Below are positions 1 through 43,546 of a DNA stretch of 43,546 nucleotides, one piece after another; the stretch's first letter is position 1, and every line of letters begins with the position of its first letter. Origin of the DNA: Bacillota bacterium (lineage in GTDB: Bacteria; Sysuimicrobiota; Sysuimicrobiia; Sysuimicrobiales; Segetimicrobiaceae); NCBI GenBank assembly GCA_021324295.1, contig JAJPJJ010000043.1, positions 1-43,546 on the forward strand, in the 5' to 3' direction. The position numbers and the translations under genes were made by a program. The notes beneath the pieces are model-generated. The model had not been told where the DNA came from, ran no database searches, and worked only from the letters and a program-made list of their open reading frames with translations.

Positions 1-290
1 GCTGGTCGCTTCAGCTCCAAAGCCGTCTACCCACGTCGCGATCCACGCGATCCACAGGCCCGGGCCCCCGTCGCCTGGAGGCTGGTCGCTTCAGCTCCAA
101 AGCCGTCCACCCACGTCGCGATGCGCGCGATCCACAGGCCCGGGCCCCCGTCGCCTGGAGGCTGGTCGCTTCAACTGCAAAGCCGCTTCCCGACGTCGTA
201 GTGCGCGGTTACGGGCCCGGGTTCCCATCGGACCGCTACGATCACTTCATCTCCAAAGCCGCTTGCGCCTCGTCCCGATGCCCGTGATCG
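1..290. repeat. Tandem array of ~80-bp intergenic repeat (3-4 units)
   Basis: Units 1-80 and 81-160 are almost identical, differing at only a few positions. A third, more diverged unit starts at 161. A fourth partial unit (about 237-290) runs into the 3' end of the CoxS-type gene. Shared cores are GCTGGTCGCTTCA, CTCCAAAGCCG, CGTCGCGAT and the G/C palindrome GGCCCGGGCC followed by CCCGTCG. The same cores recur in the same orientation at 25888-26046. The array may continue left of the window. No coding capacity is apparent. It could be a structured intergenic element or a 3'-end/terminator-like sequence; its function is unknown. Confidence 0.85.
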
Positions 291-790
291 CGGGCGCAGG
301 CCTCGATCGCGTCCACGATCCGCGTATACCCCGTGCAGCGGCAGAGGTTGCCGGCGATCGCCGCCCGGATCTCGTCCCGCGTGGCGCCGGGGTGATCGCG
401 CAGGAAGGCGTGCGCCACCAGCAACATGCCCGGCGTGCAGAAGCCGCACTGGGCCGCCTCGTGCGCGATGAACGCGCGCTGCAGCGGATGGAGCGTGCCG
501 TCCTGGGACAGGCCGCGCACCGTCGTGACCTCGCGGCCCCGGACCTGGACCGCGAGGGTCAGGCACGCGTTGACGGGCTGCCCATCGAGGAGGACCGTGC
601 ACGTCCCGCAGACGCCCTCCCCGCACCCGTACTTGACCTCGGTGGCGCCGAGCGCATCGCGCAGCATATCCAGGAGCGTATCCCACGGCGCGGCCAGCGC
701 CTCGACCGCGCGCCCGTTCAGCACGAACCGGATCGGTCGCCTGTCCGTCTCCGGACGGGCTGCCACGGCATCCTCCGGCCCCGGCGTCAT
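242..790 (-). CDS. 2Fe-2S subunit of a molybdenum hydroxylase (CoxS/XdhC-like)
   Basis: Small iron-sulfur subunit of a xanthine dehydrogenase/aerobic CO dehydrogenase-like enzyme, passing electrons from the Mo site to FAD in the cytoplasm. The 182-aa protein has both expected clusters: plant-type ferredoxin cysteines C56, C61, C64 and C76 (YGCGEGVCGTC...NAC) and the C-terminal helical domain cysteines C115, C118, C150 and C152 (CGFCTPGM, NLCRCTGY). The ATG at 790 is preceded by GAGGAGG and lies 14 bp after the stop of the FAD subunit, so the two are cotranscribed. The last ~14 residues (GHRDEAQAALEMK) are encoded by sequence belonging to the adjacent repeat family. No molybdopterin large subunit is visible in the window; it could lie left of the edge. 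The substrate cannot be assigned. Confidence 0.93.
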   Translation of the reverse strand: MTPGPEDAVAARPETDRRPIRFVLNGRAVEALAAPWDTLLDMLRDALGATEVKYGCGEGVCGTCTVLLDGQPVNACLTLAVQVRGREVTTVRGLSQDGTLHPLQRAFIAHEAAQCGFCTPGMLLVAHAFLRDHPGATRDEIRAAIAGNLCRCTGYTRIVDAIEACARDHGHRDEAQAALEMK

Positions 791-804
791 CCCGTCCTCC
801 TCGC

Positions 805-1692
805 TCACGCGCGCGCTGGCGGGAGGCCGCCAGCGCGCGCGGCCGCCTGCTGCAGGGCCCGGCGCGCCATCACCCGAGCCATCGCCCGCCGGTACTCCGC
901 CGAGGCGTGGATGTCCGACTCCGGCTCGATCTCCTCCGGGACCGCGTCCGCCACCTCCCCGATGAGCCGGCTGCTCAGGCCCCGGCCAACGAGCAACGCC
1001 TCGGCGCTCGGGATGAGGGAGGGCCGCGGGCCGACCCCGCCGAGCGCCAGCGACGCGCGGACGCAACGGCGCGCCCCATCGAGCGTCACACACGCGGCGG
1101 CGGCCACGATCGCGAAGTCGCCGGCGCGCCGGACGAGCTCCGCGAGCCCGTACCCGGTCGAGCCTCCGAGCGCCGGTACGCGCACACCGGTCAGGATCTC
1201 GCCGGGCGCGAGGTCCGTGGCAAGGTAGCCCTGAAAGAACCGGTCCGCCCCGACCTCCCGCGATCCCGCGGGGCCCTGCACCTCGATCGTGCCGCCGAGC
1301 GCCGTGATGACGAGCGGCAGCTCCGCCGCGGGATCCGCGTGCGCGAGGCTGCCGCCGATCGTCCCCCGGTGGCGCACGCGGATGTTGCCGATCAGCGCGG
1401 CCGCCTCGGCGAGGATGGGGCACCGCTCGCGGACGAGGGCGTCGGTCTCGAGCGTATGGTGGCGGGTGAGCGCGCCGATGCGCAGGCCGCCGTCCGTCTC
1501 CGCCACGCCGTCCAGCCCGGGAAGCCCGTTGACGTCGATCAGCACGGGCGGCCGGGCAAGGCCCAGGCTCATGAGCGGCAGGAGGCTCTGCCCGCCTGCC
1601 AGGATCTTGGCGTCGGGGAGGTGCGCCTCGAGGGCCGTGAGGGCCTCCTCGAGGGTAGAGGGTGCGTGGTAGCGGAACGGCGGAAGATACAC
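805..1692 (-). CDS. FAD-binding subunit of a molybdenum hydroxylase (CoxM-like)
   Basis: Medium, FAD-binding subunit of the xanthine dehydrogenase/CO dehydrogenase family, 295 aa, close to the usual ~290. The N-terminus YLPPFRYHAPSTLEEAL leads into the family FAD motifs AGGQSLLPLM (about 32-41) and GTIGGSLAHADPAAELP (about 110-126). A CO-dehydrogenase flavoprotein C-terminal domain follows. The GTG at 1692 is the best family-length start, but its ribosome binding site is weak. It is the first gene of a two-gene unit with the 2Fe-2S subunit and diverges from the cysteine-synthase-like gene at 1865. The 172-bp divergent gap shows no convincing promoter. Family assignment is firm; the substrate is unknown. 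Confidence 0.92.
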   Translation of the reverse strand: MYLPPFRYHAPSTLEEALTALEAHLPDAKILAGGQSLLPLMSLGLARPPVLIDVNGLPGLDGVAETDGGLRIGALTRHHTLETDALVRERCPILAEAAALIGNIRVRHRGTIGGSLAHADPAAELPLVITALGGTIEVQGPAGSREVGADRFFQGYLATDLAPGEILTGVRVPALGGSTGYGLAELVRRAGDFAIVAAAACVTLDGARRCVRASLALGGVGPRPSLIPSAEALLVGRGLSSRLIGEVADAVPEEIEPESDIHASAEYRRAMARVMARRALQQAAARAGGLPPARA

Positions 1693-1864
1693 GACGACCG
1701 GATTACTTCGGTCCCCGCGATCCACAGCCCTCTCCGGCGGTCCCTGCGCGCCGGCACGACAGGAGAACCCCCGGTGCGGCGCGAACGGTCGGCCGGACGT
1801 GGGATTCGGCGCGGCAGGCGGGTGCGGGATCGCCGCCGCGCTGCAGGCGAGAGGAGCTCCCCGG

Positions 1865-2899
1865 ATGGATTGGGATCGGCGGCGGCGTCCCGCAGAGAGC
1901 GTCCTCGAGACAGCGGGGCTCACCCCGCTCGTGCGGCTTCGCCGGGTGGTGCGCGAGATCCCGGCCGTCGTGTTCGCGAAGCTCGAATACTTCGGCCCGA
2001 GCGGGAGCGTGAAGGACCGGATCCTCCCGGTCATCGTGGAGGAGGCGGAGCGCCGCGGAGAGCTCCGCCCCGGCATGATCCTGATCGAAGGGACGACCGG
2101 GAACACCGGGATCGCGACCGCGATGGTGGGAGCGGCCAAGGGCTACAGGGTCATCATCGTCATGCCCGAGGGCATGAGCCGCGAGCGGCAACAGGTGATC
2201 CGGGCCTACGGCGCGGAGCTGGTGCTCACGCCCGGCGGAGAGAGCGATGTGGATCTCGTTCTGGAGCGGGTGCAGCAGCTCAAAGCGCAGTATGGCGACG
2301 GCATCTGGGAGGTCGGACAGTTCTCCAACGCCGACAACGCGCGGGCGCACGCGCAGACGACCGGCCCGGAGATCTGGGAGCAGACAGACGGACGCGTCGA
2401 CGCGTTCGTCGCCGCGCAGGGCACCGGCGGGACGCTTGCAGGCGTGAGCTCGTACCTCAAAGCGCAGCGACCGGAGATCCTCTGCTTCGCGGTGGAACCG
2501 GCCGAGTGCGCGATCCTCTCGGGGCGCGGGTGGGGGCCGCACCGGATCGAAGGAATCGGGGATGGCTTCATCCCGGATGTGCTGGATCTCCGGTGGGTCG
2601 ACGGGGTGGTCACGGTGTCCTCGGACGATGCGATCGCGATGGCGCGCCGGCTCGCACGGGAAGAGGGGATCTTCTGCGGGATCTCCTCGGGGTGCAACGT
2701 CGTGGCGTGCCTGAAGCTCAGCCGACGGTACCCCGAGCTGCGGACGATCGTCACGATGATCAACGACAACGGGCTGCGCTACCTCTCCACCGAGCTCGTC
2801 GGGGAGGCGCCCCCCCTCGCGGTGCCGGACCGGGAGCACGCGCCGCGGCCCGACGACGTCCGCCGGCTCGCCGCCAAGCGCCTCGTGGTCATCGACTGA
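1865..2899 (+). CDS. PLP-dependent cysteine synthase family protein
   Basis: Fold-type II PLP enzyme of the cysteine synthase/cystathionine beta-synthase family, catalysing beta-replacement on O-acetylserine or a related substrate. The 344-aa protein shows the PLP lysine K50 in GPSGSVKDR, the substrate loop TTGNTG (77-82), the phosphate-binding loop GTGGT (about 180s) and SSGCN near the C-terminus. The ATG at 1865 follows GAGAGGAG; an earlier in-frame ATG at 1799 would add an unlikely Gly/Ala-rich leader. The M20 hydrolase gene follows 73 bp downstream, then the Liv-type importer, so it may act on an imported amino acid or conjugate. CysK, CysM and cyanoalanine-synthase-like roles cannot be separated here. 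Confidence 0.9.
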   Translation: MDWDRRRRPAESVLETAGLTPLVRLRRVVREIPAVVFAKLEYFGPSGSVKDRILPVIVEEAERRGELRPGMILIEGTTGNTGIATAMVGAAKGYRVIIVMPEGMSRERQQVIRAYGAELVLTPGGESDVDLVLERVQQLKAQYGDGIWEVGQFSNADNARAHAQTTGPEIWEQTDGRVDAFVAAQGTGGTLAGVSSYLKAQRPEILCFAVEPAECAILSGRGWGPHRIEGIGDGFIPDVLDLRWVDGVVTVSSDDAIAMARRLAREEGIFCGISSGCNVVACLKLSRRYPELRTIVTMINDNGLRYLSTELVGEAPPLAVPDREHAPRPDDVRRLAAKRLVVID

Positions 2900-2972
2900 G
2901 GCCGGCGCGGCCGGCACGCGCGGAAAGCCGTCCCGCACCCGCGGCGCCCGGAGGACACGGAGGACGACGCAC

Positions 2973-4262
2973 ATGGATCCCGAGGTCCGCAACCGCATCC
3001 TGGCCGCGGTCGATGCGCGGCAGGACGAGGTGGTCGCGTTCCTGCGCCGGCTCGTCCAGTTCGACAGCGTCACGGGAAACGAGGCGGAGATCCAGGGGTT
3101 CATCGCCGAGACCCTCCGCGGGCTGGATCTGGAGGTGGACGCGTTCGACGCGGACCCCGCCGTCCTGCGCCAGTACCCGGGGTTCCTCGAGCCCGAGCGG
3201 CCTCTCGCCGGCCGGCCGAACGTGGTCGGGGTGTGGAGAGGCCGGGGTGGCGGGCGCTCGATCCTGCTCAACGGCCACGTGGACACCGTCCCCCTGGAGC
3301 CGCTCCACGAGTGGGCGCGGGGGGCGTTGTCTGGCGCCGTCGCGGATGGCAGGGTGTGGGGGCGCGGCGCCTCGGACATGAAGGGCGGCGTGGCCGCCCT
3401 CGTGATGGCGGTCGCGATCCTGCGCGGCCTGGGTCTACGCCCCCTCGGGGACGTGATCGTCGAATCCGTGGTCGATGAGGAGCGCACCGGCCTCGGGACG
3501 CTCGCGTGCGTCCACCGGGGATACCGGGCGGACGCCGGCATCTGCTGCGAGACGAGCGATCTCGAGATCATGCCGGCATGCATCGGTCGCATGTGGTTTA
3601 CGATTCACGTGCGCGGGAAGCCGGCCGGCATCGCGGCGCGCTGGCAGGGCGTCAGCGCCATCGACAAGGCCGTGAAATTCGTGAGCGCCGTGGAGGATCT
3701 GGAGGCGATGCGCATCCAGGACCTGTCCCACCCGCTCTACCCCGACAACCGCGGGGCGCTGCCGTGCGCGGTCACGATGGTCCAGGCGGGGACCCACCCC
3801 AGCATCACGCCGGAACGGGCCACGCTGCGCGGGAGCATGGGGCTCATGCCGTACGAGGATCCCGCCCGGGTCGAGGCGCAGCTGCGGGAGCAGGTCATGC
3901 GCGTCTGCGCCGCCGACCCCTGGCTGCGGCACCACCCCGCGGAGGTCACCACCGAGGGCGGGTACGTGGCCGCCGGCGCGGAGATCCCGGCCGACCACCC
4001 CATCGTGACCACGGTCGGCCGCTGGTTCCGGCTGGTCACCGGGCGGGAGCCGGTGTTGAGCGGCCGCATGGGCGCCTCCGACACCCGCTTCCTCATCAAC
4101 CAGGGCCGCACCCCGACCGTGATCTTCGGTCCCGGGGCGACGAGCGAGATGCACGCGATGAACGAGTCCATCCCCATCGAGAACCTGATCATCGCGACGA
4201 AGGTGCTCGCGCTTGTAGTCTGCGATTGGTGCGGCCAGCCGGGATCCACCGGGGCGGCGTAG
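2973..4262 (+). CDS. M20 family metallohydrolase (ArgE/DapE-like deacylase)
   Basis: Zinc-dependent amidohydrolase of the M20/ArgE/DapE/ACY1 family, 429 aa, removing an N-acyl group or a C-terminal residue from a small substrate. The metal motifs are NGHVDTVP (H102, D104), GRGASDMKGG (bridging D135) and VVDEERTG (E169/E170 base and ligand), with a central lid domain and a C-terminal HAMNE segment carrying the last histidine. The start ATG has GGAGGACACGGAGGA upstream. It sits between the cysteine-synthase-like gene and the Liv-type transporter. The 266 bp that follow (4263-4528) hold no gene that I can support. Confidence 0.9.
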   Translation: MDPEVRNRILAAVDARQDEVVAFLRRLVQFDSVTGNEAEIQGFIAETLRGLDLEVDAFDADPAVLRQYPGFLEPERPLAGRPNVVGVWRGRGGGRSILLNGHVDTVPLEPLHEWARGALSGAVADGRVWGRGASDMKGGVAALVMAVAILRGLGLRPLGDVIVESVVDEERTGLGTLACVHRGYRADAGICCETSDLEIMPACIGRMWFTIHVRGKPAGIAARWQGVSAIDKAVKFVSAVEDLEAMRIQDLSHPLYPDNRGALPCAVTMVQAGTHPSITPERATLRGSMGLMPYEDPARVEAQLREQVMRVCAADPWLRHHPAEVTTEGGYVAAGAEIPADHPIVTTVGRWFRLVTGREPVLSGRMGASDTRFLINQGRTPTVIFGPGATSEMHAMNESIPIENLIIATKVLALVVCDWCGQPGSTGAA

Positions 4263-4528
4263 GGAGGCCCCCACGCACGGGCTCCGCCGGCCGAGGGACG
4301 TCCGGCCGCTGTCGGGCACGCGCGCAGCCGAGAGCTGTCGGCGGTACGGTGAGCCCGCCGGAGCGGGCCAACGCCGTCCGGCAGGCGCGACGCCGGGCGA
4401 ACCGGCACCGGAACGAGGACGTATGCCGTCGTGAATGCACGGGACAGGTGCCGGGCTGGCTGCGGTCGCTCCGGCCCGGTCGGCGACCCGCACGGGGCCC
4501 GGCGGTCCGAAGCGCTGGTGAAGGGGGG

Positions 4529-5722
4529 ATGAGCGTGCGACGGATCCTCGGTGTTGTGATCGTGGGCATGGTGCTGGCGGCCGTCTCGACGAGCGGGAGA
4601 ATGGTGCCGGGCATGGCCGAGGCGGCGGCCGCCAAACCCACTGTCAAGATCGCGTTCATCGGACCCCTCACCGGGAGCAACGCCTCCCTGGGCCTCGGCG
4701 GGGAGAACTCCTTCAAGCTGGCCTTGATGCAGCGCAACGAGGATCCGCAGACGAAGTACCGCTATGAGGGGGTGTACCTGGACGACCAGTGCCAGCCCCA
4801 GGCCGGGGTGCAGGCGGCGCTCAAGGCCGGCTCCGATCCCGACGTGATCGCCGCGGTCGCGCACTACTGCAGCGTCGTCGCGATCGCGACCGTGGATACC
4901 TACCACCGGCTCGGGCTGCCGGCGATGGTCTGGGGCGCCGTGCTGCCGGCCGTCACGTACGGCAATACCTACGTTGAGATCACCCGCGTCAACGGAACGC
5001 AGATCCAGCAGAACGCGACCGCCGCGCGGTTCGACGCGAATACGATCCACCGCAAGACGTTCGCCTGCCTCTACGATACGACCGACTACGGCCGCGGGCA
5101 TTTCCAGTACTTCTCCGAGTTCGCCAAGAAGAACGGCCTCCAGATCGTCTACTCCGCCGGCGTGGCGCCGGACCGGCAGGACTTCTCCGCGGAGCTCGCC
5201 CGCATCAAGGAGCTGCACCCGCAGGTCGTCTGGTTCGGCGGGCTGTCGGCCGAGGGGGCGCGCATTCGCAACCAGATGGCCCAGATCGGCCTCACCGCGC
5301 TCTTTCAGGGCACCTCGGGGATCAAGTCGGAGGAGTACATCAAGGCGGCCGGCCCCAACGCCGAGGGGACCCTGGCGTTCCTGGAGGGGGCCCCGATCGA
5401 GCAGCTCCCCGGCGGCGCCGCGTTCCTCGCCGCGTACCGGAAGGCCGGGTTCACCAACCCCCCGGAGGCGTACGGGCCGTTCGCGTATGTTGCGGCCAAC
5501 CTCGTCGTGCGCGCCATCGAGGCCGTGGGGCCCGACCGTGCGAAGGTGGCGGACTACCTGAAGCACAAGATCAAGAACGTGCCCTCGATCATCGGCCCGG
5601 TCACCTTCGATGACCACGGTCAAAACGTCCTGGCCACGGTGACCCCCTACGTCGTGCAGGACGGCACCTGGGTGCCGTGGGGTCAGTCGGAGTACGCCCG
5701 CGGGAAGCGCACGCTGCCATGA
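4529..5722 (+). CDS. ABC transporter substrate-binding protein, Liv/amide type
   Basis: Periplasmic or lipid-anchored-type binding protein for branched-chain amino acids or amides (LivJ/AmiC, Peripla_BP_6). The 397-aa protein begins with a positively charged n-region and a hydrophobic signal segment (about residues 6-30, ending in AEAAAAK). The family start KIAFIGPLTGSNASLG follows, and later YDTTDYGRGHFQYF and FGGLSAEGA mark the two-lobe fold. No lipobox cysteine is evident. The ATG follows AAGGGGGG. Its TGA overlaps the ATG of the LivH gene (ATGA), showing translational coupling. The ligand is unknown. Confidence 0.92.
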   Translation: MSVRRILGVVIVGMVLAAVSTSGRMVPGMAEAAAAKPTVKIAFIGPLTGSNASLGLGGENSFKLALMQRNEDPQTKYRYEGVYLDDQCQPQAGVQAALKAGSDPDVIAAVAHYCSVVAIATVDTYHRLGLPAMVWGAVLPAVTYGNTYVEITRVNGTQIQQNATAARFDANTIHRKTFACLYDTTDYGRGHFQYFSEFAKKNGLQIVYSAGVAPDRQDFSAELARIKELHPQVVWFGGLSAEGARIRNQMAQIGLTALFQGTSGIKSEEYIKAAGPNAEGTLAFLEGAPIEQLPGGAAFLAAYRKAGFTNPPEAYGPFAYVAANLVVRAIEAVGPDRAKVADYLKHKIKNVPSIIGPVTFDDHGQNVLATVTPYVVQDGTWVPWGQSEYARGKRTLP

Positions 5723-6615
5723 CGGGGTGGGACGTCCTGGCCCAGCAGCTCGCCGGCGCGGCGCAGTTGGGCGTCATCTACGCGCTCATCGCTGTCGGGT
5801 TCACCCTGTACTTCGGCGTCCTGAACGTCATCCAGTTCTCCCACGGGGACATCGTGACGGTCGGCGCGTTCGCCGCTCTCACGGTGGCCGCCGCGACCGG
5901 GTTCGTGCCGCTCGTCGTCGTCGCGGCGATGGCCCTCACCGGGCTCGTGGGCGTCGTGTTCGAGCGCGCGGCGGTCCGGCCGACCCGCGCCTCGCCGCCC
6001 CTCATCACCCTGCTCGCGACGCTCGCGGCGGGCATGGCCATCCGCGAGGCGATCCGGCTGTTCTACCCGCTCGGCTCGCAGGTGCACCGCTTCCCCGCCC
6101 TGTTCCCGCCCACCCCGATCCACCTCGGGGGCGTGCTGCTGCGCGCCTCGGGCCTGTGGATCGCCGGGATCGGGTTGGGGACGATCGTCGCCACCGCTGT
6201 GCTGGTCGAGCGGACGAGCCTCGGCCGGGCGATCCGGGCGACCGCCCAGGATCGCGAGGCGGCCCAGATGATGGGCGTGGACCTCTCGCTTGTGCTGGAC
6301 GCGACGTTCTTCATCGCCTCGGCCCTCGCGGCGGTCGCCGGCATCCTCTACGGCGCGTACTACAACACGGTCACCTTCGACATGGGAATCGTGGCCGGCG
6401 TCATCGGGTTCTCGGCCGCGGTCGTCGGCGGGCTCGGGAACGTGTACGGTGCGGTCGTCGGCGGGTTTCTGTTTGCCTTGCTGGAGACGCTCTCGGCCGC
6501 GTTCCTGCCGGCCGGGTCGGAGAACGCCGACGTCTTCGCGTTCGTGATCGTGATCCTCTTCCTGGTGCTCCGCCCGACCGGCATCCTCGGGGAGAAGGCG
6601 ACGCAGCGCGTCTAG
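5719..6615 (+). CDS. Branched-chain amino acid ABC transporter permease (LivH-like)
   Basis: Inner-membrane permease of the Liv importer, 298 aa, with about eight hydrophobic segments. Family hallmarks are GVIYALIAVGFTLYFGVLNV near the N-terminus, FSHGD (about 38-42) and RAIRATAQDREAAQMMGVD (about 171-189), the coupling region that contacts the ATPases. The ATG overlaps the stop of the binding-protein gene. An upstream in-frame ATG at 5677 lies inside that gene and is less likely. Next in the operon is the fused LivM-LivG gene, 13 bp downstream. Confidence 0.93.
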   Translation: MTGWDVLAQQLAGAAQLGVIYALIAVGFTLYFGVLNVIQFSHGDIVTVGAFAALTVAAATGFVPLVVVAAMALTGLVGVVFERAAVRPTRASPPLITLLATLAAGMAIREAIRLFYPLGSQVHRFPALFPPTPIHLGGVLLRASGLWIAGIGLGTIVATAVLVERTSLGRAIRATAQDREAAQMMGVDLSLVLDATFFIASALAAVAGILYGAYYNTVTFDMGIVAGVIGFSAAVVGGLGNVYGAVVGGFLFALLETLSAAFLPAGSENADVFAFVIVILFLVLRPTGILGEKATQRV

Positions 6616-6628
6616 CGTCGGGAGGCCG

Positions 6629-8668
6629 ATGCGTCACCCCGTCCGTCCCGCAGCCTCGAGCACGACCGTGGTGCCCGGGGGGGCCGGCTCCGTCGCGCAG
6701 CCCGGGGTGGCGGCCCACCCCCCCGCCCCGGTGCGGAGCCCGGCCGGAGGCGCCTGGGTCGAGCTGGGCTACGGTGTGGGGATCATCGGGGCCTACGCCG
6801 CGTTGCTGGCGGTGGTGCTCGGCCGCGGAGGTACCGCAGCGGCCGGCGGTGCGGGGTTGGCGGCTGCCCTGGTCCTCGTCCGGCGCCTCCGCCGTGCCCC
6901 GCGTGGATGGCCCTGGGTCGTCGCGGCCTGCGTGGCCAGCTTCCCGCTGTTCGTGCGCGCGAGCCCGTACTGGATCTTCACCGGGGCGCTGTCGGCCCTC
7001 TACTTCCTGGCGGGGCTCGGCCTCAACATCCAGGTGGGCAGCGCCGGCATCGCCAACCTGGCTGGCGCGGCGTTCTTTGGAAGCGGGGCATACTCGGCGG
7101 GCCTGCTCGCGACGCGCCTGCACTGGCCCGGGTGGGCCACGGTCCCGGCGGGCACGGCGGCCGCCGTCCTGATCGGTGCGCTGCTGTTCGTGCCGGTCCT
7201 GAAGACGCGCGGCTACTACCTCGCGCTCGTGACGATCGCGTTCGGCGCCGTGTTCACGCTGCTCCTGACCAACATGGCGTGGGACGGGGGCCCGCAGGGC
7301 GTCAAGGACATTCCCGGCCTGGGCCCGGCGTTCGACGCACCGCTCCGGCTCGGGCCGTGGACGCTGCACTTCTACGCGCGGTACTTCTTCCTGATCGCCG
7401 CGGTGGCCACCCTGGGGCTGTGGGGTGCGCAGCGCCTGGCCGCCTCGCGGCGCGGCGCCCACTGGAACGCCGTGCGCGACGACGAGGTCGCCGCGCGCTG
7501 CGCCGGCGTCGACGTGGACCGGGTGATGCTGGAAGCCTTCAGTGTGGGGAACGCGTTCATCGGATGTGCCGGCGCGCTGTACGCGCACCTGGTCGGGTTC
7601 ATCGCGCCGGCCGACTTCAACTTCCCCGTCTCCCTGGTGCTGCTGAGCATCCCGATCCTCGGCGGGCTCGACAGCGTGCCGGGCACGGCCGTGGCGGCCG
7701 GCCTGCTGATCTTCCTGGCCGAGAAGCTGCGCGCGATCGCGGACTACCGGTTTCTGATCTACGGGGCGCTGGTCGTGGCCATCCTCGTGATCGCGCCGGC
7801 AGGCCTGCTCCCCCCACGGCCGCGCCGCTACCCCGCCGGGCGGCGGGGCGATTGGGGGCCGCGCGACCGTCTCGCGCCTCCGGCGCCTTCCCCGCCCTCC
7901 GCGCCGCTCTCGGCGGGCGGTTCCGGTGCGGGGGCCCGCCTGGGCATCGAGGCGTTGGTCGTGCGCTTCGGTGGGCTGCGCGCCCTCGACGGGGTCACGC
8001 TCGCCGTCGACGCGGGCGAGGTGTGCGGCATCATCGGGCCCAACGGCTCGGGCAAGACCACGCTCTTCAACGCCGCTGTCGGGCTCTACCCGGCCGCCGC
8101 GGGGCGCATCCTGCTCGACCACAGGGACATCACCGGCCTCCCCACGCACCGTATCAGCCGGCTCGGCGTGGCGCGTACCTTCCAGCAGAACCGCGTGCTC
8201 GCCGGGCAGAGCGTCCTCGACAACGTCTTGCTCGGCCGGCGCGGGTGGCCGATCGACGAGGCGAGCGAGTGGCTCGCGTTCTTCAACCCGGAGCTTCCCT
8301 CCCGTCTGGCCGATCCCGCGGGCGATCTGCCGCTCATCGATCGCCGCCGGCTGGAGATCGTGCGCGCCCTGCTCGCGGCCCCGCGCCTGCTCCTGCTCGA
8401 CGAGCCCACGGCCGGGCTCAACCCCGAGGAGACCGCGCGGATGGTCGCAGATATCCGGCGCGTCCGTACCGTCCGGCCCGGCCTCACGATCGTGGTCATC
8501 GAGCACGACATGAGCGTGATCGCAGGCCTCTGCGGGCACGTCGTGGCGCTCGGCGACGGCCGGGTGATCGCCGAAGGGCGGTTCGAGGACGTGACCCGCC
8601 ACCCGCAGGTGCTCGAGGCCTACCTCGGCCCTGGAGGCGCGGTGGTGGAGCGGGGATCGCCCGCGTGA
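6629..8668 (+). CDS. Fused LivM permease-LivG ATPase
   Basis: One 679-aa chain joins a LivM-type permease (about 1-400, multiple membrane segments, with LNIQVGSAGIANLAGAAFFG) to a LivG-type ABC ATPase (about 438-679) through a Pro/Ala/Arg-rich linker. The ATPase shows Walker A GPNGSGKTT (about 470), Q-loop TFQQNR, Walker B LLLLDEPTAGLNPEE (about 588) and H-loop IEHDMS. The signature region reads LPLIDRRRLEI where LivG proteins normally have an LSxGDQRRLEI-type motif, so the conserved Ser and Gly are missing. The Q-loop-to-signature segment (~58 residues) also looks short. The ATG follows GGGAGG. The stop overlaps the GTG of livF. The fusion itself is clear; whether this site hydrolyses ATP is uncertain. 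Confidence 0.9.
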   Translation: MRHPVRPAASSTTVVPGGAGSVAQPGVAAHPPAPVRSPAGGAWVELGYGVGIIGAYAALLAVVLGRGGTAAAGGAGLAAALVLVRRLRRAPRGWPWVVAACVASFPLFVRASPYWIFTGALSALYFLAGLGLNIQVGSAGIANLAGAAFFGSGAYSAGLLATRLHWPGWATVPAGTAAAVLIGALLFVPVLKTRGYYLALVTIAFGAVFTLLLTNMAWDGGPQGVKDIPGLGPAFDAPLRLGPWTLHFYARYFFLIAAVATLGLWGAQRLAASRRGAHWNAVRDDEVAARCAGVDVDRVMLEAFSVGNAFIGCAGALYAHLVGFIAPADFNFPVSLVLLSIPILGGLDSVPGTAVAAGLLIFLAEKLRAIADYRFLIYGALVVAILVIAPAGLLPPRPRRYPAGRRGDWGPRDRLAPPAPSPPSAPLSAGGSGAGARLGIEALVVRFGGLRALDGVTLAVDAGEVCGIIGPNGSGKTTLFNAAVGLYPAAAGRILLDHRDITGLPTHRISRLGVARTFQQNRVLAGQSVLDNVLLGRRGWPIDEASEWLAFFNPELPSRLADPAGDLPLIDRRRLEIVRALLAAPRLLLLDEPTAGLNPEETARMVADIRRVRTVRPGLTIVVIEHDMSVIAGLCGHVVALGDGRVIAEGRFEDVTRHPQVLEAYLGPGGAVVERGSPA

Positions 8669-9395
8669 CGGATCCGGGGACCGCTCTCCTCGCCGTCCGG
8701 CGCGTGAGCGCCCGCTACGACAGGTTTCCCGTGCTGGCGGAAGTGTCCTCGAGGTGGGCCCCGGGGAGATCGTCTGTCTCCTCGGGAGCAACGGCGCGGG
8801 GAAGACCACGCTCATCCGCGTGGTGCTGGGTCTCCTGCGCCCGTCCGGTGGAGAGGTGTGGCTGTTCGGGCGGCGCGTCGATGGCTGGATGCCGCACCGC
8901 ATCCCGCGGAGCGGCGTCGGGGTGGTCCCCGAGGGCCGGCGCCTCTTCCCGAAGATGAGCGTGTACGAAAACCTCCTGATGGGTGCCCACGGCCGCGCGG
9001 CGCCGGCGGAGGTGCGTGCTCGGGTCGAGGAGCTCTCCCGGCGCTTTCCGCTGCTGCGCGAGCGCGCCGGGCAGCCCGCCGGCACGCTCTCCGGCGGTGA
9101 GCAGGCACAGGTCGCGATCGCCCGCGCCCTCGTCGGCCGCCCCCGCCTGCTCATCCTCGACGAGCCGTCGCTCGGGCTCTCGCCCCGCCTGTGCCTGGAG
9201 GTGTTCCGCCTCGTGCGCGAGATCCATGCGGCGGGGACGGCCGTGCTGCTCGTCGAGCAGAACGCCCGCCAGAGCCTCATGGTCGCCGACCGTGGCTACG
9301 TGCTGCAGAAGGGTCAGGTCGTCCTCGCGGGCACGGCGGCGGACCTGCGCGCCGATCCGCTGGTCCGGCGCGCATACTCGCTGGCCGAGGCGTAG
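8665..9395 (+). CDS. LivF-like ATPase with apparent -1 frameshift near the N-terminus
   Basis: ATPase of the Liv importer. The GTG at 8665 overlaps the TGA of the fused LivM-LivG gene and encodes TDPGTALLAVRRVSARYDRFPVLAEVS. At about 8745-8749 the frame must shift by one base to join VGPGEIVCLLGSNGAGKTT, as though one base were missing in TCCTC (expected TCC CTC, Ser-Leu). The rest is intact to 9395: Walker A GSNGAGKTT, the LivF-typical VPEGRRLFPKMSVYENL, signature LSGGEQAQVAIARAL, Walker B LLILDEPSLGLSP and H-loop-region EQN. Translation from an internal ATG at 8754 would lack the first beta strands. It is either a sequencing or assembly indel or a real lesion that would inactivate the importer. 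Confidence 0.85.
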
Positions 9396-9477
9396 GTAGG
9401 GCCGCCTGGGTGGTGGTCCGGTCGAGCCGCGCGCCGGTCGGCCGTCCGAAACGCGGACGTCCCACCCCGCACCGGCG

Positions 9478-10737
9478 TCACGCCGGGGGTTGCCCTGGCG
9501 GGCCGGCGGCGGGACGTCGCGCATATCCGGCTGCTCGCGCCATGATGAGCACGGCGCCTAGGAGCGTCAGCGCGCCGGCCAGGAACGCCGACTCGAGCCC
9601 GCGAGCGACGCTCACGAGCCCGAACACGACCGGGCTCGCGATCGCGCTCACGCGCTGGACGCTCTGCCGCACTCCGAACGCGATGCCCCAGAATTCTGCG
9701 GCCACGCATTCGGCCAGGAGGCTCATGGTCAGCGGCTGGGTGAAGCCGAGGCTCGCTCCCAGCAGCCCCGACGCGACGACCAGCGTCCAGAACTGGTGCA
9801 GCAGCGGCGTGATCCCCAGCGCGATCGCCGCCAGGGCGGTCGCGCCGAGCAGCAGGCGGGCGTAGCCGAGCCACGCGACGCCCCACGCCAGCAGCGTGCG
9901 GACCAGCATCGAGCTCAAGCTGACCGCGGCGACGACGAGGCCGATCAGGGTATCGGGGAGCCCGACCTTGTGCAGGTAGAGAGGGTAGAACGACTGCTGC
10001 AGCGTCTGCGCGCACACCATCATGGATGAGAGGAACAGGATCGCACCGACGCCGCGCTGGCGCACGATCGCTCCGATGACCGTGTGGGCGGTCGCAAGCG
10101 AGACCCGAGCCCGCGCGGCCGCCGGGACGCCGCGGAGGGAGGCGGTCACCCCGAAGGCCGGCAGCATCAGGAGCCACACCGGCGCGAACGCCGCCGTGTA
10201 GCCGAAGTGCCCCGCGGCGAGCCCGCCGATCACCGGGCCGACCACCGCGCCGGCGGAGTTCCACAGAGCGTAGTAGCCGTAGTTTCGGACGCGCGTGGCA
10301 TCGGTGCTGGCCGCCGCCACGATCGCCTGCGGCGCGATGGCGAACCCGATGTTGCCGATGCCCATCAACGCGTAGGCCACGGCGACCGCCCAGAGCCTGT
10401 GCAGCACCGTCAGGATCGCGCCCGCTGCGGCGAACAGGATCACTGAGGCCTTCGCGACCACGATGGGGCCGCGCTCGTCCACCAGCGCGCCCGCGTGGAT
10501 GGACACGAGCAAGGGCGCGACGCCGGAGACGCCGACGATCGTCCCCACGACCGCCACCGACGCGCCCTGGGCGGCGAGGTAGAGGGGGATGAATGGCGCG
10601 GCGCTGTACCACGCCGCGTTGGACAGGACCTGCAGCGCGTTGTTGAGCCAGAGGACCGACGGCGGCGCCATCGCGGCCCGCCCGGCATCCCCGGCGGAGG
10701 GCGCGCCCGCCGCGCCGGCGGCGCGCGTGGCGCTCAA
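9478..10737 (-). CDS. MFS transporter
   Basis: Major facilitator superfamily permease, 419 aa, with about 12 hydrophobic segments and a central loop rich in Ala/Arg (about 210-225). It is most like the MdtG/arabinose-efflux type. The TTG start at 10737 overlaps the TGA of the upstream selenoprotein gene (TTGA), implying translational coupling; an internal ATG beginning MAPPSVLWLNN is an alternative start. Convergent with livF across an 82-bp gap. The substrate is unknown. The coupling suggests it exports or imports something linked to the selenoprotein's reaction. Confidence 0.88.
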   Translation of the reverse strand: MSATRAAGAAGAPSAGDAGRAAMAPPSVLWLNNALQVLSNAAWYSAAPFIPLYLAAQGASVAVVGTIVGVSGVAPLLVSIHAGALVDERGPIVVAKASVILFAAAGAILTVLHRLWAVAVAYALMGIGNIGFAIAPQAIVAAASTDATRVRNYGYYALWNSAGAVVGPVIGGLAAGHFGYTAAFAPVWLLMLPAFGVTASLRGVPAAARARVSLATAHTVIGAIVRQRGVGAILFLSSMMVCAQTLQQSFYPLYLHKVGLPDTLIGLVVAAVSLSSMLVRTLLAWGVAWLGYARLLLGATALAAIALGITPLLHQFWTLVVASGLLGASLGFTQPLTMSLLAECVAAEFWGIAFGVRQSVQRVSAIASPVVFGLVSVARGLESAFLAGALTLLGAVLIMARAAGYARRPAAGPPGQPPA

Positions 10738-11438
10738 CGTGCCGTCCGGTGCGCCGCCACGGCCTCGGCGTAGCCGGCGATCAGCGGGTGCGGGCGGTCG
10801 GCGGTGGAGCGAGCCTGGGGGACGAAGAGCGTGGCCACGAAGAACGGGTGGGACGGCAGCTCGACGATGCGCACCTCGCCGCCGCGCCCCACGCCGCTGA
10901 CCACGATCCCGCCCGCCTGCAGCGCGTCGCGGTACGCTGGGTTGACGCCGTAGCGGCAGTAGTACGCTTCGGGGGCCCGCGCGCTGCCGTAGAGGTCAGC
11001 GGCGCGCGTGCCGGGCAGGATCGTGACCGGTTCCTCCTGCCCGACCAGGGAGCAGGTCAGGGGCGTGATGACCGGGCACGCGGCGCCTGGGTTGGTCTCT
11101 GCATGATCCGCGTCCTTGAGTCCAAGGACGTTGCGCGCGAACTCGACGATCGCGTGCTGAAAGCCCCCTCACGTGCCGACGAGCGGCACGCCGCGCTCGC
11201 GCGCGTAGCGAATCGCGCGCAGCGCCCCGTCCAGGCTGCGGTAGGGGCTCGCGGGGGCGATCCAGAGCCCGTCGAAGCGTGCAAGCTGCCCGGCCGGATC
11301 GCTCCCGATGCTGTCCGTCGGGATCCAGACACCGCGGATGCCGGCGTGCGCGAGCGCCTCGGTCGTGAACCGGTGCGTGGGGTTGTGAGCGTTGTAGTCG
11401 CCGATGATTCCCACCAGCGCAGGGGTCGTCGTGGCCAT
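10734..11438 (-). CDS. Selenoprotein related to the CTP synthase C-terminal (GATase-like) domain, Sec90 by UGA
   Basis: Reading through the in-frame TGA at 11169-11171 gives one continuous 234-aa protein. It runs from MATTTPALVGIIGDYN through RGVPLVGT-U-GGFQHAIVEFARNVLG to LPSHPFFVATLFVPQ and the stop at 10734. Cys-containing relatives carry GTCGGFQH, so Sec90 replaces the nucleophile-elbow cysteine. NCBI recognises a 'CTP synthase C-terminal region-related (seleno)protein' family, and this matches it. A hairpin at 11133-11157 is placed like a bacterial SECIS. selA and selB are in the same window. The His-Glu dyad of true amidotransferases (FHPE) reads FVPQ here, so glutaminase activity is doubtful. 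Conventional gene calling would give an 89-aa stub. Activity is unknown. The downstream MFS gene overlaps the stop. Confidence 0.9.
11133..11157 (-). promoter_or_regulatory. Candidate bacterial SECIS hairpin
   Basis: On the minus strand, directly after the UGA, GC-A-CGCGA pairs with TCGCG-C-GC around the 9-nt loop TCGTCGAGT: five inner pairs, one A-C mismatch and two outer pairs. The loop starts about 20 nt after the UGA, in the range expected for SelB-recognised bacterial SECIS elements, which have little primary-sequence conservation. The same bases encode HAIVEFAR. Folding was done by eye only. Confidence 0.6.
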
Positions 11439-11444
11439 ACACAG

Positions 11445-11450
11445 ATTATA
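11445..11450 (-). promoter_or_regulatory. TATAAT -10 box for a possibly leaderless selenoprotein mRNA
   Basis: A perfect TATAAT on the minus strand ends 6 nt before the ATG at 11438, which would place the transcription start at or next to the A of the start codon. There is no Shine-Dalgarno sequence in the gap and no clear -35 box at the expected distance. This is the -10-to-ATG spacing seen in leaderless genes of Deinococcus and Actinobacteria. Confidence 0.5.
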
Positions 11451-11614
11451 CTCTCCGTCGCGCCCCGCGGGGTCGCGCCTCCCCCGTGGCGGCAGGGGCT
11501 GGCCTCCGGGGAGCGTCGGGGACCTCTTGCGGCGCGCCCGCCGCTATGAGACGATCGCGACGCCGGTGGAGCAGGGGCCACCGTGGACGCGATGTCCCCG
11601 CGAGGAGGGCGCCG

Positions 11615-11911
11615 ATGCTGTACGTGATGCTCCTCAACTGGAAGCCGGGCCTCAGCAGGCAGCAAATGGACGGAGCGCTCATGAGGCGCTCCCAGTGGCA
11701 ATATCCTCGGGGAGCGAAGGTCGTCGGCGAGTACTGGCTGGCGGCGTCCTCGCCCGCCGTCGTCTCCGTCTTCGAGGCTTCCGATTACGAGCCGATCTTC
11801 GAGATCGACCTCACCTGGAGCGACGTCTTTGATATCACGGTCGTGCCCGCGACCACGCCGGAGGAAGGCCTCAGACTGGGACCGGAGATCCTGCGGCGGC
11901 GCCCGGCGTAG
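11615..11911 (+). CDS. Small conserved protein, DUF3303-like
   Basis: A 98-aa protein starting MLYVMLLNWKPGLSRQQMDGAL and ending in VPATTPEEGLRLGPEILRRRPA. The single-domain alpha/beta pattern resembles DUF3303-type proteins: YVxxxxWKPG start, WQYPRGAKVVGEYW, then a phenylalanine-rich FEASDYEPIFEID strand. The ATG follows CGAGGAGGGC. It stands alone, divergent from the selenoprotein gene and convergent with the BKACE gene 7 bp away. The function of the family is unknown, and the family match is from memory of the pattern, so moderate. Confidence 0.65.
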   Translation: MLYVMLLNWKPGLSRQQMDGALMRRSQWQYPRGAKVVGEYWLAASSPAVVSVFEASDYEPIFEIDLTWSDVFDITVVPATTPEEGLRLGPEILRRRPA

Positions 11912-11918
11912 CGGCGCG

Positions 11919-12833
11919 TCAGAAGTGGGGCCGGGGGATGCGGAGCATCTCCCGAGCTTGATCGGGCGTGGCGATCTCGCGTCCCATCTTGCGCGCCATC
12001 CAGGCGACGAGCTCGACCAGCTCGGCGTTGCTCGTTGCAGGCTCGCCCGGGCGGACCCACCGGCGATCCTCCTTGCCGATCCGGACGTGCGCCCCCATCG
12101 CGATGACCTGCATCATGAGGGCGTTCGCCTGGTGGAGAGGGAACGGCGCGCGGGGTTCGGTGTAGATCGTGGCGTGCCAGATGCTCTCCGGCGGCATATA
12201 GCGCACGCGGTGCTGGATGGACTCCATGGTCCCGGGCGCCCAGGTGAACCCCGGCGCCTCGCTGAGGAGGTTGATCCAGATCGGGGGCACCAGCAGATGT
12301 TCTCGCACGGCCCACCGGAGATTCCACGTGGCGCCCACCTGGAACACCTCGCACTCGGGCAGCACGCCCATGTCCAGGTTCCACTGCAGGGCCTCCCGGA
12401 TCCGTGTGCGGCTCCAGATCACCTGCTGGTCACGGTCGTAGAAGTCCACGTCGCTCATCACGATGTTCCCGATCTCGAACTTGCCGCTGCCCATCTTCCT
12501 GACCACGTCGGTCCGCGTCTCCAGCGGCATGGAGCCCTTCGCGTACATCCTGATGACGTCGCTCTTCCGGGCCAGCCGGCGGAACAGTTCCGCGGTAGCC
12601 TCGATCTCCACGGGCCCCGGCACGGCGTAATGGGAGCCGTCATCGCGGAGGACCGAGATCCCGTGGAGATGCGCGATCGCCGCCCCCGCCTCGCGCGCGG
12701 CGACCGCTTCGCTGACCGCGTGCTCGATCTCCCGTTCGAGCTCCGCCTCGCTGGGCGTCGTGCGGAACGGGTGCTCCTCCCGCTCGATGTTGGGCTCGCT
12801 GGCGACGATGATCAGCGGCGGCGGTGTCGACAC
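11919..12833 (-). CDS. BKACE family (DUF849) beta-keto acid cleavage-like enzyme
   Basis: A 304-aa protein of the beta-keto acid cleavage enzyme superfamily (DUF849), whose members use zinc to condense a beta-keto acid with acetyl-CoA. Supporting features are AREAGAAIAHLHG with the His-X-His pair H55/H57, the ETRTDVVRKMGSGKFEIGNI segment and the C-terminal GAHVRIGKEDRRW, the usual (V)RVGxED active-site stretch. Two common positions differ: HLHG lacks the following Arg-Asp, and the N-terminus reads IIVASEPNIER. The substrate may therefore be atypical. The GTG start has GAGGGGTGAT upstream and lies 47 bp after the amidohydrolase stop, in the same operon. Confidence 0.85.
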   Translation of the reverse strand: MSTPPPLIIVASEPNIEREEHPFRTTPSEAELEREIEHAVSEAVAAREAGAAIAHLHGISVLRDDGSHYAVPGPVEIEATAELFRRLARKSDVIRMYAKGSMPLETRTDVVRKMGSGKFEIGNIVMSDVDFYDRDQQVIWSRTRIREALQWNLDMGVLPECEVFQVGATWNLRWAVREHLLVPPIWINLLSEAPGFTWAPGTMESIQHRVRYMPPESIWHATIYTEPRAPFPLHQANALMMQVIAMGAHVRIGKEDRRWVRPGEPATSNAELVELVAWMARKMGREIATPDQAREMLRIPRPHF

Positions 12834-12880
12834 GGATCACCCCTCGGCGGATCGGACGTCGCTGTCCACGGGCTGCGGCG

Positions 12881-14014
12881 TCACGCGCCGTCGGCCGCCG
12901 CCGATCGCGAGAGGCCAGGCGCCGGCGCGGTGCGCGGGGGGAGCCCATACAGCTCGCGCGCGGTGTCGTAGAAGATCCGCCTCCTGAGCTCCTCGGGCAT
13001 GCGGGGAAAGGCGTCCGTCGGGGAGTCGAAGTCCCAGTGCGGGTAGTCCGAGGAGAACATCAAGGTGCGCTCGGCGCGATTCCACTTGAACACCTCGAGC
13101 AGGTGCGACGGATGCTCGGGCTCTTCCAGTGGCTGGGAGGTGAAGCGCACGTGCTCCCAGACGTACTCGCTCGGCGGTCGCTGCACCCACGGCGTCTGGT
13201 GCCGGAGCCCCCGCCAGTCGGCGTCCAGCCGCCAGAGGAACGGGGCCAGCCACGCATATCCGCCCTCCACGAACACGACGCGGAGCTTGGGGAACCGCTC
13301 GAAGGCTCCCTCGAAGATCAGGCTCGCAAGATGCGTCATGTACCCCTGGGGCCTCACCTGCCGGTTCTCGATGTAGTACGATCCGTACCCGGCGAGCGAC
13401 GGCTGGCCGTTGATGCCCACGCCTTCGCTACCGGTGTGCAGGGTGAAGGGCAGGCCCAGGGCCTCGCAGACCTCGAAGATCGGATGGTAGTACCGGTTAC
13501 CGTAGGGCAGGCGGGCGCCGTTGCTCACCAGGACCTCCACGATCGCCGGGTGACGGCCGACGCGCTCGATCTCCTTGACCGCCTGGGGGACGTCCTGGGT
13601 GGCGATCAGCATTGCGCCCCGGAGGCGCGGATCCGCCGCGAGCCACTGCTCGATCAGGTAGTCGTTGTACGCGCGGGCGAGCGCCGCAGCGAAGTCCGCG
13701 TTGGGCAGGGTTCCAAGCGGCCGCAGCTCCTGCCCGAGGAGGATCGCGTACTCCACGTTGTAGGCGTCGAGCAGTTGCTCGCGCATGAGGTCCAGGTCCG
13801 AGCCGGCGAAGCCCTCGCGGGGCCACGCGTCCGCCCGGTAGCCGCGGTCGCCGCCATTCAGGTACCCGGCACTCGGCAGCGTGATGCCCCACTCGCGGAC
13901 ATCCTCCTGATACGCCCGGGGCAGGTACGGCCACAGGGCGCTCAGCTGGCGGTCCTTGAACCGGTTGTGCACGTCGCAGTCGATGATCGGCATTCCGCGC
14001 GCGGACTCCGGCAT
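12881..14014 (-). CDS. Amidohydrolase family 2 (ACMSD/TIM-barrel) protein
   Basis: A 377-aa metal-dependent hydrolase or decarboxylase of the amidohydrolase-2 family (PF04909), related to ACMSD and 4-oxalomesaconate-hydratase-like enzymes. The N-terminal metal motif is DCDVH (D12, D14, H16). HTGSEG and a C-terminal SSDYPHWDFD provide the further barrel ligands. Strong ribosome binding site (GGAGAGGAGG) before the ATG. It is second in the Rieske-amidohydrolase-BKACE unit, suggesting degradation of an aromatic or cyclic acid; the actual substrate is not determinable. Confidence 0.9.
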   Translation of the reverse strand: MPESARGMPIIDCDVHNRFKDRQLSALWPYLPRAYQEDVREWGITLPSAGYLNGGDRGYRADAWPREGFAGSDLDLMREQLLDAYNVEYAILLGQELRPLGTLPNADFAAALARAYNDYLIEQWLAADPRLRGAMLIATQDVPQAVKEIERVGRHPAIVEVLVSNGARLPYGNRYYHPIFEVCEALGLPFTLHTGSEGVGINGQPSLAGYGSYYIENRQVRPQGYMTHLASLIFEGAFERFPKLRVVFVEGGYAWLAPFLWRLDADWRGLRHQTPWVQRPPSEYVWEHVRFTSQPLEEPEHPSHLLEVFKWNRAERTLMFSSDYPHWDFDSPTDAFPRMPEELRRRIFYDTARELYGLPPRTAPAPGLSRSAAADGA

Positions 14015-14049
14015 CGGGCTCCTCCTCTCCGGTCACGTGCCGGGCACCC

Positions 14050-14454
14050 TCAGGCGTGCAGGATGACGAGCTCGCCCTCGGTCGTCACCTCGAAGGTCTC
14101 CAGCGTGACGTCGTCGCTCTCGGGGCGCTCGACCGTCACGTCGTAGGTCTTAACGCGCATGCGGTGGGGGTTGAAGTACGTCCGGCCGGTTGCGATCTCG
14201 AATTCCCACCCGTGCCAGGGACACCGGATGATCTCCTGATCGCGCCCGTAGACGTACTCGTACGGCTTGCCCGGCAGCGTGGTGCCCTTGATCTTCCCCA
14301 GGCAGAGCGGCGCGCCCTGATGCGGGCAGCGGTTCCGCAGCGCGTAGAACCGTCCGCGGATGTTGAAGACGCCGATCGACCGCCCGCCGACGACCACGAT
14401 CTTCCGGGTGCCGGGGGGGAGCTCCGAGACCGTCCCGACGACGCACCGCGGCAT
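14050..14454 (-). CDS. Rieske [2Fe-2S] ferredoxin-like protein
   Basis: A 134-aa single-domain Rieske protein with both cluster-binding boxes: CPHQGAPLC (C43, H45) and CPWHGWEF (C78, H81). The extra PGKPYEYVYGRDQ loop between the boxes is longer than in nitrite-reductase-type Rieske ferredoxins. It probably delivers electrons to an oxygenase encoded elsewhere, since no oxygenase large subunit is adjacent. It is the first gene of the minus-strand unit, about 140 bp downstream of a promoter at 14594-14622. The ATG has only a weak Shine-Dalgarno. Confidence 0.92.
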   Translation of the reverse strand: MPRCVVGTVSELPPGTRKIVVVGGRSIGVFNIRGRFYALRNRCPHQGAPLCLGKIKGTTLPGKPYEYVYGRDQEIIRCPWHGWEFEIATGRTYFNPHRMRVKTYDVTVERPESDDVTLETFEVTTEGELVILHA

Positions 14455-14558
14455 GGCACCGGCTGGGTCAGCGCGCGCGTCGGACCGTCACACAGGAGCT
14501 GCGCAGGGCTGCGTGCATCCTCCGTCCTCCTGGACGCTACGGCCACGTCCCGGTATTG

Positions 14559-14587
14559 TTGACATGCCGCCGGTCGTCGTTTATTCT
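14559..14587 (+). promoter_or_regulatory. Sigma70-type promoter for the catabolic/transport cluster
   Basis: A perfect -35 TTGACA (14559-14564), a 17-bp spacer and -10 TATTCT (14582-14587) precede the PotD-type gene by about 150 nt. The surrounding 14570-14630 stretch is unusually AT-rich for this window. It overlaps, back to back, the minus-strand promoter at 14594-14622. Confidence 0.7.
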
Positions 14588-14593
14588 TAATCA

Positions 14594-14622
14594 AGTATCA
14601 TCAATGTCGGGCATAAAGTCAA
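14594..14622 (-). promoter_or_regulatory. Sigma70-type promoter for the Rieske-amidohydrolase-BKACE unit
   Basis: On the minus strand, -35 TTGACT (14617-14622), a 17-bp spacer and -10 GATACT (14594-14599) face leftward. The expected start near 14587 gives a ~130-nt leader to the Rieske ATG. Its initiation region coincides with the -10 of the rightward promoter, so the two transcripts probably compete or share one regulator. Confidence 0.62.
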
Positions 14623-14734
14623 TGATCGCGGCTGCCGTCCCCTGCGCGTGGCGCGATCCACACAGCGGCTGCATGGCGCGACGATCGCTTCGTCCTTGGG
14701 GTCACGAGCCCTGATGCCACGAGGAGGCGCCTCG

Positions 14735-15781
14735 ATGAGATGGTGGCGCGGGTGCGCGTTGGCGACGGTCATCGTTCTCGCGGCGGCGGTCGCGGGGCCT
14801 CTGGATGCCGCGCCGTTCAGCGGCCAAACGCTGCGCGTACAGTTCTGGCCCGGCGCCACGGCCTCGGCGATCCAGAAGTACATCGTGGACCCGTTCGTCA
14901 AGAAAACCGGGGCGAACGTGGTCGTCGAATACGGAAACACGTCCAACTCGATCGCGAAGGCGCGCGCGCAGAAGAACGACCCCCAGCTCGACGTGCTGTT
15001 CATGGACGACGTCGGCGTCCTGACGCTGGCCCGCGAAGGCATCCTCGAGCAGCTCGACCTGGGCAAGCTGCCCCACGCGCGGGAGATCTACGCCGGGTAC
15101 ATCGTCGGCGACCGCTACGGGATGGGGGTGTTCTCCTACGCGGTTACGCTCCTCTACAACAACAAGGTGCTGCCGTCTCCCCCGACATCCTGGCGCGACC
15201 TGTGGGACGCGAGGTATCGCGGCAAGATCCTCGGCCCGCCGGCGAACATCACGCAGGCGCTGCTGCTGACGGTGATGGCCGCGAAGCTCGGCGGTGGCGG
15301 GCTGGACAACCTCGATCCGGCGTGGGGGATGCTCCGGCAGCTGAAGCCCAACATCCACTCCTTCCCGCAGAACTTCGCCATCGCCGCGGAGCTCATGAAG
15401 TCCGGCGAGGCCGTGATGACCGTGAACACGATCCCGCAGTTCAAGGCGTACATCGAGCAGGGCTATCCGATCGCCCCCGCCTACCCCAAGGAAGGCTACT
15501 TCGCCACCACGTCCGCGGTCGTGCTGGTAAGGGGCAGCAAGGCGCGGCGCGACCTGGCATACGCGTTCATCGATGAGGCGCTGACGCCCGAGGCCCAGGG
15601 CGGGGTGGCGGAGCAGCTCTGGTACAGCCCGACGAACCCCCGCGCGCCGGTTTCCCCGGCCACCCGGAAGTACATCGTCACGCCCACGCAGTATCGCAAG
15701 GCGATTCCGTTGGACCTGGAGAAGCTCCTGAAGGCGCGCCCCCAGATCATCGACCAGTGGAACAAGATCTTCACGCAGTAA
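14735..15781 (+). CDS. ABC transporter substrate-binding protein, spermidine/putrescine (PotD) type
   Basis: A 348-aa extracytoplasmic binding protein of the PotD/iron-type class. The signal peptide is MRWWRGCALATVIVLAAAVAG, followed by the first lobe (GQTLRVQFWPGATASAIQKY), LDVLFMDD, YGMGVFSYAVTLLYNN, SWRDLWDARYRGKI and GEAVMTVNTIPQFKAY. The ATG at 14735 has ACGAGGAGG upstream; longer in-frame starts from 14648 would bury the signal peptide. It is first in the importer operon, followed by two permeases and an ATPase. The ligand may be a polyamine, opine or other small organic cation, given the catabolic genes downstream. Confidence 0.9.
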   Translation: MRWWRGCALATVIVLAAAVAGPLDAAPFSGQTLRVQFWPGATASAIQKYIVDPFVKKTGANVVVEYGNTSNSIAKARAQKNDPQLDVLFMDDVGVLTLAREGILEQLDLGKLPHAREIYAGYIVGDRYGMGVFSYAVTLLYNNKVLPSPPTSWRDLWDARYRGKILGPPANITQALLLTVMAAKLGGGGLDNLDPAWGMLRQLKPNIHSFPQNFAIAAELMKSGEAVMTVNTIPQFKAYIEQGYPIAPAYPKEGYFATTSAVVLVRGSKARRDLAYAFIDEALTPEAQGGVAEQLWYSPTNPRAPVSPATRKYIVTPTQYRKAIPLDLEKLLKARPQIIDQWNKIFTQ

Positions 15782-15813
15782 CGGAACCGGGAGCGCGGGG
15801 GGCAGGCCGATCG

Positions 15814-16728
15814 ATGTCCCTGGCAGGCGTCTCCGCTCCGCCGGCGCCGCCGCGCAGTCGCGGCGGCGCCGGCGCGCACCGGACGGGCCGCCGCCTCCCG
15901 TGGGGCGGCGTGCTGTTCCTGCCCGGCGCGCTTGTCATCGGGTCCCTGCTGGTCGCCTGCCTGATCCTCTTCCGCTACAGCCTCAACGCCTGGGATCCCG
16001 TGCGCACCATGGTGACGAGCTGGACCGGCGCCAACTACCTGGCGCTCGTGCGGGACCCTGTGGTGCGCCGGGCATTCATCGAGACCCTGCGCATCGGCGT
16101 CACCGTGACGCTGGTGTGCCTCGTCCTCGGCTACCCCGTGGCGTACGGGATCTCCCGGTCGCGGAAGCGGGCGCTGCTGATGTTCCTCCTGGTCGCCCCG
16201 CTGCTCATGGACGCCCTGCTCCGGTCCTTCGGGTGGCTCGTCATGCTGGGACACCACGGCCTGGTGAACGTCCTGCTGACCGGCCTCGGCGTATGGGCGA
16301 GTCCGAAGCGGCTCATCTACACGCCGCTCTCGGTGATCATCGAGATGATCCACGAGCTCATCCCCTTCATGGTCCTGCCCATCGCGAGCGTGCTCGAGCG
16401 TATCGATCCCACCCTCCACGAGGCGGCGATGAACCTGCGGGCCGGCCCCGTGCGCGCGTTCTGGTTCATCACGTTGCCGCTCAGCCTGCCGGGCGTGCTG
16501 GCCGGCACGCTGCTCACCTTCGCGCTGGCGATGAGCGCCTTTGTGGCCCCGCTCATCCTGGGGGGCGGCAACGTGCTGACGATGACGATCCTGATCCAGC
16601 AGCAAATGCTCACGACGCTGAACTGGCCGCTGGGGTCCGCTGAATCGATCGCGCTCGTCCTGGTCGTGCTGGCGGTCTTGACCGCGTACGGGCGCCAGGC
16701 GCGCCGGATCGCGAGGGGGAGCGCGTGA
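15814..16728 (+). CDS. ABC transporter permease (PotB-like)
   Basis: A 304-aa inner-membrane permease with six core membrane segments and the EAA coupling loop around EAAMNLRAGPVRAFWFITLPLSLPG. The N-terminal ~30 residues are a Pro/Arg-rich cytoplasmic extension (PPAPPRSRGG). The ATG at 15814 lies 32 bp after the binding-protein stop. Its TGA overlaps the GTG of the next permease, a typical PotB-PotC arrangement. Confidence 0.92.
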   Translation: MSLAGVSAPPAPPRSRGGAGAHRTGRRLPWGGVLFLPGALVIGSLLVACLILFRYSLNAWDPVRTMVTSWTGANYLALVRDPVVRRAFIETLRIGVTVTLVCLVLGYPVAYGISRSRKRALLMFLLVAPLLMDALLRSFGWLVMLGHHGLVNVLLTGLGVWASPKRLIYTPLSVIIEMIHELIPFMVLPIASVLERIDPTLHEAAMNLRAGPVRAFWFITLPLSLPGVLAGTLLTFALAMSAFVAPLILGGGNVLTMTILIQQQMLTTLNWPLGSAESIALVLVVLAVLTAYGRQARRIARGSA

Positions 16729-17558
16729 CGTCCGTCGGCCGCCGGCTGGGCGCGATCCTGTTGGGCAGCTACCTGGTGCTCTTCTTCCTGTATCTCGAGA
16801 GCCCGCTGCTGATCATCTTCCTGACGTCGTTCAGCCGGGGAGCCTCGCTCACGTTTCCCCCCGATGGCTTCTCGCTGCACTGGTACGCGCGCCTGTGGGA
16901 CTACGTCCACGACGCGGCGGGTCTCCAGCCGGGCCTCGTGGCGTCGGCGTGGACCAGCGTGTGGCTGGGTGCGAGCGCGATGGCGGGATCGGTGGTCGTG
17001 GGCGTGCTGGTGGCCTTCGGCCTCCGCCGGTACCGCTTTCGGGGGCACGCCCTGGTCCGGCAGTGCTTTCTGCTCCCGATCCTGTTCCCGCAGGTGGTGA
17101 TCGGGGTCGGACTGCTGCTGTGGTTCAGCGCCATCCGGGGCGTGCCGAGCTGGCTCCGGCTCGTGCTGGGGCACCTGATCCTCACGCTGCCCTACGTGAT
17201 CGTCACCGCCGGCGCGAGCCTGGACACGCTCGACGAGAAGCTGGAAGAGGCGGCCATGAACCTGGGAGCCAACCGGCTGCAGACGTTCTGGCACATCACG
17301 CTACCCTCGATTCGATCCGGCATCGTCTCCGGAGCGCTCTTTGCCTGGCTGATCTCGTTTGCGAACTTCACCGTGACGTTCTTCCTGTACTCGGGGGAGA
17401 TGCGACCTCTGCCCGTGTGGATCTACGAGAACCTGCAGCGGGTGATCGACCCGAGCCTGGCGGCCCTCAGCACGCTCGTGGTGCTCCTGACCCTCGTCGT
17501 GCTCCTGATCATGAACCGCCTGGTTGCCCTCGGCCGCCTCGTGGGGCTCCGGGGGTAG
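16725..17558 (+). CDS. ABC transporter permease (PotC-like)
   Basis: A 277-aa permease partner of the PotB-like protein, with the EAA loop EEAAMNLGANRLQTFWHITLPSIRSG and six predicted membrane segments. The GTG start overlaps the preceding TGA (GTGA). The importer ATPase starts 78 bp downstream. Confidence 0.92.
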   Translation: MTSVGRRLGAILLGSYLVLFFLYLESPLLIIFLTSFSRGASLTFPPDGFSLHWYARLWDYVHDAAGLQPGLVASAWTSVWLGASAMAGSVVVGVLVAFGLRRYRFRGHALVRQCFLLPILFPQVVIGVGLLLWFSAIRGVPSWLRLVLGHLILTLPYVIVTAGASLDTLDEKLEEAAMNLGANRLQTFWHITLPSIRSGIVSGALFAWLISFANFTVTFFLYSGEMRPLPVWIYENLQRVIDPSLAALSTLVVLLTLVVLLIMNRLVALGRLVGLRG

Positions 17559-17636
17559 CATGGCCGGGGGCGGGCCCGCGCGGCGGGAGGCGGGGCCGTG
17601 GACGCGGCCGTCCTTCGGGGCGACGGAGGGCGAGGC

Positions 17637-18737
17637 ATGAATCAGCGGGTGCCGGAACTCCGACTCGAGCACGTGACGAAGCGGTTCGGGAGCACGGCCG
17701 CGGTGCAGGACGTGTCGTTCTGCCTCTGGCCGGGCGAGTTTCTCTCGCTGCTCGGACCGAGCGGCTGCGGCAAGACGACCACGCTCCGGATGATCGCGGG
17801 GTTCGTGGTCCCCGATGCCGGGCGGATCCTCTGCCGCGGCCAGGACATCACGGACGAGCCCCCGTACCGGCGCGACGTCGGTCTCGTGTTCCAAAACTAC
17901 GCCCTCTTTCCGCACATGACCGTGGCGGAGAACGTCGCCTTCGGCCTCAAGATGCGCGGGGCCGCGAGGTCGGTGACGCGGGACCGGGTTCAGTGGGCGC
18001 TCGAGCTGGTCCGCATGCCGCAGTACGGGACCCGGCGGCCGCACGAGCTGAGCGGCGGGCAGCAGCAGCGGGTGGCGGTGGCGCGGGTGCTCGCGGCGGG
18101 GGCCTCGCTCCTCCTGTTCGACGAGCCATTTAGCAACCTGGACGCAAAGCTGCGGAAGGCGATGCAGGTGGAGCTTCGAGAGCTGCAGCAGCGCCTGGGC
18201 ATCGCCACGATCCACGTGACGCACGATCAGCAGGAAGCGATGTCGATGTCCGACCGCCTGATCGTGATGAACAGCGGCCAGATCGAGCAAGAGGGCACGC
18301 CGGAGGAGATCTACCGGCACCCGCGGTCGGCGTTCGTCGCGGAGTTCATGGGCGAGTGCAACCGGCTCGCCGGCCGGGTCGTGGGCGTGGACCGGGCGCG
18401 CGGCATGGCGGAGCTCGACCTCGATGCCGGCGGCCGGTTGCTCGCCCCCTGGAGCGGCCCGGAGGATCCGCCGGAGCGCGCCGTGGCCTTCCTGCGGCCG
18501 GAGCACATCACGATCGTGTCCTCCGGCGCCGGCGGCGGACAAGCGAACGTGCTCGCCGGCACGGTCCGCCGCCGGGTGTACCTCGGTCCGGTGACGGTGC
18601 TGTACGTCTCGCTGAACGACGACACCGACGTGCTGGTGCAGTGCACCAACTCGCTCAACGGCGCCTCGGGGTACGGTCCGGACGCCCGGGTCCAGTTGCA
18701 CCTGCCTCCGCCGAGTGTGCGGCTCATGCCGCTCTGA
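17637..18737 (+). CDS. ABC transporter ATP-binding protein (PotA-like)
   Basis: A 366-aa cytoplasmic ATPase energising the PotB/C-type permeases. It shows Walker A GPSGCGKTT (about 42-50), the QNYALFPHMTV Q-loop region, signature LSGGQQQRVAVARVL, Walker B LLLFDEPFSNLD and switch HVTHDQQEAM. A C-terminal TOBE-type regulatory domain (about 240-366) follows, as usual for Pot/Fbp/Ugp ATPases. The ATG at 17637 follows GGAGGGCGAGGC; a GTG at 17598 would add 13 residues. All motifs are intact, unlike the LivG domain earlier in the window. Confidence 0.93.
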   Translation: MNQRVPELRLEHVTKRFGSTAAVQDVSFCLWPGEFLSLLGPSGCGKTTTLRMIAGFVVPDAGRILCRGQDITDEPPYRRDVGLVFQNYALFPHMTVAENVAFGLKMRGAARSVTRDRVQWALELVRMPQYGTRRPHELSGGQQQRVAVARVLAAGASLLLFDEPFSNLDAKLRKAMQVELRELQQRLGIATIHVTHDQQEAMSMSDRLIVMNSGQIEQEGTPEEIYRHPRSAFVAEFMGECNRLAGRVVGVDRARGMAELDLDAGGRLLAPWSGPEDPPERAVAFLRPEHITIVSSGAGGGQANVLAGTVRRRVYLGPVTVLYVSLNDDTDVLVQCTNSLNGASGYGPDARVQLHLPPPSVRLMPL

Positions 18738-18812
18738 GGGATGCCGCGGCGCCGCGGCGGGAACGAGGCGGGGGCCTGGGGGACGCGGACGACCGCGCAC
18801 GGGGGGAGAGGG

Positions 18813-19736
18813 ATGAGGCTGGTCACATACCTCCGCGGAGGCGGCCCGGCACGGGCCGGGGTGCTCCTCCAAGATGCACGCATCCTGGACCTCGCGGGGG
18901 CCGGACAGGCCCTCGGCATCTGCCTGCCGTCCGACCTGCTGGCCCTCCTGGACCTCGGGCCGTACGGGCTCGAGCAGGCGGCCTGGGTGGCGGACCGATC
19001 CGGCCGGATCGGGTTCCCGACCCTGCCGCGGGCCCAGGCGCGCCTGCTGGCGCCGGTGCCGCGGCCGCGTAAGGTGCTCGCGGTGGCCGGCAACTACGCC
19101 GATCACCTCGTGGAGTCCCGTATGGAGGTGCCGGAGAAGTCGCGGACGACGATCCGCCCATTCCTCAAGCCCTCCACCACCATCATCGGACCCGACGACC
19201 CGATTCGCCTGCCTCGCTGGAGCACGACCGTCGACTACGAGGCGGAGCTTGCCATCGTGATCGGGCGGCGCGCCGCGGCGGTCACGCCCCAGGACGCGCC
19301 TGCGTACATCGCCGGCTACAGCGTCTTCAACGATATCTCGGCGCGGTCGCTCACCATCGCCGCCGGACGGACGCCGCGCGAGCGCGATCGGTTCTTCGAC
19401 TGGCTCGCCGGGAAGTGGTTCGATACGTTCGCGCCGCTGGGGCCCGCGGTCGTCACGGCCGACGAGGTGGGCGACCCGCACCGGCTCGCGCTGTCCCTCC
19501 GGGTGAACGGCGAGCAGCGGCAGCAGGCCTCGACGGCCCAGATGATCTTCACGTGCCAGGAGATTGTGTCGTTCTTTTCGCACCTGACGACGCTGGAGCC
19601 GGGCGACATCATCGCGACGGGAACCCCGGCGGGGGTGGGGACAGCGACGCGGACCTATCTCCAGCCGGGAGACATCGTGGAGGCGACGATCGAGGGCCTG
19701 GGGACGCTGCGAAACAGCGTCGAGCCGGCCGCGTGA
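18813..19736 (+). CDS. Fumarylacetoacetate hydrolase family protein
   Basis: A 307-aa FAH-superfamily enzyme, cleaving or hydrating C-C bonds of beta-keto or 2-oxo acids with Mg2+/Mn2+. The C-terminal FAH domain shows VDYEAELAIVIGRRA (the metal-binding Glu pair), GYSVFNDISARS, KWFDTFAPLGP and DIIATGTPAGVG. The N-terminal ~75 residues form the family's small cap domain. The ATG at 18813 has a GGGGGGAGAGGG leader. Within the cluster it would process a ring-opened or keto-acid intermediate. Confidence 0.92.
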   Translation: MRLVTYLRGGGPARAGVLLQDARILDLAGAGQALGICLPSDLLALLDLGPYGLEQAAWVADRSGRIGFPTLPRAQARLLAPVPRPRKVLAVAGNYADHLVESRMEVPEKSRTTIRPFLKPSTTIIGPDDPIRLPRWSTTVDYEAELAIVIGRRAAAVTPQDAPAYIAGYSVFNDISARSLTIAAGRTPRERDRFFDWLAGKWFDTFAPLGPAVVTADEVGDPHRLALSLRVNGEQRQQASTAQMIFTCQEIVSFFSHLTTLEPGDIIATGTPAGVGTATRTYLQPGDIVEATIEGLGTLRNSVEPAA

Positions 19737-19770
19737 GCGGGGCGCCCGGCGCGGCACGCCACGTCTGTGC

Positions 19771-20466
19771 ATGGAGACGCCGATGAACAGGGGTCCGATC
19801 TCCGAGGTCCGGTATCGGACGGCCAGCGAGCATGCGTACCGGGTCCTGAAGCAGTGGATCCTCGACGGCCAGCTTGCCCCGGGGAGCGCGATCGATCAGG
19901 CGGACGTGAGCGCCCGGCTGGGGATCAGCCGGATGCCGGTCCGCACGGCCCTGGAGCGGCTGGACAGCGAGGGCCTCGTGTTGCTGACGCCGCACCGCGG
20001 CGCGATCGTCGCCCCGACATCCGTGCGGGAGATGCGGGAGCTGTACTTCGTGCGGCGCCACCTGGAGGGCCTCGCGACCGAGCTGGCGGCGCAGGGCCTG
20101 TCCGACGCGCAGCTCGACGAACTGGTCCGGATCCTCGACCTCACGGAGCAGCAGGTGCGGGTCGGCGATCTCGATGGATTCCTGGCGAGCAATCGGGCGT
20201 TCCACATGGCGATCTACGCCGGCGCGAACAACGCCGTCCTCCGGCGTGTGATCGAGAGCCTCTGGGACCTCGGCGAGCGCTACCGCCGCGCCTACCTGCA
20301 GCTCCCCGAGCGGGCGGATGAATCGACCGCCGAGCACCGGCGTATCTACGAGCTGCTGCGCTCGCGCCGGGCGCGCGAGGCGAGGGCGTTTATGGAGGAG
20401 CACAACGACAAGACGATGCGCGTGTTGATCGAGCGGTTCGAGCGCGACAGCGGCAAGCTCGCGTGA
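19771..20466 (+). CDS. GntR family regulator with FCD domain
   Basis: A 231-aa regulator with an N-terminal winged helix (about 20-85: EHAYRVLKQWILDGQLAPGS, DVSARLGISRMPVRTALERL, then LVLLTPHRGAIVAP) and a C-terminal all-helical FCD ligand-binding domain (about 95-220) with the FHMAIYAGANN metal/ligand segment. FadR-subfamily members usually sense a pathway carboxylate and repress their own cluster. It lies between FAH and the 2-hydroxyacid dehydrogenase. The overlapping promoters at 14559-14622 are a plausible operator region, but I saw no clear GntR palindrome. Confidence 0.93.
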   Translation: METPMNRGPISEVRYRTASEHAYRVLKQWILDGQLAPGSAIDQADVSARLGISRMPVRTALERLDSEGLVLLTPHRGAIVAPTSVREMRELYFVRRHLEGLATELAAQGLSDAQLDELVRILDLTEQQVRVGDLDGFLASNRAFHMAIYAGANNAVLRRVIESLWDLGERYRRAYLQLPERADESTAEHRRIYELLRSRRAREARAFMEEHNDKTMRVLIERFERDSGKLA

Positions 20467-20478
20467 GGGGATCGGACG

Positions 20479-21531
20479 ATGACGCCGCTGCGCGGTCGCG
20501 CGCCGGGCTCCGACGGCACCGGAGGTCCGGCTGCGGCGGAGCCCCCGGCGACGGGCCGCCCCTACCGCCTGGTGGAGGTGTGCCCGCCGGACCGCCGGCC
20601 CCTGCGCGTGCTGATCCATCACGGAGCGTGCGACGCGTATGTGCGGGTCCTCTCGGAGCGGCTGCCCCTCCGCGACCTCACCGGCGGGGCGCTCGAGGCG
20701 GAGCCGCTCGAAACCGTGGACGTGCTCCTCACGTGGAAGCCGCCCGCGTCCGTGCTGGCGCGTCTTGCGGGGCTCCGCTGGATCCAGACCACCAGCGCCG
20801 GCATCGACCAGATCCTCGACTTCTATCGCGCGCACCCGGATCTGATCGTGACCACCACCAAGGGGCTGCAGGCCGACAGCACGGCCAGCCTGGCGCTCGC
20901 GCTGATGCTGTCGTGCTTTTGGAGGCTTCCACGCCTTCTCGAACGCCAACAGCGGGCCGTCTGGGAGAAGCCCGCCGTCGGCGTCCTGTCGGCTCAGACC
21001 TGTGCGGTCGTGGGCCTCGGACACGTGGGCCGGCGCATCGCAGCCCACGCCGCGCAGCTCGGGATGACGGTCCTTGGGATGCGGCGCGGCGAGGAGCCGG
21101 TGGAGGGCGTCGCCCGGCTCTACGCCGAGGACAGGCTGCGCGAGCTGCTTCACGCCGCCGACTACGTCGTGTTGGCCCTCCCGCTGACGCACCGCACACG
21201 CCGGATGTTTGGCGACGCGGAGTTCGCGGCCATGAAGCGTTCCGCCTACCTCATCAACGTGGCGCGGGGCGGGATCGTCGACGAGGACGCCCTGCTTCGC
21301 GCGCTCCGGGCCGGGCTGATCGCCGGGGCCGCGATCGACGTGTTCGAGGAGGAGCCTCTGCCGCCGACGCACCCGCTGTGGCGAGCTCCGAACGTCGTCC
21401 TCACGCCGCATATCGGCGGCGACCGCGCGGACTACGTCGAAGGGGCCGCCGCGATCTTCGTGGAGAACGCGCGGGCGTTCCCCGACCGGGACCGCATGCG
21501 CGGCATCGCCAGTCCCACGCTCGGCTACTGA
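20479..21531 (+). CDS. D-isomer-specific 2-hydroxyacid dehydrogenase
   Basis: A 350-aa NAD(P)-dependent oxidoreductase. The Rossmann glycine motif is VVGLGHVGRRI (about 178-186). The catalytic residues are R263 (NVARGGIVDE), E292 (DVFEEEPLP) and H311 (LTPHIGG). The N-terminus has a low-complexity Gly/Pro/Ala leader of about 35 residues, so the true start may be internal. The ATG begins 12 bp after the GntR stop. Probably interconverts a 2-oxo acid and a D-2-hydroxy acid in the pathway. Glyoxylate/hydroxypyruvate reductase-like enzymes have this architecture. Confidence 0.92.
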   Translation: MTPLRGRAPGSDGTGGPAAAEPPATGRPYRLVEVCPPDRRPLRVLIHHGACDAYVRVLSERLPLRDLTGGALEAEPLETVDVLLTWKPPASVLARLAGLRWIQTTSAGIDQILDFYRAHPDLIVTTTKGLQADSTASLALALMLSCFWRLPRLLERQQRAVWEKPAVGVLSAQTCAVVGLGHVGRRIAAHAAQLGMTVLGMRRGEEPVEGVARLYAEDRLRELLHAADYVVLALPLTHRTRRMFGDAEFAAMKRSAYLINVARGGIVDEDALLRALRAGLIAGAAIDVFEEEPLPPTHPLWRAPNVVLTPHIGGDRADYVEGAAAIFVENARAFPDRDRMRGIASPTLGY

Positions 21532-21615
21532 GGCGTGGACGCCATCGGGGCCGCGGCGCACGCCGGCCGGCGGGCCACGTCCGCCGTGCGCGGCTGGGGT
21601 AGCGAGGAGGGATTC

Positions 21616-22779
21616 ATGCCCATCGGCGAGAGTTTCGGTCTGCCCTTTCCGCGGGAAGAGTACGACGAGCGCCTGTCCGCCGTGCGGCGAGGCATGGCCG
21701 TGGCCGGCGTCGAGGTCCTGCTGCTCTTTGCGCCGGCCAACATCGCATACATCACGGGGTACAACACGGTCGGCTACACCAACTACCAGTGCCTCGCGGT
21801 CCCGATGGCTGGGCCGCCGGTGCTCGTCGTTCGACTCCTCGAGCAGGCCGTCGCGCGGGCTACGACGTGGCTCGAGACCATCGTGACCTACGCGGACCAC
21901 GAGGATCCGGCGGTGGCCGTGCGGCGCGCGCTGCACGACGCCGGGCTGGGTGGACGGCGGCTGGCCGTCGAGCAGACAAGCCCGCTGTTCAGCGTGAGGA
22001 GCTACACGCACCTGGCGGAGGTGCTGGGCGCACCCCTGGCCGACGGGTCGGGACTGGTGGAGGCTGTGCGGGTGACCAAGTCTCCGCGGGAGATTGCCTG
22101 CCTGCGGTCGGCCGCGCGTTGCACGGAGGCCGGGATGCGCGCAGCGCTCGACGCGATCGCCGAGCAGAGGACCGAGAACGAGGTGGCGGCGGAGTGCTAC
22201 CGTGCGATGGTCGCAGCCGGGAGCGAGTTCTTGAGCGGCCAGCCGATCCTCACGTCCGGGCACAAGTCCGGCATCGCCCATACGACGTTCCACCGACGCA
22301 CGCTCCAGCGGGGCGACGCCGTCCTCATCGAGATCGGGGGAGTGTGGAACCGGTACACGGCGCCGCTCATGCGCACCGCCACAGTCGGCGCGCCACCGTC
22401 CCAGGTGCGCCGGATGTACGACGTCTGCCGCGAGGCGCTGGAGGCGGCGCTGGCGACGATGCGACCAGGGGCCCGCTCCCAAGATGTGCAGGCGGCCTGT
22501 CAGGCCGTGATCGACCGGCACGGCTTCGAGCCGCACTTCCGAAAGCGGACGGGCTACAGCGTCGGGGTGAGCTTCGGACCGGGCTGGGGCGAGGGGCACA
22601 TCATGGACCTGAAGCATCACGACCGCCGCGAGCTACGGCCGGGGATGGTCTTCCACGTCGTGCCGGCGATGCGGGCGCCCGGCGCGTACGGGGTGGGCGT
22701 CAGCGAGACGGTCGCCGTCACGGAGCGGGGCGTCGAGTTGCTGACGAGCTTCCCCCGGGATCTGTTCGTGCGGCCATGA
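21616..22779 (+). CDS. M24-fold hydrolase, ectoine hydrolase/creatinase-like
   Basis: A 387-aa pita-bread-fold protein (M24 superfamily: prolidase, creatinase, ectoine hydrolase DoeA). The N-terminal creatinase domain starts FPREEYDERLSAVRRGM with NIAYITGYNTVGYTNYQ. The C-terminal domain has GYSVGVSFGPGWGE and GVSETVAVTERGVELL, typical of DoeA-like proteins. The prolidase metal positions look altered: residues 238-254 read IEIGGVWNRYTAPLMRT where metal enzymes have two Asp ligands. A metal-independent C-N hydrolase is therefore more likely than a peptidase (inference). The ATG at 21616 has GCGAGGAGGG upstream; GTG 21535 is an inferior start. Its stop overlaps the M20 gene (ATGA). Confidence 0.87.
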   Translation: MPIGESFGLPFPREEYDERLSAVRRGMAVAGVEVLLLFAPANIAYITGYNTVGYTNYQCLAVPMAGPPVLVVRLLEQAVARATTWLETIVTYADHEDPAVAVRRALHDAGLGGRRLAVEQTSPLFSVRSYTHLAEVLGAPLADGSGLVEAVRVTKSPREIACLRSAARCTEAGMRAALDAIAEQRTENEVAAECYRAMVAAGSEFLSGQPILTSGHKSGIAHTTFHRRTLQRGDAVLIEIGGVWNRYTAPLMRTATVGAPPSQVRRMYDVCREALEAALATMRPGARSQDVQAACQAVIDRHGFEPHFRKRTGYSVGVSFGPGWGEGHIMDLKHHDRRELRPGMVFHVVPAMRAPGAYGVGVSETVAVTERGVELLTSFPRDLFVRP

Positions 22780-23972
22780 CGTCGCCCGCCGGGGAAGACG
22801 TGGCCCCGACGTCCAGCCCGTTCGTCGCGGCGGTCGCCGGTCGCAGAGAGCAGATGCTCGAGTTCCTGGGCCGCATCGTCTCGATGGAGAGCCCGACCCA
22901 GGAGAAGGCGCACGTCGACGCGGTCCTCGAGGTCCTCGCGGACGCCTACCGCAGCCTGGGGTTTGCGTGCCGGCGGCTCGCGGAGCGGGAGTACGGCGAT
23001 CACCTCGTCGCCGACAGCCCGGCCGAGGGCCGCCCGCGCGTCCTCCTCGTCGGGCACGCCGATACCGTCTACCCGCTGGGAACGCTGGCCTCGATGCCGG
23101 CACGGCGGGAGGGGGACCGGCTGCGCGGGCCCGCGGTCGTCGACATGAAGGGTGGGCTCGTGGCGATGCTCTTCGGCGTGCGCTGCCTGCTGGCGGCTCA
23201 CCCGCGGCTGCACGGCTCGATCCGGGTCGTGATCACCTCGGACGAGGAGCCGGGGTCACCCACGTCGCGCGATCGCTGGCCCGAGCTGGCGCGCGGGGCC
23301 GACGCTGCCTTCGTGTTCGAGCCGGCGCGCCCGGACGGCGCGCTGGTCCTGCGGCGGAAGGGCGTCGGCATCTTCCGCGTGCACGTCCGTGGCCGCGCCG
23401 CGCACGCGGGTGCGGAGCCGGAGCAGGGGGCCAGCGCGATCCGCGCTCTCGCCCGAAAGCTCCTGGACATCGAGGACCTGGCGGCGCCCGCGGCGGGGAC
23501 CACCGTGAACGTGGGCGTCGTCCGGGGAGGGACGCACCCGTACGTCGTCCCGGAGGACGCCGAGGCGATGATCGATGTTCGCGTGGCCACCGCGGCGGAG
23601 CGCGACCGCGTGCTCGCCGCGATGGGCGCGGTCGTGGATCGAGAGGACGTGCCGCTGACCCGGGCGACGCTCGCCGGCCAGTTCCACCGGCCGCCGCTCG
23701 AGCCGGTGCCTGGCACCGAGCGCCTCGTCGCGATGATCGAAGACGAAGGGCGCCGAATCGGCCTGCCGGTGCGGTGGGCGACGACGGGCGGCGCCTCCGA
23801 CGGCAACAACCTCGCAGCCGCTGGCATCCCGACGATCGATGGGATGGGGCCGGCAGGCGGGCGGGCGCACAGCCCGGACGAGTACATGGAGATCCCGTCG
23901 CTGTTCCTGAAGACGGCCCTGCTGGCCGGCTTGCTCGACCGCCTGGTCGGGCCCGAGGCGATGTGGCGTTGA
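22776..23972 (+). CDS. M20 family metallopeptidase (glutamate carboxypeptidase-like)
   Basis: A 398-aa zinc hydrolase of the M20 family. The ligand motifs are LVGHADTVYP, VVDMKGGL, SDEEPGSP, FEPARPDG and the C-terminal GGRAHSPDEYMEI. The dimerisation/lid domain includes RGRAAHAGAEPEQGASA, typical of CPG2/ArgE-like members. The ATG overlaps the M24 gene stop. The pair M24 plus M20 resembles the two-step hydrolysis/deacetylation logic of ectoine degradation (DoeA/DoeB), but DoeB belongs to another family, so this is only an analogy. Confidence 0.9.
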   Translation: MTSPAGEDVAPTSSPFVAAVAGRREQMLEFLGRIVSMESPTQEKAHVDAVLEVLADAYRSLGFACRRLAEREYGDHLVADSPAEGRPRVLLVGHADTVYPLGTLASMPARREGDRLRGPAVVDMKGGLVAMLFGVRCLLAAHPRLHGSIRVVITSDEEPGSPTSRDRWPELARGADAAFVFEPARPDGALVLRRKGVGIFRVHVRGRAAHAGAEPEQGASAIRALARKLLDIEDLAAPAAGTTVNVGVVRGGTHPYVVPEDAEAMIDVRVATAAERDRVLAAMGAVVDREDVPLTRATLAGQFHRPPLEPVPGTERLVAMIEDEGRRIGLPVRWATTGGASDGNNLAAAGIPTIDGMGPAGGRAHSPDEYMEIPSLFLKTALLAGLLDRLVGPEAMWR

Positions 23973-24011
23973 TGGTGGGGCCCCGCATCCCCGGCGGCGA
24001 GGAGGGGGAGC

Positions 24012-25130
24012 GTGCGGATCAGTGAGGTGGCCATCTTCCGCGTGGACCTGCCCCTGGCGGACCCCTTCGAGCACGCCTCCTCGGGGTTGGTGCGCGTCCT
24101 CGAGGAGGTCGTTGCGGCGGTCCGGACCGACAGCGGCGTGGTCGGGTGGGGCGAGGTGCGCGGGAACTGCGCGTACGTCACCGGCGATACGGCCGACCGG
24201 GTGGTGGCGGCGGCGTCCAGGCTGGCACCGCTGTTCCTCGGACACCCGATCGAGCGGATCGCTGCCCTGCGGGCGCGCGTGGAGCAGGCCGTGGTGGGCA
24301 ACACCGCGGCGAAAGCGCTGCTCGACATCGCGGTCCACGACGCGGCCGCCCGCGCCCTCGGCGTCCCGGTCGCGACGCTGCTGGGCGGGCAGCTGCGCGA
24401 CCGGCTGCCCACCGACACGAGCATTCCGTTCGTCCCACCGGACCAGGCGGCTGCCCAGGCGCGCCGGGCCGTCCGCGAAGGCTTTCGTCTCGTCAAAGTG
24501 CGGGTGGGCCTCGGTCAGGAGCGCGACGAGGCGCGCCTCGTCGCGGTCCGGCAAGCGATCGACGACGAGCCGGACGGCGGGGCCGTCGAGCTGGCGGCGG
24601 ATGCCAACGGGGCCTGGTCCCCGCAGCAGGCGGTCGGCTACCTCAGGCGCTGGGAGCGGTTCCGCTTCGCGTGGATCGAGCAGCCGGTCGCGGCCGACGA
24701 CATCGCGGGGCTGCGCTTCGTCCGCGACCACGCGGCGATCCCGGTGATGGCGGACGAATCGGCGAAGGGGCCCCGCGAGGTCCTCCGGCTGGTCGAGCAG
24801 CGCGCCGTCGATCTGCTGCACTTCAAGCTCATCAAGGCCGGCGGGTTGGCGCCGCTGCAGACGATGATGCACATCGCCGAGGCGGCGGGCACGTCCTACA
24901 TGATCGGGCAGATGGATGAGGGGATGCTGGCCACGGCGGCCGCCGTGCAGGCCGGGGCGGCGTCCCGCGCAGAGCACTTCGAGGTCCACGGGTACGCGCG
25001 GGTCGCCAGGCAGCCGTTCCGCGGGCTGGAGTGCGTCAGGGGGGAGGTGCTCGTCCCCACGGGCCCAGGGCTCGGGGTCGAGGTGGACACGAGCCTCCTC
25101 ACGCCGGTGCACGTCGAGCGCGCGCCGTGA
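24012..25130 (+). CDS. Mandelate racemase/muconate lactonizing enzyme family protein
   Basis: A 372-aa enolase-superfamily enzyme that abstracts the alpha-proton of a carboxylate using Mg2+. The metal ligands are D197 (AADANGAW), E223 (WIEQP) and D248/E249 (MADES). The basic residues are K162 in VKVRVG, where the second member of the usual KxK pair is Arg164, and the lysines of FKLIKAGG (272, 275). The pattern fits the MLE/dipeptide-epimerase-like subgroup. The GTG start has GAGGGGGAG upstream. It is the last gene of the long plus-strand cluster. Confidence 0.92.
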   Translation: MRISEVAIFRVDLPLADPFEHASSGLVRVLEEVVAAVRTDSGVVGWGEVRGNCAYVTGDTADRVVAAASRLAPLFLGHPIERIAALRARVEQAVVGNTAAKALLDIAVHDAAARALGVPVATLLGGQLRDRLPTDTSIPFVPPDQAAAQARRAVREGFRLVKVRVGLGQERDEARLVAVRQAIDDEPDGGAVELAADANGAWSPQQAVGYLRRWERFRFAWIEQPVAADDIAGLRFVRDHAAIPVMADESAKGPREVLRLVEQRAVDLLHFKLIKAGGLAPLQTMMHIAEAAGTSYMIGQMDEGMLATAAAVQAGAASRAEHFEVHGYARVARQPFRGLECVRGEVLVPTGPGLGVEVDTSLLTPVHVERAP

Positions 25131-25191
25131 CGCGGGCGATCGGCCCGGGACGCCGTCGGCCCCGGCCGGTCGCTGACGGGCGGGGACGCCG

Positions 25192-25398
25192 CTACCGTCC
25201 GGCGCCCACGTTCTTCAGGACATCCTGGACGCGCTGCACCTGCGTGACGTGCTGCTCGGCGGCGCCGGTGGCCCGCTTCGCGGCGCCCGTCGCGGCGTTG
25301 TAGTTCGGGCCGGCGGGCGTCCGCAGGTACATCATCGCTCCCAGGGACACGACGAGGCCGAGGGCGATCAGCAGGCCGATGACCGTGAGATACCGCAC
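25192..25398 (-). CDS. Small single-pass membrane protein
   Basis: A 68-aa protein with one N-terminal hydrophobic segment (residues 3-25, YLTVIGLLIALGLVVSLGAM) and a hydrophilic Ala/Thr/Gln-rich tail ending VQDVLKNVGAGR. The GTG start follows a very good ribosome binding site (GGAGGGAGGAGGT, 5-nt spacing), which supports it being real. Convergent with the enolase-superfamily gene. I do not recognise a family. Confidence 0.6.
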   Translation of the reverse strand: MRYLTVIGLLIALGLVVSLGAMMYLRTPAGPNYNAATGAAKRATGAAEQHVTQVQRVQDVLKNVGAGR

Positions 25399-25541
25399 GC
25401 AGACCTCCTCCCTCCGCTCCCCGGCGCAGGCCGGTGATGTGGGGCGCGACGTCAGTCCACCCCACGAATCCGCATCATCTCAGCTCAGCGAAGTCGTGGG
25501 GCCCCGGGGTCTCCCTCTGGCAGGGGATGCGGGGCATGCCC

Positions 25542-25850
25542 CTAGAGTCGCCAGTAGAAGCGATAGACGATCCACCCGATGGCGGCGACCAGCGCCAGGG
25601 TGCCCACCATCCCCATCTCGAAGAACCCGAGCAGCCGCATGAGCAGGATGATGGAGAGGGCCCCCGCGACGTAGGCGGGGAGGGCGTGCGGAATCCGTCC
25701 GAAGACGGGGTTGGGCTCGTAGACGCCCTTGCGGAGATCCTCGAGTTGCTGCGGGCCGGGCGGCGGCTGGGTCGCGATGCCTTGAGCCGCAACCGCGAGG
25801 ACCAAGGCCCCGGCGACCGCGCCGAGCAGCACCGGAGGGTACGGCCGCAC
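25542..25850 (-). CDS. Small membrane protein with signal segment
   Basis: A 102-aa protein from GTG 25850 with a hydrophobic N-terminus (YPPVLLGAVAGALVLAVAAQ), a proline-rich segment QPPPGPQQLEDLRKGVYEPNPVFGRIPHALP, and two further membrane segments (YVAGALSIILLMRLLGF and MVGTLALVAAIGWIVY). The GTG is preceded by GGTGGTGA. Extending the frame upstream would read through the repeat array, which is less plausible. Lies between two minus-strand genes. No family recognised. Confidence 0.6.
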   Translation of the reverse strand: MRPYPPVLLGAVAGALVLAVAAQGIATQPPPGPQQLEDLRKGVYEPNPVFGRIPHALPAYVAGALSIILLMRLLGFFEMGMVGTLALVAAIGWIVYRFYWRL

Positions 25851-25887
25851 CGATCGTTCACCACCAACCCGTCCCCGGGTCAGACTG

Positions 25888-26046
25888 AAAGGCCCGGGCC
25901 CCCATCGGCCGGGGCGACACGCTTCACTTCCCTTGCCGTTTGCCGACGTGCGGTGCCCGGGGTCCAAAGGCCCGGGCCCCCATCGGGCCGAAACGACTCG
26001 CCTCAACTCCAAGGCCGCTTGGCCTCGTCGCGATGCCTGTGATTAT
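25888..26046. repeat. Second copy of the ~80-bp repeat array (two units)
   Basis: AGGCCCGGGCCCCCATCGG occurs at 25890 and again at 25968 (78-bp period). Each is followed by CGxxTCAxCTxC and GCCG...CGxCG cores as in 1-290. The segment at about 26002-26046 (CTCCAAGGCCGCTTGGCCTCGTCGCGATGCCTGTGAT) is very close to 250-289. Same orientation as the left array, and likewise just downstream of a minus-strand gene. It fills most of the 241-bp gap 25851-26091. Confidence 0.8.
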
Positions 26047-26091
26047 GCCCCGGCCGCGCCGCGCCTAGACCGCGGCGCGGCCGGAAGCACC

Positions 26092-27390
26092 TCAGTCGGA
26101 GGAAGCGCCCCGGCCGAGCTCGTCCCTGGGCGCGCACTCGGCATCGGCCCCGGTCGCGGCGCGGCACACCCGCGGGTCGGGGACGATCTTCCGGCGCTCC
26201 GCGAGGTACCGGTACGCCCGGTCTCCCCATCCGCCCCAGGCCACGGCGGCGAAGAGCGGGCGAAGTGGCCAGAGGGCGGGGAGGTGGCGCGCGAGCGCCC
26301 TGACCGCCTCGAAGCCACCCACGGCGCGCCCGGTCCTGAGATCGAGTAGCGTCATCTCCGTCTCGAGCCGGGCCAGCGTCACGCCAGGGGGGAGGACGCA
26401 CTCCGGGTCGCGGAACGACACGATCTCGAGGCGCTGGCACCAGTCCAGCCGGGCGATGAGACGGGCCGTGGACCGGCAGATGCCGCAGAAGCCGTCGATA
26501 TACAGGCGCGCGAGCGGCCCCGGGGCGGTAAGCCGCGCGCGGGCCCACCGTCCCAGGGCCGCGTACTCGGCGTCGGAGATGAGGAACAGGTCCATCCCGA
26601 CCATGACGGTGCCGAAGAGCCAGAGGCCCATCAGGAGCCCGGTCAGGACGTGGAAGGTCATCGCGAGGACCAGCCACGGCACGCGTAGCGGGGAGAGCAC
26701 GGCCGCGGGGAAGAGAAGCGAGTAGACGACGGTGACGTAGCTCGCGACGCCGGTCGCCCAGGGGGAGCGGCTCAGCGCCCGTAGGAGCGGCGACGAGAAG
26801 AGGTCGGCCTGGCCGACGTAGTAGAAGGCGGTGCCGGTCTGCCATTCGCTGCCGAACGCCTTGGAGAACCCCGCGACGAAGTACACGAGGACCGCCTGCG
26901 TTGCGATCGCGAGCACGCCGATGTTGTGCAGCCACACGCGCACCGCCCCTGCCGGCGGGGCCTCCGCGGGCGGCAGCGTCAGCAGCATGTACGCCAGCGC
27001 GAGATAGGTGACGTCGTCGTCTCCCTGGACGAAGTGGAACCGGCCTCTCAGCAGGACGAGCCCCAGGAGCGCGACGATGGTCGACAGCCGCACCTCGGTT
27101 CCCGCGACGAGGCCAACCGCCCCCAGCGCGACCGCGACGAACACCGCGTGCGTCCCGAGGGGGGTCGCAAAGACACGATCCGCCCATCCCCCGATCCAGG
27201 GGCCGAAGGCTGGAACGAATGATTGATCCCGGCCGATCCCGCGCGGACCCCAGAGCGCGTCGGCGAGAGGGAGATAGGCCACCATCTTCACGAGCAGGGA
27301 GGTCCCGAGCACGACCTGGAGGACGCGCAGCCCCCGGCGCGCACGCGGGGAGCCCGCCAGCCATCGCCACCCGGCGCCGAGGAGGCTCAC
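26092..27390 (-). CDS. HTTM-domain membrane protein fused to a DCC/DUF393 thiol-oxidoreductase domain
   Basis: A 432-aa protein. Residues ~1-300 are a multi-pass HTTM (horizontally transferred transmembrane, vitamin-K-dependent gamma-carboxylase-like) region with FVPAFGPWIGGWADRVF, FHFVQGDDDVTYLALAYMLL and FSKAFGSEWQTGTAFYY. Residues ~310-410 form a DUF393/DCC domain with the redox-type motif YIDGFCGICRSTARLI (CGIC) and LEIVSFRD. The GTG start overlaps the stop of the DUF5819-like gene. In other bacteria HTTM proteins commonly pair with DUF5819 and DUF393 proteins; here two of the parts are fused. The true reaction is unknown. Confidence 0.85.
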   Translation of the reverse strand: MSLLGAGWRWLAGSPRARRGLRVLQVVLGTSLLVKMVAYLPLADALWGPRGIGRDQSFVPAFGPWIGGWADRVFATPLGTHAVFVAVALGAVGLVAGTEVRLSTIVALLGLVLLRGRFHFVQGDDDVTYLALAYMLLTLPPAEAPPAGAVRVWLHNIGVLAIATQAVLVYFVAGFSKAFGSEWQTGTAFYYVGQADLFSSPLLRALSRSPWATGVASYVTVVYSLLFPAAVLSPLRVPWLVLAMTFHVLTGLLMGLWLFGTVMVGMDLFLISDAEYAALGRWARARLTAPGPLARLYIDGFCGICRSTARLIARLDWCQRLEIVSFRDPECVLPPGVTLARLETEMTLLDLRTGRAVGGFEAVRALARHLPALWPLRPLFAAVAWGGWGDRAYRYLAERRKIVPDPRVCRAATGADAECAPRDELGRGASSD

Positions 27391-28019
27391 GGACGTGCGG
27401 CTACCGCGGGCACGGGCGCCGGCGCCATCGTGGGATCGGTCGGGTAGACGCCCACCGCGGTGTACCGGACAGGACGCCTGGCCCGGGCCGGGGGAGGCCA
27501 CGGAAGATCCATCTCCTGTCGGATCTTGAGGGCGACGGACACGTACGCGTACGGAGACGGCGCCCGGGCGTTGACGAACCCCGAAGCCAGGCGCCGGAGC
27601 TCGACGAGAGCGCGCGCCCTGGCCGCCGGGTCCCCGTACAGGTACGCCTGGAGCGTGACGATGTGAAAGTGACCGAGCATCTCCGCATACGAGAACGGAT
27701 TCTGATGCTGCTCCCACAGCGGACGGGTGAGGTCGTACCAGCCGGACTCTGGCAGGCCGCGCGCCGCGACGGAGGCGGCCTCAGCGGCGGTGAGCGGGCG
27801 CACGAGCAGGGAGAGGTTCTGGGAGAGCGGATTCGGGGCGAAGAGATTCCAGTTCTGCGGGAAGTACCGGTCCACGTACGCCCCTAGGACCGGAGCCGCG
27901 GCCGTGCTGAGCGGGCTCGGCGGCAGGACGTAGAGGCCCGTGAGCGTGAAGTGGAAGACGAGCCAGGCGAGCGATCCGAGCCTGAGGGCGTGCGCCAGCC
28001 AGGGCCGGGCCCACGACAC
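27387..28019 (-). CDS. DUF5819-like membrane-anchored protein
   Basis: A 210-aa protein with one N-terminal membrane segment (LRLGSLAWLVFHFTLTGLYVLP) and a soluble region containing RYFPQNWNLFAPNPLSQNLSLLV, the hallmark 'F-x-Q-x-W-x-x-F-A-P-x-P' of DUF5819 proteins. The GTG start lies 6 bp after the aminotransferase stop; the stop overlaps the HTTM gene. Its constant pairing with HTTM proteins in genomes suggests one membrane complex (inference). Confidence 0.8.
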   Translation of the reverse strand: MSWARPWLAHALRLGSLAWLVFHFTLTGLYVLPPSPLSTAAAPVLGAYVDRYFPQNWNLFAPNPLSQNLSLLVRPLTAAEAASVAARGLPESGWYDLTRPLWEQHQNPFSYAEMLGHFHIVTLQAYLYGDPAARARALVELRRLASGFVNARAPSPYAYVSVALKIRQEMDLPWPPPARARRPVRYTAVGVYPTDPTMAPAPVPAVAARP

Positions 28020-28025
28020 GCGCCG

Positions 28026-29414
28026 CTACCCGAGGCTCCGACCCATCGCCGCGATCGCCTCGTCGAGCACCGCGACGATCCGGTCGATCTCCGGTCGGGT
28101 GATCACGAGCGGGGGGGCCAGCACGATGGTGCTGCCGCCGCCGGCGCCGCTCCGCGCGCGGCCAACGATTACCCCCCGGGCCAGGCAGAAGTCGGCGAGG
28201 CTCTGCATCTGCGGGGCGGGGATGGGTTCTTTGGTCTGTCGGTCCATCACAAGCTCCACGGCCGCAAGCAGCCCCTTGCCGCGCACGTCGCCGACGCAGG
28301 GGTGCCGCCGGAGCGTCTGGAGCCCATCGAGCAGGTAACCCCCGCTCTCGGCCGCACGGTCGGCGAGGCGCTCCTCGAGGATGATCTCGATGTTGCGGAG
28401 GGCCACCGCGGCCGCGGCGGGGTGGCCGCCGTACGTGTTCACCTGCGCGACGTGCCGGTTCGCGGCGGGATCGCCGTAGAACGACTGGAAGACGCGGTCC
28501 GTGATCACGGTGGCGCCGATCGGGAGGTAGGCGCTGGAGATGCCTTTGGCCAGCGCGAGGATATCGGGCTCCACCCCGTAGTGCTGGTGCGCAAACATCT
28601 TCCCGGTGCGGCCGAAGCCGTTGATGACCTCGTCGACGTGCAGCAGCAGGCCGTACTTCCGGCAGATCTCCGCGACGGCCGGCAGATACTCGTCGGGCGG
28701 CACGGCGACGCCGACGCCGCTCATGATCGGCTCGACGAGCACGCCGGCGACCGTTTCCGGCCCCTCGCCGAGGATCGTCGCCTCGATGTTCTTGGCGCAG
28801 GCGAGCTCGCACGCGGGATACGTCAGGCCGAACGGGCAGCGGTAGCAGTACGCCGGGGCGACGTGCACGAAGTCGTTGCCCCCGAGCGGCTCGAACTTGA
28901 CCTTCCGATCACCCATCCCGCCGGCCGCGAGCGCGCCCAGCGTCGTGCCGTGGTAGCTCAGGTAGCGGGTGATCAGCTTGTAGCGGAACTGTCCCGGGAA
29001 CTCCTGCTTGGCGTACTGCCGCGCCAGTTTGAATCCCGCCTCGTTCGCCTCGGAGCCCGAGTTGACGAAGTAGACGTGGTGGCCGCCCCCCAGCAGCGCG
29101 TTGAGGCGGTCCGCGAGCCGGGCCGCCGGCAGGTTGATCGCCGTGTGCGGGAAGTACGCGAGGGCCCGCATCTGCTCCGCCGCGACCTCGGCGAGCTCGA
29201 CGCGGCCGTACCCGATGTTGACGCACCAGAGCCCGGACATCGCGTCCAGGTACTCGCGGCCGTCGGCGTCGATGACCGTCGAATCGTGCCCGGCGACGAT
29301 CACGAGCTGCTGCTCCTCGAGCTGCTTCGGCGGGACGATCGGGTGGAGCACGCTTCGCAAGTCCTGCCGGACGACCGCGTCCCGGTCGACGTGAGGGATC
29401 TCGATAGGCGTCAC
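28026..29414 (-). CDS. Class III aminotransferase (omega-transaminase type)
   Basis: A 462-aa PLP enzyme moving an omega-amino group (taurine, beta-alanine, GABA or similar) to pyruvate or 2-oxoglutarate. Motifs: MSGLWCVNIGYG, NSGSEANEAGFKLAR, SYHGTTLGALA, the cysteine-containing YCYRCPFGLTYPACELACA, HVDEVINGFGRTGK and ILALAKGISSAYLP with the PLP lysine. The GTG start has AGGGAGG seven bases upstream. It is first in a unit with the DUF5819 and HTTM genes, an unusual combination. The donor substrate cannot be fixed from the sequence. Confidence 0.92.
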   Translation of the reverse strand: MTPIEIPHVDRDAVVRQDLRSVLHPIVPPKQLEEQQLVIVAGHDSTVIDADGREYLDAMSGLWCVNIGYGRVELAEVAAEQMRALAYFPHTAINLPAARLADRLNALLGGGHHVYFVNSGSEANEAGFKLARQYAKQEFPGQFRYKLITRYLSYHGTTLGALAAGGMGDRKVKFEPLGGNDFVHVAPAYCYRCPFGLTYPACELACAKNIEATILGEGPETVAGVLVEPIMSGVGVAVPPDEYLPAVAEICRKYGLLLHVDEVINGFGRTGKMFAHQHYGVEPDILALAKGISSAYLPIGATVITDRVFQSFYGDPAANRHVAQVNTYGGHPAAAAVALRNIEIILEERLADRAAESGGYLLDGLQTLRRHPCVGDVRGKGLLAAVELVMDRQTKEPIPAPQMQSLADFCLARGVIVGRARSGAGGGSTIVLAPPLVITRPEIDRIVAVLDEAIAAMGRSLG

Positions 29415-29605
29415 CGCTATGCCTCCCTGAGCGTTGTCCAGCAGTCGCCTTCTCTGCCCGGTCGCCGCGGTCCTCCGGCTGCGGGGGCCACGCTGCCAGC
29501 ACTACCATGCCCATCTTCAGCGAGCGCCAGGCGGGCCGTCGCGCCGCAGGACGGCCCCGTCCCCGCCCGGCGTCTCCGGCGCCGGCAAATCGGGCGCGCC
29601 GCGCG

Positions 29606-30787
29606 TCAGACCGGAAGCCCGAGCGCGGCGTTGAGGCGGCCCAGCCCCGCGTCGAGGTCCGCGATGAGATCCTCGACCGCCTCCAGCCCGACGTGGAGCC
29701 GCAGCAGGGTCCCGGGCTCGCGCCAGGGACGCGCCGTGCGGCTCTCCGCCGGCCGCGCGGGGACGATCAGGCTCTCGAACCCCCCGAAGCTGGCGCCGAT
29801 CTTGAAGAGGCGAAGGCCATCGAGCATCGCGGCGACCGCGCGCTCTGAGGCGGTGCGCAGGAGCACCCCGAACAGGCTCGAGGATCCCAGGAAGTCCCGC
29901 GCCCACAGCCCGTGCCCGGGGTCCTCCGGCAGCGCCGGGTGGAGGACCCGCGCGACCTCGGGCCGCCGCGCGAGCCAGCGCGCCACCTCGAGCGCCGAGC
30001 GCTCGTGGCGCCGAAGGCGCACGGCGAGGGTGCGCAGGCCCCGGAGCGTCTCGTAGCAGAGGTCCGGCGAGACGCAGTCCCCAAATTGGTCGAGGCCGTC
30101 TTTGATCGTGCGGAAGAGCTCCTCGGTGCGCGTCGTGATCACGCCCATCAGGAGGTCCGAGTGGCCCGCCAGGTACTTGGTCGCGGCCTGGATCTCCACG
30201 TCCACGCCGTGCTCGAACGCGCGGAAGTTGAGCGGCGTGGCCCAGGTATTGTCCAGCATCACGATCGCGCCCCGCGCGTGCGCCGCGCGCGCGATCGCCG
30301 GGACATCCTGCACCTCGAACGTGAGCGACCCGGGCGACTCGGCGTAGACGACGCGCGTGCCGGGCCGCAGGAGCGCCTCGATCCCGGCCCCGATGTGCGG
30401 ATCGTAGAAGGTTACCTCCACCCCGAAGCGGGCGAGCACCGACGTGCAGAAGGCCCGGGTCGGCTCGTAGACCGTGTCCGCGACCAAGACGTGATCGCCC
30501 TGGCGCAGGAACGCGGTGAGGGCCTGCGAGATGGCCGCGAGGCCGGAGGAGGTCACGACGGAGCGGTAGCCGCCCGACAGCTCCGCGAGCGCCTCCGTGA
30601 GGGCGAGCGTGGTGGGCGTTCCATGGATGCCGTAGTAGAAGCTCGTGTACCTGCGCTCCCGCCTCCGGTCGTACGCCGCCACGGTGGGGTAGAGGATCGT
30701 CGACGCGCGGTACACGGGCGGGTTCACGGTGCCGTGGTGCTTCTCGGGATCCCGGCCGGCGTGCACGAGTCTCGTCTCAGGCTTCAT
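29606..30787 (-). CDS. Cys/Met metabolism PLP enzyme (cystathionine beta-lyase-like)
   Basis: A 393-aa fold-type I PLP enzyme of the cystathionine gamma-synthase/beta-lyase family. Landmarks: TRLVHAGRDP at the start, YTSFYYGIHGTPTTLALTEALA, SSGLAAISQAL, the cofactor Asp region MLDNTWATP, the PLP lysine in QAATKYLAGHSDLL, and GASFGGFESLI near the end, as in MetC-type lyases. The ATG at 30787 has a poor ribosome binding site (GTGGGACGG). The gene diverges from the class III aminotransferase at 30926, with 138 bp between. Together with the cysteine-synthase-like gene at 1865 it hints at sulfur amino-acid metabolism. Confidence 0.92.
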   Translation of the reverse strand: MKPETRLVHAGRDPEKHHGTVNPPVYRASTILYPTVAAYDRRRERRYTSFYYGIHGTPTTLALTEALAELSGGYRSVVTSSGLAAISQALTAFLRQGDHVLVADTVYEPTRAFCTSVLARFGVEVTFYDPHIGAGIEALLRPGTRVVYAESPGSLTFEVQDVPAIARAAHARGAIVMLDNTWATPLNFRAFEHGVDVEIQAATKYLAGHSDLLMGVITTRTEELFRTIKDGLDQFGDCVSPDLCYETLRGLRTLAVRLRRHERSALEVARWLARRPEVARVLHPALPEDPGHGLWARDFLGSSSLFGVLLRTASERAVAAMLDGLRLFKIGASFGGFESLIVPARPAESRTARPWREPGTLLRLHVGLEAVEDLIADLDAGLGRLNAALGLPV

Positions 30788-30925
30788 GGCCGTCCCACAT
30801 GCTCGGAGTGCCTGCTCTGTTCGATGGCGTGGCGCCGTCCATCCTGCATGGCCGCTGCCGCCTCGGGAGGAAGGAGCGGGTGCGCGTATGGAAGTCTGTG
30901 GCATGCCAGACGCGTGGAGGCCACG

Positions 30926-32239
30926 ATGATGCCGGGGATCCAGAGCGCCGAAGCGAGCCGCCAGGCCGACCTCCTCGATCGTGCCGGCCGCTATCTGGCC
31001 GGCGGCGGGCTCGGCCTGTTCGTGCTGCCCCCCGACGTGAACCTGGTCATCGCCGAAGGCCGCGGGAGCCACGTCATCGACGTGTCCGGCCGGGACTTCA
31101 TCGACTACCACCTGGGATCGGGGCCCGCGCTCCTCGGGCACGCGCATCCCGAGATCGTGGAGGCCGTCCAGCGCCAGGTCGCCAAGGGCTCCACCTACTA
31201 CTTTCTGAACGAGCCGGTGATCCGCCTCGCGCAGCGCCTGGTGGAGGCGATCCCGTGCGCCGACCAGGTGCACTTCACAGGGTCGGGCACGGAGGCGACG
31301 TTCTTTGCGCTGCGGCTCGCCCGGGCGGCGACCGGCCGCCAGAAGGTGCTCAAGTTCGAGGGCGGCTGGCACGGCATGCACGACTACGCGCTGTGGGGCA
31401 CGGTGCCGCCGCGCCCCAGCTCCTATCCGGATGCCGAGCCCGACTCGCGGGGAATCCCCGATGCGCTGCGTGGCCAGGTGCTCGTCGCGCCGTTCAACGA
31501 CACCGGCCGCGCCGTCGAGTTGATCGACCGGCACGCGCACGAGCTGGCCGCGGTGCTCGTGGAGCCGCTCGAGCGCGTGCTCGTGCCGGTGCCGGGGTTC
31601 CTCGAGGCGCTGCGCGACGCTACGCGGCGGCACGGCATCGTGCTGATCTTCGACGAGGTCGTCACCGGATTCCGGATCGCCTGGGGCGGTGCGCAGGAGC
31701 GGTACGGCGTGATCCCCGACCTCGCTACCTACGGCAAGGCGATGTCCGGCGGTTTCCCGATGGCCGCGATCGCGGGCCGCCGCGATCTCATGGCGCACCT
31801 CGACGCCCGCCGCACCGACCGCTCGCACCTCGTGTGGGCCAGCGGAACGCTGAACGGTAACCCGGTGAGCGCGAGCGCCGGGTACGCGGCGCTCGACGTG
31901 CTGAGCCGGCCCGGCGCCTTCGGGCACCTCCACAGGATCGGCGGACGGCTGCGCCGCGAGATCGCCGCGGCCGGCGCCCGGCACGGGTTCGCGGTGCAGA
32001 CGCCGGGCGAGGACGCCGTGTGGGGCGTGCGGTTCACCGACCGCACGCCGCTCCGGACCTGGGAGGACCTGCTGACCGCCGACAAGGAGCTCAATTTGCG
32101 CTGGTCGGTCGAGCTGCTCAAGCGCGGCATCCTCGTGAACCCGAACGAGAAGTTCTACATCTCGCTCGCGCACACCGACGCCGACGTCGACCGGACGCTG
32201 GAAGCGTGCGACGCCGCGTTCGCGGCGATGCGGGCGTGA
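30926..32239 (+). CDS. Class III aminotransferase, glutamate-1-semialdehyde aminomutase-like
   Basis: A 437-aa PLP enzyme resembling HemL: YHLGSGPALLGHAHPEIVEA, FTGSGTEATFFALRLARAATGR, FEGGWHGMHDY, IFDEVVTGFRIAWGGAQ, LATYGKAMSGGFPMAAIAGR (PLP lysine in GKAMSGG) and SGTLNGNPVSASAG. HemL itself usually has GKxIGGG, so this is probably a paralogous aminotransferase or aminomutase with another substrate. The ATG (ATGATG) follows GTGGAGG. Confidence 0.9.
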   Translation: MMPGIQSAEASRQADLLDRAGRYLAGGGLGLFVLPPDVNLVIAEGRGSHVIDVSGRDFIDYHLGSGPALLGHAHPEIVEAVQRQVAKGSTYYFLNEPVIRLAQRLVEAIPCADQVHFTGSGTEATFFALRLARAATGRQKVLKFEGGWHGMHDYALWGTVPPRPSSYPDAEPDSRGIPDALRGQVLVAPFNDTGRAVELIDRHAHELAAVLVEPLERVLVPVPGFLEALRDATRRHGIVLIFDEVVTGFRIAWGGAQERYGVIPDLATYGKAMSGGFPMAAIAGRRDLMAHLDARRTDRSHLVWASGTLNGNPVSASAGYAALDVLSRPGAFGHLHRIGGRLRREIAAAGARHGFAVQTPGEDAVWGVRFTDRTPLRTWEDLLTADKELNLRWSVELLKRGILVNPNEKFYISLAHTDADVDRTLEACDAAFAAMRA

Positions 32240-32362
32240 GCCCCGGGGAGCCGGGACAGGATGCCGGACCGGATCTCGGGGCCTGGGCACCCGGGGCGCC
32301 GTGACAGGTCCGTGACGTGCGCCGAGGTACGCTTGGAGAGAGAGCCGGAAGACGAGGAAGGA

Positions 32363-33139
32363 ATGAGACCGATGAACAGCCCGTGGCGCATTGGATCCGC
32401 CGTTCTCGCAGCGGTCGCCGTCGCGCTGCCGACGATCGGGGCGCTGCCGGCCCACGGCCAGGTGCTGTGCACCACCGTGCAGACGGTGGTGGTGCGCCAG
32501 GTGACGGGCGGCTTCACGCCCTCGATCCTGGATGCCTGGGCGTTTGCGTTTCCTCCGACGCGATCGGCGCTGACCGCCACGACCTTCAAGCAGGTCGTCG
32601 TCTGCCCCCGCAGCGTCGTCGCCCCCTCGGTGGTCGTGGTTCGGCCGGTCACGGTCGCTCCGCCGGTTCCAGTGATTTCGCCGGTCACGCCGATCACCGT
32701 GCTCCCAACGGACCTCGGGGTGCTGTCCACGACCGTCGATCCGCCGGCGCCCGCCGCGTCCCCCACGGCCCATTCACCCGCTGCGGCGGCGCGGCCGGCT
32801 GCGGCCACCGGACCGGCAGGCGCGGCCCCGCACGATACCGTGCGAGACTTGGCCGTGCACCCCGAGAGATTCGACCGGCAAGTCGTGAGCGTCACCGGCA
32901 CCGTGGGCGGGTACGAGCCGGGGCGCACGAGCACAGGGGCGGCGTACGTCCTCTTCGAGCTGCGGAGCGCCGGCGCGTCCGTGCCGGTCGTTGCCTGGGG
33001 GGATCCGGGGCTTCGCCCCGGCGTGGCCGTCCGCGTGACCGGGCCCTTCTACGCCGCGGCGCCCTTTGCCCTGGCGTCGGGGGACCGGATCCACGGGGTG
33101 CTCGAGGCGCAGGTCATCGCCTCCTCCGCCTCCCGCTGA
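32363..33139 (+). CDS. Secreted Val/Pro-rich protein with OB-fold-like C-terminus
   Basis: A 258-aa protein: signal peptide (about 1-32, ending PAHGQ), then a Val/Pro/Thr-rich region (VVVVRPVTVAPPVPVISPVTPITV), an Ala/Pro linker (PAPAASPTAHSPAAAARPAAAT) and a C-terminal beta-rich domain (about 165-255). The last contains VHPERFDRQVVSVTGTVGGYE and GVAVRVTGPFY, a spacing typical of secreted OB-fold (tRNA_anti-like) domains. The ATG has GACGAGGAAGGA upstream. Function unknown; it could bind a small ligand or nucleic acid outside the cell. Confidence 0.7.
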   Translation: MRPMNSPWRIGSAVLAAVAVALPTIGALPAHGQVLCTTVQTVVVRQVTGGFTPSILDAWAFAFPPTRSALTATTFKQVVVCPRSVVAPSVVVVRPVTVAPPVPVISPVTPITVLPTDLGVLSTTVDPPAPAASPTAHSPAAAARPAAATGPAGAAPHDTVRDLAVHPERFDRQVVSVTGTVGGYEPGRTSTGAAYVLFELRSAGASVPVVAWGDPGLRPGVAVRVTGPFYAAAPFALASGDRIHGVLEAQVIASSASR

Positions 33140-33318
33140 GCCGCCCAGGCGCCCGTCCTCCCCGCGAGCGGCCGTGCCGGCCCCTCGTGCCGCCTGCAGG
33201 GAAACCCAGGCGGGCCGGGATCGTCCCGCCGCCGCGCCGGATGACCTGACCGCGCCGCGGCGTGGGGAAAATGCAGGTGAGCCCGCGGCGCGGGACTGGG
33301 CGCGGGGCGTGGGCGGCG

Positions 33319-33978
33319 ATGGCGGAGCAACCGGCCGGGCAGTTGGTCCAGGTGCAAGCCGGCCCCGTCACACTCGACGGTGACCTGGCGGTGCCCGAGG
33401 GCGCCAGGGCGATCGTGCTGTTTGCTCACGGCAGCGGCAGCAGCCGCCTCAGTCCGCGCAACCGCCACGTGGCCGGGGTGCTCCGCAGTGCCGGCCTGGC
33501 TACCCTCCTCACCGATCTCCTGACGCGTGAAGAGGAGGAGATCGATACCAGGACCGCCCGGCTGCGGTTCGATATCCCGCTGCTGGCGCGGCGTCTCGTC
33601 GCCGTTGTCGACTGGCTGCGGCGCGCTCCCTCGACGGCGTCCCTCCGCGTCGGGTTGTTCGGTGCGAGCACCGGGGCCGCCGCCGCGCTCATCGCGTCCG
33701 CCGAGCGTCCGGCCGTTGTCGGGGCGGTCGTCTCGCGGGGCGGCCGGCCCGACCTGGCCGGCGCGGAGGTGCTCGGACGCGTCGCGGCTCCGACCCTGCT
33801 GATCGTCGGCGCGCTCGATGCGCCTGTGGTTCGCCTCAACGAGGCGGCGCTGGAACAGATTCGGGCTCAGAAGGAGTTGGCCATCGTGCCCGGCGCCTCC
33901 CATCTCTTCGAGGAGCCCGGCGCACTCGATCACGTGGCCAGGCTCGCCGCGCTCTGGTTCACCCGTTACGTTGCGTAA
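33319..33978 (+). CDS. Alpha/beta hydrolase, dienelactone hydrolase-like
   Basis: A 219-aa serine hydrolase-fold protein. After LDGDLAVPEGARAIVLFAHGSGSSR (oxyanion region) come the nucleophile elbow GLFGASTGAAAAL (Ser in GASTG), an acidic residue in LIVGALDAPV and the histidine in PGASHLFEEPGAL, completing the triad. This matches the family of small hydrolases often encoded beside or fused to phosphoribosyltransferases. ATG 33319 is chosen; GTG 33262 would add an Arg/Gly-rich leader. Substrate unknown. Confidence 0.87.
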   Translation: MAEQPAGQLVQVQAGPVTLDGDLAVPEGARAIVLFAHGSGSSRLSPRNRHVAGVLRSAGLATLLTDLLTREEEEIDTRTARLRFDIPLLARRLVAVVDWLRRAPSTASLRVGLFGASTGAAAALIASAERPAVVGAVVSRGGRPDLAGAEVLGRVAAPTLLIVGALDAPVVRLNEAALEQIRAQKELAIVPGASHLFEEPGALDHVARLAALWFTRYVA

Positions 33979-34366
33979 TCGGCTCGCGCTGGCTGCGCCT
34001 CACGAGTCCGGCGAGCCACGATCGTAGGGCGAGGATTTCCCCCTCCCGACCGGCGCGGGCTTCCTCGAAGACAACGGGCGGGACCGCGTCGGCCGGATGC
34101 CCCCAGGCGTGACCACCGGATATCGCCTGCGGGGCGCTACGAGACCGGCTCCGGGTCAGCTACGGAGGCTCCTCATCCCGACTCGACCGGAGACGGTCTT
34201 CCTACATAGACGAACACACATATGGTTCTCTCGGTGGATGGCCACTCGCTCGGGCGCGCCGCATCTCCTGCCGCGCGTGCCGAGGCGATATCTATACTGG
34301 AATATTTCGTAAGTCACCTCTGATCGCCTGGCCCGCACGGCTGTCCGGTCAAAATCCTGCAGAAAT
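33979..34366. other. Long intergenic stretch without a gene
   Basis: About 390 bp with no ORF that I can support. Base composition falls rightward, with AT-rich patches such as CGATATCTATACTGGAATAT near 34300, before the promoter of the zinc-protein operon. No tRNA, terminator or repeat was recognised. Confidence 0.5.
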
Positions 34367-34412
34367 TTGCTATCAAAGTTGCAATCCGTGATATAATACG
34401 AACGTAAGTTCG
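34367..34412 (+). promoter_or_regulatory. Extended -10 promoter with LexA-like operator
   Basis: TG-A-TATAAT (34389-34397) is an extended -10. A weak -35-like TTGCTA lies at 34367-34372 (19-bp spacer). Immediately downstream, CGAACGTAAGTTCG (34399-34412) is a perfect CGAAC-N4-GTTCG palindrome. It is close to the Gram-positive LexA/DinR box (CGAACRNRYGTTCG, one central mismatch) and covers the expected transcription start. It precedes the first zinc-protein ATG by about 65 nt. LexA control is inferred from the motif and its placement only. Confidence 0.65.
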
Positions 34413-34476
34413 GTATTACATCTTGTCCCAGGCCGGCGTCCACCGCCCCGGTCGGCAAGGAGAGGGATCCAGGGCC

Positions 34477-34758
34477 ATGTCGGTTCGCACCCATCCAGGA
34501 CCGCACACCCGGCGAGGGGAGGCAGGCGCCGGCACATCCGGACGTCCTCGGACCCGCCGCCGCCCGGCGCGCGTGCGCCGGAGCGAAGGTGTGCTCTGCC
34601 GTCTCTGCGACGCGCCGGTCCTGCCGCCCGACGAGCCGTACGCCTCCCCGTTCGGGCCGATCTGCGCCCTGTGTTTGGAGGACATCGTCCCCGACCCCGA
34701 GTCCGAGTCACCGGCGGACTGTGCCCCGGAGCCCGGTATTCCAGAGGAGGTCGCGTGA
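34477..34758 (+). CDS. Small cysteine-rich putative zinc-binding protein
   Basis: A 93-aa protein: an Arg/Thr-rich, strongly basic N-terminal third (about 1-33), then a CxxC...CxxC zinc-ribbon-like module (GVLCRLCDAPVLPPDEP, then GPICALCLEDI) and an acidic tail (PDPESESPADCAPEPG). ATG 34477 has AAGGAGAGG somewhat far upstream. It is first of four small genes behind the LexA-like promoter and shares its stop with the next start. No family recognised; a nucleic-acid-binding accessory protein is possible. Confidence 0.65.
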   Translation: MSVRTHPGPHTRRGEAGAGTSGRPRTRRRPARVRRSEGVLCRLCDAPVLPPDEPYASPFGPICALCLEDIVPDPESESPADCAPEPGIPEEVA

Positions 34759-35273
34759 TGGCGGTGGTCGCTCTCAAGGTCCACTGCGCGCTGTGCGGCG
34801 GCAGCATGGCCAAGGCAGTCCCGGTGCCCGTGGAGAGCATCGAGGAGTTCGGCAGCCTCCCGGATGAGGAGAAGGATCGGTACTTCGCGCAGGTCGGGCA
34901 GTACCTGGCGGTGGACTCGGACCACCGGCTCCCGCTGTGCGGCGCGTGCCTGGAACACGTGGCCAGGTACCCCGAGCTGACGATTCCGCCGAGCATCATG
35001 TACGTCGAGCGCAGGCGCTACTTCAGCCGGCGCGAGACGGTCTTCTCGCTGGGCGTGGCGGATGCACGCGGCCGCAACTCCTCGGCCAGGGCCGCCGCCA
35101 TCGCCTATGCCTGGCGGCTCATCCACCCCGGTCTCGCGTGGGAGAAGTGGATCTGGAGGCCGGCGCGGCCGGCCTACAGCGTGGCGCGCCTCTATCGTCC
35201 TGTGGTGGCCGCCGGTGCGCCCGTCGAGGTCCAGCGCATCTCCCTGCTCCACGGTGCGGTCTCGTGCGGGTGA
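34758..35273 (+). CDS. Cysteine-rich protein of unknown function
   Basis: A 171-aa protein with an N-terminal CALC pair (HCALCGGS, about 9-12) and a second CGAC pair (LPLCGACLEHVARYP, about 57-60), likely one zinc site. A basic region follows (YVERRRYFSRRETVF), then a helical segment with several Trp (WRLIHPGLAWEKWIWRPARPAY). The ATG follows AGAGGAGG and overlaps the previous stop; its own TGA overlaps the next GTG. Three consecutive overlaps suggest the proteins work together. No family recognised. Confidence 0.65.
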   Translation: MAVVALKVHCALCGGSMAKAVPVPVESIEEFGSLPDEEKDRYFAQVGQYLAVDSDHRLPLCGACLEHVARYPELTIPPSIMYVERRRYFSRRETVFSLGVADARGRNSSARAAAIAYAWRLIHPGLAWEKWIWRPARPAYSVARLYRPVVAAGAPVEVQRISLLHGAVSCG

Positions 35274-35614
35274 CGCTCGCCGGCCGCCGCGTCAAGGCGG
35301 CCCCTCGCGCGCCTGCGCCCACCGGCCCGACGTACAGGTGCCCGAATTGCGGGTTCACGTCACCGCTGAGCGTCCTCGAGCGGTTCGAGATGCGCGGGTG
35401 CCCGCTGTGTGGATCCCGGTGGAAGCGGCCGGTGCCCGCGGACGAGGGCGCCGCGTCGCGGACCCGGGGCGAGAGCCCCCGGCGGGTGTCGATGGAACGC
35501 ACCAGGCGCGGCCGCGCACGCCGCCGCGCTGATGCCGGTCCGGCGAGCGCCGCCCGGATCCCCGGGAAAGAACCGGTGCGGAGGCACCGCAAGGCCTCGG
35601 CCAGGTCCCGGTAG
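35270..35614 (+). CDS. Zinc-ribbon protein with basic tail
   Basis: A 114-aa protein. A compact zinc ribbon (YRCPNCGFTSPLSVLERF...GCPLCGSRW, CxxC-x17-CxxC, about residues 23-47) is followed by a long Arg-rich, disordered-looking tail that would bind nucleic acid. The GTG start overlaps the preceding TGA; a GTG at 35264 is also in frame. Third gene of the LexA-like-box operon. Function unknown. Confidence 0.55.
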   Translation: MTLAGRRVKAAPRAPAPTGPTYRCPNCGFTSPLSVLERFEMRGCPLCGSRWKRPVPADEGAASRTRGESPRRVSMERTRRGRARRRADAGPASAARIPGKEPVRRHRKASARSR

Positions 35615-35623
35615 AGGATCGTG

Positions 35624-35872
35624 ATGAAGATGATAGCGAGGCCCGCAACTCCAGACGCGGAAGCCCTGCCCGAGTACCGCCTCAGCCCCGCGGCCCCGCG
35701 CGCGGTCGAGGTGACGAAGCGGGACGGAACCCGGTACGCCGTGGTCCTCAACGCGGCCGGCGTGCCGGTCTATTGCACCTGCCTCGGGTTCCACTTCAGG
35801 GGCCGCTGCCGGCATGCCGCGATGGTGGCGGACGCCCTCGAGCACCACGACATCTCCGTGGATCTCTCGTAG
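35624..35872 (+). CDS. Small SWIM-type zinc finger protein
   Basis: An 82-aa protein with YCTCLGFHFRGRCRHAAMVADAL, matching the SWIM pattern CxC-xn-CxH (C51, C53, C62, H64), which occurs in DNA-binding or protein-binding domains of MuDR transposases, SWI2/SNF2 proteins and SOS/recombination-linked proteins. The ATG at 35624 has AGAGGA five bases upstream; GTG 35621 is a less well-spaced alternative. Last gene of the operon, 9 bp after the previous stop. Confidence 0.65.
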   Translation: MKMIARPATPDAEALPEYRLSPAAPRAVEVTKRDGTRYAVVLNAAGVPVYCTCLGFHFRGRCRHAAMVADALEHHDISVDLS

Positions 35873-36072
35873 CGCGTAGCGGCCCGCGGGGCCGAAGGCG
35901 CCTGGAGCCAGGGGACATCCAGCGCCCGCCCCCTCGGCGGAAGGATTACCTGCGCCCCCCGAGAACTGCAGCGGTCGTAGGCGGGCCGCGCGCAGCGTGC
36001 TCTCATCGCGGCCGGATCACCTGTGCTGCCGGCGGCGCAGGACGGCGCCGTCCTCAGCAGGAGGGACCTCCG

Positions 36073-36831
36073 ATGGACGCGTTCCGGCTGGACGGGAAGG
36101 TGGCGATCGTCACGGGCGCCGGGCGCGGCCTGGGCCGCGGCATCGCCGCGCGCCTCGCCCGGGCGGGCGCCGATCTCGTCGTCACCGGGCGGGTGCTCGG
36201 CGCCCTGGACGCTGTCCGCCGCGAGATCGAGGAAGCAGGCGGGCACTGTCTCGCCGTCGAGCTGGACGTCCGCGATGTCCCGGCGATCGGGCGGGCGGTG
36301 GCCGCCGCCGCCGCGGAGCTCGGCCGCATCGACATTCTCGTCAACAACGCCGGCGTCAACATCCGGAGCCCCGCGCTCGAGGTGACCGAGGAGGAGTGGG
36401 ACCAGGTCCTCGACACCAACCTCAAGGGGCTCTTCTTTTGCTCGCAGGCCGCCGCGCGGGTCATGATGCGCACCGGCGGCGGGGCCATCGTCAACCTCGC
36501 CTCCACGATGAGCGTCGTGGCGCTCGAGCACCGGGCGACGTACTGCTCCAGCAAGGGCGGCGTCGCGCTCCTGACGAAGCAGCTCGCCCTCGAGTGGGCG
36601 CCGCACCATATCCGGGTGAACGCGGTCGCCCCCACGTTCGTGGAGACGGATATGACGGTCCCGGTGCTACGCGATCCCGACGCCCGGCAGAAGGTGATCA
36701 GCCGGATCCCTCTCGGGCGGACGGTCGAGGTCGACGAAGTCGCGCGGGCGGTCCTCTTCCTGGCCTCGCCCGCTGCCTCCGCGATCACCGGGGTCGTGCT
36801 GCCGGTCGACGGCGGCTACCTGACCCAGTGA
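36073..36831 (+). CDS. Short-chain dehydrogenase/reductase (SDR)
   Basis: A 252-aa classical SDR. The NAD(P) motif is TGAGRGLGRGIA (about 15-26), with NNAG in ILVNNAGVN, the catalytic Ser in NLASTMSVV and YxxxK in TYCSSKGG. The C-terminal VVLPVDGGYLTQ is typical of 3-ketoacyl-reductase/gluconate-5-dehydrogenase-like members. The ATG follows CAGGAGGGAC. Substrate unknown. Followed 82 bp later by the truncated LLM-class gene, which may once have been in the same operon. Confidence 0.93.
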   Translation: MDAFRLDGKVAIVTGAGRGLGRGIAARLARAGADLVVTGRVLGALDAVRREIEEAGGHCLAVELDVRDVPAIGRAVAAAAAELGRIDILVNNAGVNIRSPALEVTEEEWDQVLDTNLKGLFFCSQAAARVMMRTGGGAIVNLASTMSVVALEHRATYCSSKGGVALLTKQLALEWAPHHIRVNAVAPTFVETDMTVPVLRDPDARQKVISRIPLGRTVEVDEVARAVLFLASPAASAITGVVLPVDGGYLTQ

Positions 36832-36913
36832 TGCGAGCCGGGAGCCGGCGCGACCGGCCGCACCGCATCCGCGGGCAGAGGGAGGGAGCGGCGCCGATCG
36901 GAAAGGGACCCCC

Positions 36914-37303
36914 GTGGACTACGGCGTGACGCTTCCCTGCACCGGGCCGCTCGCGGTCGCCGAGGCCATCGACGCGGTCGCGACCCGGGCGGAAGCCGTG
37001 GGGTTCACCTCGCTGTGGGTCACGGACCATGTCGCGATCCCGCTTCGCTCGGCGAGCCGCTACCCGTACAACGCGGACGGCCGGTACCCGTGGGATCCCG
37101 CCATCCCATACCTCGACGCCTTCACCGTGCTGACCTGGGCGGCCGCGTCGACCCGCCGGGTGCGCCTGGGGACATCGGTCCTGGTGCTGCCGATGCGCCA
37201 CCCGCTGGCCGTCGCGAAGACGGTGGCGACGCTGGACCACCTGTCCGGCGGGCAGGAGATCGCGGGTTCAAATCCCGTCGCTCCCGCCATCTGGAAGCCT
37301 TGA
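36914..37303 (+). pseudogene. Truncated LLM-class (luciferase-like/F420-type) oxidoreductase
   Basis: The N-terminal ~113 residues match luciferase-like monooxygenases: GVTLPCTGPLAVAEAI, FTSLWVTDHVAIP, RRVRLGTSVLVLPMRHPLAVAKTVATLDHLSGG. Family members run to about 290-340 aa and continue with a glycine-rich 'GVG' segment. Here the reading frame instead enters a tRNA 3' fragment (QEIAGSNPVAPAIWKP) and stops. The break falls at about 37250. This is best read as a gene cut by recombination at an attachment site, or a chimeric assembly junction. Confidence 0.85.
37251..37289 (+). tRNA. 3' tRNA fragment (T-arm, 3' acceptor strand, CCA), putative att scar
   Basis: GCGGG-TTCAAAT-CCCGT forms a proper T-arm with the invariant TTCAAAT loop. 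It is followed by the seven-base 3' acceptor strand CGCTCCC, the discriminator G and an encoded CCA (37287-37289). The preceding GCAGGAGATC looks like the end of an anticodon stem plus variable loop. The 5' half is missing: upstream bases are LLM coding sequence. Tyrosine-recombinase elements leave such 3' tRNA copies at one border. The amino-acid identity cannot be read. Confidence 0.75.
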
Positions 37304-37456
37304 AAGACAATGCGTTCCGGGCGTTCCCGAACGCCTGTTCCTCCTCTGCCAGCGCTGCTACTGTAGCCAAACTGTAGCCAATCGAGGCTGTTTCCGCACG
37401 GACCCCGCTGGTGGAGCGCTCCCGGCCGTGAATCGAACAGGAGCCGTTGGGGAGAG
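37290..37456. other. Junction-flanking sequence with hairpin and 11-bp direct repeat
   Basis: Right of the tRNA fragment are a perfect 7-bp hairpin (GGCGTTC-CC-GAACGCC, 37320-37335) and two adjacent copies of ACTGTAGCCAA (37360-37370 and 37371-37381). On the minus strand this stretch is open for ~50 codons (through SIGYSLATVAALAEEEQAFG), which could be the eroded 3' end of an integrase-like gene, but no integrase motif remains. The hairpin lacks a T-tract, so a terminator is not supported. Confidence 0.5.
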
Positions 37457-38839
37457 TCACCGCGGCTGCTCGCCGTGATGGGGAGGAAGGCGGTTCGCCG
37501 ACCGCGATGGCAGCGCGGCGATCGGCCGCCACTCGCGGGCCGGCGTGAGCGCGTACAGCCCGTCGGCGCGCTTCCACGTCAGCAGGACGCCGAGCAGCGC
37601 GTACGCCTCGCGCGTCCCGAGGACTGCCACGCCGTGCGCCAGCACGGCCTCGGCCAGGGCCTCCTGCGGCGACACCCGCTGTCTCTGGGCCGCGGCGGCG
37701 AGCAGGCGGCGGAGCGGCGCGGGGAGGTCGGCGCGTGCTCCTTGGTCGGGCGCGCTGGCCGCGATATCGTCGGACGACGGCGTGTCGGGATCCCGGGGGC
37801 CGTCACCTGCAGCCTCGCCGCCGCCGCGGAGTCCCAGGTCAGCCGGCGCAGACGGGCGGCCGATGCCGCCGGCCGTCTCGGCCGGAGCGGCGGCATCGGC
37901 GTGCTCGGCTTCCGGCGCGGGCAGCGCGCACGCGCCGTCGGCGTCGCCGATCTCGCCGTCCGCCGCGGCGTCGAAACGCTCGTCGGCTGCCGGCGGCAGC
38001 CCGTCTGCGGCTTCGGGTGCGCCGTCGTCGTCGGCGTCCATGGGGACCTCGGATTCGGCATCCGCCGCGGCGCGCGGAGTGTCCTCCTGTGCGCTGGCTC
38101 GGCCGAGCGCCGCGCAGGACGCGGCCGCCGCTTCGTCGGGGGCGGGCGAGACTACTTCCGGCTGCGGCTCGCCGGCTGCGAGCGAAACGCCGGCCGCCTC
38201 ATCCTCGATGTCCGGCTGACCCGGGACGCCGGTCTCTGGAGGAGGGGTCGGCTCGGCCAGCATCTCCGCCTCCATGGCGGCCGCCTCCTCGGCCGCCCGC
38301 CGCGCCTCCGCCCGCCTGGCTTCCGCGGTCTCGTGCGCCCAGGCCCACAGCGCCGCGGGATCGGCCGCGCCGTGTCGGTCCAGCACCACAAGGTCCGTGT
38401 CGCGCACCGGGACGGGCAGGGTGTCTGCGGTGCCGGCGGGGATCGTGCCGAGGGCCTCCGCGAGCTCGGCGAGGAACCGGTCCGGCGCCGGGCGATCGTC
38501 CCCCGGGGTCTCCGGGTATGGGGCCGGGAGGAGCCAGACGAGCACCGCGCCGATCGGCGCGTGCACGATCAGCTGCGGGGCGAGCTCCCGCGGGACGGGC
38601 GCGAGTGCGCGCTCGCGGTCCGCCGCGTAGGTCCACAGCGCGATGATGGCGCGGCCCTCGCCGTCCGCGATCCAGGGATCCACGGCCAGGAACCCGTCGG
38701 ATGCGGCGGCGGCGCGGATCCTGGCGAGCGGCAGCGGGCGGTCGCGGGCGAGGACGAGCTCGCCCGTCCCGGCGATGAGCCGGAGGGCCGGGGCGCGCTG
38801 GCCCAGCAGGTACAGGTACACCGCAGCCGGACCTCTCAC
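37457..38839 (-). CDS. Hypothetical protein with large acidic low-complexity middle
   Basis: A 460-aa protein from GTG 38839 (GGGAGG 7 bp upstream). Residues ~1-165 look globular (AVYLYLLGQRAPALRLIAGTGELVLARDRPLP, FLAVDPWIADGEGRAIIALWTYA, LIVHAPIGAVLVWLLPAPYP). Then comes a charged Ala/Glu/Arg helix (~170-200), about 180 residues dominated by Ala, Asp, Glu, Pro and Gly (likely disordered), and a C-terminal helical part (VSPQEALAEAVLAHGVAVLGTREAYALLGVLLTW). No family recognised. It is downstream of selB after a 366-bp gap, next to the tRNA scar, so it may be either host or island cargo. Confidence 0.6.
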   Translation of the reverse strand: MRGPAAVYLYLLGQRAPALRLIAGTGELVLARDRPLPLARIRAAAASDGFLAVDPWIADGEGRAIIALWTYAADRERALAPVPRELAPQLIVHAPIGAVLVWLLPAPYPETPGDDRPAPDRFLAELAEALGTIPAGTADTLPVPVRDTDLVVLDRHGAADPAALWAWAHETAEARRAEARRAAEEAAAMEAEMLAEPTPPPETGVPGQPDIEDEAAGVSLAAGEPQPEVVSPAPDEAAAASCAALGRASAQEDTPRAAADAESEVPMDADDDGAPEAADGLPPAADERFDAAADGEIGDADGACALPAPEAEHADAAAPAETAGGIGRPSAPADLGLRGGGEAAGDGPRDPDTPSSDDIAASAPDQGARADLPAPLRRLLAAAAQRQRVSPQEALAEAVLAHGVAVLGTREAYALLGVLLTWKRADGLYALTPAREWRPIAALPSRSANRLPPHHGEQPR

Positions 38840-39205
38840 GGACGGCCTCCCACGACGCCGACGTTGGTGATCGCCGCGCGCGGCGTCACCGCTCTGGCCG
38901 CCGCTGCAATGCGGTTGTTCGCCATCCCACGCATGCCCGCTTGTCCTTCGATGGTGTGCGGGCCCGCTCCGCGCTTTGCGCCGTCCGCTCGGCGAGCGCG
39001 GATTCGCGCGGGCGCCCCGGGCCCGATGGGCGGTGGAGGTGCGGAACCGAGACACGGGCTCCCTGGGTGCGCCGTCCGCGCCCGGCGCACGGGACGAGTG
39101 TAGGGCCAGGATACTGCTGCGGCCGGCAACCGGATGACCGCGCTCGGGCGCCGCGCTCCTGGAGCCCGCGGCTCCGCCGCTGCTCTGTCTTCGCAGCGCT
39201 GACGC
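38840..39205. other. 366-bp intergenic region 3' of selB
   Basis: Read on both strands for a selenocysteine tRNA (TCA anticodon, 8-bp acceptor), because selC often lies next to selA/selB. None was found. It contains GC-rich inverted repeats (for example GGAGCCCGCGGCTCC at about 39160-39174, which may terminate selB transcription) and no ORF that I can support. Confidence 0.45.
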
Positions 39206-41278
39206 TCACCGGCCCGGCTGCGCGGCCTGCCGCGCCGCCCCGACCTCGCGCTCGGGCGCGCCCTCGCGGTCGGGGTCGGTCCTGCGCTGGCGGATCCGGA
39301 TGGACGCGATGGAGAATGCCCGTCCTGTGCGAGACCCGAGTCCGATGGACCCCAGGTATCCCAGCAGGTCGCGCGCCGCGCTGCGCGACAGCCCGAGCCG
39401 CGCTCTGGCCTCGCTGTCGGGCACGGTGCCGAGCGCCCCGAGCTCGCGGACGAGTCCGGCGAGCACCTTGCGGTGGCAGACGAACCGGTCGGAGATCCGG
39501 ACGGCGGCGCCGTCGGCGATGAGGGCCCGCAGCGCCCGCCGGACGTCGCGCTGGGGGAGGCCGACCGTCTCCGCGAGGCCGGCGACCGGGACGACGCGCC
39601 CGGCGTCCACGTACAGCGCGCGCTCGACCCGCCGGGTGACGCCCGGGGCGACCGGGGACCCCGGGGACGGGGGCGTGACGACGAGGCTGTCGTGGACGCG
39701 CAGCCCGTAGACGTGCGCGATATCGCGCGTGAGCGTCTCCAGCACGTCGCGGTCCTGGATCGGGCTCGCGCGCCACCAGTGCTCGAGCCACAGGGACCGT
39801 CCCGGGGCCGGCAGGGCCTCGACGAGTGCCCTTCGGGCCTCGTCCAGCGCGTCCTCGTGCCAGTAGCGGCGGCGGGAGCGGACGAGCACGGCGAGCCCGT
39901 CCGGGGTGACGCCCATCCGCCGCTGGAGGTCGGCGGCCGCCCGCCCCCCAAGCCCCGCGGCGCGGGCGAACTCGCGCACGGCCTCCTGCGGGGTGGCCGC
40001 GGCGAGCGCCCTGGCCGTGTCGATCCCCGCGCGGATGCGCTGCGGCGGCGCGATGTCGAGGACCCGGACCGAGCCGATCGTGCGCTCGCCGCCCGTGGTG
40101 CGCAGGATGGCGACGTCCCCGAACGCGAGCACGAGCGGCTCGTCGCAGCGGACGAGAACCGTCGGCGCCGCGGCGGGCGTGTGCGCGCCCTGGGCGTCGA
40201 GCCGCACCACGTGGGCGCGGGCGCTCGCGGTGCCGGCCAGCAGTTCCACCGTCAGGCGCCGCCTGTCGGGCGCCCCCGGCAGCGCGGTGAGCACGGCCGT
40301 GAAGCGCCGGGTGGCGGTGAACGCTCGGGGGTCGACGAGCTGGCTGCCGGGCCGGACGTCCTTCGCCTCGATCCCGGTGAGGTTGACGGCCGGCCGCTCT
40401 CCCGCCAGCACGGGATCGGCGTCCTCGCCGTGCACCTGGAGGCCCCTTACCCGGACCCTGCGCTCCTGGGGGAGCAGGGCGAGCTCGAGCCCGGGCCGCA
40501 GGGTGCCGGACCACAGCGTGCCCGTGACGACGCAGCCGGCGCCGGGGATCACGAACGCGCGGTCCACCGGGAGCCGCACCGCCCCGTGGTGGTTCCGCGG
40601 CGTCGCGGTCTCGAGCAGGTCGTCGAGCGCCCGGCAGAGCTCGTCGAGCCCCTCGCCGCTGTGGGCGCTTGTGAAGACCGCCGGCGCCTGCGCGAAGGCC
40701 GTGTCCCGCAGCCAGGCCTGGACGCGCGCGCGGGCTTGCTCGCGCTCCTCGGGGCCCGCGAGCAGGTCGGCCTTTGTGATCGCGGCGACCCCGCGGGTGA
40801 CGCCCAAGAGCTCCAGGATCTGGACGTGCTCGCGCGTCTGCGGCATCACGCCCTCGCGGGCGTCGATGCAGAGCACGACGGCGTCAAGCCCGCAGGCGCC
40901 CGACACCATGGTGCGGACGAGGGACTCGTGTCCGGGCACGTCCACAAGGTCGCACCGCCGGCCGCTGGGGAGACGGAGCTCGGCGAAGCCGAGGACGATC
41001 GTCATGCCGCGCTCCTTCTCTTCCTTGAGCCGGTCGGGATCGGTACCGGTGAGGGCTTTGACGAGCGCCGACTTTCCGTGGTCGACGTGGCCGGCGGTGC
41101 CGACGGTGAAGGCCCGCAGCCGCAGCGCGACCTGCGGAGCCGCTGCGGCCGGCGTCGCTTTGGCGGTCGACGCTTCGCGCGGACGGCTGGTGTCGGTGCT
41201 GCCCACAGCGCCGCCGCGCCGCGATGCGCGCGGCGGCCTGCCTGTGACCTGGGCGCCGCGTTGCTGGTCGCCGGTCAC
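39206..41278 (-). CDS. selB: Selenocysteine-specific translation elongation factor SelB
   Basis: A 690-aa GTPase that brings Sec-tRNA to in-frame UGA codons marked by SECIS hairpins. GTPase motifs: G1 GTAGHVDHGKSALVKAL, switch region EEKERGMTIVLGFAEL (the KxRGMTI of SelB), G3 DVPGHESLVRTM and G4 TKAD. Domains II/III follow, then C-terminal winged-helix repeats (VTRRVERALYVDAGRVV, RRALRALIADGAAVRISDRFVCHR, ARLGLSRSAARDLLGYLGSIG) that bind the SECIS. The first ~55 residues are a low-complexity extension, so a later start is possible. GTG 41278 overlaps the TGA of the MazF-like gene. Its only visible client in this window is the gene at 10734-11438. Confidence 0.95.
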   Translation of the reverse strand: MTGDQQRGAQVTGRPPRASRRGGAVGSTDTSRPREASTAKATPAAAAPQVALRLRAFTVGTAGHVDHGKSALVKALTGTDPDRLKEEKERGMTIVLGFAELRLPSGRRCDLVDVPGHESLVRTMVSGACGLDAVVLCIDAREGVMPQTREHVQILELLGVTRGVAAITKADLLAGPEEREQARARVQAWLRDTAFAQAPAVFTSAHSGEGLDELCRALDDLLETATPRNHHGAVRLPVDRAFVIPGAGCVVTGTLWSGTLRPGLELALLPQERRVRVRGLQVHGEDADPVLAGERPAVNLTGIEAKDVRPGSQLVDPRAFTATRRFTAVLTALPGAPDRRRLTVELLAGTASARAHVVRLDAQGAHTPAAAPTVLVRCDEPLVLAFGDVAILRTTGGERTIGSVRVLDIAPPQRIRAGIDTARALAAATPQEAVREFARAAGLGGRAAADLQRRMGVTPDGLAVLVRSRRRYWHEDALDEARRALVEALPAPGRSLWLEHWWRASPIQDRDVLETLTRDIAHVYGLRVHDSLVVTPPSPGSPVAPGVTRRVERALYVDAGRVVPVAGLAETVGLPQRDVRRALRALIADGAAVRISDRFVCHRKVLAGLVRELGALGTVPDSEARARLGLSRSAARDLLGYLGSIGLGSRTGRAFSIASIRIRQRRTDPDREGAPEREVGAARQAAQPGR

Positions 41279-41751
41279 GGGATTCCGAGACACCAGCGGA
41301 GCATCTCGGCGACCTTGCGTATTGATGGCGGGCCGATGGTGCCCATGAGCCGCTCGCAGTCGGTCTGAGGAATCGTCAGGATTTGATGGCATAGGGCAAC
41401 GGTGTTCTTGCGCAGGCCCGTTTCCGTACCGGGCAGCGGGACGCTGTAATCACGCCATCGCGCTGGCGGCTGAGTCGTGAGCCGGACCACCATGGTGGTC
41501 GGTTCGAGCGCGTTTAGTGTGTCGTTCTGGACGACGAGGACGGGGAGCGCCTGGTGCGGGCGGCCGAGCGGGCGGGGGACCCGGCTGACGATGTACACCT
41601 GTCCTGTGCGAACACCGTGTGGCACGGCGGTCGTCTCCCGTTCGGCCAGGGCGATGGCATCAAACTGGCGGGCAAGGATGTCCTGGACGTCCGCCTCCGT
41701 CCATTCCGTCAGGATTTCGATGTCGTCCGTGTTCACAGCTGCCTCCGTCAC
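41275..41751 (-). CDS. MazF/PemK-like protein embedded in the selA-selB operon
   Basis: A 158-aa protein. From residue ~46 it matches the PemK/MazF fold: VRTGQVYIVSRVPRPLG, ALPVLVVQNDTLNALEPTTMVV, SVPLPGTETGLRKNTVALCHQILTIPQTDCERLMGTIGPPSIRKVAEMLRWCLG. The N-terminal ~45 residues (TEAAVNTDDIEILTEWTEADVQDILARQFDAIALAE) form an acidic helical extension not usual in MazF and could act as a fused antitoxin-like segment (speculative). The GTG overlaps the selA stop and the TGA overlaps the selB start. No separate antitoxin gene is adjacent. MazF relatives are sequence-specific mRNA endoribonucleases. Confidence 0.82.
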   Translation of the reverse strand: MTEAAVNTDDIEILTEWTEADVQDILARQFDAIALAERETTAVPHGVRTGQVYIVSRVPRPLGRPHQALPVLVVQNDTLNALEPTTMVVRLTTQPPARWRDYSVPLPGTETGLRKNTVALCHQILTIPQTDCERLMGTIGPPSIRKVAEMLRWCLGIP

Positions 41752-43103
41752 CGTGGCGTCGGGCCAACAAGGAGCGCCGCCGTGACAGCCGGATCGTCCT
41801 CGGGCAGCACGCTTCGGAGATCAAGCACGACCGTGTCGTCTCGTCGGCGTGCTGCGATCCCGTGCCGGAGGAGCGCGGCGTACAGCGCATCACAGGCCAT
41901 GGCCGGGTGGGTCAGCCGAACCGTCCACGTTGGGAGAGGAACGCCGGGGAGCGCGGCGCCGCCGCACTCGGTGGTATCGGGGGCTGCCTCCGCCCCAAGG
42001 CTCGCCTCCGCGGCACGTGCCGCGAGCGCCTCGGCCCGTTGCCGGAGATCGGCCTGGGACGCGCCGAGCAGTCGGAGCACGGGGATCTCCTCCCAGGCGC
42101 GGCCGGCGACATAACTGGCCAGCGTGGCTTCAAGCGCGGCGAGTGTGAGCTTGCCGGGCCGGCAGCAGCGGGCCACGGGGTGGCGCGCGAGCCGCTCGAC
42201 GAGCTCGCGCCGGCCGCAGATCACCCCGGCCTGGGGGCCGCCGATGAGCTTGTCGCCGCTCGCGAGCACGAGGTCCGCGCCGTCCCGCAGCGCGTCCCGG
42301 ATCGTCGGCGAGTATGGGAGTCCCTTCTCGCGCAGGTCCACGAGGCTGCCGCTCCCCAGGTTGACGACGAGCGGCACGCGCGCCTCGCGGGCCAGCCGGG
42401 CCAGGGCGGCGGTCTCCACGTGGCTCGTGTACCCGGTCGCGGCCGTGTTCGACGCGTGGATCCGGACGACGGCGGCCGTCTCGGGGCCGACCGCGCGCCG
42501 GTAGTCCTCCGGGTAGACGCAGTTCGCGGCGCCGACCGGGACCACGCGGGCTCCGCCGGCCTCCAGGATGTCGCGGAGGCGGGCGCCCTGGCTGATCTCG
42601 ATGAGGTCGCGCGCGGCGCACACGAGCTCCCGCCCATGGGCCAGCGCCGCCGCTGCGAGCAGGCAGCTCGCCGCGTTCTGGGTGGTCACGGCCGCGGCCT
42701 CGGCGCCCGTGAGGGCCACAAGCAGCCGCTCGCAGGCCGCCGCCCGCTCCCCGATCTCCCGGGCCCCGGTGGGGCTGGCGCCGGCGGCTTCGAGCAGCCG
42801 CTCCTGCGCGGCGCGGGCCAGCGGGGCATTTCCCCACTGGGTGTGGATCACGATGCCGGTCGCGTTGATGTAGCGGCGGCGCGGGATCCGGAGCGCCGCG
42901 GCGGCCTCCGACACCGCGGCAACGATCGCCTGGACGGCGGCCTCGCGGGTCGGCGGCGGATCCGACCGGAGCCGCTGAACGGCGCCGCGCACGAGCGCGG
43001 CCAGGAGGCCGCCGTCAATGCCGAGGTCGCGCAGGGCCGGGTGCTGCAGGAGGACCTGGGTGGACGGGATGGCGTCCCACCGGGCTGATTCGACTGTGTG
43101 CAT
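41748..43103 (-). CDS. selA: L-seryl-tRNA(Sec) selenium transferase SelA
   Basis: A 451-aa PLP enzyme converting Ser-tRNA(Sec) to Sec-tRNA(Sec) with selenophosphate. It has the SelA N-terminal domain (IPSTQVLLQHPALRDLG), YINATGIVIHTQWGNAPLA, NLGSGSLVDL, the PLP lysine K285 in ASGDKLIGGPQAG and GKLTLAALEATL. Some usually conserved stretches differ: HTQWGN replaces HTNLGR and the Arg-rich 'GxRGxR' region reads GAREIGERAAACE, so it is a divergent SelA. ATG 43103 is chosen. A TTG at 43130 would start inside the IS end. No Shine-Dalgarno precedes the ATG: the transposon boundary is only ~22 bp upstream and may have replaced the native leader. Confidence 0.92.
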   Translation of the reverse strand: MHTVESARWDAIPSTQVLLQHPALRDLGIDGGLLAALVRGAVQRLRSDPPPTREAAVQAIVAAVSEAAAALRIPRRRYINATGIVIHTQWGNAPLARAAQERLLEAAGASPTGAREIGERAAACERLLVALTGAEAAAVTTQNAASCLLAAAALAHGRELVCAARDLIEISQGARLRDILEAGGARVVPVGAANCVYPEDYRRAVGPETAAVVRIHASNTAATGYTSHVETAALARLAREARVPLVVNLGSGSLVDLREKGLPYSPTIRDALRDGADLVLASGDKLIGGPQAGVICGRRELVERLARHPVARCCRPGKLTLAALEATLASYVAGRAWEEIPVLRLLGASQADLRQRAEALAARAAEASLGAEAAPDTTECGGAALPGVPLPTWTVRLTHPAMACDALYAALLRHGIAARRRDDTVVLDLRSVLPEDDPAVTAALLVGPTPR

Positions 43104-43125
43104 GGCGGTACACAGGATACCAAGT
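43104..43125 (-). promoter_or_regulatory. selA leader, also the predicted omega-RNA guide
   Basis: The ~22 bp between the transposon right end and the selA ATG (minus strand ACTTGGTATCCTGTGTACCG...) contain no Shine-Dalgarno or promoter. In IS200/IS605 elements the sequence just outside the right end becomes the guide of the omega-RNA, so any transcript running out of tnpB here would carry the selA leader as guide and could also drive selA. Confidence 0.5.
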
Positions 43126-43180
43126 GTCAACTACCCCGGACTGAAGTCCGGGGCTTGGGCGAGGCTCGGAACGGCCACCG
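43126..43180 (-). ncRNA. Right end and putative omega-RNA 3' scaffold of an IS200/IS605 element
   Basis: Reading on the plus strand, GTCAACTA is followed by the perfect hairpin CCCCGGACTGAAGTCCGGGG (43134-43153) and CTTGGGC. This is the conserved subterminal hairpin and right-end form of IS605-type elements, whose minus-strand transcript forms the TnpB guide-RNA scaffold. It overlaps the last codons of tnpB, as in characterised omega-RNAs. The 5' limit of the RNA is not visible, so the interval marks only the recognisable 3' part. Confidence 0.7.
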
Positions 43181-43546
43181 CAAGGAGACGGTATGCGAGG
43201 ACGGCAGACGTTCTTCATCGACTCTCCCACCAGGGCCGGATTGACGCTCGGCGGTCTCGCTGGAGAGAAGATGTCCTCCCCAACTACCCGGTTTGGCGCC
43301 CGGGTCCGCCCGGCCCGCCACCGCGAGGATGTACCTCGCGGCGCGCCAGGACATGTTCCTCGCACCATTCAGGTGAGCGTTCTGTCCATATCCGCAGCGC
43401 TGGCATGCGAAGGCAGCCCCCGAACGTCGGGTCGATCGGCTGCCGCACCGGCTGCAGTAGCGGGACGAACACGCCGCCCGGAGGGCCTTCACGCGCAGGC
43501 CGCACCGGGCCCCCTTGTAGCGCACCATGTCCTGCCCACTCCTGAA
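43127..43546 (-). CDS. tnpB: TnpB (IS605 OrfB-type RNA-guided nuclease), C-terminal part
   Basis: The visible ~139 residues include DMVRYKGARCGLRVKALRAACSS and the zinc ribbon (YCSRCGSRS...FACQRCGYGQ), followed by NAHLNGARNMSWRAA. TnpB proteins normally have NAD-x-NAA-x-N there, the Asp being the RuvC-III catalytic residue; here it is His. The ~75-residue tail reads through the omega-RNA region to a TGA in the right end, longer than usual. The start lies beyond the window. It is either a decaying transposon gene or a nuclease-dead TnpB derivative. Confidence 0.85.
   Translation of the reverse strand, partial: FRSGQDMVRYKGARCGLRVKALRAACSSRYCSRCGSRSTRRSGAAFACQRCGYGQNAHLNGARNMSWRAARYILAVAGRADPGAKPGSWGGHLLSSETAERQSGPGGRVDEERLPSSHTVSLRWPFRASPKPRTSVRGS

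Follow-up and report, generated by a model that had tools for sequence, protein, structure and literature searches.

A predicted selenoprotein of the CTP synthase C-terminal-related family NF004836 in Candidatus Sysuimicrobiota, with a glutaminase fold but an altered active site

Introduction

An in-frame UGA in the column of a catalytic cysteine raises the questions of whether that codon is read as selenocysteine (Sec), and of what chemistry the resulting protein would perform. Both arise in the window analysed here, a stretch of 43,546 nucleotides that constitutes one contig (C42) of the 129-contig, 4.02-Mb assembly of a soil bacterium. A first-pass annotation of the window had proposed a genuine selenoprotein with Sec at the nucleophile of a protein resembling the C-terminal part of CTP synthase. 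Judged by sequence that proposal stands, although the selenoprotein identity was already in print: in the deep-Sep study of 2025 (PMC12013277), Table 3 holds a glutamine amidotransferase (COG0504, PyrG) selenoprotein from Desulfosediminicola with a TGA codon, Cys homologues and SECIS-like structures, and the corresponding entry of a 2026 review (PMC13188914) gives the same selenoprotein as NF004836, with the motif GxUxG. The selenoprotein status of the family is therefore published, and the gene described here is a further member of a known family. What the present analysis adds is its distribution, with Sec forms in Sysuimicrobiota, Rokuibacteriota and a Chloroflexota metagenome-assembled genome (MAG) and Cys forms in Gammaproteobacteria and two Rokuibacteriota, together with the anatomy of its active site. 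No description of the function of the NF004836 family was found in the literature searched.

Results

The minus-strand frame at 11438-10734 opens with an ATG at 11438 and runs for 89 codons to a TGA at 11169-11171, then for a further 144 codons to a TGA stop at 10734-10736, exactly as the first-pass annotation had placed it. Read through, it forms a complete gene for a protein of 234 residues with Sec at position 90 (Sec90). Both halves had been assigned to one domain, and they do fall within a single match to NF004836 (299.5 bits, residues 9-227, model positions 3-227; curated cut-off, 260 bits), the NCBIfam family (PRK06186) named "CTP synthase C-terminal region-related (seleno)protein". PyrG models match more weakly, with their C-terminal part alone covered by the product and the synthetase domain absent. 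The motif around the codon, GTUGGFQH, fits the GT[UC]GG of NF004836. GC content at the first, second and third codon positions is 0.67, 0.58 and 0.91 upstream of the UGA and 0.74, 0.53 and 0.90 downstream of it, which indicates a coding pattern in both halves. UGA is also the commonest stop among the window genes sampled, and a genetic code in which it is always sense was rejected, given that it terminates 9 of those 14 genes. Contamination of the genome bin was likewise considered and set aside: the tetranucleotide composition of the contig correlates at 0.80-0.95 with ten other contigs of its own genome and at no more than 0.88 with loci of other genomes, overlapping ranges that lend support without proof, and the contig looks native.

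By sequence, a TATAAT resembling a -10 box (11445-11450, minus strand) lies 6 nt 5' of the ATG. Similar boxes end approximately 6-11 nt 5' of the start codon at this gene and at five related loci (L026, L040, L043, L104 and L105), a position which suggests that the mRNA may be leaderless, or nearly so. At the other end, an MFS transporter frame (9478-10737, minus strand) overlaps the selenoprotein gene at its stop (TTGA), and the overlap suggests that the two may be cotranscribed; the transporter does not adjoin the gene in the relatives examined. Across lineages, no gene conserved beside the selenoprotein gene was found, synthetases included. The flanking genes vary by lineage (MFS, ABC transport, hydantoinase, xanthine-dehydrogenase-like, UvrD and others), and the neighbourhood gave no clue to function.

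Of 29 aligned family members, drawn from four phyla, 23 have Sec (TGA) and six a Cys codon in the UGA column, with no other residue, and none of the homologues found stops at this position; the alternation of Sec and Cys that had been expected there is thus borne out. Matches above the NF004836 cut-off occur in 4/43 genomes of Candidatus Sysuimicrobiota (all TGA), 20/95 of the phylum of a Rokuibacteriota MAG (18 TGA, two Cys), 1/29 of the class of the Chloroflexota MAG (TGA) and, for the class that contains Nitrincola (Gammaproteobacteria; all Cys), 5/369 of those sampled. In a tree, the family and the CTP synthases part at 100/100, and the Sec label requires two changes.

A SECIS-like hairpin, GCACGCGAUCGUCGAGUUCGCGCGC (11133-11157, minus strand; -10.2 kcal/mol), starts 11 nt 3' of the UGA, inside the 12 nt first claimed for it, and its GUCGA loop (11143-11147, minus strand) lies 21 nt from that codon. 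The bacterial SECIS model, as it appears in the relevant part of PMC13188914, specifies a loop of 3-9 nt with G in its first two positions, at 16-37 nt from the UGA, an energy of -7.5 kcal/mol or lower, and an upper stem of 4-16 bp. In loop, distance and energy the window hairpin fits this model. Its stem, of 8 bp in total, carries two single mismatches, one directly below the loop-closing pair, and has no unbroken run of at least 4 bp at the loop. A mismatch-free search with the model failed for most members, and AUCGA loops, without the usual G, are present in two of the 23 Sec members. Folding of the window hairpin as a single sequence, the check first suggested for it, was not significant (z from -1.8 to -0.1), and we therefore relied on comparative tests, which gave a clear signal. 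Relative to an expectation from pooled codon use, synonymous conservation in the Sec genes is 1.58-fold at codons +6 to +11 and 1.82-fold at codons +12 to +17, the gene-wide maximum, and codon +12 is CGC in 23/23; no comparable peak was seen in the Cys genes. With synonymously recoded sequences as the reference, the mean folding z of the 30 nt at +12 is -2.12 in the 23 Sec genes, the lowest of the windows tested, and -0.51 in the six Cys genes; throughout these comparative statistics the rows share ancestry and do not count as independent. Four members (L043, L103-L105) have unbroken stems at an equal distance, built of different bases.

The genome encodes selA, selB, selC and selD. The selA and selB genes to which the first-pass annotation pointed are present in the window at 39.2-43.1 kb (selB, 39206-41392; selA, 41748-43130; both minus strand), but prove to be a second, divergent pair: the phylum-typical selB and selA accompany selC (tRNA-Sec, 72.6 bits; gathering score, 47) on contig C106, and the window SelB is ~40% identical to the copy there. 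Two copies of each gene occur elsewhere in the phylum only in one genome (G029), and no second selC was found near the window pair. As the other three phylum members with the selenoprotein gene have one selA each, the gene does not need the extra pair. In the phylum-typical selA (L073, G000:C106:124870-124930), one base seems to be missing from a C homopolymer, which splits the gene. The gap may be an assembly error; a real break would leave the window selA as the working copy. The selD gene lies on another contig (L074, G000:C90:137275-138198) and has an in-frame TGA in CAGUASK, by which SelD is itself a selenoprotein.

The AlphaFold model of the window protein has a mean pLDDT of 95.9, and its closest PDB matches are CTP synthases, with TM-scores (query length) of 0.83-0.91 across the top 48 matches. 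In CTP synthase, His515 and Glu517 are residues of the catalytic triad, and Arg468 and Arg470 line the GTP site (PMC9138612). When the 29 members are aligned to E. coli PyrG, the Cys379 column is Sec or Cys in all (Sec90 in the window protein), and Gln383 (29/29) and Glu403 (28/29) are kept. The placement of Sec at the nucleophile thus holds in position only, as the remainder of the glutaminase triad has gone. His515 is absent from every member (Leu in 18, Val in seven, Gln in four; Val206 in the window protein, codon 10821-10823, minus strand), and Glu517 from 26/29 (Gln in 26, Glu in three; Gln208, codon 10815-10817, minus strand). The window protein has the fold of a class-I glutamine amidotransferase, with Sec90, Val206 and Gln208 in place of the Cys-His-Glu triad. 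Loss of the His is not a consequence of Sec, since the Cys members also lack it. The Arg470 column, Asn in 22 members, Arg in two and other residues in five, has lost Arg in 27/29, the window protein being among those that retain it, and the Arg468 column is mostly Tyr or Phe. Relative to PyrG, the family has gained Cys161 (29/29; codon 10956-10958, minus strand), where the E. coli enzyme has His469, His22 (29/29) and Cys129 (28/29; codon 11052-11054, minus strand). His95 is present in 28/29, and Phe353 and Gly354 are replaced by Ser (28/29) and Pro (29/29), respectively. The initial Gly of the E. coli GGF loop is also lost, but this was dropped as a family trait, as Pro occupies the same column in other CTP synthases. 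A separate, full-length PyrG is encoded elsewhere in the source genome (contig C126).

Discussion

The NF004836 match, the column of 23 Sec and six Cys residues, a hairpin signal confined to the Sec genes, the presence of selA, selB, selC and selD, and the otherwise normal use of UGA as a stop, together make it almost certain that 10734-11438 encodes a genuine selenoprotein of this family. SelB bound to the hairpin just 3' of the UGA at 11169-11171 would bring Sec-tRNA(Sec), and read-through would yield the 234-residue protein with Sec90; we infer from these features that the Sec90 product is translated in the cell. This protein has the CTP synthase glutaminase fold with Sec90 at the old nucleophile, the triad His gone, and the triad Glu and Arg470 lost from most members. 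These losses make glutaminase activity doubtful, as do the presence of a PyrG in the same genome and the fact that no partner gene is conserved, and the NF004836 protein is very probably not a canonical glutaminase.

Where Sec and Cys replace one another among homologues, the residue is usually redox-active. The reading we favour is that Sec90, as a selenolate, takes part in redox chemistry or in related chemistry with electrophiles, and that the invariant Cys161 resolves a selenenylsulfide formed with it; that Cys161 adjoins the Arg470 column suggests that it lies close to Sec90 in space. Selenol redox chemistry with this particular pairing has, in our estimate, slightly less than an even chance. 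The best overall explanation, to which we assign a probability of roughly one half, is that of an NF004836 selenoprotein which is probably not a glutamine amidotransferase, and whose Sec90 probably performs redox or related chemistry with Cys161. Retention of Gln383 and Glu403, and of Arg at the Arg470 column of the window protein, counts against it, as do the two stem mismatches, the two AUCGA members and the non-significant single-sequence folding of the hairpin. More tentatively still, the NF004836 proteins may be thiol/selenol redox enzymes of a new class, built on the glutaminase fold, whose ancestor would have lost glutamine hydrolysis and gained Cys161 near the old nucleophile, with Sec replacing Cys in some lineages.

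The strongest competitor, which we regard as possible but rather unlikely, is that acyl-transfer chemistry persists, with Sec90 attacking an amide or gamma-glutamyl substrate and His22, His95, His112 or a low selenol pKa standing in for the triad His. It would explain why the fold, the position of the nucleophile and the equivalents of Gln383 and Glu403 are kept, and why His22 is invariant and His95 nearly so; it sits poorly with the loss of the triad His in 29/29 members and of Glu517 and Arg470 in most, and since that His is missing from the Cys members too, a lowered selenol pKa cannot account for its loss in general. A binding or sensing protein with no catalytic activity, whose Sec or Cys is oxidised or binds metal without turnover, would suit the lost hydrolytic residues and the patchy distribution (4/43 genomes of the phylum), but a strictly conserved Sec or Cys, and the expense of inserting Sec, point on general grounds to an enzyme, and we consider an idle protein improbable. 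Lower again we place a glutaminase subunit that supplies ammonia to a synthetase, be it CTP synthase or another: its homology to the glutaminase domain of PyrG and the COG0504 label in the PMC12013277 table speak for such a role, against which stand the absence of the triad His from 29/29 members, the full PyrG elsewhere in the genome, and the lack of any synthetase or other neighbour conserved across lineages. A reading without Sec, in which the UGA would be a genuine stop, an error of sequencing or the scar of a pseudogene, is very improbable, frequent though this stop is in the window: separate genomes supply 23 distinct genes with TGA at the same codon, the hairpin signal is present and the Sec gene set is complete.

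The selenoprotein prediction of 2025 holds in further phyla, with independent evidence at the RNA level, and standard annotation would cut such genes in two. The label "glutamine amidotransferase" probably misdescribes the NF004836 family, and comparison of active sites points to Sec90, Cys161, Cys129 and His22 as residues with testable roles.

Among known systems, the published NF004836 selenoprotein shares with the window gene the GTUGG motif, a UGA matched by Cys in homologues and a SECIS-like structure 3' of the UGA; the former is from Desulfosediminicola, the latter from Candidatus Sysuimicrobiota, and the parts of PMC12013277 and PMC13188914 that concern the family contain no discussion of the missing triad. 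The glutaminase domain of PyrG has in common with NF004836 the fold, the nucleophile position, Gln383 and Glu403, but NF004836 has no synthetase domain, has replaced His515, Glu517 (26/29), Arg470 (27/29) and Arg468, and bears the new Cys161, Cys129 and His22. In DJ-1/PfpI proteins, a reactive Cys on a flavodoxin-like fold, related to that considered here, supports chemistry other than glutamine hydrolysis. This last likeness is one of analogy, the direct relative of the window protein being PyrG.
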